Shown piece by piece: positions 1-64,000 of a stretch of DNA of 64,000 nt. The notes beneath the pieces are model-generated. The model was not told the DNA's origin and did no database searches. It saw only the letters and a program-made list of their open reading frames with translations. Where the stretch lies: contig NC_020813.1 of NCBI RefSeq assembly GCF_000348725.1, forward strand, positions 1,898,248 through 1,962,247, in the 5' to 3' direction. Both the position numbers and the translations under genes were made by a program. How positions within the stretch are numbered: the first letter of the stretch is position 1; each line of letters starts with the position of its first letter. The DNA comes from Pseudobdellovibrio exovorus JSS. Its GTDB lineage: Bacteria > Bdellovibrionota > Bdellovibrionia > Bdellovibrionales > Bdellovibrionaceae.

Positions 1-209
1 CTCGATTGATCTTCAAACCTGAATACATCCTCAAAGATGATATCATGTGGATAAACCTTGATGTTTCCCGCACGACACGTCAGATGATCTGAACCAGCAC
101 TAAATTTTTCGGTGTACCCTTGATTCTGTAACTCTCGAACTTTAGCGTGAAGTCCACCCTTATGTTCTTTTTTAACTGGCAATGTACGATTTATTGATAT
201 TATTTCCAT
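1..209 (-). CDS. small conserved protein, 3' part cut by window edge
   Basis: An open frame runs from an ATG at 209 off the left edge of the window, giving at least 69 codons. An AAGGAAG ribosome binding site lies 3-8 bases upstream (about 212-220). The visible part, with the motifs HAKVRELQNQGYTEKF and HPHD/FEDVFRFE-like text, resembles a family of roughly 100-residue proteins in which a YTxxF segment is followed by an acidic region ending in YRFEG. That family is often labelled 'phosphoribosylpyrophosphate synthetase' in databases although it is far too short to be that enzyme. The family match is from memory and the function is unknown. The C-terminus is not in the window. Confidence 0.65.
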   Translation of the reverse strand, partial: MEIISINRTLPVKKEHKGGLHAKVRELQNQGYTEKFSAGSDHLTCRAGNIKVYPHDIIFEDVFRFEDQS

Positions 210-303
210 ATAACTTCCTTAAGAACTCTCCTTTAAAGTTCTTCTTAGAATTTTGTGATGCAATTTCTATCCCTATTTTTTATTCACGATATTCTGGACG
301 CTT

Positions 304-1320
304 ATGATTCTTTTGTTCCATTTTTGCTACTGGCACGGGGCACTTTTTACCATTTTGAAACATCCCAGAAACAAGTTACAGTCTACCCATTTAAGACCCG
401 ATAAGCTCCTTATGCTTTGGCTTTATACCATTCTTATTATCGGCAGTATGACGTATGCACCATCTGCATTTGCTAACGACCGCTGTCCCTCATCGACAGA
501 ATGGCATGCCCTAAAAACTCGAGCCTTCTTCAATAAACTTTTCGTTGCCGCAACTACGTGTCGTTATCATAAAGACGATATGCAAAGCCGTTATGACCAA
601 GTACGTGAAAAACTCACAACGACCTATCGTCCTTACTACACAGAACAAATCCGTCTGGCCAATGCCTACTATGATCGTATTGACCGCGATGGTTCTACGA
701 CTCGTAAAGCCCGCGGTCAGAGTTCCGAAGACTTTGGACAAAACAAAGAATGGGATCGAAGTGAAACGCGCAATCTTAATTTGTACTCTTTGCAAAGCGC
801 ACAGCTCAGCACACAAAACAGATCCGCTTTCCAAAGCTACTGTCAGCAAGCCGATCAGGTGTTAACACAATTACTCTCAACCCGCACAGCAGAAGCGGTT
901 GATCAGATCGCGATCAATCACGCCTACGCTCGTGAACACAATCTGACGGAGTGTGATCCAGAAGGTCGTATTGTCACAGAGATTTCAGCAGAGCCTTTAA
1001 CAGAGCCTGAGCCTGCAGTGGAAACTACACCCGAAGAAGTCGTGACTCGTGAAGAACCGGCCTCTGTGGAACCAGTCCGTAATTCTGAGCCTTCTTCCAC
1101 TCGATCTGCAATATCGACTCGTACCAATAGACGCTCGAACACTCCGCTTGTATCTGCAACAGATACTCCATTACTTTATCGGCTTATGTCATCTGGTACG
1201 ACGACGACAAGGCCACAACCATCCGTCACTACCTGTGACGGAGAAATCGTCGTCATTAATAATATACGCTATTGTAAGATTGATGAAGACACGTATGAGT
1301 CGATTGAAGACAATGACTAA
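304..1320 (+). CDS. secreted low-complexity hypothetical protein
   Basis: I do not recognise this protein. The frame opens at 304. A classic signal-peptide core ends at AFA-ND around residues 37-57, so translation may begin closer to it, for example at the ATG at 412, but neither start has a good ribosome binding site. Residues 60-225 are polar and predicted mostly helical, with cysteines near 61 and 86. Residues about 230-300 are rich in Glu, Pro, Thr and Ser, like a disordered linker. A short C-terminal module carries a Cys pair (TTCDGE and RYCKID), which could form a disulfide. It is probably periplasmic or surface-exposed. It stands alone between a minus-strand partial gene and a converging minus-strand membrane gene. 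Confidence 0.7.
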   Translation: MILLFHFCYWHGALFTILKHPRNKLQSTHLRPDKLLMLWLYTILIIGSMTYAPSAFANDRCPSSTEWHALKTRAFFNKLFVAATTCRYHKDDMQSRYDQVREKLTTTYRPYYTEQIRLANAYYDRIDRDGSTTRKARGQSSEDFGQNKEWDRSETRNLNLYSLQSAQLSTQNRSAFQSYCQQADQVLTQLLSTRTAEAVDQIAINHAYAREHNLTECDPEGRIVTEISAEPLTEPEPAVETTPEEVVTREEPASVEPVRNSEPSSTRSAISTRTNRRSNTPLVSATDTPLLYRLMSSGTTTTRPQPSVTTCDGEIVVINNIRYCKIDEDTYESIEDND

Positions 1321-1390
1321 ATGACTGACGAAATAGATCAGTGATCTAGCAGTGGGCTATTTATTCGGTCTATGTTAGTTATTAGTTAGT

Positions 1391-2047
1391 CTATGCCATA
1401 TTCGCGATCAATTGATAGACCACAATAAAGTGAACGACTGCGGCTGCGACTACGCACAGATGAAAAATCTCGTGATAACCAAAGACTTTCGGAAATGGGT
1501 TCGGTTTTTTAAAAGCGTAAATCAGCGCCCCAGCCGTGTATATCACCCCACCAATCACGAGGAGCCACGAACCTAAAACCCCAACGCCACGACTGATATC
1601 TTTAATATAAGGTAAAGCCATCCACCCCGCAGCAATATAAATTAAAGCCGCTAACCACTTCGGAGCTTTAATCCAAAATAGCACCTGAACGATACCCACC
1701 AATGTGATACCCCAAATAAGCAGTAATGGAGTCACACTTTTCTCTGGAGGCAACGCTAACATAAAAACAGCCGTCGACGTTCCCGCGATTAATCCAAATA
1801 TTGCGGCGTGATCTAAGCGGCGCATGATCTGTCGGGCTTGCGGTTTCCACTGAATACGATGATAAAGGCCACTGATGGCAAACATCAAAACTAAACTGAT
1901 AGAGTAGACGATAGCAGCCAAAGTGGTTCGGGCATCTGAACACTTTGCAATTAACATCAAACAGGCACCTAAACTGACAAATCCAGCAGCCTCATGAAAT
2001 CGACCACGTAAAAAGGGTTTTAAAACTTCAGAGCTGCTGATGGACAT
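1391..2047 (-). CDS. hemolysin III family (PAQR) membrane protein
   Basis: This is a 218-residue protein with about seven hydrophobic segments, the usual size for the bacterial hemolysin III / YqfA family of the PAQR superfamily. The family's metal-site residues are visible: RFHE at 16-19, SGLYHR at 59-64, RLDHAAI at 77-83, and a C-terminal GYHEIFHL with His192 and His196. PAQR proteins bind zinc through such histidines and some relatives act as ceramidase-like hydrolases; the bacterial function is unsettled. It follows the 70-residue gene at 2051-2263 by 3 bases, so the two are probably co-transcribed. They are divergent from a TetR regulator that may control them (inference). Confidence 0.9.
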   Translation of the reverse strand: MSISSSEVLKPFLRGRFHEAAGFVSLGACLMLIAKCSDARTTLAAIVYSISLVLMFAISGLYHRIQWKPQARQIMRRLDHAAIFGLIAGTSTAVFMLALPPEKSVTPLLLIWGITLVGIVQVLFWIKAPKWLAALIYIAAGWMALPYIKDISRGVGVLGSWLLVIGGVIYTAGALIYAFKKPNPFPKVFGYHEIFHLCVVAAAVVHFIVVYQLIANMA

Positions 2048-2050
2048 AAA

Positions 2051-2263
2051 TTAGATATCTTTCTGAGTGTAGGTAAAATCAATATCCCAGTCATCTTGGC
2101 ATAACTCAATGGCTGAGCGTGCTTCAGTCAAAAGCAACGTCGAGCGATCTTTTATACTCAGATAACCTCTTAGAATTTTATTACGAGGCCCCACCAAACG
2201 TTTTACTCGACGAGCTAACCCACCTTTTACACGATTTGATTTTTGGTATACATGTGATTGCAT
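2051..2263 (-). CDS. small basic hypothetical protein upstream of hemolysin III
   Basis: This is a 70-residue protein with a strongly basic N-terminal half (several Lys/Arg between residues 8 and 35) and an acidic C-terminal end. I do not recognise it. It is supported by a near-perfect AAGGAGG Shine-Dalgarno site 5 bases before the ATG at 2263 and by tight spacing (3 bases) to the hemolysin III gene. No membrane segment or signal peptide is visible. A TetR-operator-like repeat (2246-2256) lies within its first codons. Confidence 0.6.
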   Translation of the reverse strand: MQSHVYQKSNRVKGGLARRVKRLVGPRNKILRGYLSIKDRSTLLLTEARSAIELCQDDWDIDFTYTQKDI

Positions 2264-2323
2264 TTGTACCTCCTTGTTTTTTATTAAAGGGAATTGTCAT
2301 TGCAATTACCTTCTTTAAAAACA

Positions 2324-2339
2324 GTATACATGTGTTTAC
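2324..2339. promoter_or_regulatory. operator-like imperfect palindrome between hlyIII and tetR
   Basis: The half-sites GTATACAT and GTGTTTAC match as an inverted repeat at 6 of 8 positions. The 11-base core GTATACATGTG recurs as a direct copy at 2246-2256. The site overlaps a TATACT/TATACA hexamer usable as a -10 element on either strand. It sits between the divergent hemolysin III and TetR genes, the usual place for a TetR operator. Binding by the neighbouring TetR is inferred. Confidence 0.4.
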
Positions 2340-2418
2340 CAAAAATAAAAAGTCAAAATCGATGGAGCTTTTACTCAAGTCATATTGACGACGATAAAGG
2401 GGCGAAATAACATAACTT

Positions 2419-3093
2419 ATGGCTATAACAAAAAAAGAACAGAAGTCCCAGACTCGCCGCCAACTGCTACTAGCTGGACTAAGACTGAGCTCAGAAAAGG
2501 GCTTTAGCAGCCTCAGTATACGCGAGGTGACAACCAGCGCTGGGATCACTCCTGCCGCTTTCTATAAACATTTTCACGACATGGAAGAGCTGGGGCTTGC
2601 TATGCTCGATGAAGTGGGACTCAGCCTACGCCAAATGTTACGGGATGCACGCCGACGCGTCGACACGGACTTAGACCCGATACGTGCCTCTGTAGAAACA
2701 TTCCTTAGCTTTGTTCATGACAACAAAAATCTTTTCCGACTTTTACTAGGTGAACGCCAAGGGGCGACTTCAGCTTTTCGTATGGCCATCCACACAGAAA
2801 TGGATCGCTTCGTCGCCGAACTGGCCATCGATCTGGAGCGTCTTCAAAGTGCCATCAATAGACCCTTAAACAATCCAGTCCTCGCTGCAGAGTCGATTGT
2901 TGCTGTCAGCTTCACACTCGGAGCGGAAGCTCTTGATCTACCTAAACACAAGCAAAGTGGTTTAACAGAACGTATTGCCTATCATATTAAAACAATTCTG
3001 CGCGGCTCACTGAAAGCCAATAACACTAAAACCTCTACCGCCAAAGCAGCAAAAACTCCCAGTTCCAGCCGCAAAAAACGCAAAGCGAATTAA
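2419..3093 (+). CDS. TetR/AcrR family transcriptional regulator (FabR-like)
   Basis: This is a 224-residue TetR-type repressor. The N-terminal helix-turn-helix spans about residues 15-55, with the typical SIREVTTSAGITPAAFYKHF pattern in which AAFYKHF is the recognition-helix end. The ligand domain (60-195) resembles FabR-type regulators of unsaturated fatty acid synthesis, with an LFRLLLGER motif near 100. The last 30 residues are a Lys/Ser/Thr-rich tail. Its start at 2419 is fixed by an in-frame stop just upstream, though the ribosome binding site is weak. It is divergent from the hemolysin III operon. TetR class is firm; FabR-like specificity is only a resemblance. Confidence 0.85.
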   Translation: MAITKKEQKSQTRRQLLLAGLRLSSEKGFSSLSIREVTTSAGITPAAFYKHFHDMEELGLAMLDEVGLSLRQMLRDARRRVDTDLDPIRASVETFLSFVHDNKNLFRLLLGERQGATSAFRMAIHTEMDRFVAELAIDLERLQSAINRPLNNPVLAAESIVAVSFTLGAEALDLPKHKQSGLTERIAYHIKTILRGSLKANNTKTSTAKAAKTPSSSRKKRKAN

Positions 3094-3125
3094 GCGACTG
3101 GTGCTATTATAAATAAGCTAAATTG

Positions 3126-4361
3126 CTAATTGAGTTCTTTCGAGCGTGGCCCCATCGACATAAAATCATAGCCCGTAGGGTTCTGGAAAAATCTCAAACC
3201 AAACTCAGGCAAGATACTCAGGATATGATCAAAAATATCAGCCTGAATCCCCTCGTAAATCGCCCAACGTGTGTCGCGTGTGAAAACATACAGTTCAATG
3301 GGCAAACCCTCAGGCCCTGGCTGTAATTGTCTAACTAAAAAAGTCATATCCTGATGAATCTGAGGATGGTTTTTTAAATAGGCATCCAGATAAGCTCGAA
3401 ATGTTCCTACGTTCGTCAGACGGCGTCTGTTTAAACTGCCCTTCTGAACATCTGGCGGCAATTGCTCGTTATAATCTTGTAGCTCTTTGTTCTTTTGCTC
3501 AAGATAAGGCCGCAAAAGTCGATACGAAGAAAACTTTTCAATATCTTCAGAAGTTAAAAAGCGAATCGACTGTACATCGATGTAGAGCGATCTTTTTATT
3601 CGGCGACCACCCGACTCTTGCATACCACGCCAATTTTTAAAAGAATTCTCAAGAAATTTATGCGCTGGAATAATCGTTAATGTTTTATCCCAGTTCTGTA
3701 CTTTCACTGTATGCAAAGTGATTTCACGGACATCACCATCCGCATTGAACTGTGGCATTTCGATCCAATCGCCAACACGGATCAGATCATTTGTTGTCAA
3801 TTGTACACCCGCCACCAACGATAAAATGGAGTCGCGGAAGACCAACATAATAATCGCCGTCAAGGCCCCTAAACCGCTAAGGATTAACAATGGCGATTTA
3901 TTCATGAAAACAGCGATAATACTGATGAAGCCAAAGCAGTAGGCGACGATTTGAATACCTTGCAGATAGCTCTTGATAGGGCGAGTTCTAGAGATGGGCT
4001 TCTGAGTATAAACTTCATTCACGACCCGTGACAAGTTTGTCAGTACCAGCAGACTGGCTAAAATAAACGATGCCAGCCCAAATCGCTCAAGCACAACCAC
4101 CATAGTCGTTGGCAAATGGGGCATCCATGATAGCCCCTGATAAATAATTGTAATATAGACAAGACAAGAAACCCAAAAAAGTAACTTCTGATCTTTTAAA
4201 AGTGCTATTGTATAAAATTTGCTATCACGAAACCAGTGTACGACAAATTTTTGTACAAAGATCTTAATGCAAAAATGCACAACGAAGATAAGGGCCAGTA
4301 ACACCAGAAACCCACTTAGGGTTTCAAATACTTTCACATTAGCTGAGTAAAATTCCGACAT
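3126..4361 (-). CDS. MscS-family mechanosensitive ion channel (YbdG-like)
   Basis: This is a 411-residue inner-membrane protein with about five hydrophobic segments in its first 190 residues, followed by a soluble MscS beta domain. The beta domain contains GDWIEMPQFNADGDV, a block reading VKVQNWDKT, and IIPAHKFLENSFKNW. This arrangement and the C-terminal extension match the YbdG/MscM subgroup, which opens on osmotic down-shock and relieves turgor. The pore-lining helix is the Gly/Ala/Leu-rich region around 160-190. It converges on the TetR gene and lies downstream of the DUF1275 gene with a 56-base gap, so it may be transcribed on its own. Confidence 0.92.
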   Translation of the reverse strand: MSEFYSANVKVFETLSGFLVLLALIFVVHFCIKIFVQKFVVHWFRDSKFYTIALLKDQKLLFWVSCLVYITIIYQGLSWMPHLPTTMVVVLERFGLASFILASLLVLTNLSRVVNEVYTQKPISRTRPIKSYLQGIQIVAYCFGFISIIAVFMNKSPLLILSGLGALTAIIMLVFRDSILSLVAGVQLTTNDLIRVGDWIEMPQFNADGDVREITLHTVKVQNWDKTLTIIPAHKFLENSFKNWRGMQESGGRRIKRSLYIDVQSIRFLTSEDIEKFSSYRLLRPYLEQKNKELQDYNEQLPPDVQKGSLNRRRLTNVGTFRAYLDAYLKNHPQIHQDMTFLVRQLQPGPEGLPIELYVFTRDTRWAIYEGIQADIFDHILSILPEFGLRFFQNPTGYDFMSMGPRSKELN

Positions 4362-4417
4362 TGCATGAACTGTATTTTTCTAAAAAAATTTTATCAAGTC
4401 GCACTGGGTAAATATGT

Positions 4418-5173
4418 TTAAGCTTTCAGCGCTTGCTGACGTACTCGATAAACTTGAAAATAGTACATTAAGAAAAATAAACTTCCTGATGTTAAAGCTG
4501 GGATTATAAATCCGCCATAATGCCAGTGAGTAAATGCATAACCACCAGCCAAAGAGCCCAAGAAGAAAAATAATATGATCCCTGTTCTCATCATAATGGC
4601 ACGAGTTTCTTTAAACATATCTTCTTGTAGTTTTTTTCGATTGATTAAACGAACAAGGCCTATTCCTAAATCTGTGGTGATACCGGTTAAATGCGTCGTT
4701 CGCACAACTGATTTCGACACAGTGGTTACCGTCGCATTTTGCAGACCACAGATAAGACACAGTAGCGCTAGTAAAACGTGATCTCTTAAAAGAAAAAAGG
4801 GCTCTCCGAATGTTCCGAAGTACCCCAGCAACCCTGCAATTAAAACACCCAACACTAATAGAAAAATCAAACCAAACGACAGGTAATATTTAGGACGCTT
4901 ATGTTGTTTCAGACGAATATCGACTAATTGTGCACTTAACATACATCCGATTAGAAAGAACAAAGGAACCACTAACATCCCATAGGCATCTTTATAATCA
5001 GCGCGATTCACTTCGTAACCAAAAAATGTAGCAAACCCCGTTACGTGGGATACGAATCTATGACAGGCCATAAAGCCACCCATATTAAGCAATCCAGCCT
5101 GAAAGGCCATGCTCATCCAAATACTCACGTTAGTCGGCGTGTACTCAGAAATACTCTCGTTACCGAACAACAC
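4418..5173 (-). CDS. DUF1275 (YoaK) family membrane protein
   Basis: This is a 251-residue protein of about six membrane segments, the size and layout of DUF1275/YoaK proteins. Recognisable family features are the N-terminal GLLNMGGFMA and VSHVTGFATFFG stretches, and the central CGLQNATVTTVSKSVVRTTHLTGI region with the conserved QNA and T-H-x-TG pattern. The function of the family is unknown; it is sometimes grouped with SLC26-type transport domains. The start is a GTG at 5173 preceded by AAGGTG. It lies 19 bases downstream of the FMN reductase gene, likely in the same transcript. Confidence 0.88.
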   Translation of the reverse strand: MLFGNESISEYTPTNVSIWMSMAFQAGLLNMGGFMACHRFVSHVTGFATFFGYEVNRADYKDAYGMLVVPLFFLIGCMLSAQLVDIRLKQHKRPKYYLSFGLIFLLVLGVLIAGLLGYFGTFGEPFFLLRDHVLLALLCLICGLQNATVTTVSKSVVRTTHLTGITTDLGIGLVRLINRKKLQEDMFKETRAIMMRTGIILFFFLGSLAGGYAFTHWHYGGFIIPALTSGSLFFLMYYFQVYRVRQQALKA

Positions 5174-5192
5174 TTGTCACCTTCTTACGAAC

Positions 5193-5744
5193 TTAACTTT
5201 TTTTGCAGAACTCCAGATATTTTTTAACTAAGCTCTGAAGTCTTTCCTTCATCTTAGCATCTTGAATGTCATTTGTATCTGTTAAATTTTCGTGTGCTTT
5301 TGAAAGACCAAACATCTCTGGGTATACATGACATCCCAAAACTTCTAATGGCACGCGTCCGTGCCATAGGCCTCGTACCCCGCCTAAAGCTCCCGGTGAA
5401 GCCGCCAATAACAGAACATGCTTACCAGATAAAGCATTAGATGGATGACGAGAAACCCAATCCAAAGTCGTTTTCAAAGCAGAAGAGATCGATCCATTAT
5501 ATTCTGGGGAACTGATAATCAAAGCATCACAGCCTTGAATTTTTTCGATCAATGATAAAATCCCTTGAGGAATTCCAGAAGAGGCTTCAACATCGCCATC
5601 ATAGATTGGAATTGATAGCGATTGTAAATCTACAAACTCCACTTCTGCGAGTTTTTCCGTCCCAACAAAATTTTCAACAAAATGACAGAGTTTTTTGTTT
5701 AAAGACTTCTGTCGCAACGAACCCGCAAAAGTAAGAACTTTCAT
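5193..5744 (-). CDS. NADPH-dependent FMN reductase family protein
   Basis: This is a 183-residue flavodoxin-fold oxidoreductase. The FMN phosphate loop GSLRQKS is at 8-14 and the isoalloxazine-binding SSPEYNGSIS motif is at about 78-87, both typical of the SsuE/ChrR/azoreductase-like NAD(P)H:FMN family. The enzyme would use NADPH to reduce FMN or a quinone/azo substrate in the cytoplasm; the substrate cannot be read from sequence. The start at 5744 has AAAGAGAT upstream. It is flanked by the small secreted protein (28-base gap) and the DUF1275 gene (19-base gap). Confidence 0.9.
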   Translation of the reverse strand: MKVLTFAGSLRQKSLNKKLCHFVENFVGTEKLAEVEFVDLQSLSIPIYDGDVEASSGIPQGILSLIEKIQGCDALIISSPEYNGSISSALKTTLDWVSRHPSNALSGKHVLLLAASPGALGGVRGLWHGRVPLEVLGCHVYPEMFGLSKAHENLTDTNDIQDAKMKERLQSLVKKYLEFCKKS

Positions 5745-5772
5745 AGTGATATCTCTTTAAAGTAACTTTAAA

Positions 5773-6168
5773 TTACATTCTTCTATGGGCGCGACCAAAT
5801 AGATCGAATACCACGAAGTCTTCAGCAAAATTTAACTCGAAACGACCTGAAGAAAAGCCCTCAAAGAAAGGACGGAATTCAATTGTAAAACGGCATGTTT
5901 CATTTGGTTCAAGACCACGTGAGCAACCATGGAAAGCAGCAAAGTCTGAACCCCAAATACGAGCATCACGGAATGTCAAAGGAGTAGCGCCTGTATTTCT
6001 TAGAACATAACTTTGGCTCAAACGAGAATGCACAAATGTCGTTCCAAAATCCAAACGATAATAATCTGCCGTATTTACAACAGAGTTGGCCTCAGCCGTG
6101 ATTTCCAATTGAGCTGCCTGAGCGGATAAACCTAAAACCATAGCTAAAATAGCAGAAACGATTTTCAT
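5773..6168 (-). CDS. small secreted protein with ASH/choice-of-anchor-D-like domain
   Basis: This 131-residue protein has a clear signal peptide (MKIVSAILAMVLGLSAQAA, cleavage about residue 19). The mature part is one beta-rich domain with the wording LDFGTTFVHSRLSQSYVLRN, TGATPLTF, a Cys-x-Cys-spaced PNETCRFTIEFRPFFEG, and F-L-F-G-R-A. This resembles the immunoglobulin-like ASH / choice-of-anchor-D repeats that occur in many copies in large surface proteins. Two cysteines (GCSRG and TCRF) probably form a disulfide. A single-domain periplasmic protein of unknown role is the best reading. A GGAG-type site precedes the ATG. Confidence 0.75.
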   Translation of the reverse strand: MKIVSAILAMVLGLSAQAAQLEITAEANSVVNTADYYRLDFGTTFVHSRLSQSYVLRNTGATPLTFRDARIWGSDFAAFHGCSRGLEPNETCRFTIEFRPFFEGFSSGRFELNFAEDFVVFDLFGRAHRRM

Positions 6169-6262
6169 ATTGATCTCCTTCTTGAGTTCATAAAATGACT
6201 GTTTATGAATAAGTCTAGAAGACCTCTACCTATAAATTCAATTTCAATTAGGACTTGCCGCC

Positions 6263-6604
6263 CTATGTTGAGCGCAATATTTTTTTTGCGTACTGTTGAT
6301 ATTCCATATTTACAGCCTCTACCTTTAGCTCTGCCACAAATGGGACATCGTAAGAGTGCAGCTTAACAATTTCTTTTTGAACTTCCTTAGAAAACGAAGT
6401 CAGTGTCTTAAAATACACAGCCACTTCTTTACTTCTTTGCAGTTTTCCCTGCCACATATACAAGGACTCCACATCTTTTACGATGTTAGCACAGATCACT
6501 TTACCCTTCTTTAGCAAAAGGCTCGCTGTCTTTTTGGCTTCAGTGCTATCAGGATATAGACAGTAGACAATCGTCATCTTATCTGACTTGCTATTTTTAC
6601 TCAT
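6263..6604 (-). CDS. cutA: divalent-cation tolerance protein CutA
   Basis: This small CutA-family protein of about 113 residues carries the family signature. MTIVYCLYPDSTEAK starts strand 1, followed by CANIVKDVESLYMWQGKLQRSKEVAVYFKT, corresponding to the conserved N-I-x-x-x-x-S-x-Y-x-W-x-G-x-x-x-x-x-x-E pattern. CutA forms very stable trimers and is linked to copper/divalent metal tolerance; its exact role is unsettled. The ATG at 6604 is chosen over an in-frame GTG at 6610, but either is possible. It is the last gene of an operon after the M13 protease and the YheT-type hydrolase (25-base gap). Confidence 0.88.
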   Translation of the reverse strand: MSKNSKSDKMTIVYCLYPDSTEAKKTASLLLKKGKVICANIVKDVESLYMWQGKLQRSKEVAVYFKTLTSFSKEVQKEIVKLHSYDVPFVAELKVEAVNMEYQQYAKKILRST

Positions 6605-6629
6605 GCTCACTCACTTTATACTCTCTGAA

Positions 6630-7604
6630 CTATTCAAAAGAACTCTTCAAAATTTTACAAAAAACAGATTCTAAGTAGTGATCTAACCAGCGACGTCCAT
6701 AGGACGTGTTTTTTTGTTTTGAAAAATAACCCATGTGCCCGCCATAGCGCTGTAAACTCAAGTGAACGGAAGAGCTCCACGGAGCCGTAAGATAATCCTG
6801 AACATCAATAAAAGGGTCATCGTAGGATGACAGCACAAATGTTTTTGTCTGAATACGATCCACATAGTTCATTGACGAACATTGCGTGTAGTAATCTAAA
6901 GCATCTGCAAAGCCATTGAGCTTAGATGTATACCAGTCATCGATATCAGTTGTTCTAGCCCATAGAGGAACGTGAACTTTTTCACCTTTTCGTTCTTCGA
7001 TCATTTTCTTTAACAGAAGACAAAACCTCATATCGTAAACACGAGAAAAACCTGCCGACAATAGACGAGCACTCTTAGCCAGATCCAAGGGAGCATTCAC
7101 CACCACAGCATAATCAGGCTGCTCTTCCCCATAGCGCAAACTTAATAGATTTAGTAAAATACTGCCGCTCATAGAAAAGCCCACAGCTATTTGCTGTGTA
7201 TCGGGAAAACGCTGCCGACACCACTTGATCACCTCAGAAGCATCTTCTCCTCGTCCCGAGTGATACGTCTGACGAGCGTGCGTGCGTATTCCCCGATGGT
7301 TGACCTGCACAATGTTCCAACCTAGGCGCTGTGCCAGTATCGCTGATCTTCTGATGTAATCCGATTGAGCATCACCCGCAAGACCATGATATAAACTCAC
7401 GGTATAAGCCGATTGATTATCTACATACTCCAGTAATAACTCATCTCCGTCAGGTAACGTTAATACTTGAGAATCAAAGCCAAAGTGTGTTTTTTCAGAG
7501 GGAACAATGTGTCCCAAAACTGTCTGAGTATGCCCTGTTGCAAATGGCAAATAGGGCACAAAAGGATCTAATTCTAATTCGACTTTTGAAAATGAAGACC
7601 TCAT
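6630..7604 (-). CDS. YheT-type alpha/beta hydrolase
   Basis: This 324-residue alpha/beta hydrolase belongs to the YheT/UPF0017 group. It carries the N-terminal ATGHTQTVLGH motif of that group, the LYHGLAGDAQSDYIR oxyanion region, the nucleophile elbow GFSMSG, and a C-terminal GGHMGY containing the catalytic His. The Asp is probably in SSYDDPFID. Family members are predicted short-chain esterases or lipid hydrolases of unknown substrate. Its start lies 4 bases beyond the stop of the M13 protease gene, indicating translational coupling. Confidence 0.9.
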   Translation of the reverse strand: MRSSFSKVELELDPFVPYLPFATGHTQTVLGHIVPSEKTHFGFDSQVLTLPDGDELLLEYVDNQSAYTVSLYHGLAGDAQSDYIRRSAILAQRLGWNIVQVNHRGIRTHARQTYHSGRGEDASEVIKWCRQRFPDTQQIAVGFSMSGSILLNLLSLRYGEEQPDYAVVVNAPLDLAKSARLLSAGFSRVYDMRFCLLLKKMIEERKGEKVHVPLWARTTDIDDWYTSKLNGFADALDYYTQCSSMNYVDRIQTKTFVLSSYDDPFIDVQDYLTAPWSSSVHLSLQRYGGHMGYFSKQKNTSYGRRWLDHYLESVFCKILKSSFE

Positions 7605-7608
7605 CTCA

Positions 7609-9603
7609 TCACCAAATTTTAACTCTGTCAGAAGGCTCTAAATACAACTTGTTCTTTTTTGTACACTGATAGGCTTCGTGAAAACCACTTTGATGTTTAA
7701 CCTGTTCGTTCACGCGTGCAAAACCCAATGCATGTGGATCTGTTTTTAGCTGCATCTCTTTCGTTTTTTCACGCATCACATTACACCATAGGCGCGCATA
7801 CGATACAAAAAAGCGTTTTTTATCTTCTACATTCCCTTTGTTTTGTGGGAAGGCGGCATTGTAAGAAAAAGTCAGTCCTACTAAGTCCGCAATATTTTCA
7901 CCTTGAGTTAACTGTCCATTGTGACCGACTTTATTAAATTGCTCGATCATACGACGCCCTCTTTCTTGGAACGTCTTCACATCCTCTTCTGTCATCCACT
8001 GATTCAACTTGCCGCTGGCATCAAATTTCGAGCCTTCGTCATCAATACTGTGACCAAGTTCGTGCCCAACCACGGTTCCAACAGCACCAAGATTTTCAAT
8101 CATGTCCCCGTCCTTCATAAAGAACGGATATTGTAAAATCCCAATAGGCAAAACAAATTTATTCTTATCTGGAGAATAATAAGCGTTCACTGTCAATGGA
8201 GCCATCCCCCACGCCTGTTGATTTACACCTTCACGTAATTTCTTAAATGCACGTTTGTGCCCCGCTGCTACCAGACGCTTAACATTTTCGTTAGATTTCT
8301 TCGGGTCCATTTTCAGAATGTCTTTAAAGTCCCACTCTCTTGCATTGTTTGGTTTCACAAGCTGCAATTGTGCTGTTTTGATTTTTTCAACAGCCCCTTT
8401 TTTACTCTGCTCTGAAAGCCAATCATTTTGATTAATACCATCTAAGATAGAAGCTCTGATTTTTTCAGCGACCTCTTGAACTTTTTCTGCAGGGAACTTA
8501 GGAAACAATCTAGGTAACAATTCCAAATCTAATTCGCGACCGAAAGCTCCCATCACGGCTCCAGTACACCGCTCTTGGCGATCTGGACGCACCAATGGCC
8601 CCCCAAGATATTTATGACTGAACGCCATTCTTTTTTTGAATAGTTCAGGATAGGCATCATCCATAATTCCACGAGCATTACGATAGGTATAAATATCCTT
8701 AAAGACCTGCAAGTTTTCAGGTTTTAATTCTTTTTGTAAAAACTCAAACCCCTCAGGCACAAAATCGCGAATTAAGGTTTTAATGGGAATATTGGCCATA
8801 AAGAACTGTTCCAACTTCAGCGGAGCCGCCCGTTTCAGAAATTCAGCTCGTTCAATCCGTCTAGGCTGAGTATAGCGCTGGCGAAACTCTGCCGGATACG
8901 GATAGATGTCACGGAACTGTTTCTCGAACTTAATCATGGCCGCAGCTCGCGGTACAAATGTGCTCGGGTCTTCCTTCGGGTAGAGTTCACTAAATGTGTC
9001 GACGATCAACTGCTGATAATCTTTCAACAATTCTTCATTGTCATAATAACTGTGTTCAGGAAGCCCCATCAGCGAAATATCAAACATCACATCATAAATC
9101 AGTGGGTTGTCGATATTGGGAATAATTCCATACCCCGCCAAAGACCACTTTTCACGTGTCATATTTTTTCTATTCAAGTCTACGAATTGCTCCAACTTTT
9201 GAATACGCTTCACTTCGTCTGTCAGCTCAGCCACTAGCTGCTTTTCTTCTTTAATAGACTCAGATTCATTCATACAGGCAAGATAGTAATTTTTAAATTG
9301 CAATGAACGATCTGAAAGTTTTTTCTCTTGCTGGATATTCTTAAAGAAATCCTTCTTTTTTTCTAAAATTCTTTCACTCGAGTCTGAAAATGCAAATACG
9401 TGTGCGCTACGATCATCGCGCAACTTGAATTCAGACTCTACTTTCGAGCAAACATATTGATGAAAATCGTCGCATGGATTTACTTTGTCATTCAGTTCAA
9501 ATTTACGCACATCTGGAATGACAGAAGATGGTTCGACTTGTGCCGTTGCGATAGCTCCCATCACTAAAGAAATTAAAAAAACAACACATCTCGATTTATT
9601 CAT
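7609..9603 (-). CDS. secreted M13 family zinc metallopeptidase (neprilysin/PepO-like)
   Basis: This zinc endopeptidase of about 664 residues has the full M13 layout: an N-terminal domain with PCDDFHQYVCSK, NAYYSPDKN and LPIGILQYPFF near 450-475, the zinc motif HELGH near 514, and the third ligand Glu in GENIAD near 569. A signal peptide is present (MNKSRCVVFLISLVMGAIATA), so it acts in the periplasm or outside the cell. The ATG at 9603 is preferred to the one at 9621 because GGGAG lies 5 bases before it. The Cys pairs typical of secreted M13 enzymes are partly kept. It heads the YheT-type hydrolase and cutA operon. Peptide turnover or prey protein digestion are possible roles (inference). Confidence 0.93.
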   Translation of the reverse strand: MNKSRCVVFLISLVMGAIATAQVEPSSVIPDVRKFELNDKVNPCDDFHQYVCSKVESEFKLRDDRSAHVFAFSDSSERILEKKKDFFKNIQQEKKLSDRSLQFKNYYLACMNESESIKEEKQLVAELTDEVKRIQKLEQFVDLNRKNMTREKWSLAGYGIIPNIDNPLIYDVMFDISLMGLPEHSYYDNEELLKDYQQLIVDTFSELYPKEDPSTFVPRAAAMIKFEKQFRDIYPYPAEFRQRYTQPRRIERAEFLKRAAPLKLEQFFMANIPIKTLIRDFVPEGFEFLQKELKPENLQVFKDIYTYRNARGIMDDAYPELFKKRMAFSHKYLGGPLVRPDRQERCTGAVMGAFGRELDLELLPRLFPKFPAEKVQEVAEKIRASILDGINQNDWLSEQSKKGAVEKIKTAQLQLVKPNNAREWDFKDILKMDPKKSNENVKRLVAAGHKRAFKKLREGVNQQAWGMAPLTVNAYYSPDKNKFVLPIGILQYPFFMKDGDMIENLGAVGTVVGHELGHSIDDEGSKFDASGKLNQWMTEEDVKTFQERGRRMIEQFNKVGHNGQLTQGENIADLVGLTFSYNAAFPQNKGNVEDKKRFFVSYARLWCNVMREKTKEMQLKTDPHALGFARVNEQVKHQSGFHEAYQCTKKNKLYLEPSDRVKIW

Positions 9604-9712
9604 ACAACTCCCAGCTTGCATAGTGTCTATAAGAACTCAATTCTGACATATCCCGTCTTCAGGCGTGAAGCTTTTTTTACACAATAGACATCATCTGAAC
9701 TTCAAGTGATAA

Positions 9713-9741
9713 TAAGGCCATATTTAACTTAATATGGCTTA
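9713..9741. promoter_or_regulatory. 29-base palindrome between divergent M13 protease and aminotransferase genes
   Basis: The arms TAAGGCCATATT and TAATATGGCTTA pair across a 5-base centre, with one extra G in the left arm. The site is about 60 bases before the plus-strand aminotransferase start and about 110 bases before the minus-strand protease start. There is no T-run, so an operator is more likely than a terminator. The binding protein is unknown. Confidence 0.4.
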
Positions 9742-9797
9742 ATTCTTTTGTATTAAATTTTGTGTTTTAAACTTTGTTTAAACTTTAAGGAGTCTTC

Positions 9798-10931
9798 ATG
9801 TCTGTCCCATTTATCGATCTGAAATCACAATACCTTGCTTTAAAAAACTCAATTGATTCTCGTATTCAAAAAGTTTTAGAAAGCGGGGCCTACATCGGCG
9901 GTCCAGAAGTCGCTGAACTTGAAAAGACCCTTGCTCAACATACCGGCGTGAAACACTGCTTAGCTGTTGGTAGCGGTACGGATGCTCTGCTAATGCCACT
10001 TATGGCTCTGGGCATTGGTCGAGGCGATGAAGTGATCACCACTGCTTTTTCATTTATCGCCACAGCCGAAACAATCGTCCTTGCTGGTGCCACTCCTGTA
10101 TTTGTCGATATCGATCGCCAAACATTTAACATTGATCCGAAAAAGATCGAAGCCGCAATCACACCACGCACAAAAGCGATCATGCCCGTTTCTCTTTACG
10201 GACAAGCCGCAGACTTAGAAGAGATCAACGCGATTGCAAAAAAACATAATCTCTTCGTCATCGAAGATACGGCACAGTCTTACGGAGCCATTTACAAAGA
10301 TAAAAAAAGTGGAGCTTGTACAACTGCTGCCGGCACCTCTTTCTATCCAGCAAAACCACTTGGTTGCTACGGCGAAGGCGGAGCTATTTTCACAAATGAC
10401 GATCAACTTCATATTGCGATGAAAGAAATTCGCGAGCATGGTTCGGAAAAACGCTACTACCACACGCGCCTTGGACTTAATGCAAGATTAGACACCATTC
10501 AATGTGCCATTCTTTTATCAAAAATGGAGCGTTATGATTGGGAAGTAGAACAACGCGATCGCCTAGCTAAACGCTACACCGATGCATTTAAAGGCCTTGA
10601 ATCGCTAGATGCACAATTTTCTACACCTCATGTAAAAGCCGAAAATAAAAGTGTTTGGGCTCAATACACTGTAACGGTGACTAATCGCGATCTTTTCCAA
10701 AAGAAAATGTCAGAGCTTCAAGTCCCAACCGCAGTTCACTACCCTATGACAATGCCAGACCAACCTTGGTATAAGAAGAATACTCCGGCTACCCACGATA
10801 TCAGCATCTCTCGTTGGGCCGCAGACCATGTTGTCAGCTTACCGATGTTCCCTGATATGGACCAAAAGACTCAGGACATCGTAATTGATGCTGTAAAAAA
10901 ATCTGTCGAATTTTCGGCAAAACAGGCGTAG
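9798..10931 (+). CDS. DegT/DnrJ/EryC1/StrS family sugar aminotransferase
   Basis: This 377-residue PLP enzyme of the nucleotide-sugar aminotransferase family (as in WbpE, ArnB) opens with the family's VPFIDLKSQY. It has the cofactor loop GSGTDAL near 58-64, Asp157 and Gln160 in EDTAQSYGA (pyridine N and ring contacts), and Lys186 in SFYPAKPLGCYGEGGA (Schiff-base lysine). These enzymes transfer an amino group from glutamate to a 3- or 4-keto-UDP-sugar for LPS, capsule or glycoprotein glycans. An AAGGAG site is 6 bases before the ATG. It is followed by kdsA after 10 bases, which supports an LPS role. Confidence 0.93.
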   Translation: MSVPFIDLKSQYLALKNSIDSRIQKVLESGAYIGGPEVAELEKTLAQHTGVKHCLAVGSGTDALLMPLMALGIGRGDEVITTAFSFIATAETIVLAGATPVFVDIDRQTFNIDPKKIEAAITPRTKAIMPVSLYGQAADLEEINAIAKKHNLFVIEDTAQSYGAIYKDKKSGACTTAAGTSFYPAKPLGCYGEGGAIFTNDDQLHIAMKEIREHGSEKRYYHTRLGLNARLDTIQCAILLSKMERYDWEVEQRDRLAKRYTDAFKGLESLDAQFSTPHVKAENKSVWAQYTVTVTNRDLFQKKMSELQVPTAVHYPMTMPDQPWYKKNTPATHDISISRWAADHVVSLPMFPDMDQKTQDIVIDAVKKSVEFSAKQA

Positions 10932-10941
10932 TCTGAGTCTT

Positions 10942-11796
10942 ATGAAAACAGAATTCACGCCGCTTAAAAATGTAGTTACACTAGATGCTCCAAATGGACA
11001 AATCACATGGGGAGACGCAAAGAACTTCGTTCTATTTGCGGGTCCCGACATCATCGAAGATGAAGGCATGGTCATCGAAACAGGTTTAGAAATTAAACGT
11101 GTCACAGATGCGCTAGGAATCCCATGGATCTTAAAATGCTCATTTGATAAAGCCAATCGCCAAAGCGCCAGCAGCTTCCGCGGACCGGGTATGAAGTCAG
11201 CGCTGCACTCTTTGGACAAAATTAAATCTAAATTGGGCTGCGCTCTTATCACAGATGTACATGAAACAATCCAAGTAGAAGAAACAGCTCAATATGCTGA
11301 AGTGATTCAAATCCCTGCGTTTCTATCACGACAGACAGATCTGCTTGTGGCCGCGGCAAAAACTGGTCGCGTGATCCACATCAAAAAAGGACAGTTCTTA
11401 GCACCTTGGGATATGAAAGCTATCGCGCAGAAAGCCGTACAAGCCGGTAACAGCAAACTTTTACTTTGCGACCGCGGAACAACCTTCGGCTACAACCGCT
11501 TAGTTAATGATATGACCGGCTTGGTTGAAATGCGTCGTTTAGGTTTCCCTGTTGTGATGGACTGTACCCACTCGACCCAATTGCCGGGTGCTACTGGGGA
11601 ATCCAGCGGCGGACGTAGTGATATGGTGTGGCCATTAGCACGCGCAGCCGTGGCTGTGGGCGTCGATGGAATCTTTGTTGAAACTCATCCAAATCCTGCT
11701 GAAGCTTTATGCGATGGACCCACTTCATTACCTTTAAAAAACCTAGAGGGTTTTTTAAAGAATTTGCAGCTTATTTTTAAGACGCATCAAGCTTAA
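10942..11796 (+). CDS. kdsA: 3-deoxy-D-manno-octulosonate 8-phosphate synthase
   Basis: KdsA condenses phosphoenolpyruvate with D-arabinose 5-phosphate to make KDO-8-phosphate, the precursor of the lipid A-core linker sugar. The 284-residue length is normal. Diagnostic blocks are FAGPDIIEDE, CSFDKANRQSASSFRGPG, TDVHE, IQIPAFLSRQTDL, KKGQFLAPWDM, CDRGTTFGYNRLVNDM, DCTHSTQLPG and ETHPNP. The asparagine in KANR marks the KDO8P branch as opposed to DAHP synthase. The CDRG cysteine position could ligate metal together with the His and Glu residues seen, suggesting a metal-dependent form (inference). It is in an operon with the upstream sugar aminotransferase. Confidence 0.97.
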   Translation: MKTEFTPLKNVVTLDAPNGQITWGDAKNFVLFAGPDIIEDEGMVIETGLEIKRVTDALGIPWILKCSFDKANRQSASSFRGPGMKSALHSLDKIKSKLGCALITDVHETIQVEETAQYAEVIQIPAFLSRQTDLLVAAAKTGRVIHIKKGQFLAPWDMKAIAQKAVQAGNSKLLLCDRGTTFGYNRLVNDMTGLVEMRRLGFPVVMDCTHSTQLPGATGESSGGRSDMVWPLARAAVAVGVDGIFVETHPNPAEALCDGPTSLPLKNLEGFLKNLQLIFKTHQA

Positions 11797-11839
11797 AAAC
11801 TATCCTCAATCCGTTCCGTTTATTCCCCTTTTGTTTCCT

Positions 11840-11872
11840 TTGGGCTCGTAGACTTGACTCTTTAGAGCCCAA
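11840..11872. other. hairpin-forming inverted repeat before the flippase gene
   Basis: TTGGGCTC (11840-11847) pairs with GAGCCCAA (11865-11872) across a 17-base loop. There is no T-run, so it is not an obvious terminator. It ends 18 bases before the next ATG and could act as a leader structure or an operator. Confidence 0.35.
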
Positions 11873-11890
11873 GGTCATTATTAAAGACGC

Positions 11891-12877
11891 ATGAACTTCC
11901 TAAAAAAAATCTGGCGTCCGCTTTTGGCTTTTTCTCTTATTTTCGTTCTTATAAAAAAGGGACCATTCAGTCTTGAACAGCTGACTTTTGTTTTAACCAA
12001 TCCGTTTATTTTAGCGTTGGGGCTTATTATCTTTTTAGGGCAACAATTACTATTTGCTGCCCGTTGGAATCTATTTGTTAATCTGATTGCTCCTTTAACG
12101 GCCTTTAAAGCTTTGCAATTAAACTTAATCGGAAGCTTTTTTAATTACTTCATACCGGGTGGTGTCGGCGGCGATATCGTGAAAGCTCTTGAGCTTTCAA
12201 AAACAAAGGCCATGACTCGCTCTGAGGCATTATCGACAGTCCTCTCGGACCGCGTGTTCGGACTTTTTGCCATGATCACTTTCACATTCCTGTTTCTTTC
12301 ATGGGACTACTATCTACAACGTGAAGCTTATCTAGTAAAATTCTTACTTCTTAGCATTGCACTATTAGCTGGAATTATCTCTGCTCTTTTGTTTTTACCC
12401 ATGGTGCTCACGCAGGTTTCGCGTTTTCTTTCAACCAAAGACTCTGCCATTTTAGTAAAATTAGAAAAACTAGTTTCTAGCCTACACTTCACATTTGTCA
12501 CGTTCCGCAAAACTAAACTACAAGCGAAAAGCTTCGTTCTGAGTTTTGTAGGACAGCTAATTGGAATCTTCTTCATGTATAAGGTGGTCGAAGCCTTAGG
12601 TGTAACGCCACCCTCATTCCTTGTGTTCTTCGCTCTTTGCTGCTTTTGTTTTGTGGCTTCAGCTATACCGATTTTTCCAGCGGGGATCGGCGTCGGCCAA
12701 GCTGCGATCTATATTATGTTTCAAAATATCAGCGACGAAATCGCACAAGCCGCAATCACTGCTATTACGACCTTACAGATTTTTAATTTATTTTACGCCC
12801 TTATAGGAGGGGCCATTTTTTCTTTCAGACCAAAGATGAAAGAGGAGATAAAAAATCACGCTTATGAAAAAACGTAG
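11891..12877 (+). CDS. LPG synthase TM-domain/UPF0104 family membrane protein, flippase-like
   Basis: This 328-residue protein with about eight membrane segments belongs to the lysylphosphatidylglycerol synthase transmembrane-region / YbhN / UPF0104 family. Typical features are the GSFFNYFIPGGVGGDIVKA block around residues 82-100, SEALSTVLSDRVFGL, and the C-terminal IPIFPAGIGVGQAAIYIMF. Family members move lipids or lipid-linked substrates; no catalytic lysyl-transferase domain is fused here, so it would be a transport module only. Placement after kdsA and before a PLP enzyme suggests an envelope role. Its stop overlaps the next gene by 14 bases. Confidence 0.88.
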   Translation: MNFLKKIWRPLLAFSLIFVLIKKGPFSLEQLTFVLTNPFILALGLIIFLGQQLLFAARWNLFVNLIAPLTAFKALQLNLIGSFFNYFIPGGVGGDIVKALELSKTKAMTRSEALSTVLSDRVFGLFAMITFTFLFLSWDYYLQREAYLVKFLLLSIALLAGIISALLFLPMVLTQVSRFLSTKDSAILVKLEKLVSSLHFTFVTFRKTKLQAKSFVLSFVGQLIGIFFMYKVVEALGVTPPSFLVFFALCCFCFVASAIPIFPAGIGVGQAAIYIMFQNISDEIAQAAITAITTLQIFNLFYALIGGAIFSFRPKMKEEIKNHAYEKT

Positions 12878-14135
12878 TACGATCAAAACCTTCAACGTTC
12901 ACGGTTCCGACTCCACCCAAGCATGGGAATTTTCGCATCACCTTGTCCCCCCAATGACCGCTTCTACCACCTTCCGACTCAAGTCTCTTAAACGTGGGGC
13001 AGACGGTTTCCAACTCTTTGCCAACCCTAAGCAACTGAAGAAAAATAAAACTGATCCTATTTGGATTTACGATCGCCTTGAAGAGCCTTCATCGAAAATG
13101 CTCGAAGAACAATTGGCTAATATGGAAAATGGCGAAGCTGCTATTAGTTTTTCTAGTGGCATGGGTGCTATCTCGGCAGCTCTTTTAGCTTTCTTGAAAA
13201 GTGGTGATCATGTTATCTCTCACAAAACACTTTATGGCTGTACTTATAGTTTAATCACATCGTGGCTTCCACGCTTTGGAATTGAACATCAGTTAATTAA
13301 TATCAATGATCTAACAGCCTCTGATTTACGTAATCCTAAATTAAAAATTTTATATTTCGAGTCTGTCTCGAACCCTTCGCTCGAAATTGTCGACATCAAA
13401 AAAATCAGCAAATTAGTTAAAGCCGAAAACAAAAACCGCAAAGAACAAGATCGCATTAAAATCGTAGTCGATAATACTTTTGCAACACCATGGGGAATGC
13501 GCCCACTAGAACATGGCGCTGACCTTGTTATTCAAAGTTTAACAAAAAATATCGCCGGCTTTGGAACAGAAATGGGCGGTGCCATCGTTACTTATCAAAA
13601 GCACCTTAGCCAGTTGCTTTTAATTCGCAAAGATATTGGTGCGATCATGCATCCTCACTCGGCATGGAATATCATGGTCTATGGTATCCCCTCGCAAGTA
13701 CTGCGCTTTGAAGCCCAACAAAAGAATGCTTTAAAAGTAGCCCAGTATCTTGAAAAGCATCCGCGCGTCGAAAAAGTCTTCTATCCAGGCCTTTCTTCAT
13801 TTCCTCAGTACAAACTGGCGAAATCACTTTTAAGATCCCCAGCTGGAGACTTTGCCCCAGGACAAATGCTGACCTTTACACTGAAGGGCTCAAATAAAAC
13901 CACAGAAAAGTTCATCAATCATATCGCGACTAAAAGCTACTCGATCACATTGGCCGTCAGTCTTGGGCTTATTAAAACGCTCATTGAAGTACCCGGCCTT
14001 ATGACTCACGCCGCCGTCCCAAAAGAGCAGCAAGAGAAGTCAGGGATTCCAGCAAAACTCATTCGTATGAGTATTGGCATTGAAGATACAGAAGATATCA
14101 TTCAAGATTTAGAGAAAGCTTTTAAAGTCATTTAG
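12864..14135 (+). CDS. Cys/Met metabolism PLP-dependent enzyme (methionine gamma-lyase/CGS-like)
   Basis: This 423-residue fold-type I PLP enzyme of the cystathionine gamma-synthase / methionine gamma-lyase family has IYDRLEEPS at 68-76 (phosphate contacts from the partner subunit), FSSGMGAI at 96-103, Tyr124 in KTLYGCTY, Asp203 in VDNTFATP, and the Schiff-base Lys228 in SLTKNIAGFG. Family activities include gamma-elimination of methionine, gamma-replacement on O-acyl-homoserine, and cystathionine beta/gamma-lysis; the exact reaction cannot be assigned from sequence alone. It overlaps the preceding membrane gene by 14 bases, so translation is coupled, and the TIGR03546 gene follows after 19 bases. 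Confidence 0.9.
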   Translation: MKKRSTIKTFNVHGSDSTQAWEFSHHLVPPMTASTTFRLKSLKRGADGFQLFANPKQLKKNKTDPIWIYDRLEEPSSKMLEEQLANMENGEAAISFSSGMGAISAALLAFLKSGDHVISHKTLYGCTYSLITSWLPRFGIEHQLININDLTASDLRNPKLKILYFESVSNPSLEIVDIKKISKLVKAENKNRKEQDRIKIVVDNTFATPWGMRPLEHGADLVIQSLTKNIAGFGTEMGGAIVTYQKHLSQLLLIRKDIGAIMHPHSAWNIMVYGIPSQVLRFEAQQKNALKVAQYLEKHPRVEKVFYPGLSSFPQYKLAKSLLRSPAGDFAPGQMLTFTLKGSNKTTEKFINHIATKSYSITLAVSLGLIKTLIEVPGLMTHAAVPKEQQEKSGIPAKLIRMSIGIEDTEDIIQDLEKAFKVI

Positions 14136-14154
14136 AAATTGAAAGGGTCCTTTC

Positions 14155-14682
14155 ATGACATTGTTAACGAAACAACTGATTAATCTGATCAGACTATTAC
14201 ACTCTGACACTGGACAAAATCAGATTGCCGCTGGTTTGGCTTTCGGAATATTTCTTGGGTTTGCTCCGTTTATTTCACTGCAAACCTTTTTAGTCTTATT
14301 CATCACTTTTGTTTTCCGCGTGCAACTAGGAGCTGTCTTCATTTCAGCTTTCTTCTTCAAATTCATAGCCTACTTATTAGATCCTGTGGCGGATCCCATT
14401 GGAAGAGCTCTGCTTGAGCATGAAGCCCTACGTCCCCTATGGACATGGATGTACAATGTACCTCTGCTCCCAATGACTCGTTTTAACAACTCGATTGTGA
14501 TGGGCTCTTTTATTATCTCGATTATTCTTTGCCCGATCCTATTTTTTGTCTTCAAACAACTGGTGATCAAGTATCAGGTCACATTGGTACACAGACTCGA
14601 AAAGACAAAAGCGTGGAAGTTCTTCAGCGCCACTCGCTTTTATATCTGGTACAAAAAATATAACGACCTGTACGGAGCCTAA
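14155..14682 (+). CDS. TIGR03546 family membrane protein (DUF2062-like)
   Basis: This 175-residue protein has three or four hydrophobic segments. The N-terminal HSDTGQNQIAAGLAFGIFLGF and the later DPVADPIGRALLE resemble the DUF2062-like TIGR03546 family. That family is known as the regular partner of TIGR03545 proteins, and the next gene, 2 bases away, is exactly such a protein. The function of the pair is unknown; it occurs in bacteria with outer membranes. A GGGTCC-like site precedes the ATG. Confidence 0.85.
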   Translation: MTLLTKQLINLIRLLHSDTGQNQIAAGLAFGIFLGFAPFISLQTFLVLFITFVFRVQLGAVFISAFFFKFIAYLLDPVADPIGRALLEHEALRPLWTWMYNVPLLPMTRFNNSIVMGSFIISIILCPILFFVFKQLVIKYQVTLVHRLEKTKAWKFFSATRFYIWYKKYNDLYGA

Positions 14683-14684
14683 TC

Positions 14685-16685
14685 ATGAGCAAAACAACTA
14701 CAACTCCTCCTGTAAAAAAAGTCAAAAAACAGGGCCCAATCCGTTGGAATGCCATTATACCTTTTGCCATCCTAATGGTATTAACTTACCTCTACTTCAC
14801 TTTGTTCTTTGATCTTCATATGAAGAAAGCCATTGAATGGACTGGTTACCAAGCTCTCGGAGCTGAAGTAAATGTCGGTCAGTTCAAAAGCTCTTTCTTC
14901 AAGGGCCATGTTCAAATTTCTAAATTAGAGCTGACGAATAAAGAAAAGCCAGATTACAACTCAATTGAATTTGCCGACATTCGTTTTGACCTGAACTGGG
15001 ATGCTTTATTGCGTGTAAAATTTGTCATCGAAGAAATCGCAGTTGAAGGCATTCAGTTGATGTCTAAACGTGCGTATCGCGGGAAAGTGGCTCCACCTAA
15101 ACCACCATCAAACGAACCCGGCTTTGTGGACCAACTACAAAGTAAAGCCCTCAATAAACTCGACAAAGACAACCCCAATAACATTTTGGGAGATGTAGCT
15201 CAGTTCCTACAATCAGGTAACTTCGATGCTCAAATCCAAAATCTAGAAGGCCAACTGGCATCTAAACGTCTGATCGAGCAAATGAATCAGAAGTGGACAG
15301 CTAAGCGCACTGATTGGGACGCTCAGATCAAAACACTTCCCACGTCAGAAGATCTAAAAAATCTGAATACGCGCTTTAACAGCATCAAATACAAAGACTT
15401 TCAAAATCTTCAAGAGTTAGACGCTTCCATCAAAGAAGCCGACTCTTTAATTAAAGAAATTGATGCCCGCACAAAACAAGTCCAAGAGCTAAAAAATAAC
15501 TTCGAAACGGATTTAAAATCTTTAGATCAAGACAGAAAAGCAATTGAACTACAGATTAAAACCGATATCGATACACTTAAGAGTCATTTTAAAATTCCGA
15601 AAATCGATGCCAGCAGCTTCGCTAAAGCTCTTTTCATGAGTTATCTGACTCCGTACATGCGTAAACTCGATGACTACAAAGCGATGTTACAAAAGTACCT
15701 TCCGCCGAAGTATGCAAAAATGATCGATGGGGAAAAGACAGAGGCCGTTGATGACACGATTCAACCGCACCCTCGCACAGTTGGGGTTACATACGAATTC
15801 CCGATTCAAAATGGTTACCCACTGTTTTGGATTCAAGCTATTCGTATTAGCTCACAATCTAATGCACAGGCCGACTATGGTGACTTTAAAGGGCTTATTA
15901 GCCACATCACCTCAAATCAAAGACAGATTGGCAAACCGACAACACTTAAAGTGGATGGGGACTACAAATCACTAAGTCTAAAAGGCATTCATATCAATGC
16001 ACTTTTCAATAACATCAACCCAGAGGTCTTAGTTAAATTCGATCTTGGAGTCGATTCTTACCCAATTAAAGATATTCGCCTGATTCAAAGTAAAGAGGCC
16101 GATATCGCTATTCCTTTGAGTGACTCAAAGTTCTTCACATCGGGTGAAGTTCTGGGCTTCAAAACATACGACCTTCGACTTTCAAATGCGTTCCGTCAGG
16201 TCAAATTTGATATCTCGGCAGAAAATAAAATCGTCGATGAGGTTCTGAAAAGCACACTGGGAACAATCAGCCAGTTTGATCTTCAGGCTTCTGCAAAGGG
16301 CGAACTAAAAAACCTCGATATCGACATCCGCTCAAGCCTTGGTGGTGACCTTGAACGTGCATTTCAGAACCTTCTGCAAAATAAAATCAAAGAGGCTAAC
16401 GAACAACTGCAAAAAACAGTTAACGCTGAAATTGACAAGCTAAAAGCTCAGTTCAATGCCGAAGTGGATGCTTTAAAACAGCAGGCCGAAGGTGAAATCA
16501 AAAAAGTACAAACACAGCTAGATGCTCAAAAGAAACAAACAGAGGACAAAATCGCTCAGGCTAAAAAAGACTTCGAAGATCAGGTCAATAAAGCCAAGAA
16601 GGAAGCTGAAGATAAAGCCAAAAGCGAACTTCAAAAAGAAGGTCAAAAACAGCTCGACGGACTAAAAAAGAAATTCGGACTATAA
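14685..16685 (+). CDS. TIGR03545 family envelope protein (AsmA-like, coiled coil)
   Basis: This 666-residue protein has a Lys-rich cytoplasmic N-terminus, one membrane anchor at about 25-45, and a large periplasmic part. After the anchor comes an AsmA/DUF748-like segment (VNVGQFKSSFFKGHVQISKLELTNKEK, the latter half), then a long predicted coiled coil at about 190-305, a beta-rich middle region, and a second Lys/Glu/Gln coiled coil from 560 to the end. Length and layout match TIGR03545, a sparsely distributed family in outer-membrane bacteria paired with TIGR03546. AsmA-like proteins bridge the inner and outer membranes and carry phospholipid, so a lipid or LPS transport role is possible (inference). 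Confidence 0.85.
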   Translation: MSKTTTTPPVKKVKKQGPIRWNAIIPFAILMVLTYLYFTLFFDLHMKKAIEWTGYQALGAEVNVGQFKSSFFKGHVQISKLELTNKEKPDYNSIEFADIRFDLNWDALLRVKFVIEEIAVEGIQLMSKRAYRGKVAPPKPPSNEPGFVDQLQSKALNKLDKDNPNNILGDVAQFLQSGNFDAQIQNLEGQLASKRLIEQMNQKWTAKRTDWDAQIKTLPTSEDLKNLNTRFNSIKYKDFQNLQELDASIKEADSLIKEIDARTKQVQELKNNFETDLKSLDQDRKAIELQIKTDIDTLKSHFKIPKIDASSFAKALFMSYLTPYMRKLDDYKAMLQKYLPPKYAKMIDGEKTEAVDDTIQPHPRTVGVTYEFPIQNGYPLFWIQAIRISSQSNAQADYGDFKGLISHITSNQRQIGKPTTLKVDGDYKSLSLKGIHINALFNNINPEVLVKFDLGVDSYPIKDIRLIQSKEADIAIPLSDSKFFTSGEVLGFKTYDLRLSNAFRQVKFDISAENKIVDEVLKSTLGTISQFDLQASAKGELKNLDIDIRSSLGGDLERAFQNLLQNKIKEANEQLQKTVNAEIDKLKAQFNAEVDALKQQAEGEIKKVQTQLDAQKKQTEDKIAQAKKDFEDQVNKAKKEAEDKAKSELQKEGQKQLDGLKKKFGL

Positions 16686-16720
16686 AGTCCAAGGAACCCA
16701 TTAAAGAAACGTCTCAAATA

Positions 16721-16750
16721 AAAAGAGGAGCCCATAGCTCCTCTTTTTTA
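16721..16750 (+). terminator. rho-independent terminator after TIGR03545 gene
   Basis: AAAAGAGGAGC (16721-16731) pairs with GCTCCTCTTTT (16737-16747) across a 5-base loop and is followed by T's. The A-rich opposite side lets it also act on the minus strand for the converging thioredoxin gene. Confidence 0.9.
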
Positions 16751-16797
16751 TTTCTAGTTATTTTTATTTCTAGATTAAAAGCCTTTAGCAGCAATGC

Positions 16798-17355
16798 CTA
16801 AAGCTCAAAGTTATTCCAATCCACGACAGATTTGATCATTTGAACTCGCGCTCGATCCGAACGCACCACCGCACTCATGGGCAAGCGGTCCGCATTGATA
16901 AATTTAGCCAAAGCATTGTCTTTATCCCACACACGGATAAAGCGATTGCTATCAAATTCTGGGAAACTCTTCATAAACTTCGCAATATCTTCAGATTCTT
17001 CATCTAAAGAGACCACGATAAATGTCACTTCTGGATTCTTATGGGCAAACTCAATCAGTTCTGGCACTTCGTTCACACAAGGACCACACCAAGAAGCCCA
17101 CAGATGCACGACAACAGGCTTCTGAGGCATGAATAGATCGTCAGCTAGCAGTAGAGGTGCCCCTTTATAATCGCGCACCACAGCCGCTTTAAGGCCGTCA
17201 AATAACTGCTCGGGACTTAGCTCTTCCGTCACCGCCACGGGACGCTTAGGAGCAAAGCTAAAACTAAAGTAGTTCCCTTTAAAAACGGCATAGGTAAAGG
17301 CGATGGCTAAAACGACAAATACAAGCGTGATTTTGAGTTTCATGTTAAGCTTCAT
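16798..17355 (-). CDS. TlpA/ResA-like thioredoxin-family protein
   Basis: This 185-residue protein has an N-terminal membrane anchor or uncleaved signal (about residues 8-25) and a thioredoxin fold whose active site WASWCGPC has Cys90 and Cys93. The TlpA/ResA-type context VVHLWASWCGPCVNEVPEL is clear. The cis-Pro is in the RLPMSAV segment. Such proteins are periplasmic thiol reductases used in cytochrome c maturation or disulfide rescue. Alternative starts at 17355 and 17343 are equally weak in ribosome binding site. It lies alone between two terminators, converging with the TIGR03545 gene. Confidence 0.9.
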   Translation of the reverse strand: MKLNMKLKITLVFVVLAIAFTYAVFKGNYFSFSFAPKRPVAVTEELSPEQLFDGLKAAVVRDYKGAPLLLADDLFMPQKPVVVHLWASWCGPCVNEVPELIEFAHKNPEVTFIVVSLDEESEDIAKFMKSFPEFDSNRFIRVWDKDNALAKFINADRLPMSAVVRSDRARVQMIKSVVDWNNFEL

Positions 17356-17401
17356 GGCGTCGACACTAGCGCCATTTATTCAATTATTGAACCCTTTACG
17401 C

Positions 17402-17433
17402 AAAAAAAAACCCAAGGTTTTCACCTTGGGTTT
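17402..17433 (-). terminator. rho-independent terminator at the end of the ribosomal protein run
   Basis: On the minus strand CCCAAGG pairs with CCTTGGG across TGAAAA, extended by an A/T flank, and a run of nine T's follows. It lies 24 bases after the rplQ stop and closes the long minus-strand block. Confidence 0.93.
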
Positions 17434-17456
17434 CCAACATCAAATTGAAAATCAGA

Positions 17457-17987
17457 TTATCTGCTAGCGTGCATTGCTGCACGAGATTTGCTCTGGATTT
17501 TTCTAACAGTTTTCTTAGCTTTAGTAGCTGCAACTGCTGTTTTCTTTTTAGCTTTGCTCACTGCTTTTTTCGCAACTTTGTCTTCTTTTGTTGCTTTAAA
17601 TGCAGGTTTAGCAGCTTTTGCTTTGAAATCGTAATCAACGAACTCTAAGAAAGCCATCTCTGCCGTGTCACCTGGTCTACGACCAATTTTGATCACGCGA
17701 GTGTAGCCGCCATTACGGTCCTTAAAGCGCGGAGATACGTTTTTAACGATATCTAACGCCGCGTCTTTATTAGCCAAACGAGCCACTAAAAGACGGATTG
17801 AGTTTAAGTCACCTTTTTTACCCAAAGTAACTGCTTTTTCAATGTGACGTCTAACTTCTTTAGCACGTGCTACAGTCGTTTTAATACGACCATGCTCTAC
17901 TAAAGAATTCATCAAACCACGCAAAAGAGCCTTACGAGGACCACTTTTACGACTAAAATGTTTTACTAAACGACGATGAGATGCCAT
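17457..17987 (-). CDS. rplQ: 50S ribosomal protein L17 with Lys/Ala-rich tail
   Basis: Residues 1-118 are a normal L17 (MASHRRLVKHFSRKSGPRKALLRGL start, truncated here; RIKTTVARAKEVRRHIEKA; RPGDTAEMAFLEFV). L17 sits near the peptide exit tunnel in 23S domain III. About 55 extra residues follow, nearly all Lys, Ala, Thr and Val, resembling histone-H1-like tails; typical L17 stops near 120-130. It is the last gene of the alpha operon, 23 bases after rpoA, with a strong terminator downstream. Confidence 0.97.
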   Translation of the reverse strand: MASHRRLVKHFSRKSGPRKALLRGLMNSLVEHGRIKTTVARAKEVRRHIEKAVTLGKKGDLNSIRLLVARLANKDAALDIVKNVSPRFKDRNGGYTRVIKIGRRPGDTAEMAFLEFVDYDFKAKAAKPAFKATKEDKVAKKAVSKAKKKTAVAATKAKKTVRKIQSKSRAAMHASR

Positions 17988-18010
17988 CTCGAACTCCTAT
18001 ATTCTTACGC

Positions 18011-19045
18011 TTACTGCACTTCTTTTTTAACTGACACTGGCATTTGGTTAGGATCCCATCCCGGAGGTGGCCATCCTTCGATCTTCATTCCAAGACCCAA
18101 GCCCATAGTCGTTAAGATTTCTTTAATTTCATTTAATGATTTACGGCCGAAGTTTTTAGTCTTCAACATTTCAGCTTCAGATCTCACAACTAACTCACCG
18201 ATGAAGCGAATATTCGCATTCTTCAAGCAGTTAGCAGATCTAACACTCAACTCTAAATCATCAACTGAGCGGAACAGATTTTCATTCAATGATGATGTAC
18301 CTGCGCCTCTAACTTCGTCAGTTGGCTCAAGTGATTCATCAAAAGTTAAGAAGATCTGTAATTGTTCTTTTAAGATTTTTGACGCCAAAGACACTGCTTC
18401 TTCAGGCTTCAAAGAACCATCAGTCCATACTTCTAAAGCCAAAGAATCGTAATCTGTTCTTTGTCCTACGCGAGCATTAGAAACTGAATAGTTAACTTTT
18501 CTGATCGGGCTGTGAAGAGCATCAACACCGATAAATCCAACTGGTAGATCTTCAGCACTGTTCTCAACAGGAGCATAACCGCGACCATAAGAAACGATCA
18601 ACTCAGCGTTGAAAGTTGCATTATTGCCCAATGTAGCAATGTGCTGGTGAGGATTCAAAATTTCAATTTTGTCAGATGTAGAGATATCTGCAGCCGTAAC
18701 TACACCAGGACCTTTTTTTGAAATTTTCAATGTCAAAGCTTCTGAGTTATACTGTCTGAAACGAACTTGTTTCAAGTTAAGGATAATATCAGAAACATCT
18801 TCAAGCACATCTGGAATAGTCGAGAACTCATGTAAAACACCTTCGAATTTCACTGCAGTTACTGCAGATCCCATCATAGAGCTTAATAGAATTCTTCTTA
18901 ATGAATTTCCAAGAGTAACACCAAAACCTCTTTCAAGAGGGCGTACGACAAATTTAGCGTACTCTAAAGATTGAGTATCTTTCTCGATCTCGAATCCTTT
19001 TGGTTTAATTAACTCTCTCCAAAATTTATAATAGTGCTCTTGCAT
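18011..19045 (-). CDS. rpoA: RNA polymerase alpha subunit
   Basis: This 344-residue alpha subunit nucleates core polymerase assembly. The N-terminal dimer domain (about 20-235) includes [25 protein letters not shown] (partial) and the [18 protein letters not shown] helix. The C-terminal domain (about 265-330) has the [18 protein letters not shown] helix and a [12 protein letters not shown] helix-hairpin-helix that contacts UP elements and activators. An AAGGGGACGAGA-like ribosome site precedes the ATG. It stands between rpsD and rplQ as in the classical alpha operon. Confidence 0.98.
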
Positions 19046-19059
19046 TCTCGTCCCCTTAA

Positions 19060-19686
19060 TTATCGTGAGTAGTACTCAACGATCATACTTTCTTCTACTG
19101 GAATTGTGACTTCATCACGTGAAGGAAGATCTTTTACGGTTCCTTTAAACGCAGCGTGATTAGCCTCAAGCCAGCTTGGGATTGTACGACGTGCAACAGC
19201 TTGGATAGCCGTTTGAACTTTGCCCATCTCTTTACTGCTTTGGCTAACTTCAACTACATCACCTTTGTTCACGATAAAGCTTGGAATATTCACGCGTTTA
19301 CCATTAACAAGGAAGTGGTTGTGTGAAATCAACTGACGAGCTTCACGACGAGAGCTTGCGAAACCTAGAGTGTAAACTACGTTGTCTAAACGTAACTCTA
19401 AGAATTTCAATAAAGCATTACCAGTGATCTCTTTTGATTGATCAGCCATTTCAAAATATTTATGGAATTGTTTCTCAGAAAGACCATAGTATCTTTTTGC
19501 TTTTTGTTTTTCACGCAATTGCAAAGCGAACTCAGAGAACTTCAAACGAGATTGTCCGTGTTGTCCTGGAGGATATGGTCTTCTTTCAAAAGCACATTTG
19601 TCAGTGAAACATCTGTCACCTTTTAAGAAAAGCTTCATGTTTTCACGACGGCATAATTTGCAAACTGAACTATTTACGCAACTCAT
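19060..19686 (-). CDS. rpsD: 30S ribosomal protein S4
   Basis: This 208-residue S4 is a primary 16S binder and, in Escherichia coli, the translational repressor of the alpha operon. The N-terminal zinc-like cluster [18 protein letters not shown] and [14 protein letters not shown] is present, followed by the S4 RNA-binding domain with [22 protein letters not shown] and [15 protein letters not shown]. It keeps the four-cysteine form. Gaps are 12 bases to rpsK and 14 to rpoA. Confidence 0.98.
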
Positions 19687-19698
19687 ATTATACTCCGA

Positions 19699-20094
19699 TT
19701 AAATTCTACGACGCTTAGGAGGTCGGCATCCGTTGTGAGGGATTGGAGTGATATCTTTCAAAGAAAGAATTCTCATACCTGTTCCTGCTAAAGCTCTGAT
19801 TGCCGGTTCACGACCTGCACCAGGACCAGTTAGCAAAACATCCACTGATTTCATACCGCTATCCATAGCTTTCTTCGCAGCATCTTCACAAGTCACTTGA
19901 GCAGCGTAAGGAGTACCTTTACGGCTACCTTTGAAACCTAAGTGTCCAGCTGATGACCATGAAACTGTATTTCCATTTGGATCAGTAAATGTGATGATAA
20001 CGTTACCGAAGCCAGCAGAGATATGACACTGACCTTGAACAACATTCTTTTTAACTTTTTTCTTAGCCGTAGGCTTTTTTTCCATTGTATTCAT
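19699..20094 (-). CDS. rpsK: 30S ribosomal protein S11
   Basis: This 131-residue S11 of the 30S platform has [36 protein letters not shown], and the C-terminal [14 protein letters not shown] end diagnostic of S11. The ATG at 20094 is chosen because GGGTG lies 6 bases upstream. The N-terminal Lys-rich extension is short. It lies between rpsM (16-base gap) and rpsD. Confidence 0.98.
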
Positions 20095-20110
20095 TCTATC
20101 ACCCTACCGA

Positions 20111-20485
20111 TTAAACAGCTTTTTTCTTGTTCGCTACGGTTTTCTTAGGACCTTTACGAGTACGTGCATTTGAACGCGTGTTTTGACCACGAACAGGTAA
20201 ACCTTTTCTGTGGCGAGTTCCGCGGTAGCAGTTGATATCAGTTAAGCGTTTGATAAACATACCAACATCACGACGTAGATCACCCTCAACTTTAAAGTTG
20301 GCTTCGATCAACGCACGCATTTGTGCAATATGTTCGTCTGTTAAAGCATCAGTACGTAAGCTTTCGTCAATACCAACTTCTTTACAGATGTTGCGCGCTC
20401 TAGAGCGACCGATACCGAAAATATATGTTAATGCGACTTCTACTCTCTTATTACGAGGTAAGTCGATACCCATTAAACGTGCCAT
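20111..20485 (-). CDS. rpsM: 30S ribosomal protein S13
   Basis: This 124-residue S13 of the 30S head contacts 5S/L5 bridges and tRNA. It begins [21 protein letters not shown] (shortened) with the helix-two-turn-helix [18 protein letters not shown], and ends with [25 protein letters not shown] (in part) and a Lys tail. It starts 3 bases after the rpmJ stop. Confidence 0.98.
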
Positions 20486-20488
20486 AGC

Positions 20489-20602
20489 TTAACCCTGCCT
20501 TTGCTTGTGTTTAGAGTTTTCACAGATCACTCTAACAACACCTTTTCTTTTAATAACTTTACATTTATTACAAATCTTCTTTACAGATGGTCTGACCTTC
20601 AT
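20489..20602 (-). CDS. rpmJ: 50S ribosomal protein L36
   Basis: This is a 37-codon gene, easily missed because of its size. It starts [20 protein letters not shown] and ends [11 protein letters not shown]. The zinc ligands Cys11, Cys14, Cys27 and His32 are intact, so this is the zinc-binding (C+) form. A GGAG-type site (TTGGCGGAGTATTGTT) precedes the ATG. It follows adk after about 58 bases, with no infA or map between, and is 3 bases from rpsM. Confidence 0.97.
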
Positions 20603-20660
20603 AACAATACTCCGCCAAAAGGCTACAATTAGTAACACTCTATATAAACCTAGTCTAGCT

Positions 20661-21308
20661 CTAATTCGCTAATCCTAATATTTTCGTAATTTGCTCAAAA
20701 ACCACATCAGGCTCTTGATCGCTGTCTACTTCTGCAAGATTTCCCTGCTTTCTGTAGAATTCGATTGTGGGACCTGTGTTCTTTTCGAACTGAGCCAGCC
20801 GCTCATTAATAACATCTTCCCTGTCGTCTGCCCTGTGAACCAGGGGTCCATTGCACTTTTCGCACAAATCACCCTTGCTCGAAGGCTTAGTCTCGATATG
20901 GTAGATTTCACCACATTGAGAACATGTTCTACGACCGGTTAAGCGTTTAACTAAGATCTGAGGATTGATCTTAAAATAAACTACTTTTTCAATCTTAGAT
21001 GCTCTTTTTTTAAGCATATCGTTCAAGCTTTCCGCCTGAGCGACTGTTCTTGGAAATCCATCAAAAATAACAGATTTCCCTGCTTGTTGAGTCATGTAGC
21101 CATCAACTAGGCTGATCATAACTTCATCGGGAACAAGCTTCCCCTGATCCATAAAACTCTGAGCCAGTAGACCAGTTTCTGTTTTGGCCGCAATAGCAGC
21201 TCTTAAAACATCTCCAGTACTCAGTTGAACAAAGCCAAATTTATCAATAAATCTACGGGACTGGGTACCTTTACCCGACCCCGGAGCTCCTATCAAAATT
21301 ATGTTCAA
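20661..21308 (-). CDS. adk: adenylate kinase
   Basis: This 215-residue long-form adenylate kinase interconverts ATP + AMP and 2 ADP. The P-loop GAPGSGKGT is at 7-15, the AMP site includes [11 protein letters not shown], and [12 protein letters not shown] is the core motif. The LID holds a zinc site CSQCGEIYH ... CEKC, typical of Gram-positive and some deltaproteobacterial-type kinases. Its ATG overlaps the secY stop by 4 bases (ATGA), so translation is coupled. Confidence 0.98.
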
Positions 21309-22630
21309 AACTGAACCCTTCTACTGCGGATCTTAACGCCCTTAAGGAAAGAGTCATATTTGCTAGATAATAAATGTGACTGAATTTGTTGAGATGTATC
21401 AATAGCAACACCCACCAAGATCAGTAAGCTCGTACCACCGAAGTGGAACGGGATATTTAAGAACTGCACCATCAATCCAGGTAAAATACAAATGATACAA
21501 AGGTACAAACAACCTAGGACATTGATGCGATCTAAAACGTAGCGAATAAACTCAGCCGTGCTTTTACCAGCGCGGATACCTGGAACAAAAGCTCCAGATT
21601 TTTTCAAGTTCTCAGACACTTCATCAGCATTAAACACGATGTCTGTGTAGAAGAACGAGAAGAATACGATGAACAATACGAATAGAATATTAAAGATAAC
21701 TCCATTCGGATTTAACGATTCATTCATCGCTGTTAACCAAGGTACATTCACGAATTGAGCAAGTGTACTTGGGAACATCAATAATGAACTCGCAAAAATC
21801 GGCGGAATAACACCTGGGAAGTTGATCTTGATCGGTAAATGGCTAGAAGCCAAAGATCCCATGTTATTATTAGCTAGGCGTTGGCTATACTGAATAGCGA
21901 TACGTCTTTGTGCTACTTCCATAAAGATAACAGCAGCAATAACTAATACCATGAATAACAACAAACCAGCTGCGATAATGAATCTTAACTCACCCGTTTT
22001 AACCAAGTCATATAAGTGACTCGCACCAGATGGGATTGAAGCCGCAATACCAGTAAAGATGATCAAAGATGTACCATTACCGATACCTTTTTCAGTGATC
22101 TGATCACCTAACCACATAATAAAACAAGTACCTGCAACTAATGTCAGGACCGTTACAAATTTAAAAGGAAGAATACCTAAAGAGCCTGAAGCCAATAATG
22201 ACTGCCCCATCTGTGTTGTTTGACCAGAAAGCCAAGAACTAATTCCATAACCTTGGACAACAGCTAACACCACAGTAGCGTATTTAGTGTATTGACTGAT
22301 TTTTTTACGACCAGCTTCACCCTCTTTTTTCAAAGCTTCAAGGTGAGGAACTGCTGACGTTAAAAGTTGGAAAATGATCGACGCCGAAATGTACGGCATG
22401 ATCCCTAGAGCAAATACAGAAAATTGCTCTAAAGCACCACCACTGAAGGTGTTGAACATACCGAAAATGCCGCGGCTCTGAGAGTTAAAAAACTCAGATA
22501 CAGCATTTCCGTTAACTCCTGGAGTCGGAATGTGGACCCCAATTCTGTAAACAGCTAAACAAATTAAGGTGAAAAATATTTTACTTTTAAGACTACCTAA
22601 ACCTTTGCTGTCGCTATTCTGGCTCGCCAC
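21305..22630 (-). CDS. secY: preprotein translocase subunit SecY
   Basis: This 441-residue, ten-helix channel protein of the SecYEG translocon has GIMPYISASIIFQLL (helix 2), the cytosolic loops RRIAIQYSQR and KSGAFVPGIRAGKSTAEFI, and helix 10 with the SLLILVGVAIDTSQQI region. The start codon is GTG at 22630, which shares one base with the rplO stop (TAGTG). It is followed directly by adk. Confidence 0.98.
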   Translation of the reverse strand: MASQNSDSKGLGSLKSKIFFTLICLAVYRIGVHIPTPGVNGNAVSEFFNSQSRGIFGMFNTFSGGALEQFSVFALGIMPYISASIIFQLLTSAVPHLEALKKEGEAGRKKISQYTKYATVVLAVVQGYGISSWLSGQTTQMGQSLLASGSLGILPFKFVTVLTLVAGTCFIMWLGDQITEKGIGNGTSLIIFTGIAASIPSGASHLYDLVKTGELRFIIAAGLLLFMVLVIAAVIFMEVAQRRIAIQYSQRLANNNMGSLASSHLPIKINFPGVIPPIFASSLLMFPSTLAQFVNVPWLTAMNESLNPNGVIFNILFVLFIVFFSFFYTDIVFNADEVSENLKKSGAFVPGIRAGKSTAEFIRYVLDRINVLGCLYLCIICILPGLMVQFLNIPFHFGGTSLLILVGVAIDTSQQIQSHLLSSKYDSFLKGVKIRSRRVQF

Positions 22631-23070
22631 TACTTGATTACCTCAATTTTGCCACCAGCTTTTTCAATAGCTGCTTTAGCTTTTTCACTGAATGCGTGAG
22701 CTTTAACAGTAACTGCTTTAGTCAATTCACCTTTAGCTAATACTTTTACACGAGCAGATTTAGTTACTAAACCAGCTTTATGTAAAACCGCCGCATCAAC
22801 ATCACCTTGAAATTTATTCAAGTCAGACAAGTTGATGATTTGGAATTCATTAGCAAATGCCGCATTAGTAAAACCGAACTTAGGAAGACGACGAGAAAGA
22901 GGAGTTTGACCACCCTCGAAACCACGTCTTACAGTTCCACCTGTACGAGCTAATTGACCTTTGTGACCTTTAGTTGATGTTCCACCCATACCAGAACCGA
23001 TACCACGACCGATTCTTTTACCGTAGTGAGTAGATCCAGCTTTAGGTTTTAAATTTGATAATAAACTCAT
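22630..23070 (-). CDS. rplO: 50S ribosomal protein L15
   Basis: L15 here starts MSLLSNLKPKAGSTHYGKRIGRG (shortened). The glycine-rich GSGMGGTSTKGHKGQLARTGG region reaches into the ribosome and FEGGQTPLSRRLPKFGF is diagnostic. A longer frame starts from a TTG at 23082, but the ATG at 23070 has GGAG 6 bases upstream and fits the family, so it is preferred. It ends one base into the secY start. Confidence 0.97.
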   Translation of the reverse strand: MSLLSNLKPKAGSTHYGKRIGRGIGSGMGGTSTKGHKGQLARTGGTVRRGFEGGQTPLSRRLPKFGFTNAAFANEFQIINLSDLNKFQGDVDAAVLHKAGLVTKSARVKVLAKGELTKAVTVKAHAFSEKAKAAIEKAGGKIEVIK

Positions 23071-23082
23071 GACGAACTCCAA

Positions 23083-23268
23083 TTAATTCTTAACAGTGAT
23101 CTCAACTAAGTGTTGAATTTTATAAAGCTGACCTCTGTTTGCAGGGTTGTCAGCTTTAACTACTGTTTGATTTACTTTTTTCAAACCTAGCGCGCGAACA
23201 GTTTTGATTTGATCTTGGCTGCAGCCGATAGTTGATTTTTTCAGTTTTACTTCGAATGTTTTAGCCAT
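23083..23268 (-). CDS. rpmD: 50S ribosomal protein L30
   Basis: This 61-residue L30 has VKLKKSTIGCSQDQIKTVRALGLKKVNQTV (in part), the short ferredoxin-like domain of the family. It starts where rpsE stops (sharing base 23268) and ends 12 bases before the rplO ATG. Confidence 0.96.
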   Translation of the reverse strand: MAKTFEVKLKKSTIGCSQDQIKTVRALGLKKVNQTVVKADNPANRGQLYKIQHLVEITVKN

Positions 23269-23723
23269 TACTGAGCTCCTGATTTTCTTAACTGTTTCAA
23301 ACCATCTAAAGTGGCGCGAACAGCATTGTGAGGGTTACGAGTACCAACACATTTTGTTAAGATATCTTTCACACCAACTGACTCAAGAACCGCACGTACA
23401 GCACCACCTGCGATTACGCCAGTACCAGCAGCAGCAGGTTTCATGATAACTTTAGCGCTACCAAAGCGGCCAATTACTTCGTGAGGAATTGTTCCATCTT
23501 TAAGGCTCATCTCTTTACAAGTTTTCTTAGCAGAACGAGTTGCTTTACCGATCGCCTCAGGAACTTCACCGGCTTTACCAGTTCCGAATCCAACTTGACC
23601 TAATTTATCACCTACAACTACTAAAGCGGCGAAAGAAAATCTACGACCACCTTTAACAACTTTAGTAACACGGTTGATCGCAACTACTTTTTCTTCGAAT
23701 TCATTTACGTTCACTTTTTCCAT
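23268..23723 (-). CDS. rpsE: 30S ribosomal protein S5
   Basis: This 151-residue S5 has [31 protein letters not shown] (in part), [14 protein letters not shown] and the C-terminal domain [17 protein letters not shown] ... [10 protein letters not shown]. It lines the mRNA entry channel and takes part in decoding accuracy. It is slightly shorter at the N-terminus than the Escherichia coli protein. It lies 11 bases after rplR. Confidence 0.97.
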
Positions 23724-23734
23724 TTAATCTCCGA

Positions 23735-24103
23735 TTAAAATTGTAAGCCAGCTTCGCGTGCGCCGTCTGCTAAAGATTGAATACGACCATGGTAGATAAA
23801 ACCATTTCTATCAAAAACAACAGTATTGATACCTTTTTTGATAGCAGCTTCAGCTACTGCTTTACCAACTGTTTTAGCTAAGTCTTTACCAGAAGCTTTC
23901 GCTTCTAAGCTTAATGAAGACACAGCTAAAATCGTTTGCATAGCATCGTCATTGATCACTTGAGCATAGATATGCTTGCCGCTACGGAAAACACAAAGAC
24001 GAGGTCTTTCAGAAGTACCTTTTACAGTTTTTCTGATTCTGATTTTCTTCTTCATTCTGTTAGCCGTTTTTGACGACGTATGTTTTGAAACTCTTAACTT
24101 CAT
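23735..24103 (-). CDS. rplR: 50S ribosomal protein L18
   Basis: This 122-residue L18 binds 5S rRNA. It has a basic N-terminal tail, RIRKTVKGTSERPRLCVFRSGKHIYAQVI (in part), and the ending GFIYHGRIQSLADGAREAGLQF with the conserved ADGAREAGL. It is flanked by rplF and rpsE in the standard spc order. Confidence 0.97.
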   Translation of the reverse strand: MKLRVSKHTSSKTANRMKKKIRIRKTVKGTSERPRLCVFRSGKHIYAQVINDDAMQTILAVSSLSLEAKASGKDLAKTVGKAVAEAAIKKGINTVVFDRNGFIYHGRIQSLADGAREAGLQF

Positions 24104-24126
24104 AAAATACCTCTATATTTTAAAAT

Positions 24127-24666
24127 CTATTTACCTGCAGACTTACCGGCTTTACGACGGATGTGCTCGCCTGAGTAGCGAACGCCTTTTCCTAAGTATG
24201 GCTCTGGTGGTCTGTAGCCTCTGATTTTAGCAGCAACTTGTCCTACCAACGCCTTATCAGCACCAGTAACAACTACAGTTGTTTGCTTATCAACTTTAAT
24301 TTCGATTCCTTCTGGAATGTCGAAATTAATCGGATGAGAGAAACCTAACGACAATTCAAGTTTTTTACCTTGAACATTCGCGCGGTATCCAACCCCGTGT
24401 AATTCTAAAGATTTTGTGAAACCAGTTGTTAAACCAGTTACAGCATTTTGGATTAAAACTTTGTAAAGACCATGCAAAGATTTAGATTCTTTAGAATCAT
24501 CAGCGCGAGTCAAAACTACTGTTTTACCGTCAACTTTAGCAGTAATACGAGTGTCTAAATCATACTTCAAAGCAGACTTAGCACCTTTGATCGTTACTAA
24601 TTGACCAGCAACGCTCACTTGTACTTTTTCATCGAAATTAACTGGATACTTACCTATTCTTGACAT
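24127..24666 (-). CDS. rplF: 50S ribosomal protein L6
   Basis: This 179-residue L6 has two tandem L6 domains: SRIGKYPVNF start, HGVGYRANVQGKKLELSLGFSHP in the middle (in part), and RGYRPPEPYLGKGVRYSGE-x-R-RKAGK near the end. It stabilises the sarcin-ricin region where translation factors bind. It lies 6 bases after rpsH. Confidence 0.97.
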   Translation of the reverse strand: MSRIGKYPVNFDEKVQVSVAGQLVTIKGAKSALKYDLDTRITAKVDGKTVVLTRADDSKESKSLHGLYKVLIQNAVTGLTTGFTKSLELHGVGYRANVQGKKLELSLGFSHPINFDIPEGIEIKVDKQTTVVVTGADKALVGQVAAKIRGYRPPEPYLGKGVRYSGEHIRRKAGKSAGK

Positions 24667-24672
24667 AACACC

Positions 24673-25062
24673 CTACCAAACTAAGCAAAGAAGCTCGCCA
24701 CCTAAGTGGTTAGTTTTCGCATCTTTACCTGTCATGATTCCTTTACTTGTACTGATGATTGCTTGGCCTGTACCAGAACGAACTACAGGAATTTCTGTAG
24801 CTTGAACATATACACGTCTTCCTGGAGTACTTACTTTTTCCAAGTTGATGAAACCAGGCTCACCTGTTTCGTTGTACTTCAAGTAAACGCGCATGATACC
24901 TTGTTTGCTATCACGAGCAATTTTGTAGCTGCGAGCAAAACCTTCGTTAACTAGGATTTTAGCAACGTTCTCACGCATTTTTGAAGCCGGCATATCTACT
25001 TTTTCAAGTTTCGCTGCCGATGCATTTCTAATGATTGTTAACATTTGTGCGATAGTGTCCAT
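24673..25062 (-). CDS. rpsH: 30S ribosomal protein S8
   Basis: This 129-residue S8 binds 16S helix 21 and in Escherichia coli represses the spc operon at the L5 message. It starts MDTIAQMLTIIRNA and has the C-terminal signature STSKGIMTGKDAKTNHLGGELLCLVW (in part). It follows rpsN by 8 bases. Confidence 0.97.
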   Translation of the reverse strand: MDTIAQMLTIIRNASAAKLEKVDMPASKMRENVAKILVNEGFARSYKIARDSKQGIMRVYLKYNETGEPGFINLEKVSTPGRRVYVQATEIPVVRSGTGQAIISTSKGIMTGKDAKTNHLGGELLCLVW

Positions 25063-25070
25063 TGTTCCTC

Positions 25071-25376
25071 CTACCAGCTAGCTTTCGTTACGCCAGGCAA
25101 TTTACCATCAAGAGCTAATTGTCTGAATGCAATTCTTGAAAGACCGAACTTACGGTAGTTACCGCGAGGACGACCTGATAATTGGCAACGAGTAATAACT
25201 CTGTTCGGATTAGTGTCGCGTGGCAAAGCTTGTAACTTTGCGCGAGCCGCATCTCTTTCCTCATCAGAAAGTTTCAAGTCTACAGCTTTAGCTCTCAACT
25301 CAGTTCTATATTTATAGTAGCGAGTTGATTTTTCTTTTCTTTTATTGTTTTTCTCAATACTTGCTTTTCTTGCCAT
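25071..25376 (-). CDS. rpsN: 30S ribosomal protein S14, long zinc-free form
   Basis: This 101-residue S14 is the long form. The CxxC pairs of the short zinc form are absent (only one Cys, in [11 protein letters not shown]). [21 protein letters not shown] and [19 protein letters not shown] are diagnostic. It helps assemble the 30S head and follows rplE by 11 bases. Confidence 0.97.
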
Positions 25377-25387
25377 TTTCTATCCTA

Positions 25388-25930
25388 TTACTTTCTGAAA
25401 GGCATTCCAAGGGCCTCTAACAATGCTCTACCTTCGTTGTCGTTACCGGCAGTAGTACAAATAGTGATATTCATACCGCGAACTTTTTCGATTTTATCGT
25501 AATTGATTTCCGGGAATACGATCTGTTCTTTCAGACCCATATTGTAGTTTCCACGACCATCAAAACCTTTTGAAGGTAATCCACGGAAGTCACGTACGCG
25601 TGGCAAAGCCAAAGTTTGTAAACGATCCAAGAATGACCACATGCGTTCGCGACGCAAAGTCACGCGAACACCTATTGGAATGCCTTCTCTTAACTTGAAG
25701 TTAGAGATGGCTTTTTTAGCTTTAGTAACAACTGCTTTTTGTCCAGCAATCGCAGAAATCTCTTCAACGATACCGTTAACGATTTTCGGATTTTGAACAG
25801 CTTCGCTTGTACAAACGCTGATGATGATTTTCTCTAAACGAGGAACTTGCATCGAGCTTTTGTAACCCATTTGCTTTGATAAAGCGGGTACGATCTCTTT
25901 TTGGTAGGTTTCTTGTAAACGATTCATCAT
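25388..25930 (-). CDS. rplE: 50S ribosomal protein L5
   Basis: This 180-residue L5 binds 5S rRNA and contacts the P-site tRNA. It has [21 protein letters not shown] (shortened), [25 protein letters not shown] (in part), [24 protein letters not shown] (in part) and the ending [13 protein letters not shown]. The preceding gene is rplN only 6 bases away: the rplX gene usual at this spot is missing. Confidence 0.97.
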
Positions 25931-25936
25931 TAACCT

Positions 25937-26305
25937 CTATAAAACTTCCGGAGCCAGAGAAACAATCTTAACGAATTGTTTTGCTCTTAACTCTCTTGCA
26001 ACAGGGCCGAAGATACGAGTACCTACTGGCTCTTTAGATGCATTGATCAATACAGCCGAATTGTCATCGAAACGGATGTAGCTTCCATCCGGACGGCGCA
26101 ATTTGTGCTTTGTGCGAACGATAACTGCTTTCGCTACGTCACCTTTTTTAACTTTAGCATTTGGCATCGCATCTTTAATAGACACGACGATAATGTCACC
26201 GATGTGAGCAAATCTTCTTTTAGAGCCGCCAAGTACTTTTACGCACATGACTTCTTTAGCCCCTGAGTTATCTGCAACATTTAATCTAGATTGCATTTGT
26301 ATCAT
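25937..26305 (-). CDS. rplN: 50S ribosomal protein L14
   Basis: This 122-residue L14 has [21 protein letters not shown] (shortened) and the ending [26 protein letters not shown] (in part). It lies at the 30S interface next to L19. It sits between rpsQ (9-base gap) and rplE. Confidence 0.98.
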
Positions 26306-26314
26306 ATATGCACC

Positions 26315-26590
26315 TTACTTCGCTGCGCTTACAACACCAGACAAAGTCCAGCGTTTAGTTTTGCTGATTGGACGAGATTCAACGATAGTTACTGTGTCTC
26401 CGACTTTAGCAACTTGCTTTTCATCGTGAGCTTTCAATACAGTCGATTTTTTCACGTACTTACCGTATTTATCGTGCTTAACAGTTCTGTAAACCAAAAC
26501 TGAAATTGTTTTTTGAGTTTTGTTAGCTACAACTTCACCTTGTAACTCAACACGACGTCCTCTAGTAGCTGTAGTAGTTTGTGTAGCCAT
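26315..26590 (-). CDS. rpsQ: 30S ribosomal protein S17
   Basis: This 91-residue OB-fold protein S17 has [23 protein letters not shown] (in part) and the conserved ending [19 protein letters not shown]. It is an early 16S 5'-domain binder. It starts 1 base after rpmC. Confidence 0.97.
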
Positions 26591-26591
26591 A

Positions 26592-26783
26592 CTATCTAGC
26601 CGCCTTTCTTACGATCGCCGTATTAATACGTGCGATATCACGACGAACATTTCTTACTTGATGAGGTGTTGCAAGTTGGCCCAATGAATTTTTCATTTTC
26701 ATTTCGAACAACTTAGCAGAAAGTTCGTTCTTCTGCTTGATCAACTCAGTTACTGATTTATTTTCAATATCCGCAAATTTCAT
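26592..26783 (-). CDS. rpmC: 50S ribosomal protein L29
   Basis: This 63-residue two-helix protein at the exit tunnel has the [37 protein letters not shown] (in part) pattern typical of L29. It lies 2 bases after rplP. Confidence 0.96.
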
Positions 26784-26785
26784 GA

Positions 26786-27193
26786 CTAAACTCTCTCTAA
26801 AAATTTAGTTTTAAAAGGAAGCTTGTGCGCTGCGCGCTCGAAGGCTTCTTTCGCTTGCTCTTTAGTAACGCCGTTCATTTCAAACAGGATTCTTCCTGGA
26901 AGAACGCGGGCAACCCAAAACTCTGGATTACCTTTACCGCTACCCATACGAGTCTCAGCAGGTTTTTTAGTTACAGGAACATCTGGATAAACGCGGCACC
27001 AAACTTTACCACCACGTTTAATTGTTCTGTTAATAGCAACACGGCCAGCTTCTAATTGACGAGCAGTTAAACGCCCTTCTTCAGCAGCTTGTAATCCGAA
27101 ATCACCGAAATCTAAGTTAGATCCGCGATGAGCTAAGCCCGACGCACGACCAACAAATTGTTTTCTCCACTTAACACGTTTAGGACTTAGCAC
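26786..27193 (-). CDS. rplP: 50S ribosomal protein L16, GTG start
   Basis: L16 organises the A-site and the aminoacyl-tRNA acceptor end. The family starts [12 protein letters not shown]; here that text begins at a GTG at 27193, 6 bases after a perfect AGGAGG, so this start is preferred over an upstream frame extension. This gives 135 residues, with [24 protein letters not shown] (in part) diagnostic. The gene overlaps the rpsC stop by 14 bases. Confidence 0.97.
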
Positions 27194-27851
27194 GGCCAGC
27201 CTCCTGAACTTGAACCTCTCTAGCAGAAAGGATATCACCTTTGTAGATCCAAACTTTCATTCCGATAATACCGTAAGCAGTTAATGCCTCAGCAGTTCCG
27301 TAATCAATGTCGGCTCTTAATGTATGTAAAGGAACAGATTTCTCATTGTACCATTCAGAACGAGCAATCTCTGCTCCATCTAAACGACCAGAAACACGAA
27401 CTTTGATCCCGCGTACGCCGCCCTTAGTGGCTGCAGCGATAGCTTTCTTAAGTGCACGTCTCCAAGAGATACGTTTTTCTAATTGCATCGCAATGCTTTC
27501 AGCAACTAATTGAGCGTCAGTGTCTGGTTTTCTAACTTCTTGGATGCTCAAGAAAACTTCGTTAGTCGTTAACTTTTGAACATCAGCTTTTAGAGTATCG
27601 ATGCCAGTACCTTTTTTACCGATAACAACACCAGGGCGAGCAGTGTGAATGATCACTTTAACTTTATTAGCTGCACGCTCTAACTCGATTTTAGAAACAC
27701 CAGCGTGTTTCAATTTAGCTTTCAAATATTTTCTTAATTTAATGTCTTCATGTAAATTGTCATAATAGGTTTGGCCTTTAGCATACCAACGAGAATCCCA
27801 AGTTCTGATGACACCTACACGTAATCCAATCGGATGAACCTTTTGTCCCAC
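27180..27851 (-). CDS. rpsC: 30S ribosomal protein S3, GTG start
   Basis: This 223-residue S3 starts [21 protein letters not shown] (in part). It carries the KH RNA-binding motif [14 protein letters not shown] and the C-terminal [24 protein letters not shown] (in part). It forms the mRNA entry site with S4 and S5. The GTG start at 27851 shares a base with the rplV TAG stop. Confidence 0.98.
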
Positions 27852-28186
27852 TATTTACTCTCCCCAATGACAACATTGATATGACTCAATTTTTTACGAA
27901 CGCCGAAGGCACGACCTTGAGCTCTTGGTCTGAAACGTTTCAACACAGGGCCTTGATCTACAGTGATAGATTTCACGTACAACTTGTCCATGTTCATCGT
28001 TTTTTTGTATTCAGCATTGGCAACAGCTGACTCGATTAATTTCTTAACCAACACAGCAGTTTTTTTATTCATGTAAGTAAGGGTTTTTAATGCCTCATCT
28101 ACAGACTTACCGCGAACAACATCGGCCACTAAACGAGCTTTTTGAGCTCCGACCATTGTATATTTTAAAGATGCTTTAGATTCCAT
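27851..28186 (-). CDS. rplV: 50S ribosomal protein L22
   Basis: This 111-residue L22 lines the exit tunnel. It has [21 protein letters not shown] (shortened) and the tunnel loop [24 protein letters not shown] (in part). The loop residues where macrolide resistance arises look wild type. It lies 12 bases after rpsS. Confidence 0.97.
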
Positions 28187-28198
28187 TATCTACCACCA

Positions 28199-28489
28199 CT
28201 ACTTCTTGCCAGGAGCTGAGCTCGTAGCTTTTTTCTCGGCATGGCCTTGGAAAGTACGAGTTGGTGCAAATTCGCCCAACTTATGCCCAACCATGTTTTC
28301 AGTTATGTAAACAGGTACGAACTTTCTTCCATTATGCACCGCAAAAGTCAAGCCGATGCATTCAGGAAGGATTGTAGAACGACGTGACCATGTCTTAATT
28401 ACTTTTTTGTCATTTTTTTGAATTGCATTCTCAATTTTTTTACCAAGGTGCAAATCAACAAAAGGTCCTTTTTTAATCGAACGTGCCAC
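28199..28489 (-). CDS. rpsS: 30S ribosomal protein S19
   Basis: This 96-residue S19 starts [14 protein letters not shown] and has [22 protein letters not shown] and the signature [22 protein letters not shown] (in part). It is in the 30S head, bridging with L5. It lies 8 bases after rplB. Confidence 0.98.
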
Positions 28490-28497
28490 AGTGTCTC

Positions 28498-29316
28498 CTA
28501 TTTACGACGTTTAATGATTGAAGAGTTAGTTCTCTTATTATGGCGAGTTTTGTAACCTTTAGATGGTTTACCCCAAGGAGTTACAGGATGGTGTCCTTTA
28601 CCTACACCCTCACCACCACCGAGTGGATGGTCAACCGGATTCATGGCCATACCACGAACGCCCGGACGGATACCTCTCCAACGAGATGCACCGGCTTTAC
28701 CCAACTTGATGTTTTCGTTATCAGTGTTACCAACTTGGCCGATTGAAGCTTTACAAGTAGAAAGAACTTGCTTCAATTCACCAGAAGGAAGACGAACCTG
28801 ACAGTACATTTCACCTTTACCAGCCAAAGTTGCAGATGCACCGGCACCGCGACAGATTTGACCACCTTTACCAGGTCTTAACTCAACATTATGAATAACA
28901 GTACCTACAGGGATTGCAGATAATGTTAAGCAGTTACCCGGTTTAATATCCGCTTTGTTACTAGAAACAACAGTGTCACCAACATTCAGACCCACAGGAG
29001 CCAAGATGTAAGCTTTTTCACCGTCTTTATAGTTAACTAAAGCGATACGGCAAGTACGATTTGGATCGTATTCGATCGCAGCAACTGTACCTGGAACTTC
29101 TAACTTAGTTCTTTTGAAATCCACTAAACGGTAACGTCTTTTATGAGCGCCACCCACGTGTCTCATTGTAATTTGACCGTGATTGTTACGTGCAGATTTC
29201 TTTTTAAGAGGAACTGTTAATGATTTCTCTGGAGTCGTTTTAGTGATCTCAGCGAAGTCAAAACCGATTCTGCCTCTGCTACCATGTGATCTCGGGCTGT
29301 AAACTTTTAAACCCAT
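28498..29316 (-). CDS. rplB: 50S ribosomal protein L2
   Basis: This 272-residue L2 binds 23S near the peptidyl-transferase centre. [42 protein letters not shown] (in part) and [17 protein letters not shown] are diagnostic, including the catalytic-region His in the HPLGGG context. It follows rplW by 2 bases. Confidence 0.98.
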
Positions 29317-29318
29317 GA

Positions 29319-29597
29319 TTAAGCTCCCTCAAACAATGAAATTTTTTGTCCAGCAGCAAGTTTAACGTAAGCCTTCTTCCATCTGCGGATTTTAGAAAGA
29401 CCAAACTTGTTGTACTTCATATCACTGCGGCAAACTGCAGTTCTGATTCCTTGTACTTTTACAGAAAAACCAGTTTCGATAGCCTTTTTGATTTCAGGCT
29501 TCGTAGCTTCTCTGTGTACTTCGAATACATAAACACCTGCTTCAGACAGATTCGTGTTTTTCTCAGTGATCAGTGGAGATTTGATAATTTGTTTCAT
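29319..29597 (-). CDS. rplW: 50S ribosomal protein L23
   Basis: This 92-residue L23 is at the exit tunnel and docks signal recognition particle and trigger factor. It has [29 protein letters not shown] and a KKAYVKL ending. It is 13 bases after rplD and 2 before rplB. Confidence 0.96.
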
Positions 29598-29610
29598 CTT
29601 ATTTCTCCAA

Positions 29611-30237
29611 TTACTTTTCTAACGAGCAGCGCTCGACGATTTTGTTAATAGAATTTTTAGTGATTACAGCCGCATCGAACTTCAATAAGTCGAATACGTT
29701 GATACCAGCAACTGGCGCGTATTTGAAATTTTGTAAGTTGCGCGCTGCTAGTTGAAATTTCTCATCAGAAACTTCATCAACTAAAACTGCTTTTTTAATA
29801 CCAAAGCTTTTTAATCTTTTGTTCAATTCCGCTGTCTTACCTTCAGAAGCCATGCTGTCCACTACGAACAATTTGCCTTCTTTGAATAAGTGAGAAAGAG
29901 CCATTGAAAGACCTACTTTTCTCATTTTCTTAGGTAATACATAAGCGTAGTTACGAGGTACTGGACCGAACATAGTACCACCGCCTGGCATCAACGGAGA
30001 ACGAGTAGAACCTTGACGGGCATTACCTGTTCCTTTTTGTTTGAATGGCTTTTTACCACCACCGCTGACTAAACCTTTAGTTTTAGTCATGTGCGTACCT
30101 TGACGACGAGAAGCCAATTGCCATCTTACAACAGAGTGTAAAACTTCATTTTTAACTTCTACTTCAAAAACATTAGCAGCTAAATCAACTTGGCCAACTT
30201 TTTCTTTTTTCCAATTTATAACATTAACTGTAGCCAT
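29611..30237 (-). CDS. rplD: 50S ribosomal protein L4
   Basis: This 208-residue L4 shapes the exit tunnel and, in Escherichia coli, represses the S10 operon. QGTHMTKTKGLVSGGGKKPFKQKGTGNARQGSTRSPLMPGG (in part) is the conserved tunnel loop. It is separated from rplC by 2 bases. Confidence 0.97.
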   Translation of the reverse strand: MATVNVINWKKEKVGQVDLAANVFEVEVKNEVLHSVVRWQLASRRQGTHMTKTKGLVSGGGKKPFKQKGTGNARQGSTRSPLMPGGGTMFGPVPRNYAYVLPKKMRKVGLSMALSHLFKEGKLFVVDSMASEGKTAELNKRLKSFGIKKAVLVDEVSDEKFQLAARNLQNFKYAPVAGINVFDLLKFDAAVITKNSINKIVERCSLEK

Positions 30238-30239
30238 GA

Positions 30240-30917
30240 TTACCCCTTCACCAGCTTAACAAGAGTATTTTTGCTACCAGGAACTGGTCCCTTAACCAAA
30301 ACTACGCCTTCGCTTGCAATAACATCCACAACCACTACGTTTTTAACTGTGATTGTTTCATCACCCCAGTGACCTGGAAATTTCTTACCTGGCATTACAC
30401 GACCTGGCCATGTTCTGTTACCAGAAGAACCCGGTTTTCTGTGGAATTTAGATCCGTGAGTTGCAGGACCGCCCGCAAAGTTCCAACGACGAACTGAACC
30501 TTGGAAACCGCGACCTTTAGAAGTCGAAGTGATTTTAACAACGTCACCTTTTGCTAAAGTGTCGATCGATAAAGCGTCACCAAGTTTCAAACCATCTGGT
30601 AATGCATCTGTACGTAATTCTTTAACGTATTTTGCACCAGCTTCGAAACCTGCAGCTTTCAAGTGAGCTGTTTCAGCACCTGAAGCATTTTTAGATTTTT
30701 TAGGAACAGCAGCTAACTGAACAGCAGTGTATCCATCTTTTTCTTGAGTTTTAATTTGAGAAACTTTCCAAGTTTCATAACGTAAAACAGTCACAGGAAT
30801 TGACTCGCCTTTTTCGTTATAAACTGTTGCCATACCTTCTTTGAAAGCAAACAAACCATTAAGTTTGATACCTTCAGCAGAAGGAGCTTGAGTTTCTGAG
30901 TTTTGTACTTCGCTCAT
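30240..30917 (-). CDS. rplC: 50S ribosomal protein L3 with N-terminal extension
   Basis: L3 starts 23S folding. The 225-residue protein has about 20 extra polar residues before the usual GLFAFKEGM start, then KGRGFQGSVRRWNFAGGPATHGS (in part) and GSSGNRTWPGRVMPGKKFPGHWG (in part). The conserved glutamine of the Q-methylation motif (GFQG) is present. The SD before the ATG at 30917 is AAGGGG. It lies 13 bases after rpsJ. Confidence 0.97.
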   Translation of the reverse strand: MSEVQNSETQAPSAEGIKLNGLFAFKEGMATVYNEKGESIPVTVLRYETWKVSQIKTQEKDGYTAVQLAAVPKKSKNASGAETAHLKAAGFEAGAKYVKELRTDALPDGLKLGDALSIDTLAKGDVVKITSTSKGRGFQGSVRRWNFAGGPATHGSKFHRKPGSSGNRTWPGRVMPGKKFPGHWGDETITVKNVVVVDVIASEGVVLVKGPVPGSKNTLVKLVKG

Positions 30918-30930
30918 TTCCTACCCCTTC

Positions 30931-31248
30931 TTAGTTAGCAGAAAGTTTGATTTCAACATCAACACCAGCAGATAGATCTAATTTCATCAATTGATCAATT
31001 GTCTGTTGTGTCGGCTCTAAAATATCGAGCATTCTTTTGTGAGTACGGACTTCGAATTGCTCACGAGATTTTTTATCTACGTGAGGAGATCTCAATACCG
31101 TGAAACGGTTGATACGAGTTGGAAGCGGAATCGGACCAGCGATTTTAGCGCCAGTGCGTTTTGCTGTCTCAACGATTTCTTTTGTCGATTGATCAAGTAA
31201 TTTATGATCAAAGGCTTTCAGCCTGATACGTATTTTTTGACTTTGCAT
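30931..31248 (-). CDS. rpsJ: 30S ribosomal protein S10
   Basis: This 105-residue S10 (also the antitermination factor NusE) has [21 protein letters not shown] (in part), GPIPLPTR, and [20 protein letters not shown] (shortened). It is the first gene of the S10 cluster, preceded by a 200-base spacer after fusA. Confidence 0.98.
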
Positions 31249-31344
31249 AACTCTCTTTTCCTAGTTCTGCCCGCCAAAACCTTTTACCCACAGAGCATGA
31301 CTGCTTTGAATATGGAGGTTTCCGTAGCGTTAACAAGAAAGGAG

Positions 31345-31373
31345 AATATGAAAGAAGCCAGACCTAAAGTCAA
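31345..31373 (-). promoter_or_regulatory. candidate promoter of the S10 cluster
   Basis: In the 200-base gap between fusA and rpsJ, TTGACT (31373-31368) and CATATT (31350-31345) are 17 bases apart on the minus strand. A 100-base leader would follow before rpsJ. This is a visual match only. The same gap contains a weak fusA hairpin (GAGGT/ACCTC at about 31431-31446) followed by a short T-run. Confidence 0.4.
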
Positions 31374-31448
31374 TGGCTATTTAATAATATTTTTTAGGGG
31401 TATCTAACTGGTATTTACGAGGGTAAAAGCCGAGGTAAAGACCTCAGT

Positions 31449-33548
31449 TTAGCGACCTAGTTTTTGAAGGATTTCGGCACGGACTTTCGGCGGAACAGGA
31501 GCGTATTCTTGGAATTCCATGCTAAAAAAGGCTCTACCCTGCGATAAGCTGCGCACATCGGTCGCATACCCGAAAAGCTGCGCCAGTGGCACCTCGGCCT
31601 GTATAACCTGTCCCTGCATTGGTTTAACCGTCATGTTAAGAACTTTTCCTCGGCGCGAATTCAAATCTCCGACAACATTGCCTACAAATTCATCAGGGCA
31701 AGTCACTTCTAAACGGAAAATAGGTTCTAACAATAAAGCGTCTACTTTTTTGACAGCTTCACGGAAAGCCAAAGAGCCTGCCGCCTTACAGGCGATCTCG
31801 TCTGTAATCTGAGGTTTTCCAATAATTGATTTTATGTTTATTTTTAAGCCCGTCATAGAATAGCTGGCAATCGGCCCCACTTCAGAAGCTTCTTTTAAGC
31901 CATTCTCACAAGCTCTGATCCAATTTGGCTGGATCTCTTTGCTCGGCTGCACACTCGAAGTGATTTTTACACCTTCTGCTGCCGCTATAGGTTCAATCTC
32001 AACAGTCACCTGAGCAAATTTTTCTTCCGATCCCAACTGACGTTCAAAAGTATATTCTGTCGATGTGGCTGCAGCAATAGACTCACGATAAGCCACTTGA
32101 GGACGTCCTACATTCGCCTGTACTTTATGTTCACGCAGAAGACGATCAACTAGAATATCCAAGTGAAGTTCGCCCATACCCGACAACAGAATTTGTCCTG
32201 TCTCGACATCTGTACGCAAACGGCATGATGGATCTTCTTTTTCTAAACGTTGCAAACCTTCTAACATTTTATCTTGGTCAGCAGAAGACTTCGCCTCTAC
32301 AACAACAGAGATAACTGGCTCTGGGAATACCATTGATTCAAATACAACTAAGCGATGCGAATCACACAACGTATCACCTGTAGACGTAAATTTTAAACCG
32401 ATGATCGCTCCGATATCACCAGCTTTTAACTCGCTCACTTCTTCGCGCGCGTTTGCATGCATCTTCACGATTTTTTGCACGCGCTCTTTTTTCTCGGTAC
32501 GTGGATTGAAAAGTTGTTCACCCACTTTTACAATTCCCGAGTAAACACGGATGTAGGTTAACGAACCGGCAAAGGCATCGTTCGCCAACTTAAATGCAAT
32601 CGCAGCAGCTGGCTCATCAAAGCGAGTATGACATTCCACACTCAACTCTTCCTTCACAGGGTTCATACCAACTGCAGATGGAATATCAAGTGGACTCGGC
32701 AAGTAATCAATAACTGCATCGAGCAATTGCTGAATACCTTTGTTTTTGAAAGCGGCTCCGCAGAAGACTGGGAATGTTTTCAATTCAATAGTCGCTTTTC
32801 TTAATGCGGCTTTGAGCTCTTCTAAAGAAGGCGTCTCGCCATTCAGAAATTTTTCAGTTAAGGCATCATCCAACTCACATATCTTTTCGACTGTGTTGGC
32901 ATTTTCGGTTTCAACTAGTGACATCAAATCCGCAGGGATCGCAGTCTCTTCAAATGTATGATCTGTTGAACTTTTCCAAACGTAAGCTTTTTTTGTCAGA
33001 AGATCGATTACACCTTGGAACTGATCTTCTGCACCAATTGGAATTTGTAATTTAATCGGATACGCATCTAATTTATCTTTGATAGTGCCAACACTCATTT
33101 CGAAGTCAGCACCAACGCGATCCATTTTATTGACGAAACAAATGCGCGGAACTTTATATTTGTTCGCCTGTCTCCAGACAGTTTCAGATTGTGGCTCTAC
33201 ACCATTAACTGCATCGAATACCGCAATAGCTCCATCCAACACGCGAAGAGATCTTTCAACTTCAATTGTGAAGTCAACGTGGCCCGGAGTATCGATGATA
33301 TTGAATCGAGAGTTTTTCCAAAAGGCAGTGGTGGCCGCAGAGGTAATAGTAATACCACGCTCTTGTTCCTGCGGCATCCAGTCCATAGTGGCTGCACCGT
33401 CGTGAACTTCACCTATTTTATGATTTTTACCTGTGTAGAAAAGAATGCGTTCGGTGGTGGTAGTTTTACCGGCATCAATGTGAGCCATGATGCCGATATT
33501 TCGAGTGAACTTAAGATCAGCTTCAGTTTTAACAGAATTCGCTGACAT
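31449..33548 (-). CDS. fusA: translation elongation factor G
   Basis: This 699-residue GTPase translocates tRNA and mRNA. The P-loop [15 protein letters not shown] is at about 22-36, switch II is DTPGHVDFT, and NKMDRVG is the base-recognition motif. Domain IV has the SDQDK-like region and [10 protein letters not shown]. The ending [14 protein letters not shown] is standard. It follows rpsG by 12 bases in the str operon; no second tuf gene follows it here. Confidence 0.98.
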
Positions 33549-33560
33549 CTAGATTTTTGA

Positions 33561-34034
33561 TTACCAGTTGTAGTGTGCAAAAGCTTTATTTGATTCAGCC
33601 ATTTTATGCACATCTTCTTTTTTCTTAATAGAGTTACCGCGATTGTTGTAAGCGTCTAATAACTCACCTGCTAATTTTTTAGTGAAGTCTTTTTCGCCAC
33701 GAGCGCGAGAGTACTCAACTAACCAACGCATAGCTAAAGTCAAACGACGAGTTGGACGAACATCAACAGGTACTTGGTAAGTTGCACCACCAACACGGCG
33801 TGAACGTACTTCGATAGAAGGCTTAACGTTTTCCAACGCTTTCTTCATAACTGCGATTGATTCTTCACCAGGAACTTTACCTTTCAACTCTTCTAAAGCT
33901 CCGTAAAAAAGCTTTTGAGCAGTTGATTTTTGACCGCGTTCCATAATTTTATTGATAAATTTAGCAACGACGATGTCTTTGTAAACTGGATCTGGAATGA
34001 TTTCTCTTTTAAATTTGCGATTACGACGTGACAT
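33561..34034 (-). CDS. rpsG: 30S ribosomal protein S7
   Basis: This 157-residue S7 organises the 30S head and, in Escherichia coli, represses its operon. SRRNRKFKREIIPDPVYKDI (start), VEVRSRRVGGATYQVPVDV-type text and RARGEKDFTKKLAGELLDAYNNRG (in part) are diagnostic. It is 13 bases after rpsL. Confidence 0.97.
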   Translation of the reverse strand: MSRRNRKFKREIIPDPVYKDIVVAKFINKIMERGQKSTAQKLFYGALEELKGKVPGEESIAVMKKALENVKPSIEVRSRRVGGATYQVPVDVRPTRRLTLAMRWLVEYSRARGEKDFTKKLAGELLDAYNNRGNSIKKKEDVHKMAESNKAFAHYNW

Positions 34035-34047
34035 ACTCTACCTCAAA

Positions 34048-34422
34048 CTATTTCTTAGGTTTCTTAGCGCCATACTTAGAGCGGCTTCTCAAACGACCGT
34101 TAACACCTTGTAAGTCAAGAGTTCCACGGATGATATGGTAACGAACACCTGGTAAATCTTTCACACGACCACCACGAATCATAACAACGCTATGCTCTTG
34201 AAGGTTATGTCCGATACCCGGAATGTATGAAATCACTTCAAAACCGTTAGACAAACGAACTTTTGCAACTTTTCTTAAAGCTGAATTCGGTTTTTTTGGT
34301 GTTGTCGTGTAAACACGAGTGCAAACGCCACGTTTTTGCGGGCATTTCGCTAGAGCTGGCGATTTAGTTTGGTTCTTTTGAACGCTACGCTCTTTCTTGA
34401 TCAGCTGGTTAATTGTAGGCAC
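34048..34422 (-). CDS. rpsL: 30S ribosomal protein S12, GTG start
   Basis: This 124-residue S12 is at the decoding centre. [19 protein letters not shown] (shortened) keeps the lysine whose change gives streptomycin resistance, so it looks sensitive. [17 protein letters not shown], containing the methylthiolated Asp position, is present. The start is a GTG at 34422, with AAGGGG 6 bases upstream. Confidence 0.97.
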
Positions 34423-34491
34423 TTCGATCCCCTTTATTATCTAGTTAAATATTTAACCAAGTTCGACAAATTAACGACAACCGAAGTCATC

Positions 34492-34539
34492 GTCAAGTCA
34501 TTTTCTTGACCTCAGTGGCTTCAGGTTATAAAGCCACTG
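34492..34539 (-). promoter_or_regulatory. two leader hairpins and promoter-like element before rpsL
   Basis: In the 136-base rpoC-rpsL gap, CAGTGGCTT (34513-34521) pairs with AAGCCACTG (34531-34539), and GTCAAG pairs with CTTGAC (34492-34497/34505-34510). Neither has a T-run, so full termination is unlikely. TTGACG (34496-34491), 17 bases before TAATTT, could be a promoter for the str genes. The role is inferred. Confidence 0.35.
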
Positions 34540-34558
34540 TTGTTTAATTTTTAAGCAA

Positions 34559-37500
34559 CTAGCCACCCATTGGCAATGCTGCTGATTCCATCTCTTCATC
34601 CTCAGTCACAACAACTTTCCAACGTTTATAAGACGTTAGACCTGTTCCCGCAGGGATTAAGCGACCCATGATGATGTTTTCTTTTAGGCCACGTAAGTGG
34701 TCAGTTTTTGAGTTGATTGCAGCTTCCGTTAAAACTTTTGTCGTTTCTTGGAAAGATGCCGCTGAAATCCAGCTTTCAGTGCTCAATGAAACTTTTGTGA
34801 TACCAAGTAGTAGCGATTTCGCTGTTGCGATTTGTCCGCCTTCTCTTAATACACGTTCATTTTCAGCATTGAAAGTTGTGCGCTCTACCTGTTCACCAGA
34901 TAAGAAGCGAGTGTCTCCAGCGTCAATAACTTCAACTTTACGTAACATTTGACGAACGATGACTTCAACGTGCTTGTCATTGATACCCACACCTTGCAAG
35001 CGGTAAACTTCTTGAACTTCGTTCACTAAGTACGCTGACAATGCGTTAGCACCCAATACCGCTAATACGTCATGCGGATTCGTTGGTCCATCCATAAGCG
35101 CCTCACCGGCTCTTACAAACTCACCCTCACGTACCGCTACGTGTTTACCTTTAGGAATCAAGTATTCACGTTGCTCACCGATTTCAGGAGTAACGATTAC
35201 ACGTTGTTTACCTTTTACGTCTTTACCGAAAGTTACATAACCATCGATTTCAGAGATGATAGCAGCTTCTTTAGGTTTACGTGCTTCGAATAACTCAGCA
35301 ACACGCGGAAGACCACCCGTGATATCTTTTGTTTTAGATGTTTCACGATGCATTTTCGCAATAACGTCACCGGCATGTACATCTTGTGCGTCAGTCACTA
35401 ACAACTGAGCTCCAACTGGAATCATATAACGAGCTGGGATCTCACGACCTGGCAAGTTCAATACTTTTCCACTCTCATCAACCAACAATACTGTCGGTTT
35501 GTTATCAGAAGATTTTGACTCTGTAATAACTTTAGTAGCGAAACCAGTAACAGGGTCAACCTGCTCTGACATCGTCACACCTTCAACGATATCTTGGAAT
35601 TGAATCTTAGCCGTTACCTCAGAGATAATCGGATTAGAATATGGATCCCACTCAGCAACAGTTGCGCCTTTAGCCACTTTGTCGCCTTCGTTGTAGCTTA
35701 ATACAGTACCGTAAACTAATTTAAAGTTCTCACGCTCACGACCTGTTTCGTCGATAACTAAAGCCTGTCCGTTACGATTCATCACTGTCAATTTACCGTT
35801 GCGGTTTCTAACAGACTGAACGTTAACAAGTTTTAAAGTACCTTCGTAACGAGATGTATGAACTGATTGCTCAACTGAACGAGATGCCGCACCACCTAAG
35901 TGGAACGTTCTCATCGTTAACTGAGTACCCGGCTCACCGATAGATTGAGCCGCAATAATACCAACTGTTTCACCTAAGTTAACAGTCGCACCACGAGCTA
36001 AATCACGGCCATAACATTTCACACAAACACCACGTTTAGCTTCACAAGTTAAAGCTGAACGGATGGTTACTTTTTCGATACCTAAATCATCGATTTTCTT
36101 AACAGCAGTTTCATCGATTTCGCTATTCGCTTTAACCAAGATAGTGTTGTTAGTTGGATCAACGATATCATGTAACGGCGTACGACCTAAAATACGCTCG
36201 CCGATACCTTGAATGATTTCACCAGCTTCGTATACAGGAATGATATCTAAGCCTTCAGTCGTTCCGCAGTCGATTTCAGAAACAACTACGTCTTGAGCTA
36301 CGTCAACTAAACGACGAGTCAGGTAACCTGAGTTCGCAGTTTTAAGAGCGGTATCGGCCAAACCTTTACGCGCACCGTGAGTTGAAATGAAGTACTGAAG
36401 AACCGTTAAACCTTCACGGAAATTCGCCGTGATCGGAGTCTCGATGATCTCACCAGAAGGTTTCGCCATTAGACCACGCATACCACCCAACTGACGCAAC
36501 TGATTGAAGGAACCACGGGCTCCCGAGTCAGCCATGACATAGATAGGATTGAATGAAGGGCCTACGATTTCTTTGCCATCAACAACGAATTTTTGCTTTT
36601 CGATCTGACTCATCATCTCTTTAGCAACTTTGTCTGAAGTTTGTGCCCAGATATCCACTACCTTATTGTAGCGCTCACCATCTGTAATCAAACCTTCATC
36701 GTATTGCTGTTGAATTTCTTCAACATGCTTTTCAGCATCGGCAATCATACCCGCTTTTGATTCAGGGATGATCATGTCATCCAATGAAATCGAAAGACCT
36801 GCTAATGTTGAGTATTTGAAACCCAACTGCATGATCTGGTCAGCTAAGATACAAGTTGCTTTCGCACCTGCGTGACGGAAAGTTGTATCGATCAATGCAG
36901 CAATCGCTTTTTTACTCATCACTGTATTGATAGACGCGAATGGCACCTCTTTAGGAACAGCGTCAGAAAGAATAGCGCGACCTACAGAAGTCTCTTCGAT
37001 TTTACCTTTAATTTTAACTTTACAAGCCGCTTGAATATCAACCAAACCTGCTTCGTATGCGTATGTCGCCTCTTGAACAGATGCGAATACTTTACCCGTG
37101 CCTTTAGCACCTGGGCGGATACGAGTCATCCAGTACAATCCCAAGACAACGTCCTGAGATGGATTGATGATTGGTTTACCATTGGCTGGAGACAAGATGT
37201 TGTTCGTCGACATCATCAACACGCGAGCTTCCACTTGCGCTTCTACTGACAACGGAACGTGAACGGCCATTTGGTCACCATCGAAGTCGGCATTGAACGC
37301 AGTACACACTAACGGATGCAATTGGATTGCTTTACCTTCATGTAATACAGGTTCGAAAGCTTGGATACCTAGTCTGTGAAGAGTAGGAGCACGATTCAGT
37401 AATACTGGATGCTCTTTTACCACTTCAGCCAAGATATCCCATACTTCTACAGTTTCTTGATCTACTAAGCGTTTTGCTTGCTTGATTGTAGTCGCCAAAC

Positions 37501-38665
37501 CTTTTTCTTCCAATTTGTTGTAAACAAATGGTTTGAAAAGTTCTAACGCCATTTTCTTAGGTAAACCGCACTGATGTAATTTCAGTGTTGGTCCAACGGT
37601 AATAACCGAACGACCAGAGTAGTCCACACGTTTACCCAATAAGTTTTGACGGAAACGACCTTGTTTACCTTTAAGCATGTCACTTAAAGATTTAAGAGGA
37701 CGTTTATTCGGACCAGTAAATGTTTTACCACGACGACCATTATCCAATAATGCATCAACCGCTTCTTGTAACATACGTTTTTCATTGCGGATGATGATAT
37801 CCGGAGCGTTCAGCTCTTGAAGACGTTTCAAACGATTATTACGATTGATTACGCGGCGATAAAGATCATTTAGATCTGAAGTCGCGAAACGACCGCCATC
37901 CAATGGAACCAATGGACGTAAATCAGGTGGCAATACAGGAAGCGCTTCTAACATCATCCATTCGGGCTTATTAGAAGAACCTTTGAACGCTTCAACTACT
38001 TTCAGACGCTTAGATAATTTTTTAATACCCGCTTCTGATTTTGTTTCTTTCAATTCCATTCTTAACTTACGAGACAAGTACTCGCAGTCAATTTTACGCA
38101 ACATCTCACGTACAGACTCGCCGCCCATACCCGCTTTGAAGCTTGGACCGAACTCATTAAGAGCTGCTTGGTACGCTTCTTCAGAAAGAACAGCACCTTC
38201 TTCAAGTGTTGTCTCCATCGGATCAATCACGATGTATGATTCACAGTAAAGAACCTTCTCAACATCTTTCAATGAAAGGTTAAGTAAGTTACCGATACGT
38301 GAAGGCAATGATCTTAAGAACCAGATGTGCGCTACCGGAGACGAAAGCTCGATGTGACCTAAGCGCTCACGACGAACTTTAGTTTGTGTAACTTCAACGC
38401 CACACTTTTCACAGATAACACCGCGGTATTTCATACGTTTGTATTTACCGCATAGGCATTCATAATCTTTGATTGGACCGAAAATTTTAGCACAGAACAA
38501 ACCGTCACGCTCAGGTTTGAACGTACGGTAATTGATTGTTTCTGGTTTTTTAACTTCACCGAATGACCATTCACGGATCATTTCAGGCGAAGCCAATGAA
38601 ATTCTAACGGCATCAAACGAAAGTGGATCTTTTGGTTTGTCGAAAAAATTTAATAAATCTCTCAC
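34559..38665 (-). CDS. rpoC: RNA polymerase beta' subunit
   Basis: This 1368-residue catalytic subunit has the N-terminal zinc site [22 protein letters not shown] (in part), [16 protein letters not shown], the active-site [15 protein letters not shown], the second zinc site [19 protein letters not shown] (in part), and trigger-loop [16 protein letters not shown]. It is followed by a 136-base spacer and rpsL, and lies 22 bases after rpoB. Confidence 0.99.
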
Positions 38666-38687
38666 AGTAATCTCCTACTTCTACTCG

Positions 38688-41600
38688 TTAGTGTTGAACC
38701 GGTTCATTTGCGTTTGACTCTGGATCATCAGTTAAAGGCTCGTCATCTGTTAAGATGTCTGACTCAACCAATTCCACGTTCATCGCTAACGACTGAAGTT
38801 CTTTGATTAATACGTTAAATGACTCTGGCAATCCCGGCTCAAGGATGTTCTCGCCGCGTACGATACTTTCGTACATACGAGTTCTACCCGCTACGTCATC
38901 CGACTTAACAGTCAGGAACTCTTGTAGTGAGTAAGCAGCACCGTAAGCTTCGATCGCCCAAACTTCCATTTCCCCTAAACGCTGACCACCGAATTGCGCT
39001 TTACCGCCAAGTGGCTGCTGAGAAACTAGAGAGTAAGGTCCAATTGAACGAGCATGGATCTTCTCTTCAACCAAGTGATGAAGTTTCAACATGTACATGA
39101 TACCGACTGTAACCGCGTTGCTGAACGGCTCGCCCGTACGACCATCAATCAAGATAGATTGAGTTGTCGCTAACTCAGCTTTCTTCAACAGATCACGCAT
39201 ATCAGATTCATGCGCACCATCAAATACCGGTGTTCCAACGTGGATACCATCTTTGATTGCAACTGCCATCTTCTTCAATGAAGTCTCGTCTGCTTTATCT
39301 ACTTTTGCTGAAATGTCAGTATCTTGGTAGATCTCTTTCATTTTAGCTCTCATAGAGTCTGCATCGAATTTTTCTAATTGTTCTTGGATTTGTTTACCCA
39401 AGTTATGAGCGGCCCAACCCAAGTGAACTTCAAGGATCTGACCGATATTCATACGCGAAGGTACGCCCAGCGGGTTCAGAACCATGTCAACCGGAGTTCC
39501 GTCAGCTAAGTAAGGCATGTCTTCTTGAGGTAATACTTTTGAAACAACACCCTTATTACCATGACGTCCGGCGAATTTATCACCGACTTGCAATTTACGT
39601 TTAATAGCAACGTAAACTTTAACCATTTTGATTACGCCTGGAGGTAACTCGTCACCTTTTTTCAAGCGGTCGATTTTTTCATTAAATACTAACTTAACAG
39701 CATCTAATTGGTTACGAGCGCCATCGATGATTTTGCTAACTTGGAATTCTAAATCTTGCTCAAGAGGTAAGTAGCTCAAAAGCTCAAATGGAATTGTTTC
39801 TAAGTCTGCAGATGTGATGTCTTGGCCTTTATTTAAAAGCTTAACACTTCCATCTTCATTTAGAAGAATACCAGTTGTTTTCTTACCGATCACGATTTCA
39901 CGCAATTTTTCGATAGCGTTATTGCGGATAACGTTTTGTTCGATAACAAGATCTTTTTCTAATTTGATACGTTTTTCTTCGATGATAGAAGCTAAACGCT
40001 CGTCGCGGTCAGCACCTTCACGAGAGTAAACTTGCGCATCGATAACAGTTCCGTAAACACCAGATGGAACACGTAAAGATGTATCACGAACGTCACCGGC
40101 TTTTTCACCGAAGATCGCGCGTAATAATTTCTCCTCAGGTGATAACTGAGTTTCACCTTTAGGAGTTACTTTACCAACTAAGATGTAACCCGGTTTAACT
40201 TCTGCACCGATACGGATGATACCTGAAGTATCAAGATCTTTTAACGCTTCTTCACCAACGTTAGCGATATCACGTGTGATCTCTTCTTTACCTAATTTAG
40301 TGTCACGAGCGATACATTCGAACTCTTCAATGTGAACTGAAGTGTACGTGTCTTCTTTCAGAAGTCTTTCTGAAATCAAGATAGAATCCTCGAAGTTGTA
40401 ACCCATCCAAGGAGTGAACGCGACAAGGATGTTTTGTCCAAGTGCCAATTCACCTAACTCTGTAGATGGACCATCCGCGATGATGTCGCCTTTGAAGACT
40501 TTATCACCTTTTTTAACGATTGGTTTTTGATTGAAACATGTATTTTGGTTTGTACGTTGGTACTTCGTTAAGTTGTAGATATCAACGTTCGCTCCCAATT
40601 CACCGCCTTTAGCAAGACGACGAACCACGATACGAGAAGCATCCACTTCTTCCACGATACCATCGTTAGAAGAAACAACTGAAGTTCCAGAGTCACGCGC
40701 CACTAAGCGCTCAACGCCAGTACCAACCAATGGAGCGCGAGATTTCAACAGAGGCACCGCTTGACGTTGCATGTTCGATCCCATCAAGGCACGGTTGGCA
40801 TCATCATGCTCTAAGAATGGGATCAAAGAAGCTGCGATAGAAACCAACTGTGACGGAGAAACGTCCATCAAAGATACTTTTTCACGGTCAACTAACTCGT
40901 ACTCACCATCACGGCGTACAGTTAAGTTACCTTGTCCCAATTCCTTACTGTATTTTTCATCAGTCGGAGCTTGAGCGATAAAGTGTCCACCCTCTTCAAG
41001 AGCTGACATGTAGTGAATTTCAGATGAAACACGTCCACCTTCAACTTTGCGGTACGGAGTCTCGATGAAACCATAGCTGTTGATACGAGCATAAGTCGAC
41101 AAAGACGCGATAAGACCGATGTTTGGTCCCTCTGGAGTCTCGATCGGGCAAATACGTCCGTAATGCGTCGGATGTACGTCACGTACTTCGAAACCAGCGC
41201 GGTCACGAGTCAGACCTCCGGGTCCAAGTGCAGATAGACGACGTTTGTGAGTGATCTCAGATAATGGATTTGTTTGATCCATGAACTGAGATAATTGAGA
41301 AGAACCGAAGAACTCTTTCACTACGGCATTCACTGGCTTAGCGTTAACTAAGTCATGTGGCATCATCGTTTCTACGTCTTGCAATGACATACGCTCTTTG
41401 ATGGCTCTTTCCATACGAACCAAACCTACGCGGTATTGGTTTTCTAAAAGCTCACCCACAGAACGAACACGGCGATTACCTAAGTGATCGATATCATCAA
41501 CAACACCACGACCATTTTTCAGATCGATCAAGTGTCTTACAGTCGACAAGATATCTTTATGAGTTAAAACGCGGAAGCTCGGAGGACATTCTTCCATCGA

Positions 41601-42863
41601 GATACCGAATTTGTGATTGATTTTAATACGACCAACTTCTGATAAGTCATACGCTTCTGCATCGAAGAATAGACGATTGAAATAAGCTTCAGCCGCTTCC
41701 ATTACTGGAGGCTCACCAGGACGTAGACGTTTGTAGATTTCTATTAAAGCTTCTTCTTTGTTGTTAACTTTATCAACTAACAAAGTATTTCTTAAGAATG
41801 GACCAACAGTTAGACCATCGAAGAAAATTAAGTAGAAGTTTTCAATACCAGCAGAAACTGCTTTTTTAATAATTGAAACAGTTAATTCATTGTTTGCATC
41901 TGCAATGATTTCACCTGTTGACTCATCGATTAAAGGCTTAGCTAATACTTTGCCTTCTAAATCTTGAGGTTGAACTTCAACTTCAGTTAAGTTCAAGTCT
42001 TTTACTTTTTTAACGATAGCACGTGTGATACGACGACCCGCTTTAACCAGAACCTCGCCTGATTTTGGATCCACGATATCAGCAATCGCTCTTTGACCAG
42101 ACATTCTTTCGATATCTAGCTTACGATATAAAGATTTACCTTTAACTACGATTTCATCTAGATCGTAGAAGTACTCAAGTAATTGCTCAACATTGTAACC
42201 CAATGCTTTTAACAAGATTGTTACAGGGAATTTACGACGACGATCGATACGAACGTGGATAACGTCTTTTTGGTCGAACTCAACGTCTAACCAAGAACCA
42301 CGGTATGGAATCACGCGTGCAGAGTAGATTAATTTACCAGAAGCGTTGTTCTTACCACCATCGTGGTCAAAGAAAACACCCGGAGATCTGTGTAATTGAG
42401 AAACAACAACACGCTCAGTTCCGTTGATGATGAAAGAACCGTTAGCTGTCATCAATGGGATTTCACCCAGATAAACTTCTTGTTCTTTTACATCGCGGAT
42501 GCTGCGAGCTTCTGTTTCTTCATCAATATCAAAAACGATAAGACGTAGAGTTACTTTGATCGGAGCAGCGAAAGTCATACCACGTTGACGGCACTCGTCT
42601 ACGTCGTACTTAGCTGGCTCAAGAGTGTAACTTACGAACTCTAAAGACGAAGTGTTATTGAAATCAGAGATTGGAAATACTGATTTAAAAACACCATTCA
42701 GACCTTCATCACCACGACGATCTGGATCAGTTTCTCTTTGCAAGAAAGCTTCGTATGATCTTTTTTGCAATTCGATCAGATTTGGAATTTCAATAACTTG
42801 TTTATTTTTTGCGAACGATTTTCTAATTCTCAGATTAGATGCAGTAATCGGAGTTTGGTTCAT
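38688..42863 (-). CDS. rpoB: RNA polymerase beta subunit
   Basis: This 1391-residue beta subunit has a rifampicin-pocket sequence [38 protein letters not shown] (in part) matching the wild-type sensitive pattern. [11 protein letters not shown] and the C-terminal [21 protein letters not shown] (in part) are the usual catalytic and clamp motifs. A GGGAGACGGA ribosome site precedes the ATG. It is separated from rplL by an attenuator-like hairpin. Confidence 0.99.
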
Positions 42864-42975
42864 TCCGTCTCCCAGAATATTAAGCTGTTTTTAGCTTTTA
42901 AAATCGAAGTTTCGCTTCGGGGGGAAATCTTCAAGGCCCACATTAAATAGAATTTCGTATATATCTTAAAAACAC

Positions 42976-43014
42976 AAAAATCCGGATGAGAAAACAGAGC
43001 CCCTCATCCAGATT
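42976..43014 (-). terminator. attenuator-like terminator between rplL and rpoB
   Basis: On the minus strand a 12-base stem (43014-43003 with 42990-42979, one G-U pair) encloses a 12-base loop and is followed by five T's and a second T-run. In Escherichia coli a partial terminator occupies exactly this position and lowers rpoBC relative to rplJL. A smaller CGAAG/CTTCG hairpin lies further downstream (42905-42920). Confidence 0.85.
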
Positions 43015-43029
43015 AAATTAGAAACAAAA

Positions 43030-43404
43030 TTACTTAACAGTAACTTTCGCGCCTGCTGTTTCCAAAGCCTTTTTGATTTTTTCAGCTTCTTCTTTAGTAG
43101 CGCCTTCTTTAACTGCTTTTCCGCCAGCTTCAACTAAAGCTTTTGCTTCAGCTAAACCTAAACCAGTGATCGCACGTACTTCTTTGATCACGTTGATTTT
43201 GTTAGCACCAGCGTCTGCTAAGATAACATCGAAAGATGTTTTTTCTTCAGCAGCTGCACCAGCACCAGCGCCTGCACCAGCAACCATTACAGGTGCAGCA
43301 GCAGATACGCCCCATTTTTCTTCTAATGTTTTTACTAATTCAGCGATTTCAAGAACTGTTTTGTTCGAAAGCGCTTCAACTAATTGTTCGTTTGTTAATG
43401 ACAT
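43030..43404 (-). CDS. rplL: 50S ribosomal protein L7/L12
   Basis: This 124-residue stalk protein has an N-terminal dimer helix ([20 protein letters not shown]), a hinge of Ala/Gly repeats (about 40-52), and a C-terminal factor-binding domain with [24 protein letters not shown] (in part) and a VTVK-like end. It recruits elongation factors. It is 42 bases after rplJ. Confidence 0.98.
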
Positions 43405-43446
43405 AAAATTTTTCCTTCCAAAATTAATTTAAAACTAAGTTATCAA

Positions 43447-43971
43447 CTATGCTTCTGGTGCAGGAGCAGCTTCAGCCGCTGGTGCGCCATTCTTTGTAGC
43501 ATATTCGTTTAATACACGTGCCAATCTTGCACTTGGTTCTTTTAACAAGCACAGGAATTGAGCGCGTAATTGATCTTTACCTGGTAATGTAGCCAAGAAC
43601 TTGATCTTATTTTGATCAAGAGCTTCTCCGTCCATAATACCTGTTTTGATCTTAAGAGCCTCAACATCTTTCGCGAAATCAGCTAGTGTTTTTGCAACGC
43701 CAACAACTTCGTTGAATGCGAATACGATTGCATTCGTTCCAACCATTGTTGAGTCAAAAGCACCTTCTACTTTCGGATGATCTTTGAACGCGCGCTTCGC
43801 TAATGTGTTGCGCACAACCTTCATCTCAGACTCTACAGCGTGTAGCTTTTTACGTAAGTTCGTAACTTGCTCCACTTTAATGCCCTTAAAGTCTACGACA
43901 AAGGCCCCTTTAGCTTGTGCTAATTTTTCAGAGATCAATTTAATGTCTGCATCTTTATCAGCTTTTAACAT
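43447..43971 (-). CDS. rplJ: 50S ribosomal protein L10
   Basis: This 174-residue L10 anchors the L7/L12 stalk and in Escherichia coli represses its own message. The ATG at 43971 has GGGAGG 7 bases upstream, and the family start [12 protein letters not shown] follows, so the longer upstream frame is rejected. [21 protein letters not shown] (shortened) and a C-terminal Ala/Pro-rich tail are seen. Confidence 0.96.
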
Positions 43972-44101
43972 ACCGGAACCTCCCTTCGTTAGAATTAAGA
44001 ACGTCCGTCTCGGGTGGCTCAAGCTGCAAAACCTATTTTTGCGGCTCAATTTAGGTTCTTACGAACACCAATCGTCAGCGACGTTCTGTTAGTTTTATCT
44101 A
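43972..44101 (-). ncRNA. L10-leader-like structured region before rplJ
   Basis: This 130-base spacer between rplA and rplJ folds on the minus strand. AGAACGTC (44087-44080) pairs exactly with GACGTTCT (44005-43998), and inside it AGCCGCAAAA pairs with TTTTGCAGCT around the loop ATAGG (44046-44022). The position and layout match the ribosomal L10 leader bound by L10(L12)4 in many bacteria. Assignment rests on position and visible pairing. Confidence 0.55.
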
Positions 44102-44800
44102 CTAATCTGCAGATCCAGCCATCGCTTGATTTGCATCAAGTTTGATACCAGGACCCATAGTTGAAGCTACGCTTAAAGATCTTAAGTAAGTACCTTTAGA
44201 TGTAGCAGGCTTAGCTTTAACGATCGCTTGAATGAAAGCATTGAAGTTGTCTTTCAATTTATCAGCGCCCATTGATTTACGTCCGATAGAAACATGTACG
44301 ATACCTGCTTTATCAACGCGGAAATCTAACTTACCTTTTTTCTCAGCTGTAACAGCTTCGCCAACGTTCATAGTTACAGTTCCAACCTTAGGGTTTGGCA
44401 TCAAACCACGAGGTCCAAGAACCTTAGCTACTTTAGAAACTGTCGCCATCATATCTGGAGATGCGATACATTTATCGAAATCTAACCAACCGCCATTGAT
44501 TTTCTCAACTAGGTCTTCAGCTCCGACATAATCAGCACCAGCAGCTTTTGCTTCATTTTCTTTAGGGCCCTTAGCAAATACAACTACACGTACAGTTTTA
44601 CCTAAACCGTGAGGTAATGCGATAGCACCACGAACTTGTTGATCTGATTGCTTAGGGTCAATACCCAAGCGAACAGCTACGTCGATAGACTCGTCAAATT
44701 TAGCTGGAGCAGTGTCTACAGCTAGTTTGATACCATCTTCGAAAGAGTATTTTTTTGTTGAATCGACTTTTTTAGAAGCCTCTACGAATTTTTTACCCAT
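44102..44800 (-). CDS. rplA: 50S ribosomal protein L1
   Basis: This 232-residue L1 forms the mobile L1 stalk that releases E-site tRNA and in Escherichia coli represses the rplKA message. [15 protein letters not shown] is the diagnostic motif, with [20 protein letters not shown] (shortened) near the start. It is 7 bases after rplK. Confidence 0.98.
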
Positions 44801-44807
44801 CTTGCAC

Positions 44808-45230
44808 CTACTCTACGTCAATACCCATGCTCTTCGCCGTGCCGGCTACTTGAGACATAGCTGATTCTACTTTAACGCAGTTTAAATCAGGCAACTTAGT
44901 AGTTGCGATAGTTTTGATTTGGTCCTGTTTGATTTTTCCGACTTTGTCTTTTTGAGGCTGTTTTGAACCAGACTCTAATTTCAATGCCTTTTTGATCAAA
45001 GAAGATACCGGAGGCGTCTTAGTGATGAATGTAAACGAACGGTCTTGGTAAACAGTGATGATGATAGGCACGATGCTATCACCCAACGCTTGTGTTTTAG
45101 CGTTGAACTGCTTACAGAACTCCATAATGTTTACCCCATGCTGTCCAAGTGCCGGTCCAACGGGTGGAGCTGGATTCGCTTTCCCTGCCGGTATTTGCAA
45201 TTTGATCATACCTGTAACTTTTTTTGCCAT
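44808..45230 (-). CDS. rplK: 50S ribosomal protein L11
   Basis: This 140-residue L11 of the GTPase-associated centre has the N-terminal [21 protein letters not shown] (shortened), the substrate region for trimethylation and thiostrepton, and the rRNA-binding C-terminal [10 protein letters not shown] end. It follows a hairpin-bearing 87-base leader. Confidence 0.98.
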
Positions 45231-45246
45231 TTTGTGATCCCACTTT

Positions 45247-45307
45247 GCATTTGCTTACGTTGCCGCAAGCAAGGGTTTAATTATCAAACTGAGCCCCATG
45301 CTCAGTT
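45247..45307 (-). promoter_or_regulatory. hairpins in the rplK leader (possible L1 site)
   Basis: On the minus strand AACTGAGC pairs with GCTCAGTT around ATGGG (45307-45287), and TTGCTT pairs with AAGCAA around 45251-45274. E. coli L1 represses rplKA through a leader structure at this place. The analogy is by position; no sequence consensus was checked. Confidence 0.4.
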
Positions 45308-45317
45308 CGTTTGAAAA

Positions 45318-45863
45318 CTAATTTTTTTCTACCTGAATGAAATCCAACTCAACAGGAGTTGGACGTCCAAAGATACTTACTAAAACTTTAACTTTAGCTT
45401 TTTCTTCATTGATGTCTTCTACAGTTCCATTGAAGTTACTGAATGGGCCATCAACTACAGTTACTTGCTCACCCACAGAGAAGTTCGCTTTTGCTTTTGG
45501 TTTTTCAGCTAAACCAGCCATCTGCTGAGTCACACGCATAACTTCAGCTTCTGGAACCTCTGGAGGACGAGTTTTAGCGCCACCAGTACCTGCTCCTACG
45601 AAGCCACTCACTTTAGAAGAGTTCTTAACTAAGTGCCATGTCTGATCGCTCAGAACCATGTTTACAAAAATATAACCAGGGAAAAACTTACGAGACTTCG
45701 TTGTTTTTTGCCCTTTAACTAACTCAACAACGCTTTCAGCCGGAATAAGAATATCACCAAACTGCGCTTCCATTTTGTTAGATTTGATTCTTTCTTCGAT
45801 TGCAGTTTTTGCAGTCGATTCACAACCAGTTTGCACGTTAATGATGTACCATTTTTTTTCCAT
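45318..45863 (-). CDS. nusG: transcription termination/antitermination protein NusG
   Basis: This 181-residue NusG has the NGN domain (KKWYIINVQTGCESTAKTAI start, FPGYIFVNMVLSDQTWHLVKN, in part) and a C-terminal KOW domain (GEQVTVVDGPFSNFNGTVEDIN). It binds RNA polymerase to aid processivity and couples to Rho or S10. It is 13 bases after secE. Confidence 0.98.
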   Translation of the reverse strand: MEKKWYIINVQTGCESTAKTAIEERIKSNKMEAQFGDILIPAESVVELVKGQKTTKSRKFFPGYIFVNMVLSDQTWHLVKNSSKVSGFVGAGTGGAKTRPPEVPEAEVMRVTQQMAGLAEKPKAKANFSVGEQVTVVDGPFSNFNGTVEDINEEKAKVKVLVSIFGRPTPVELDFIQVEKN

Positions 45864-45876
45864 GCTAACCCCTTAA

Positions 45877-46254
45877 TTACTTGATCAACTGGTTCAGAAC
45901 AAAACCCGAGAACATATCAAATACGCTAACGATCACACTTGAAATCAAAACCATGATAACAACTACGATAGTCATCCCACGAGTGTCTTTTGCTGGTGGC
46001 CAAACTACCTTACGCACTTCTGCGATCACTTCATCCGCCCACTTCAAAATACCTTTATTGAACTGAAGATAAATAAAAAGACCAAAGGCAACCGCAATCG
46101 GTAATCCATGTCTAACAAGATCATAATTCATCGCTCTTGCTACCACACTGAACGCGCCAGAGAAAACTTTCAACAATGTAGCTAATGTAAAACCTACGAT
46201 CGCAGAAAATGTAAGGAAACTAAGAGTTACAATTTTCGAATTTGTATTATCCAT
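45877..46254 (-). CDS. secE: preprotein translocase subunit SecE
   Basis: This protein of about 125 residues has three membrane segments (about 10-30, 43-60, 95-118), as in enteric SecE. The conserved amphipathic segment EVIAEVRKVVWPPAKDTRG precedes the last helix. The ATG at 46254 is preferred; 46269 is an in-frame alternative without a better ribosome site. It stabilises SecY. It follows tRNA-Trp and precedes nusG. Confidence 0.95.
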   Translation of the reverse strand: MDNTNSKIVTLSFLTFSAIVGFTLATLLKVFSGAFSVVARAMNYDLVRHGLPIAVAFGLFIYLQFNKGILKWADEVIAEVRKVVWPPAKDTRGMTIVVVIMVLISSVIVSVFDMFSGFVLNQLIK

Positions 46255-46342
46255 CGTACTCAACCTCATTATTTTTCTTTGTGTTTTTCAACGCTCATCC
46301 AACGCTTCACTTGATAAAATCACTTCGTGAAATCGCGCTAAA

Positions 46343-46418
46343 TGGCAGGGCAAGAGGGATTCGAACCCACGACCTAACGATTTGGAGTCGTTCGCTCTAC
46401 CGCTGGAGCTATTGCCCT
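46343..46418 (-). tRNA. tRNA-Trp (CCA)
   Basis: The acceptor stem AGGGCAA pairs with TTGCCCT and a CCA end is encoded. The anticodon stem AACGA/TCGTT holds loop CTCCAAA with anticodon CCA. The T-arm has the TTCGAAT loop. It lies between tuf and secE. Confidence 0.97.
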
Positions 46419-46440
46419 ATGGTTAAAACACAAGATGCAA

Positions 46441-46470
46441 AATATAACTCTAAAAAGCCAAAAGGGACAA
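46441..46470 (-). promoter_or_regulatory. candidate promoter for tRNA-Trp-secE-nusG nested in the tuf terminator
   Basis: TTGTCC (46470-46465) and TATATT (46446-46441) are 18 bases apart. The start would fall about 15 bases before the tRNA. The -35 element lies within the terminator stem. Confidence 0.4.
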
Positions 46471-46490
46471 CTGCTAAGTTGCCCCTTGGC
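46452..46490 (-). terminator. terminator after tuf
   Basis: On the minus strand GCCAAGGGGCAACT pairs with AGTTGTCCCTTTTGGC around TAGC (46490-46457) and is followed by five T's. It lies 38 bases after the tuf stop and separates tuf from tRNA-Trp. Confidence 0.88.
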
Positions 46491-46528
46491 GTATTTTTTG
46501 AATGTCTGTTTAATGCGCTGTGTAATTA

Positions 46529-47719
46529 CTACTCGATAATTTCAACAACAACACCAGCACCTACAGTACGACCACCCTCACGGATAGCGAAACGTAGAGA
46601 CTGTTCCATAGCGATTGGAGTGATCAACTCAACATTGATCTCAACTTTATCACCAGGCATAACCATTTCAACACCCTCTTTAAGAGTTACAACACCAGTC
46701 ACGTCAGTTGTACGGAAGTAGAACTGTGGACGGTAGTTAGTGAAGAATGGAGTGTGGCGTCCGCCTTCATCTTTAGTCAGGATGTAAGCTTCACCTTTGA
46801 ATTTTTTGTGAGGTTTAACAGAACCTGGTTTAGCTAAAACTTGACCACGTTCAACTTCTTCTTTTTTAGTACCACGTAAAAGAACACCGCAGTTATCGCC
46901 AGCTTGACCTTCATCTAACAACTTACGGAACATTTCGATACCAGTAACTGTTGTTTTTTGAGTTGGACGAATACCGATGATTTCAACTTCGTCATTCACT
47001 TTAACGATACCACGCTCAACACGGCCAGTAACAACTGTACCACGACCAGAGATTGAGAACACGTCCTCAACTGGCATCAAGAAAGTTTTATCAACTGCAC
47101 GAGCAGGTTGTGGGATGTAAGCATCACAAGCTTCCATTAATTTCAAGATAGATGGACGACCCAATTCAGATTGGTCACCTTCTAAACCAAGTTTAGCAGA
47201 ACCTTTTACTATTGGAATCTCGTCACCAGGGAATTCGTATTTTGATAACAATTCACGAACTTCCATTTCAACAAGCTCAAGTAATTCTTTATCGTCAACC
47301 ATGTCACATTTGTTCATGAAAACAACAAGTGCTGGAACACCAACTTGGCGAGCCAAAAGGATGTGTTCACGAGTTTGTGGCATAGGACCGTCAGCAGCAG
47401 AAACAACTAGGATCGCGCCGTCCATTTGAGCAGCACCAGTGATCATATTTTTAACGTAGTCAGCATGGCCTGGGCAATCAACGTGAGCGTAGTGACGATT
47501 GTCAGTTTCGTACTCAACGTGAGTTGTAGAGATAGTAATACCACGAGCTTTTTCTTCTGGAGACTTATCGATTTGGTCGTAAGCCATTGCTTGTGCTTTA
47601 CCTTGAGCTGCAAGAGTTGTCGTAATAGCAGCAGTTAAAGTTGTTTTACCATGGTCAACGTGACCGATAGTACCGATGTTCACATGCGGTTTCGCGCGGT
47701 TAAATTTCTCTTTAGACAT
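46529..47719 (-). CDS. tuf: translation elongation factor Tu
   Basis: This 396-residue GTPase delivers aminoacyl-tRNA. [14 protein letters not shown] is the P-loop, [15 protein letters not shown] spans switch II, NKCDMVD is the base motif, and RTVGAGVV is near the end. AGGAGG lies 4 bases before the ATG. It follows four tRNA genes in the classic tRNA-tuf cluster. No second tuf is seen after fusA. Confidence 0.99.
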
Positions 47720-47798
47720 TTGTCCTCCTGCAGAGATTTGTTAATAAACTTTGTTACCAAAACTAATTTTTAAATAAGCAAAAATCAACTCTAAATAA

Positions 47799-47873
47799 TG
47801 GAGCCCGTGATCGGAGCCGAACCGACGACCTCACCCTTACCAAGGGTGTGCTCTACCACTGAGCTACACGGGC
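47799..47873 (-). tRNA. tRNA-Thr (GGT)
   Basis: Acceptor GCCCGTG/CACGGGC with encoded CCA. The anticodon stem CACCC/GGGTG holds TTGGTAA, anticodon GGT. It is the fourth tRNA of the cluster, 79 bases before tuf. Confidence 0.97.
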
Positions 47874-47905
47874 GATAAAATCACCCTTATTAGCCAAAAG
47901 TTAAT

Positions 47906-47982
47906 TGGAGCGGGAGACGGGTCTCGAACCCGCAACCCTCTGCTTGGAAGGCAGATACTCTAGCCAATTGAGCTACTCCCGC
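47906..47982 (-). tRNA. tRNA-Gly (TCC)
   Basis: Acceptor GCGGGAG/CTCCCGC with CCA end. The anticodon stem TCTGC/GCAGA holds CTTCCAA, anticodon TCC. It is the third tRNA of the cluster. Confidence 0.97.
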
Positions 47983-48033
47983 AACCTCAAACTCTTGAGA
48001 CTACGCATTTTTTTATATCCGGCTAGAGATAAA

Positions 48034-48119
48034 TGGTGGATAGGGAAGGATTCGAACCTTCGTAGACCGAAGCCAGCAGATTTACAGTCTGCCCCCTTTA
48101 GCCACTCGGGCACCTATCC
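48034..48119 (-). tRNA. tRNA-Tyr (GTA)
   Basis: Acceptor GGATAGG/CCTATCC with ACCA end. The anticodon stem GCAGA/TCTGC holds CTGTAAA, anticodon GTA. A long variable arm, typical of bacterial tRNA-Tyr, is present, giving 86 bases. Confidence 0.97.
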
Positions 48120-48144
48120 AAAAAAATGCGTACTCGCAAAAATT

Positions 48145-48220
48145 TGGAGCTGGTTATGGGACTCGAACCCGCAACCTGCTGATTACAAATCAGCTGCTCT
48201 ACCAATTGAGCTAAACCAGC
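48145..48220 (-). tRNA. tRNA-Thr (TGT)
   Basis: Acceptor GCTGGTT/AACCAGC with CCA end. The anticodon stem GCTGA/TCAGC holds TTTGTAA, anticodon TGT. It is the first gene of the tRNA-tuf transcript. Confidence 0.97.
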
Positions 48221-48277
48221 ACATAAGACACAACGGGGCCAAAGTAGAAATCGATCCAGTTACGCCGTAACTTGGAA

Positions 48278-48306
48278 TTTTTACTGGATGAAAAGGCCGA
48301 GGTCAA
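48278..48306 (-). promoter_or_regulatory. candidate promoter for the tRNA-tuf cluster
   Basis: TTGACC (48306-48301; 5 of 6 to consensus) and TAAAAA (48283-48278; 4 of 6) are exactly 17 bases apart, about 57 bases before the first tRNA. The rest of the 188-base gap (48221-48408) shows no gene. It holds an inverted repeat at 48255-48276 that falls at the predicted transcript start. Confidence 0.5.
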
Positions 48307-48408
48307 ACTCATTTTACAAGACCCAGAACTTAGCCTGCTCATCTAGGCCTTTATGCTCAAAAATAAGGTTTTTTTACTTAAAAACCATGAAATGTGCACA
48401 GAAAACAA

Positions 48409-48930
48409 TCACTTATAGCGTTTCAACAAAGCACTAAATTCTTTAGAGCTGCGGACATAGATCACTTTGCCACGATAGATATCTCGTAAAAATATCCGAT
48501 CCAACTGCACCCATAGGCCATGGTGAACATTCCATATCGTTTTCATCAGTCTAAATGTCTGACGAGGCGTCGATTCAAAACAGCCACTTGGCAATTCGGG
48601 ACGTCTGAAAAACAAACCTTTTATTTGTCTTTTCACACACCACCAATAGTTTTGCCACAGAGGAATACGAATACAGATAATTTGATCTGCTCTTTCAAGA
48701 CGATTTTCAATAGTTCTAAGAGGGCCCAAGCCATCTATTATCCACTCGTCATGTTCTGCGATTTTATTCAGTACTTCACAGGTTTCTTTAGGATCTCTTA
48801 ATTGCATTCCAGATAGAAATTGAATGCTATCGACATGAATCAAACTCTGAGTCATCTTGTAGTGCTTTGCTAGCTGACGACTCAGAGTGGTTTTTCCAGA
48901 GCAGGAATTACCAATAACGGCAATTTTCAC
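48409..48930 (-). CDS. P-loop kinase of the adenylate kinase/FlaR (topology modulation) type
   Basis: This 173-residue protein has the Walker A motif GNSCSGKTTL at 7-16 and the family blocks LIHVDSIQFLSG, WIIDGLGPLRTIENRLERADQIICI (in part) and a C-terminal VIYVRSSKEF. This matches the short kinase-like group annotated as DNA topology modulation protein FlaR or adenylate kinase-like. Substrate is unknown; a nucleotide or small-molecule kinase is likely. It lies 4 bases after the ZrgA-type gene and is last in the operon. Confidence 0.82.
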   Translation of the reverse strand: MKIAVIGNSCSGKTTLSRQLAKHYKMTQSLIHVDSIQFLSGMQLRDPKETCEVLNKIAEHDEWIIDGLGPLRTIENRLERADQIICIRIPLWQNYWWCVKRQIKGLFFRRPELPSGCFESTPRQTFRLMKTIWNVHHGLWVQLDRIFLRDIYRGKVIYVRSSKEFSALLKRYK

Positions 48931-48934
48931 TGAA

Positions 48935-49540
48935 TTACTTTAATACCAATTTAGTCGCGTTTTTCTTAACCGAAATCGCTTTTTGTAAATTGTCCGTAAT
49001 CACTTGAACACTTACGTTTTTCACTTTTGGAAAGTGCTGTTGAACATTGAAAACAACCTCTGTGCCCTCTGGATTTTTATCACAAGCCACATCGAATTCC
49101 GCCACAGTGTCGCTGTGAGCTGCATGATTGTGTTTTGATTTTTTCTTGCTGTCCGTAGTTTTTTCTTCGTCGTGAGATTCAACAACCACGTCTACTTTAA
49201 CTTTTGTCAGCTTACATCCCAATGATGCGTCAAAGGCAACCATCTCGGGCATCGCTGTTTCTAATTTCGCCAATTGTGTTTGTTGAGTGGCTTTGTCTTT
49301 ATCTGATTTAGCTTCGTGTTCGAAACCAATCACGCCATCACTTGGAGACTTAAATTCGATCTTTCCTTTAGCTCCCTCAAATGCAATCGCCAAATTAGCG
49401 GCTCCATGTTGATGGGCCCCGTGTTGACGACGTTTAGCTCCATGGCCGTGATCGTGACCTTTATGCTCATGGGCCATCGCAAGGCTTGAAACCATCAATA
49501 GAGCGATTCCCACCATTTTTACACCTACATTTAATTTCAT
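48935..49540 (-). CDS. ZrgA/DUF2796 family His-rich periplasmic protein
   Basis: The product is 201 residues with a signal peptide (MKLNVGVKMVGIALLMVSSLAMA). The mature N-terminus is His-rich (HEHKGHDHGHG and HGAHQHGAANL), as is a middle segment around KHNHAAHSD. The layout matches DUF2796, which includes ZrgA, a zinc-uptake helper in Vibrio. It would bind zinc in the periplasm and pass it to a transporter. The ATG at 49540 is chosen because AAGGAG lies 5 bases upstream. No Znu transporter is nearby. Confidence 0.85.
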   Translation of the reverse strand: MKLNVGVKMVGIALLMVSSLAMAHEHKGHDHGHGAKRRQHGAHQHGAANLAIAFEGAKGKIEFKSPSDGVIGFEHEAKSDKDKATQQTQLAKLETAMPEMVAFDASLGCKLTKVKVDVVVESHDEEKTTDSKKKSKHNHAAHSDTVAEFDVACDKNPEGTEVVFNVQQHFPKVKNVSVQVITDNLQKAISVKKNATKLVLK

Positions 49541-49582
49541 AGAAACTCCTTTTAAATTTATCTTCAAAATTTTCTTCAAAAT

Positions 49583-50425
49583 TTATCTTTTAGCAGACCA
49601 CTGACGTTTCGTTTCAGCTAAAGCTAGCGCCGCGGAAACAGAAACATTGTAGCTGGCATGTGGTGACATTTGCGGAATACTGACTAACTCGTCACATGCT
49701 TTTTCTGTGGGAGCTCGCATTCCCTTATCTTCTGCACCTAAAACCCAAATGACTTTTTCAGGAATCTGCAAATCATAAATCGTCTTCTTGGCTTTATGGG
49801 AAAGTCCAAAAACCCAAAATCCAGATTGCTTCAAAGTTTCAAATGGTGCTGCAAATTGGTTCGTACGATGGACGGGAACATGCTCGACTCCCCCACAGGC
49901 CACTTTGTGTACTGTAGCCGTTAATCCCACCGCGCGATCTTCAGGGATAATCACACCATTGACTCCCATCAACCAGCTTGTACGCAAAATAGCTCCTAGA
50001 TTTTGTGTATCTTCCACTCCATCTAAAGCCAGAATTAATCCGTTATTTTCCCAAGCTGAATTTTCATAATCAAAATCAAGATACTCATCAGAAAAAGCCA
50101 CAGCACCTTGATGTGAGCGGCAAATATCCTGAAGTTGTTGCTCTGACTTCATTTCAATTTTAATTTTTTTCGCCTCGAGCTTTTCAGCTAAGTCGCGCAG
50201 CTCGGATGAAGAATGCCAATTATTTTGCAACAAAACCGTTTGAATGGTCTTCGGACGCACACTCAGTAACTCCATGATCGCATGCGTTCCTGCTACCTGA
50301 CGCCATGACTTAGGATAAGCTAATTTTTCTGGTTTTCTATCGGGAGTACCCGCTCGTCCCCCAGAATTGTGTGAACGCCCTGATGATGGTTTACCTTGTG
50401 ATCGTGTATTATTATTTCTTCTCAT
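49583..50425 (-). CDS. rlmB: SpoU/TrmH family rRNA 2'-O-methyltransferase (RlmB-like)
   Basis: This 280-residue SPOUT methyltransferase transfers a methyl from SAM to a ribose 2'-OH. A Gly/Arg/Ser/Asn-rich N-terminal tail (about 40 residues) precedes a substrate-binding domain and the trefoil-knot core: NLGAILRTS, WVLGAEDKGMR and SIPQM ... ASYNVSVSAALAL. RlmB modifies G2251 of 23S rRNA in Escherichia coli; the exact target here is inferred. Its ATG overlaps the pyrF stop (TAATG). Confidence 0.85.
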   Translation of the reverse strand: MRRNNNTRSQGKPSSGRSHNSGGRAGTPDRKPEKLAYPKSWRQVAGTHAIMELLSVRPKTIQTVLLQNNWHSSSELRDLAEKLEAKKIKIEMKSEQQLQDICRSHQGAVAFSDEYLDFDYENSAWENNGLILALDGVEDTQNLGAILRTSWLMGVNGVIIPEDRAVGLTATVHKVACGGVEHVPVHRTNQFAAPFETLKQSGFWVFGLSHKAKKTIYDLQIPEKVIWVLGAEDKGMRAPTEKACDELVSIPQMSPHASYNVSVSAALALAETKRQWSAKR

Positions 50426-51129
50426 TACGTGCAACTCTCTAAAATATCGAAAATAGTCTCGCGTGGTTTGTGGGCTTGTAGAATGGGACGACCGATAACT
50501 AAAGCAGAAGCCCCTGCCTTAATCGCCTGTTTCGGAGTCATCACTCGTTTTTGATCTTCAGAAGCATTCAGGGCTTGTTCTGTCGAAAGACGTATACCTG
50601 GAGTAACCTTAAAAAGATCTGGATAATTCAAATACTCTAATTCATGTCCCGAGCACACCAATCCACGCAAGCCAGAGTTGTAAACCTCTTGAGTCAAGCT
50701 TCGCACATGGTTTTCCACAGACCATGAATGAAAATTCGCTGGCATCATTTGACGATCCCAACTGGTCAAAATCGTCACGGCCAAAATTTTAAATGGACGT
50801 ATGCGATTTAATTCCAGCTCTAATTTATACAACTCTTTTAATGCCGGACTTCCCGCCAAAGCATGAACTGTAACTAAAGTCGCACCCGCTTCAAAACTGG
50901 CGCGGACAGCTGAAATCATGGTTGAAGAAATATCAAAATATTTATTATCGACAAATACCGGCGCCACTTCAGACATTTCAGAAATCAGCTCGGCCCCATA
51001 GCGATAAACCAAACGCGGCCCCAACTTAATACCGCCTAAAAGATCACCGACATGATCGATGATCTTGAACGCATCACCTTTAGAATCAACATCTAAAGCT
51101 AGAATTAAGGGGTTCTTTAAAAATCTCAC
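50425..51129 (-). CDS. pyrF: orotidine 5'-phosphate decarboxylase
   Basis: This 234-residue enzyme makes UMP from OMP, the last step of pyrimidine synthesis. The catalytic Asp-Lys-Asp is in VDNKYFDISSTM (D61, K63, D66). LALDVD is at the N-terminus, and the phosphate-binding Arg is in VIGRPIL at the C-terminus. The start overlaps the proS stop by 4 bases. Confidence 0.95.
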   Translation of the reverse strand: MRFLKNPLILALDVDSKGDAFKIIDHVGDLLGGIKLGPRLVYRYGAELISEMSEVAPVFVDNKYFDISSTMISAVRASFEAGATLVTVHALAGSPALKELYKLELELNRIRPFKILAVTILTSWDRQMMPANFHSWSVENHVRSLTQEVYNSGLRGLVCSGHELEYLNYPDLFKVTPGIRLSTEQALNASEDQKRVMTPKQAIKAGASALVIGRPILQAHKPRETIFDILESCT

Positions 51130-52868
51130 TTCGCTTGCTCCAACAAGTCTAATGCCTTTTGCACAACTTGGTCTTGAGCTAGTTTAGAAACTTCTTTCGT
51201 GCGTCTTAAAACCACTTCAATTTGATTTCCCTCTAGGCCTTTTTTACCAACAACGATTCTAACTGGGAAACCCAATAAGTCCGCATCCTTGAATTTTACA
51301 CCTGGACGCTCATCACGATCATCGATAAAGACTTCTACACCTTTAGACTCTAGCTCTTTTGCAACCGCCTCCACAAAGCCATTCACCGCTGCATCCTTAG
51401 GATCTAAATGACAGATATGAACATGGTAAGGAGCAATAGCCATTGGCCAAATAATCCCATCTTGATCATGGCTCTGCTCAATACTGGCTTGAACTGTACG
51501 AGTCACGCCAATACCATAACAGCCCATTTCATAGAATTGGGATTTTCCATTTTTATCTAGAAATACACCATTCATTTTACGTGCATATTTTTGTCCCAGA
51601 TAGAACACGTGACCAACTTCAATACCGCGATAAGATTTAAGTCGACCATCGGACTCAGGACACTTATCGCCTTCTTTCGCCATACGTAAATCAGCAAACT
51701 GAGTCACTTGATAGTCACGTCCATGATTCACATTTTTCAAATGGAAACCATCTTCGTTGGCTCCCACAATGTAGTTTTTGAAATTTTGGATACCATTATC
51801 CGCATAGATCGGTATTTTTAACCCTACAGGTCCGCATGAACCAGGATTTGCTCCAGTCACTTGACGAACCTCTTCATCTGTTAACATCTGCGGAGGATTT
51901 GTCATACCCAATAGATTTTTTACTTTGATTGGGTTCACTTCATCGCTTCCACGTAAAAGCACCGCAAATGCTTTTAACGACGAATCTTTAGCTGACACGT
52001 CTTCATTGGCTGAAAAGTACAGTGTCTTCACTAATTCAAAAGCGCGTATACCTGTGAACTTTTCCAGATCTGCGATTGTTTTTTGATGAGGAGTTGCGAA
52101 TTTTTCGATTGGCAACTCAGCCTGACTGGCTGGCTGATAAACTTCGACATCAATTGCAGGGCAAACTTCTATGTTGGCTGCAAATTGCGTTTTATCACTG
52201 ACAAGTAATGCATCTTCCCCTGCGTCTGCTAGCAATTGAAACTCGTGAGTTTGACTTCCCCCGATATTTCCTGCGTCCGCTTGAACAATACGATACTGTA
52301 AGCCTAAGCGATCAAAAATACGTTGGTAAGCTTTGTACATAGAATCGTAAGTTTTAAGAGCTCCCTCTTGATCTAAATCAAAGCTGTAGGCATCTTTCAT
52401 CGAAAATTCGCGACCACGCATCAAACCAAAACGCGGTCTAATTTCATCACGATACTTCGTTTGGATCTGGTAGATATTCTTAGGTAAATCACGATAAGAT
52501 TTTAAATCGTGGCGAACATAATCGACAACGGCCTCTTCATGGGTTGCTCCCAAACAGAACTCGTGATTATTGCGATTTTTAAATTTTAAAAGTCCCGCAC
52601 CCATTTCATTCCAACGATTAGTTTCCATCCAAAGTTCTTTTGGGTGCACCACTGGCATCAGAATTTCAATAGCACCATCTTTATCGAGTTCTTCACGGAT
52701 GATATTTTCAAATTTGCGAATAGCTCTTAAAGCCATGGCTCCATACGTATACAAACCCGGAGCTAACTTCTTCATAAAACCAGATCTCACTAACAATTTA
52801 TGAGATGGAATCTCTGCATCCGAAGGAGCTTCTTTCAATGTGTAAAGATGGGTTTTTGTCCACTTCAT
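51126..52868 (-). CDS. proS: prolyl-tRNA synthetase, bacterial editing form
   Basis: This 580-residue class II synthetase begins with HKLLVRSGFMKKLAPGLYTYG (shortened; motif 1 region), followed by FRDEIRPRFGLMRGREFSMKDAYSF-type motif 2 text. An editing (YbaK-like) insertion spans about 230-400, and the C-terminal anticodon-binding domain follows. The insertion deacylates Ala-tRNA(Pro). It is cotranscribed with ntrX (4-base overlap). Confidence 0.97.
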   Translation of the reverse strand: MKWTKTHLYTLKEAPSDAEIPSHKLLVRSGFMKKLAPGLYTYGAMALRAIRKFENIIREELDKDGAIEILMPVVHPKELWMETNRWNEMGAGLLKFKNRNNHEFCLGATHEEAVVDYVRHDLKSYRDLPKNIYQIQTKYRDEIRPRFGLMRGREFSMKDAYSFDLDQEGALKTYDSMYKAYQRIFDRLGLQYRIVQADAGNIGGSQTHEFQLLADAGEDALLVSDKTQFAANIEVCPAIDVEVYQPASQAELPIEKFATPHQKTIADLEKFTGIRAFELVKTLYFSANEDVSAKDSSLKAFAVLLRGSDEVNPIKVKNLLGMTNPPQMLTDEEVRQVTGANPGSCGPVGLKIPIYADNGIQNFKNYIVGANEDGFHLKNVNHGRDYQVTQFADLRMAKEGDKCPESDGRLKSYRGIEVGHVFYLGQKYARKMNGVFLDKNGKSQFYEMGCYGIGVTRTVQASIEQSHDQDGIIWPMAIAPYHVHICHLDPKDAAVNGFVEAVAKELESKGVEVFIDDRDERPGVKFKDADLLGFPVRIVVGKKGLEGNQIEVVLRRTKEVSKLAQDQVVQKALDLLEQAK

Positions 52869-54256
52869 AAACTAACCTCAATTCCATAAGCTTTAATTTT
52901 TCTATGCAGGTAACTTCTTTCAAGGCCAATAGCCTCAGCCGTTTTTGAAATGTTCCCACCATTTTCTTGAATTTTTTTAATTAGAAACTCTTTTTCAAAT
53001 TCCGCACGAGCTTCACGAAAAGTAGAAAACTCGCTATTTTCAGCAGAAGATGAAACCGCTGTCGATTTTTTATCAACCAATCCCGCAAAACGTAAATCGT
53101 GCACATCAACAAAATCTGATGGTGTCAGAATGTAAACGCGCTCAATAAAATTTTTCAACTCACGCACATTTCCCGGCCATGAGTGCTTTAACATCAACTT
53201 CATGCCTTGCTCAGAAATAGTCTTTCTAAGGGAAGCCATTTGCTTAGCTGCAATATCGCTGAAGTGTACAACTAACGAGTAAATATCTTCCGGACGCTCA
53301 CGCAGAGGAGGAACTGTCATGCTTGACTGCCCTAAAATCTGCGCCAAATCAGCGGTCAATTTTCCGTCAGCTTTGAGCTTTGCTGCTGACGCCGTCGTGG
53401 TCAATACAAGACGCACATCACTTGTCAGCTCATCTGAACTGCCAAAACGCTTAAACTTACCTTGGCGAATAAAGGCCACTAATTTTTCTTGTAACACTAG
53501 AGGCATCTCGTCCACTTCTTCAATCAAAAGTGTCCCACCATTCATCAATTCGATTTTTCCACGACGGGTTTTATCAATTCCAGGAAGAGTCCCTTTTTCG
53601 ATACCGAAAAGTTCAATCTCGATTAAGTCTTGGGGTAAGGTGCAACAGTTAATTTCTGCGAATGGACCACTGGCGCGAGGGCTCATAAAGTGAATATTCT
53701 GAGCCGCTAATTCGCGTCCAGAGCCCACTTCGCCTTCGATCAACACAGGCACATTGTTTTTCGCAAATACAGTTACACTTTCGCGCGTCTTTTGCATTCC
53801 TGCTGATTCACCCACAAGAGCAATAGTTTTTCTAAGCTTATTTAGAAGTGCATTTTTTTCTTCGCGTTCGCCTTTGAGGCGCACAATGTGATCAATCGCA
53901 ATAGAGATCTTATCTAATGAAAGTGGCTTTTCGATAAAGTCCCAAGCACCGATCTTTGTCGATTTCACGGCTGTTTCGATAGTGCCGTGCCCTGATATCA
54001 TCACAAACGAGGTATTCGGGTGCAGAGGAACAGCCTGAGTCAGAACCTCAAGTCCATCCATTTTCGGCATCCAAATATCTAAGAAACAGATATCCGGCTG
54101 AAAGCTTTTTAGAACTTCTAAACCAGAAGGTCCATCGGCTGCCGCCATAACTTCATAACCATCATCACGTAAGCTTTCAGACAAAACTTCACGAATAGGT
54201 GATTCGTCATCAATAATTAGAATTTTTAATTTATTCTTTTGCGCATGAAGTTCCAT
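52865..54256 (-). CDS. ntrX: NtrX-like response regulator with degenerate AAA+ domain
   Basis: This 463-residue protein has an intact receiver domain (D16, D17, phospho-Asp60, S88, K110), an AAA+ region (about 145-380) and a C-terminal Fis-type helix-turn-helix (GGNISKTAEAIGLERSYLHRKI, shortened). The AAA+ region is degenerate: Walker A reads GEVGSGRE (Lys to Arg at 181), the GAFTGA sigma-54 contact loop is replaced by GTLPGI at about 222-227, and Walker B is LIEE rather than LDE. NtrX proteins of other groups also lack GAFTGA. It probably works as a phosphorylation-controlled DNA-binding regulator rather than a sigma-54 ATPase (inference). It abuts ntrY. Confidence 0.9.
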   Translation of the reverse strand: MELHAQKNKLKILIIDDESPIREVLSESLRDDGYEVMAAADGPSGLEVLKSFQPDICFLDIWMPKMDGLEVLTQAVPLHPNTSFVMISGHGTIETAVKSTKIGAWDFIEKPLSLDKISIAIDHIVRLKGEREEKNALLNKLRKTIALVGESAGMQKTRESVTVFAKNNVPVLIEGEVGSGRELAAQNIHFMSPRASGPFAEINCCTLPQDLIEIELFGIEKGTLPGIDKTRRGKIELMNGGTLLIEEVDEMPLVLQEKLVAFIRQGKFKRFGSSDELTSDVRLVLTTTASAAKLKADGKLTADLAQILGQSSMTVPPLRERPEDIYSLVVHFSDIAAKQMASLRKTISEQGMKLMLKHSWPGNVRELKNFIERVYILTPSDFVDVHDLRFAGLVDKKSTAVSSSAENSEFSTFREARAEFEKEFLIKKIQENGGNISKTAEAIGLERSYLHRKIKAYGIEVSL

Positions 54257-56446
54257 CTAAACTCCCTCAACCGGCACAACCGGTATTTCAATATACATCT
54301 TCGTCCCTTTATTTTCATTCTCTAAAACTCGAATGACCCCACCATGGTCCTCTACGATACTTTTAACAATGGGAAGTCCTAAGCCGGTCCCCTTTTCTTT
54401 AGTCGAAAAGTAAGGCTCGAAAACTCGGGCTCTGTCCCGTGGCGCAATCCCCACACCATTATCTGCTATAGAAATCTTCAGAATCTGCTGAGCCCGATTA
54501 TATTCTGTTTTAATCCCAATCCAAGGTTGAGGTTCCCCTTGTACCGCCGCCACAGCATTATCAATTAAGTTCACAAAAACACGTTTCAGTTGGTCTGGAT
54601 CAAATTTAAACTCAGGAAGTGAGGCATCCAAATCTATTTCAAAGTTAACACTGGCATGAGCGTCCACATAAATCTGGGCTGACTTCTGTAACACACTATT
54701 CAACTGCCCTTGCATTGTTTTGATTTGAGGTAGACGCGCAAACTGACTGAACTCGTTCACTAAAATTCGCATATCATCCACCTGTGAAACGATCATACGA
54801 ATTGAATCCTGAAAGGCTGGATCTTGAATTTGGTGACCAAACTTTTTCGCCAATCGCTCTGCAGACAAGCGAATAGGTGTCAGTGGATTTTTAATTTCAT
54901 GGGCAATACGACGGGCGACCTCTGTCCATGCCGCGGCTCTTTGGGCATTCACTATTGGTGTCATATCATCAAATACCATAATGCGCCCGATTTCATGACC
55001 CTCTTCATTTTTTAAGATCGAGATGTGCACGAGTAGCGGAATCGCCTCGTCCCCCACAGTCATGCGGATTTCTTTTTGCAAAGACAGTAATGCATTTTCT
55101 TGCATTGAACGGATGATGCTAGAAAATAAGCGGTAATTTTCTTCGCTCAACAAAGTCTTCACATGTTTACCAACGCTGCTGGCTGAATCAATTTGCAATA
55201 GCTCTACGGCACGGCGATTCACTGTCGTCACATTACCCGTCATATCGACTGAGATCACTCCGGCGCTGACGTTTTTCAGAACAATCTCTACATAACGTGT
55301 GTACTGATTTAGGTTTCGAAGTGTCTGTTGCAGTTCTAATTCCGATGTCGAAAGATTACTGATCATTTGGTTAAAACTGCCAATCAAGCTATTGATTTCC
55401 TCACTGCCAGATTCGATCTCGAGCTGTGAGTAGTCTCCGGCGGCAACTCTTTTTGTAGCCCGACCTAATTGAACCAGAGGAATAGACAACTGGCGGGCGA
55501 GATAGAACCCAAACCAAACTGCGGCGAATAGAATGACCAGTGTCATCACAATCAACATAATAAAATAAATCGAACGCAGTGGATATTCCACAAGCGAGTT
55601 ATTATGAAACTCTTGGTAAGCTCCAACGATATCATCAAACCGAGAGCCTGGGGCTAAGTTCAAAAACTTAGTGACCACGACAACCCCATGCAGGCTGCCT
55701 TTTTCTACAGGCACCATGACACGCAGTAAATTGTAGTCTCCGAAAATTTGGATTGTGCTGGCCTCGTCGCGATTCGCGATTCCCTTTTCTAAGAATTCTA
55801 AATTCAGCGGTGGAATCAAATTCGAGTTCAATTCCGCGTCTTGTGAAATCAGGCGTGGGTCCACAATACCACTGTAGTACTCAATCGCATCTAACTTGTA
55901 CTGCTTGCGCAATTGATCTAACTGAAATTGACGAGGACGTCCGGCTGTTCGAACCAACTGCTCTGCTGAAAGACGCGAGTATTCATACCCACGCTTCTTC
56001 TCATTCATAATGAATGTATCGATAACTTCGGAAGCATTTCTTAGAACCGATAGCATTCTTTGCGAAAACCATTTTTCAAAACTACTATTTAGATAAAACA
56101 CCGAAATTGTGAAAACCATGAGTGTTGGGATCACAGAAAACGATACGAAAGATATCATGAGTTTGGACTTCAGACTCGATCCGAATATCTTCCCTCGTCG
56201 TTCGATAAAAACTTTAACTATGTTACGGAAGATCAAAAACAATAACAGAAGGACTAATATCAAATTGACGTTTACTAAACCAATAAAGAAGAGCACATAC
56301 GAAGAAGGTAGATTTTGTCCCGAGCGGAAGATATAGACTTCAATCCCAATCAATACAGCTAAAAGAATCGACAAGGAAAAAATCGACAGAATTTCCCGCT
56401 TACGCTTCTTCAGCTCGAGCTTTCTTTCTGTGTTGATATCCTTCAT
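54257..56446 (-). CDS. ntrY: NtrY-like membrane sensor histidine kinase
   Basis: This 729-residue kinase has four membrane segments (about 20-40, 50-75, 96-118, 293-316) with an extracytoplasmic sensor region in between (about 120-290), then HAMP (about 315-370), PAS (about 385-495), HisKA with phospho-His516 in ARRIAHEIKNPLTPIRLSAE (shortened), and HATPase with DNGVGIAP and GTGLGLPIVKSIVEDHGG. The layout is that of NtrY. Its partner is ntrX directly downstream with no gap. Confidence 0.95.
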   Translation of the reverse strand: MKDINTERKLELKKRKREILSIFSLSILLAVLIGIEVYIFRSGQNLPSSYVLFFIGLVNVNLILVLLLLFLIFRNIVKVFIERRGKIFGSSLKSKLMISFVSFSVIPTLMVFTISVFYLNSSFEKWFSQRMLSVLRNASEVIDTFIMNEKKRGYEYSRLSAEQLVRTAGRPRQFQLDQLRKQYKLDAIEYYSGIVDPRLISQDAELNSNLIPPLNLEFLEKGIANRDEASTIQIFGDYNLLRVMVPVEKGSLHGVVVVTKFLNLAPGSRFDDIVGAYQEFHNNSLVEYPLRSIYFIMLIVMTLVILFAAVWFGFYLARQLSIPLVQLGRATKRVAAGDYSQLEIESGSEEINSLIGSFNQMISNLSTSELELQQTLRNLNQYTRYVEIVLKNVSAGVISVDMTGNVTTVNRRAVELLQIDSASSVGKHVKTLLSEENYRLFSSIIRSMQENALLSLQKEIRMTVGDEAIPLLVHISILKNEEGHEIGRIMVFDDMTPIVNAQRAAAWTEVARRIAHEIKNPLTPIRLSAERLAKKFGHQIQDPAFQDSIRMIVSQVDDMRILVNEFSQFARLPQIKTMQGQLNSVLQKSAQIYVDAHASVNFEIDLDASLPEFKFDPDQLKRVFVNLIDNAVAAVQGEPQPWIGIKTEYNRAQQILKISIADNGVGIAPRDRARVFEPYFSTKEKGTGLGLPIVKSIVEDHGGVIRVLENENKGTKMYIEIPVVPVEGV

Positions 56447-56472
56447 TCGAACAATCCCTTTACAATTTCGAT

Positions 56473-57174
56473 TTATAACTTCGACTCGGTAGCTTTACGA
56501 TATGAAATTAAATCCTGAACCGTGCCAATGCGAATGCCGTACTTTTCAGAAAAGGCATTGAGATAATCAGTACGAGCGGCAGATCCCTCATCATCTAAAA
56601 CTTCACATAATACAGCCGCTGGGTTCAAACCCGACAGACGTGCTAAGTCGACACTGGCTTCTGTATGCCCTGCGCGCTCAAGCACACCACCATCAACAGC
56701 TCTTAAAGGGAACACATGCCCTGGGCAGACAATATCACTGACCTGAGCTTGAGGGTTAATAGCTGTTTGAATGGTGTGAGCTCTTTCACGAGCCGAAATG
56801 CCCGTTTTAATGCCTTGGCTCGCTTCAATAGAAAAAGTAAACGCAGCGTGATTGCAGTTAGAGGCATGAAGCTCTGATTTCAACATCGGCAATTGCAGCC
56901 GCTTCACTTGTTCTGAACTCATAGCTAAACAAATCAGACCGCGAGCTTCTTTCATTAAAAAATTGATATGGGTAGATTCAGCGAACTGTGCTGCTAACAT
57001 CAGGTCGCCTTCGTTTTCACGATTTTTATCATCGACAAGGATGACGAAACGACCGGCTTTAAAATCTACAAGAATCTCTTCAATTGGACTGATCTGCATC
57101 CCAACATGTTTATCACAAGCGACCGACTGAACCAATCTGTCCCAGTCAGCAAACAGGTGAATGTTGCGAAGCAT
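56473..57174 (-). CDS. ribB: 3,4-dihydroxy-2-butanone 4-phosphate synthase
   Basis: This enzyme converts ribulose 5-phosphate to DHBP for riboflavin synthesis. VDDKNRENEGDLMLAAQF is the metal/substrate site, with TGISARERAHTI, GHVFPLRA and RAGHTEASVDLARL also conserved. It lacks a fused GTP cyclohydrolase II (RibA) domain. Homology suggests translation may start at the ATG at 57099 (MQISPIEEIL); neither start has a good ribosome site. No FMN riboswitch is recognisable. It begins the ribB-ntrYX-proS-pyrF-rlmB run. Confidence 0.92.
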   Translation of the reverse strand: MLRNIHLFADWDRLVQSVACDKHVGMQISPIEEILVDFKAGRFVILVDDKNRENEGDLMLAAQFAESTHINFLMKEARGLICLAMSSEQVKRLQLPMLKSELHASNCNHAAFTFSIEASQGIKTGISARERAHTIQTAINPQAQVSDIVCPGHVFPLRAVDGGVLERAGHTEASVDLARLSGLNPAAVLCEVLDDEGSAARTDYLNAFSEKYGIRIGTVQDLISYRKATESKL

Positions 57175-57227
57175 TATTTATGGCAGATGAAGCGACTTTA
57201 TAAGGGTAACTCGAGGACTGGGCTAGA

Positions 57228-57755
57228 TTAAAAACTCAAGCCCGCGCCCCCAGATAGAGTTAAGAAATAACTGAGGTCATCCCTCTTCGTTTCGGCTCCA
57301 GCAGAGTTGTATTGGATCTTGTCATATTTGAGGTATTTAGCACCGGCACTGACTGAAAAACGACCAAATGACAGTCCCAATCCCCCCTCGGCAAATCCCG
57401 CATTTTTTTCTGAAGGATCAGCCCAGCGATAACCGGGGCCTAGGAAAAAGCGGAAAGCTCCGCCCGAGAAAGGTTTACTGAGCACCAAGCGTAAACTGGA
57501 ATCTAACCCTGTGATATCGTCTTCCGTACCACCCGAGCCAAAGCGTTTAAACGCCGCATTTCTCCATGTTAACCACTCTGTGAAATTCATATTCACACCT
57601 AAATGAACCTCGCTGTAGGTGCGTCCGTTGTAATTACCTGACGAACCTGAAATATCCAGATCGAAGAAAGGAACTTTAGTACTTGAAGTTTGAGCATACA
57701 CCAACTGAGTGGTGATAGCAGACATAAACAAGAAAGCTAGAATGGCTTTTTTCAT
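57228..57755 (-). CDS. small outer-membrane beta-barrel-like protein
   Basis: This 175-residue protein has a signal peptide (MKKAILAFLFMSAITTQLVYA). The mature part alternates hydrophobic and polar residues in short strands (SEVHLGVNMNFTEWLTW, SLRLVLSKPF, FRFFLGPGYRWA, GGLGLSFGRFSVSAGAKYL) and ends in a terminal Phe, typical of 8-stranded outer-membrane barrels. I do not recognise a family. It lies between clpB and ribB with 50-base gaps. Confidence 0.75.
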   Translation of the reverse strand: MKKAILAFLFMSAITTQLVYAQTSSTKVPFFDLDISGSSGNYNGRTYSEVHLGVNMNFTEWLTWRNAAFKRFGSGGTEDDITGLDSSLRLVLSKPFSGGAFRFFLGPGYRWADPSEKNAGFAEGGLGLSFGRFSVSAGAKYLKYDKIQYNSAGAETKRDDLSYFLTLSGGAGLSF

Positions 57756-57805
57756 AAAACCATTCTAGCCGATGTCAGCGGAATTGCACTCCCACTAGAG
57801 TCTAG

Positions 57806-60352
57806 TTATTTGAAAACTAGCTCATTATTTTTATAGTCCACTAGAATTTTAGACTGGGCCTTAAATTCTTGAGCGATTAATTTTTTCGCCAGTGGATTTA
57901 AAATCTCAGATTGAATCAAACGCTTCAAAGGTCTTGCACCAAACTGTGGATCAAATCCTTTTGCTGCCAACCAATTTAAAACCTCATCAGAAAAACTTAA
58001 CTCGATCTGTTTTTCTTTCAGACGTTTCACCACATCTTCCAACTGAATTTTCACGATGTGAATCATATTATCTTTTTCTAACGAGTTGAACTCGATGATG
58101 TCATCCACACGATTTAAAAACTCAGGTCTGAAAAACTGTCTAAGCGCCGCTTGGATCGCATCGTGGCCTTGGCCAGCTCCTAAATTAGATGTCATCACGA
58201 TGATACAGTTTTTAAAATCCACAGTACGCCCTTGGCTATCCGTCAGACGTCCTTCATCTAAAAGCTGCAACAGTACATTGAACACATCTGAGTGTGCTTT
58301 TTCAATTTCATCAAAAAGAACAACTGAGTATGGCTTACGTCGGACCGCTTCCGTCAACTGTCCACCATCTTCAAAGCCCACATAGCCCGGAGGCGCTCCG
58401 ATCAAACGTGATACAGAGTGTTTTTCCATGTACTCACTCATATCAATACGCACAATGGATTGAGGGTCATCAAACAGAAAGTCCGCCAAAGCTTTTACAG
58501 TTTCTGTTTTACCTACGCCCGTTGGGCCTACAAATATAAAGCTACCCATCGGACGATTAGGGTCCGAGATTTCAGCACGTGAGCGTCGAATAGCATCAGA
58601 AATCACTTCCAACGCACGATCCTGCCCAATGACACGTTTTTTAAGTTCCTCTTCCATGCGCAGAAGCTTTTGCGATTCGCTTTCTAACATTTTTGAAATC
58701 GGAATCTTAGTCCATTTAGAAATCACTTCCGCAATATCTTCGGCATCTACTTTTTCTTTCAGAATAGCTGATTGATTGCCTTTGATTTTTTCTTCTAGAG
58801 ATTTCAATTTCTTTTCTAGCTCTGGAAGCTCTCCGTATTTTAATTGTGCTGCTTTTTCAAATTGCGCCTCGCGCTCTGCTTTTTCAATCGCCGAACGGAC
58901 TGACTCGATATCTGCCTTTGTTTTTTTAACATTGTCGATTTGTGAGCGTTCGAGCTGCCACTGTTCTTTTTGAACCTGCAACTCTTTTGTCAGTTCAGAC
59001 AATTCAGCCTCAATTTTAGAACGACGATCATTTGACTGAGCGTCTGTTTCTTTTTTCAAAGCTTCCAATTCAATTTTCAAACTTAGAATCTTACGTTCGA
59101 TCTCGTCTACAGCTTCTGGTACACTGCGATTTTCAATCGCTAACTTACTTGCTGCTTCGTCAATTAAGTCGATCGCTTTATCCGGCAAGAATCTGTTTGT
59201 GATATAGCGATGCGATAACTTCGCAGCGGCCACCAGCGCGGGGTCCGTGATCTGTACACCATGATGCACTTCATATTTTTCCTTAAGACCGCGTAGAATG
59301 GTAATCGTTTCGTCCACACTTGGCTCTTCCACCAACACTGTTTGGAATCGACGTTCTAAGGCCGCATCTTTTTCGATATGCTGACGGTACTCATCTAAGG
59401 TCGTCGCACCGATACAGCGCAGTTCGCCGCGCGCCAAAGCTGGCTTAAGTAACTGCCCAGCATCCATGGCGCCTTCGCCTTTGCCGGCACCAACCAGTGT
59501 GTGCAATTCATCAATGAACAAAATAATTTGTCCTGAACTTTCAACCACTTCTTTAATAACCGCTTTCAAACGATCTTCGAACTCACCGCGATATTTTGCG
59601 CCTGCGATCAAAGAACCCATATCTAGCGACATCAATTTTTTTCCTAAAAGATTTTCTGGCACGTCTTTTTTTATAATACGTAAAGCAAGGCCCTCAGCGA
59701 TGGCTGTCTTACCAACACCCGGTTCCCCGATAAGAACTGGATTATTTTTTGTACGACGAGACAACACCTGAACCACACGACGAATCTCTTCATCGCGTCC
59801 CACAACGGGGTCCAGCTTTCCTGTCTGAGCTAGTTCAGTTAGATCTCGCGCATACTTTTTAAGAACTTCGTATTGATTTTCTGGTGTATCGTCTGTCACT
59901 TTTTTATTTCCTTTAATTTTTTTAAGAGCTTCTTGGATACCTTTTAAATCAATCTTAGCTTCACGAAAAATTGACTTAAGATCCGAGTCACTCGACTTCA
60001 GCATCGCTAAGAAAAAATGCTCTGTGGAAATCAACTCATCTTGATTTTCACGGGCTTCTTGCTCGGCCGCTTGAAATATTTTTTGAAGTCTATTACTGGC
60101 ATAGACTTGTTGCGGAGCCTGCCCTAACTTAGGCAGCTTCGCTACATAACGCTCTAACAAAGGCAGTACAGCCTTCGGTTTGATTTCAATTTCTTCTAAT
60201 AAGCGAGGCACTAACCCACCGTCTTGTTCGACGATCTCCACCAGTAAATGCTCTGGCTCCACAACACTATTGCGAGCTGTTTCAGCTGCCTGTGCCGCGG
60301 CCTGCATCGCCTCTTGGCTTTTACGGGTCATTTTCTGCATATCCTGACTCAT
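57806..60352 (-). CDS. clpB: ATP-dependent disaggregase ClpB
   Basis: This 848-residue hexameric chaperone disaggregates proteins with DnaK. It has an N-terminal Clp domain (about 1-145), AAA+ 1 with [15 protein letters not shown], a long coiled-coil M domain (about 400-520; a loop like [13 protein letters not shown]), and AAA+ 2 with [15 protein letters not shown] and [15 protein letters not shown]. No ClpP-binding tripeptide loop is apparent. It is divergent from the 60402 gene. TTGACA at 60402-60397 could be its -35, but the -10 is weak. Confidence 0.97.
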
Positions 60353-60401
60353 GCGGTAGTTTCTCCTACAACTAAAGATGAGTTATGTGTATGATTTGTC
60401 A

Positions 60402-60656
60402 ATGCAATCTCGGGCAGAAAAAAGAACAAAAGCTTCAAAACGAATAGGTTCATCTATACGAAAAGATGCTATTCATCCAGCGGACTACAACCGCTACAAG
60501 CTTCCTTATGCCTGTGAGGACTGTTCGCATTTTAAGTCTGAAAATGAAAGTTGCACTCTGGGAATGCCCACTGAGCAACACCTTCGCAGAAATCAAAAAA
60601 GATCTTACGAACTCTCGGGAAAAGTCGCTCTTTGCCGTCTGCAAGAGATTGATTAA
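60402..60656 (+). CDS. small four-cysteine protein, possibly leaderless
   Basis: This 84-residue basic protein has Cys38 and Cys41 (CEDC), Cys51 (ESCTLGMP) and Cys78 (ALCRLQ), an arrangement that could bind zinc or an iron-sulfur cluster. I do not recognise it. No ribosome site precedes the ATG at 60402; a TATGAT hexamer at 60390-60395 ends 6 bases before it, suggesting a transcript starting at the ATG. An earlier in-frame ATG at 60378 is possible. It is divergent from clpB. Confidence 0.65.
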   Translation: MQSRAEKRTKASKRIGSSIRKDAIHPADYNRYKLPYACEDCSHFKSENESCTLGMPTEQHLRRNQKRSYELSGKVALCRLQEID

Positions 60657-60793
60657 ATCTTACTAGCTCTTCTGATAACCCCGACTCGACGGACGAATTA
60701 AGACGTGACCTGCGTCTTGAAAACCACGACTGAAGCATGATCTAGAACTGCATTTTCCCTCTGAAAACACCCATTTTCTATCCTTGTGTCCTG

Positions 60794-60820
60794 TCAAGCT
60801 ATTCAAGGAAATCCCGAATA
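60794..60820 (+). promoter_or_regulatory. candidate sigma-28-like promoter of the flagellin gene
   Basis: TCAAGCTA and CCCGAATA are separated by 11 bases. Each matches the FliA consensus (TAAAGTTT-N11-GCCGATAA) at 5 of 8 positions. A 212-base leader would follow before fliC. The score is modest. The 383-base gap 60657-61039 otherwise holds a non-T-run hairpin (60700-60718), a leader stem (60913-60921/60932-60940) and the leader ORF. Confidence 0.4.
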
Positions 60821-60996
60821 GTCAGCATAAGAATAACTCGAGGCAGGAAGTCTCATGGGCCAAGGTGCCCAAACTCATTGAAAGGAGACCTCAAGGAAGA
60901 TTTTAAGGAAGATTAAAAATTATTACGGAAGAATTTTTAAGGTTTAAAAAAACAGGATCGGCTAGGATGCCGTGGATAACTCAAGGAGGATATGAA

Positions 60997-61017
60997 ATGA
61001 AACAATTAATTACATAA
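60997..61017 (+). CDS. 6-codon leader ORF upstream of flagellin
   Basis: ATG AAA CAA TTA ATT ACA TAA follows a near-perfect AAGGAGG (60983-60989) at 7 bases. The downstream fliC has only a weaker GGAG. The strong site could be a ribosome standby site or a leader peptide. Whether it is translated is not shown. Confidence 0.4.
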   Translation: MKQLIT

Positions 61018-61039
61018 TTTAATAAAATGGAGTTTTACA

Positions 61040-61870
61040 ATGGGAATGAGAATTACAACTAACGTAGCAGCTTTAAATTCACAAAGACAACTAGTTAACA
61101 GCAATCGCGCTATACAAAATTCAATGGCTCAACTTGCGAGTGGATCACGTATCAATCGTTCATCTGATGACGCAGCAGGATTGGCTATCTCTGAAAACAT
61201 GAAATCACAAATTAGATCAGCAGTACAAGCAAGACGTAATGCTAACGATGGTATCTCTTTAGTTCAAACCGCTGAAGGTTCATTACAAGAGTTATCTAAC
61301 ATCACGACTCGTTTACGTGAACTAGGTATCCAAGCCGCTTCTGATACTATTGGTGACAGAGAAAGAGGATTCATTAATCTGGAAGTTCAACAGTTGAAAA
61401 ATGAAATCCAACGTATCTCTCAAACAGCTAACTGGAATGACAATAAACTTTTAGATGGTTCATCACCAGTATTTGATTTCCAAGTAGGTTTAGGATCAAC
61501 AGAAAACGACGTCATTTCGTTTGATGCTAGCCACAATATCGCGACTTTAGCGTCTTTGGGTCTAACAGATTTAGATTTCGCATCTAAAGATGGGGCTCGT
61601 AATGGTTTAACTGCCCTAGATACAGCTCAAAACAACGTAAGCGGAATGAGAGCTAATCTTGGAGCATTGCAAAATCGTCTGACGTCTACAGTAGATACAC
61701 TAGCTGTAACTGAAGAGAACTTAGCTGCTGCTAACTCACGTATCCGCGACACAGATATCGCTGCCGCTTCATCTGAAATGGCCCGCAACAATGTGTTGTT
61801 ACAAGCTGGTACAGCAACTCTAGCTCAGGCCAACCAATCAACTCAGTTAGCTCTGAAATTGATCGGCTAA
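61040..61870 (+). CDS. fliC: flagellin
   Basis: This 276-residue flagellin has conserved D0/D1 ends: RITTNVAALNSQRQLVNSNR (shortened) and SGSRINRSSDDAAGLAISENM (shortened) at the start, and RIRDTDIAAASSEMARNNVLLQAG (shortened) with NQSTQLALKLIG at the end. The surface D2/D3 region is absent, so this is a short flagellin. It is assembled through the flagellar export system. GGAG lies 7 bases before the ATG, and a strong terminator follows. Confidence 0.97.
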   Translation: MGMRITTNVAALNSQRQLVNSNRAIQNSMAQLASGSRINRSSDDAAGLAISENMKSQIRSAVQARRNANDGISLVQTAEGSLQELSNITTRLRELGIQAASDTIGDRERGFINLEVQQLKNEIQRISQTANWNDNKLLDGSSPVFDFQVGLGSTENDVISFDASHNIATLASLGLTDLDFASKDGARNGLTALDTAQNNVSGMRANLGALQNRLTSTVDTLAVTEENLAAANSRIRDTDIAAASSEMARNNVLLQAGTATLAQANQSTQLALKLIG

Positions 61871-61905
61871 TAGCTAATAACAAGTCAAGATTCAGTTAAA
61901 GATAG

Positions 61906-61933
61906 GCCCCGAACTCAGTTCGGGGCTTTTTTT
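61906..61933 (+). terminator. terminator after fliC
   Basis: GCCCCGAA pairs with TTCGGGGC around CTCAG, followed by seven T's. Confidence 0.95.
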
Positions 61934-61990
61934 CGCATAATGCCAATAGAAATCGAACAAAACAGTCCTCATCTTTTTTGAAATTATCTG

Positions 61991-62018
61991 TAAAGTCTTG
62001 GACTAGACTTGCCGACAA
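61991..62018 (+). promoter_or_regulatory. sigma-28-like promoter before the H1-like gene
   Basis: TAAAGTCT and GCCGACAA match the FliA consensus TAAAGTTT and GCCGATAA at 7 of 8 positions each. The spacer is 12 rather than 11 bases. Transcription would start about 40 bases before the ATG at 62066. Confidence 0.55.
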
Positions 62019-62065
62019 TTTTAAAGCTCGCTACTCTGTTCAGGTTATCAACTAAAGAGGTAAAA

Positions 62066-62665
62066 ATGGCTAAAAAAAAGAAAGCTCCAGCAAAGAAAAA
62101 GACTGTTAAAAAACCAAAAGCCGCAGCTAAAAAAACTGCGAAAAAACCGGTAAAAAAGGCAGCTCCTAAAAAAGCCTCTAAACCGAAAAAGAAAACTGCT
62201 ACAAAAGCTAAAAAAGCTGCTCCCAAAAAAGCGGTTGCAAAGAAAATAGTAAAAAAAGCTACGAAAAAGCCGGTAAAAAAAGCCGCTCCGAAAAAGGCTG
62301 CTAAACCGAAAAAAGCTCCAGCAAAAGCTAAAAAAGTAAATCGCAAAGAAGCTGATGAAGTTAATACAGCAACAATGACTCAAACTTCTATGATTGAGGA
62401 CATTTCCTCTGAGTTTGATGACGAAGCAGAACTAGATACACTAGTCGATATCGAAAGTGAAGATGCCCTAGCCGACGCTGAGCCTCTTGATGAAGACGAT
62501 CTAGATGACGATGACGAAGACGACGATGAAGAAAAAGAAGCGGGCTTCGAAAGCCTAGAAGATGAAGACTCTTCTGACGATATGGAAGATGACATGGAAG
62601 ATGATATGTCGTTGACTCGTTCAGATGAAGAAGACGATGAAGATGATGACGAAGGTTACTTCTAA
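62066..62665 (+). CDS. histone-H1-like bipartite protein (basic repeat half, acidic tail)
   Basis: This is a 199-residue protein with no normal folded domain. Residues 1-94 are almost only Lys, Ala, Pro, Thr and Val, like H1-type or AlgP-type DNA-compacting tails. They contain a 17-residue unit repeated with one change (26-42 and 67-83). Residues about 108-199 are highly acidic (Asp/Glu runs, a few Ser and Met). The ATG at 62066 is chosen because AAAGAGG lies 5 bases upstream. It lies 195 bases after fliC and has a sigma-28-like promoter. Nucleoid compaction, with the acidic tail as a counter-charge or partner site, is a hypothesis. Confidence 0.85.
   Translation: MAKKKKAPAKKKTVKKPKAAAKKTAKKPVKKAAPKKASKPKKKTATKAKKAAPKKAVAKKIVKKATKKPVKKAAPKKAAKPKKAPAKAKKVNRKEADEVNTATMTQTSMIEDISSEFDDEAELDTLVDIESEDALADAEPLDEDDLDDDDEDDDEEKEAGFESLEDEDSSDDMEDDMEDDMSLTRSDEEDDEDDDEGYF
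62141..62191 (+). repeat. Lys-rich internal repeat, copy 1
   Basis: This encodes residues 26-42 of the H1-like protein (KKPVKKAAPKKASKPKK). Confidence 0.85.
62264..62314 (+). repeat. Lys-rich internal repeat, copy 2
   Basis: This encodes residues 67-83 (KKPVKKAAPKKAAKPKK), 41 residues after copy 1 with one substitution. Confidence 0.85.
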
Positions 62666-62696
62666 TTCAGAATTCTGTTTTTAGATAAAACAAAAT

Positions 62697-62725
62697 AAAA
62701 AAGGAGTCTTACGACTCCTTTTTTA
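62697..62725 (+). terminator. bidirectional terminator between H1-like gene and sigma-54 regulator
   Basis: AAAAAAGGAGTC pairs with GACTCCTTTTTT around TTAC. It is symmetrical with A and T flanks, so it can stop both converging genes. Confidence 0.92.
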
Positions 62726-62831
62726 TTTATTCTAAAATTTGCTACCTTGATCCGTCGACGTTTCCTTATTCAAAATAGCTTGTCCACCTTCCGTCAACGT
62801 GTCCTGATTGATGGTTTAAATCGAATATAAA

Positions 62832-63896
62832 TTAATCTTTCATCGGTTTTGAATGAACCGCGTATTTTTCAAACTCACCATACTCATGTAATTTGTTGTA
62901 CAACGTTTTAATCGTGATACCCAAACCTTGAGCTGCCTGTGTTTTATTTCCACCGTAATGAGCAAGAGCTTTTAGGATGTACTTTTTCTCTAAATCATAT
63001 AAAGGTACTGATGGATCAAATTCCATGCTGTCTTCCATAACCTCTGGATTGCGAATGCCTTCTGGCAAATCGTTCACCATAATCATGTGACCTTCAGAAA
63101 GAATCTGTAAACGCTCGCAAGCATTTTGTAATTCACGGATATTTCCTGGCCATTCATACTTCACCATGATTTTCATCGCTTCTTCATCGATGCTTTTGCC
63201 ACGATTCATAAATGAGTTACCAGAGCTTAAGAAGTAGTTCACTAATACTGGAATATCTTCTTTACGTCTTCTTAATGGTGGAGCGCTCACTACGATTGTA
63301 TTAATACGATAGAATAAGTCTTCACGGAAATTTCCACGCATCACTTCTTGATCTAACTCGCGGTTTGTTGCACAAACAAGGCGAATATCTACTTTGATTG
63401 GATCTTTACCACCAACACGATAGATCTCACCTTCTTGGATAAATCTTAAAAGCTTCGCTTGGATCGCTAATGGCAACTCTCCGATTTCATCTAAGAATAA
63501 AGTTCCGCCGTTAGCTGCTTCAGCTAAACCGATTTTTCTGTTGTATGCACCAGTGAAAGAACCTTTTTCGTGACCGAATAACTCAGACTCTAATAGTGTT
63601 TCTCTTAAAGCGCCGCAGTTGATCGCTACGAAAGGTTTGTTGCGGCGGTTAGATTTGTCGTGGATAGCGCGAGCGATTAACTCTTTACCCGTTCCAGACT
63701 CACCCATAACCAATACACTGGCTTGAGATGGAGCCACACGCTCGATCATTTTCATTAACTGCATCATCACATCGGACTTATAGATAATCTGTTTAGTTTC
63801 AGTAACTTTTTGTTGAGCCACCCAACTAGATTGTGTTTGAGACTGTAGAAGTGAACTTGGTAAGTGCGGTAGTGAAGTTGCGTTTGATTCTGACAT
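62832..63896 (-). CDS. sigma-54-dependent activator without N-terminal sensor domain
   Basis: This 354-residue enhancer-binding protein has intact ATPase motifs: GESGTGKE at 65-72, GSFTGA at 112-117 (sigma-54 contact), GGTLFLDEIGE at 130-140, and the arginine-finger region PLRRRKEDI. A C-terminal Fis helix-turn-helix (GGNKTQAAQGLGITIKTLYNKL) follows. Only about 35 residues precede the ATPase, so there is no receiver, GAF or PAS domain; control must come from abundance or a partner. AAGGTGG lies 5 bases before the ATG. It converges with the H1-like gene near fliC, which hints at a motility link (inference). Confidence 0.93.
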   Translation of the reverse strand: MSESNATSLPHLPSSLLQSQTQSSWVAQQKVTETKQIIYKSDVMMQLMKMIERVAPSQASVLVMGESGTGKELIARAIHDKSNRRNKPFVAINCGALRETLLESELFGHEKGSFTGAYNRKIGLAEAANGGTLFLDEIGELPLAIQAKLLRFIQEGEIYRVGGKDPIKVDIRLVCATNRELDQEVMRGNFREDLFYRINTIVVSAPPLRRRKEDIPVLVNYFLSSGNSFMNRGKSIDEEAMKIMVKYEWPGNIRELQNACERLQILSEGHMIMVNDLPEGIRNPEVMEDSMEFDPSVPLYDLEKKYILKALAHYGGNKTQAAQGLGITIKTLYNKLHEYGEFEKYAVHSKPMKD

Positions 63897-64000
63897 TTAA
63901 TCCACCTTTCAGATGTTCCTATTTTGCGACTTTTTGCATCAATCTCATTTTGATACAACGCGTCATAAGGGCACTATAACTAAAGTCCTGTATTAATTGC

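Follow-up and report, generated by a model that had tools for sequence, protein, structure and literature searches.

The tail of eukaryotic histone H1 is a disordered, Lys-rich polycation, and prothymosin-alpha, a disordered polyanion, acts as its acidic chaperone. In Myxococcus CarD, neighboring acidic and basic disordered regions share the HMGA-like part of one protein, which also has an RNA-polymerase-binding domain and AT-hooks. Chlamydial HC1 and HC2 are small, Lys/Ala-rich, H1-like nucleoproteins, and HC2 (Pfam PF07382) has, to our knowledge, no acidic block. Long Lys/Ala/Pro-rich disordered tails of a DNA-binding type occur in AlgP and PhaF of Pseudomonas, and in vitro the AlgP tails bind DNA (PMC9239181). 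In Bdellovibrio, the attack-phase chromosome is extremely compacted, a state that is incompletely explained and for which a recent review expects further, unidentified proteins (PMC11318664); the histone-fold proteins HBb (Bd0055) and Bd3044 are candidate chromatin components (PMC10627809).

Here we describe a protein from the same lineage, encoded within a 64-kb window (the whole stretch of DNA that was analyzed) of the single-contig, 2,657,893-bp genome of Pseudobdellovibrio exovorus JSS (Table 1). With somewhat more conviction than doubt, we regard it as a disordered diblock polyampholyte, probably an H1-like nucleic-acid protein and most likely one of the nucleoid, expressed from a sigma70-type promoter of its own. 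Like AlgP, it possesses the Lys/Ala/Pro-rich disordered basic domain that marks H1-like proteins of that type; whereas the basic tail of AlgP is C-terminal and built of KPAA repeats behind an N-terminal helical domain, the basic block here begins at residue 1 with no helical domain ahead of it, lacks KPAA repeats and is followed by an equal acidic block. It shares its small size and Lys/Ala-rich character with HC1 and HC2, yet unlike HC2 it is acidic in its second half, and the PF07382 profile gave weak matches in 4 of 19 family members (best E 0.0095) and none to the window protein. In contrast to CarD, AT-hook motifs (RGRP or GRP) occur in 0 of 71 copies. Compared with the two separate proteins H1 and prothymosin-alpha, both charges reside in one polypeptide without a globular H1 domain, a likeness of working for which no homology is claimed.

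The protein is predicted to be intrinsically disordered, in contrast to the folded histone-fold dimers of HBb and Bd3044: AlphaFold2 returned a mean pLDDT of 54, a pTM of 0.15 and one short, weak helix, with no folded histone fold. The archaeal histone model PF00808, which may miss HBb, found no match in the genome. Searches of the window protein against Pfam and, at family cut-off, against curated H1-like families gave no match, a search for solved structures returned none, and an NCBIfam sigma-factor match was discarded as low-complexity noise (22.5 bits against a cut-off of 711). The protein represents a conserved family undescribed in domain libraries.

Table 1. Features of the flagellin-proximal locus, in window coordinates.
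Feature	Position	Strand	Basis
Conserved sigma28-like promoter of fliC, TCAAG-N15/16-CGA, in 12/12 orthologs	60794..60820	+	positive control
fliC (Flagellin_N + Flagellin_C), one of six Flagellin_N-type genes in the genome	61040..61870	+	Pfam
Strong intrinsic terminator 3' of fliC	61904..61928	+	sequence
Sigma28-like match TAAAGTCT-N12-GCCGACAA, 7/8 + 7/8, overlapping the conserved -35 box	61991..62018	+	sequence
Conserved sigma70-type promoter: TTGCCG (62009-62014), N17, TACTCT (62032-62037)	62009..62037	+	ortholog comparison
Candidate gene: 199 aa, basic N-terminal and acidic C-terminal blocks, ending ...DDDEGYF	62066..62665	+	ORF, orthologs, dN/dS
Basic block: residues 1-94, net +45, nearly all Lys, KKAAPKK-type repeats, predicted disordered	62066..62347	+	
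Acidic block: residues 95-199, net -53, short conserved motifs EFDDE.ELD, FE.LED and C-terminal DDEGYF	62348..62662	+	
Residues 107-126 (TSMIEDISSEFDDEAELD region): sole predicted helical stretch, low confidence	62384..62443	+	AlphaFold2
Inverted repeat with A/T tails between convergent genes, likely terminator 3' of the candidate gene	62693..62728		
Convergent sigma54-dependent activator: AAA+ and Fis-type HTH	62832..63896	-	Pfam

A preliminary description had drawn attention to the ORF, its spacing from fliC, its Lys/Ala/Pro- and Asp/Glu-rich halves and a promoter-like site matching both FliA half-sites at seven of eight positions, all of which are present; the spacing is exactly 195 nt (61871-62065). 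Because a terminator follows fliC and an inverted repeat follows the candidate gene, the latter forms its own transcription unit. The sigma54-dependent activator gene downstream is a conserved neighbor at many orthologous loci, and Pfam detected no receiver domain in its product. Rfam gave no match above gathering scores between window positions 56000 and 64000. Farther upstream, a 92-aa ORF with several Cys (60378-60656) sits between clpB and fliC; it had no match in a Pfam search, and a similar C-terminus is found at another locus (L028).

Nearly all Bdellovibrionaceae carry an ortholog, as do other families of the same order; to that extent the earlier description of a basic/acidic protein with an H1-like tail in a predator lineage is supported, and the protein is conserved. 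Among the 53 family genomes with a completeness of 90% or more, 50 have a homolog, and a profile built from 19 orthologs matched 112 of 141 genomes of the order, many of the weaker matches being Lys-rich fragments. With dN/dS mostly 0.1-0.2 (whole-protein range 0.01-0.22 in eight pairs), and with a basic block free of amino-acid change at a pS of 0.14 between the HD100-like genome and a relative (G018), the protein is real and under purifying selection. It is not universally required, since the ortholog in one complete genome contains one in-frame TAA (G062:C1:842257-842760) and a few relatives lack the gene. Lys-rich proteins at L026 and L029 proved to be other proteins and that at L030 part of another, SWIB-like one; none is an ortholog. 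The window's genome encodes a second Lys-rich protein (G000:C1:1632949-1633128, minus strand), whose L030 copy runs into a putative SWIB-type domain. Elsewhere in the phylum, outside this order, the profile also matched basic/acidic diblocks that lack the GYF tip and for which no flagellin neighbor was detected; these are either homologous to the family or convergent with it.

Related genomes also confirmed the conserved linkage to fliC for which the preliminary description had proposed a search. Of the 54 family genomes examined, about 42 have a flagellin gene upstream of the candidate gene, within ~1.3 kb and in the same orientation; one genome from each of two further families shows this arrangement too. 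The HD100-like genome (G060, which we take to be B. bacteriovorus HD100) carries its ortholog at 2962576-2963172 (L099), likewise downstream of a flagellin gene. Judged by position, that flagellin is probably fliC5 (bd3052, PMC2791853), and a literature search found no papers naming bd3051-bd3056. Most linked loci have a lipoprotein gene between flagellin and candidate gene; it is absent from the window's genome and three others (G000, G008, G012 and G005, two of the four being incomplete assemblies), and the same query recovered it in the positive controls G003, G002, G010 and G060. By this comparison, the window's subclade has lost the lipoprotein gene. The adjacency seen in the window is therefore old synteny, closed up by the loss of one intervening gene, and constitutes no proof of co-regulation.

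Averaged over 71 copies, the basic block carries +42 and the acidic block -41, leaving a mean net charge of +1.4, and in the basic block Lys far exceeds Arg, of which there is almost none. With a mean net charge close to zero, the intact protein may be a poor DNA binder. Across species, the charges of the two blocks are not tightly correlated (Pearson 0.05, Spearman 0.30), which gave no support to charge co-evolution as evidence of self-neutralization and indicates that exact self-neutralization is not under visible selection. Both ends are conserved: the N-terminus reads MAK in 67 of 71 copies, and the C-terminus ends in GYF in 60 and in F in 67, against 0.004 GY[FI] ends expected from composition. 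This conserved tip suggests a partner.

Alignment of ortholog upstream regions revealed a shared element, TTGCC(N)-N17-TA(C/G)(T/G)CT. A first and stricter test (TTG-N20-TANNNT) detected it in 20 of 26 orthologs versus 1.07 expected; an extended pattern (TTGCC-N17-TA..CT), loosened after inspection of the first set, was present in 49 of 70 versus 4.6 expected, the HD100-like genome included, and in 15 of 33 genera, almost all within the family. On this comparative evidence, the gene seems to be transcribed from its own housekeeping-type promoter rather than through a FliA switch, and a promoter of this kind would be compatible with expression during the growth phase or with constitutive expression.

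The preliminary description had instead placed the gene under FliA. The strongest rival to our reading is a protein that compacts the nucleoid in the motile phase under FliA control, at any rate in this species and the relatives nearest to it, where promoters for FliA and sigma70 possibly overlap. The spacer of 12 between the half-sites was correctly measured, but it is no departure from the norm, because the B. bacteriovorus attack-phase consensus (TTAAG-N16-CCGATA; PMC3627812) and 7 of the 11 TTAAG..CCGATA sites in the window's genome share the N16 spacing. The match thus combines 14 of 16 positions with the lineage's own spacing. Matches of at least 14/16 with a spacer of 11 or 12 are expected 0.2 times per shuffled 64-kb window, and one was seen; a looser pattern (TAAAG...GCCGANAA) occurs six times in the whole genome versus four for the reversed control, making the sigma28 match weak evidence by itself.

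Comparison across orthologs does not support FliA control. Sigma28-like matches at p≤0.05 were found in 10 of 70 orthologs: six belong to the window's genus, where L001-L004, L007 and L008 score 12 to 14 of 16, and the four scattered nominal matches outside it are at about chance level. Even among these congeners, the TAAAG box degenerates (to TTAAC or TAAAT) whereas TTGCCGAC and TACTCT are kept, and the apparent '-10' half is accounted for by the conserved sigma70-type -35 box that it overlaps. Since the sigma28-like site of fliC itself, ~220-280 nt upstream of that gene, is retained in all 12 orthologs compared, a genuine site at the candidate gene would be expected to show; no conserved TAAAG/TTAAG-N15/16-CCGAT element was found upstream across the 70 orthologs. 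The site is therefore probably not a conserved FliA promoter, and motile-phase timing loses its support, the conserved upstream element being of sigma70 rather than sigma28 type. We consider FliA control unlikely, despite the old linkage to fliC and the finding that FliA drives most mapped HD100 attack-phase promoters (PMC3627812); the window's subclade may possibly have gained an overlapping FliA promoter recently. More generally, the case illustrates how a conserved sigma70-type -35 box can give rise to a sigma28 match that looks convincing.

Inverted repeats of at least 6 surround the -10 box in 24 of 49 orthologs versus 10.7 expected, and a perfect 9-12 bp repeat (for example GCCCCCTTA..TAAGGGGGC) brackets it at loci of other genera such as L099, L015 and L098. 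We rejected an operator at this position: the repeat resembles a terminator, its place suits the upstream lipoprotein gene, and in genomes that no longer have that gene it is weak or missing; it is probably the lipoprotein gene's terminator overlapping the candidate promoter.

The fliC leader has features of its own. It is long (~220 nt, 60794-61039) and contains GGA-rich elements conserved in most of 12 orthologs, including GAGGCAGGAAGTCTC (60840-60854), whose AGGA loop resembles CsrA sites. Directly before the fliC start region lies a tiny ORF, ATGAAACAATTAATTACATAA (MKQLIT*, 60997-61017); an ORF of 5-7 codons is readable before fliC in ~11 of 12 orthologs and perhaps encodes a leader peptide.

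How might an H1-like diblock protein, our preferred reading, operate? A single-gene transcript would start from TTGCCG-N17-TACTCT, downstream of the fliC terminator and outside the FliA regulon. By analogy with the systems above, DNA or another polyanion is probably bound through the basic block, whose Lys-only charge (about +30 to +45) would neutralize and bridge DNA without sequence specificity. The acidic block, at about -35 to -55, would vie with DNA for the basic one, either in cis or in trans, and/or dock a partner protein through its short conserved hydrophobic motifs and GYF tip; such competition or docking would preserve solubility and leave binding reversible. From these properties we infer that the protein binds DNA, that its acidic block masks this binding and that it takes part in nucleoid remodeling; a nucleoid role is plausible.

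The same basic block would be equally suited to polyphosphate, and AlgP, the best-studied bacterial protein with an H1-like tail, localizes to polyphosphate granules and spaces them (PMC9239181). A protein that organizes such granules, its basic block binding polyphosphate or tethering granules to DNA and its acidic block solubilizing it, is in our view slightly less probable even than FliA control: the protein has neither KPAA repeats nor, at its N-terminus, the helical domain of AlgP, no granule genes were noticed near the gene, and a literature search gave no link between this family and polyphosphate. Least probable is a disordered protein associated with RNA, ribosomes or RNA polymerase that does little direct DNA compaction, its acidic motifs and GYF tip serving as docking peptides: the conserved EFDDE.ELD, FE.LED and DEGYF motifs do exceed mere charge, and a terminal aromatic residue after acidic ones recalls the layout of an SSB tail, but the genome's own SSB ends in EDIPF and, as a terminal sequence, DEGYF occurs just once among all frames of the genome, so that SSB-tail mimicry was rejected and a shared docking pocket is not indicated.

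Returning to a nucleoid protein, the family is not among the proteins named in the portion of the HD100 nucleoid proteomics study considered here (PMC10627809). Two tryptic peptides of 7-35 residues derive from the window protein and one from the HD100-like ortholog, and with so few usable peptides the protein is easily missed in tryptic proteomics, which may be what its absence from that part of the study reflects. A bolder extension, which we advance tentatively and rate well below the basic reading, is a lineage-wide, self-chaperoned linker histone: a single disordered polypeptide in which an H1-like DNA-condensing block is joined to an acidic block akin to prothymosin and to a GYF tip for docking, and which, beside histone-fold proteins, would compact the Bdellovibrio chromosome and loosen it again over the course of predation. 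The family offers a conserved candidate component for how the Bdellovibrio chromosome may be packed in attack cells and reopened in prey.
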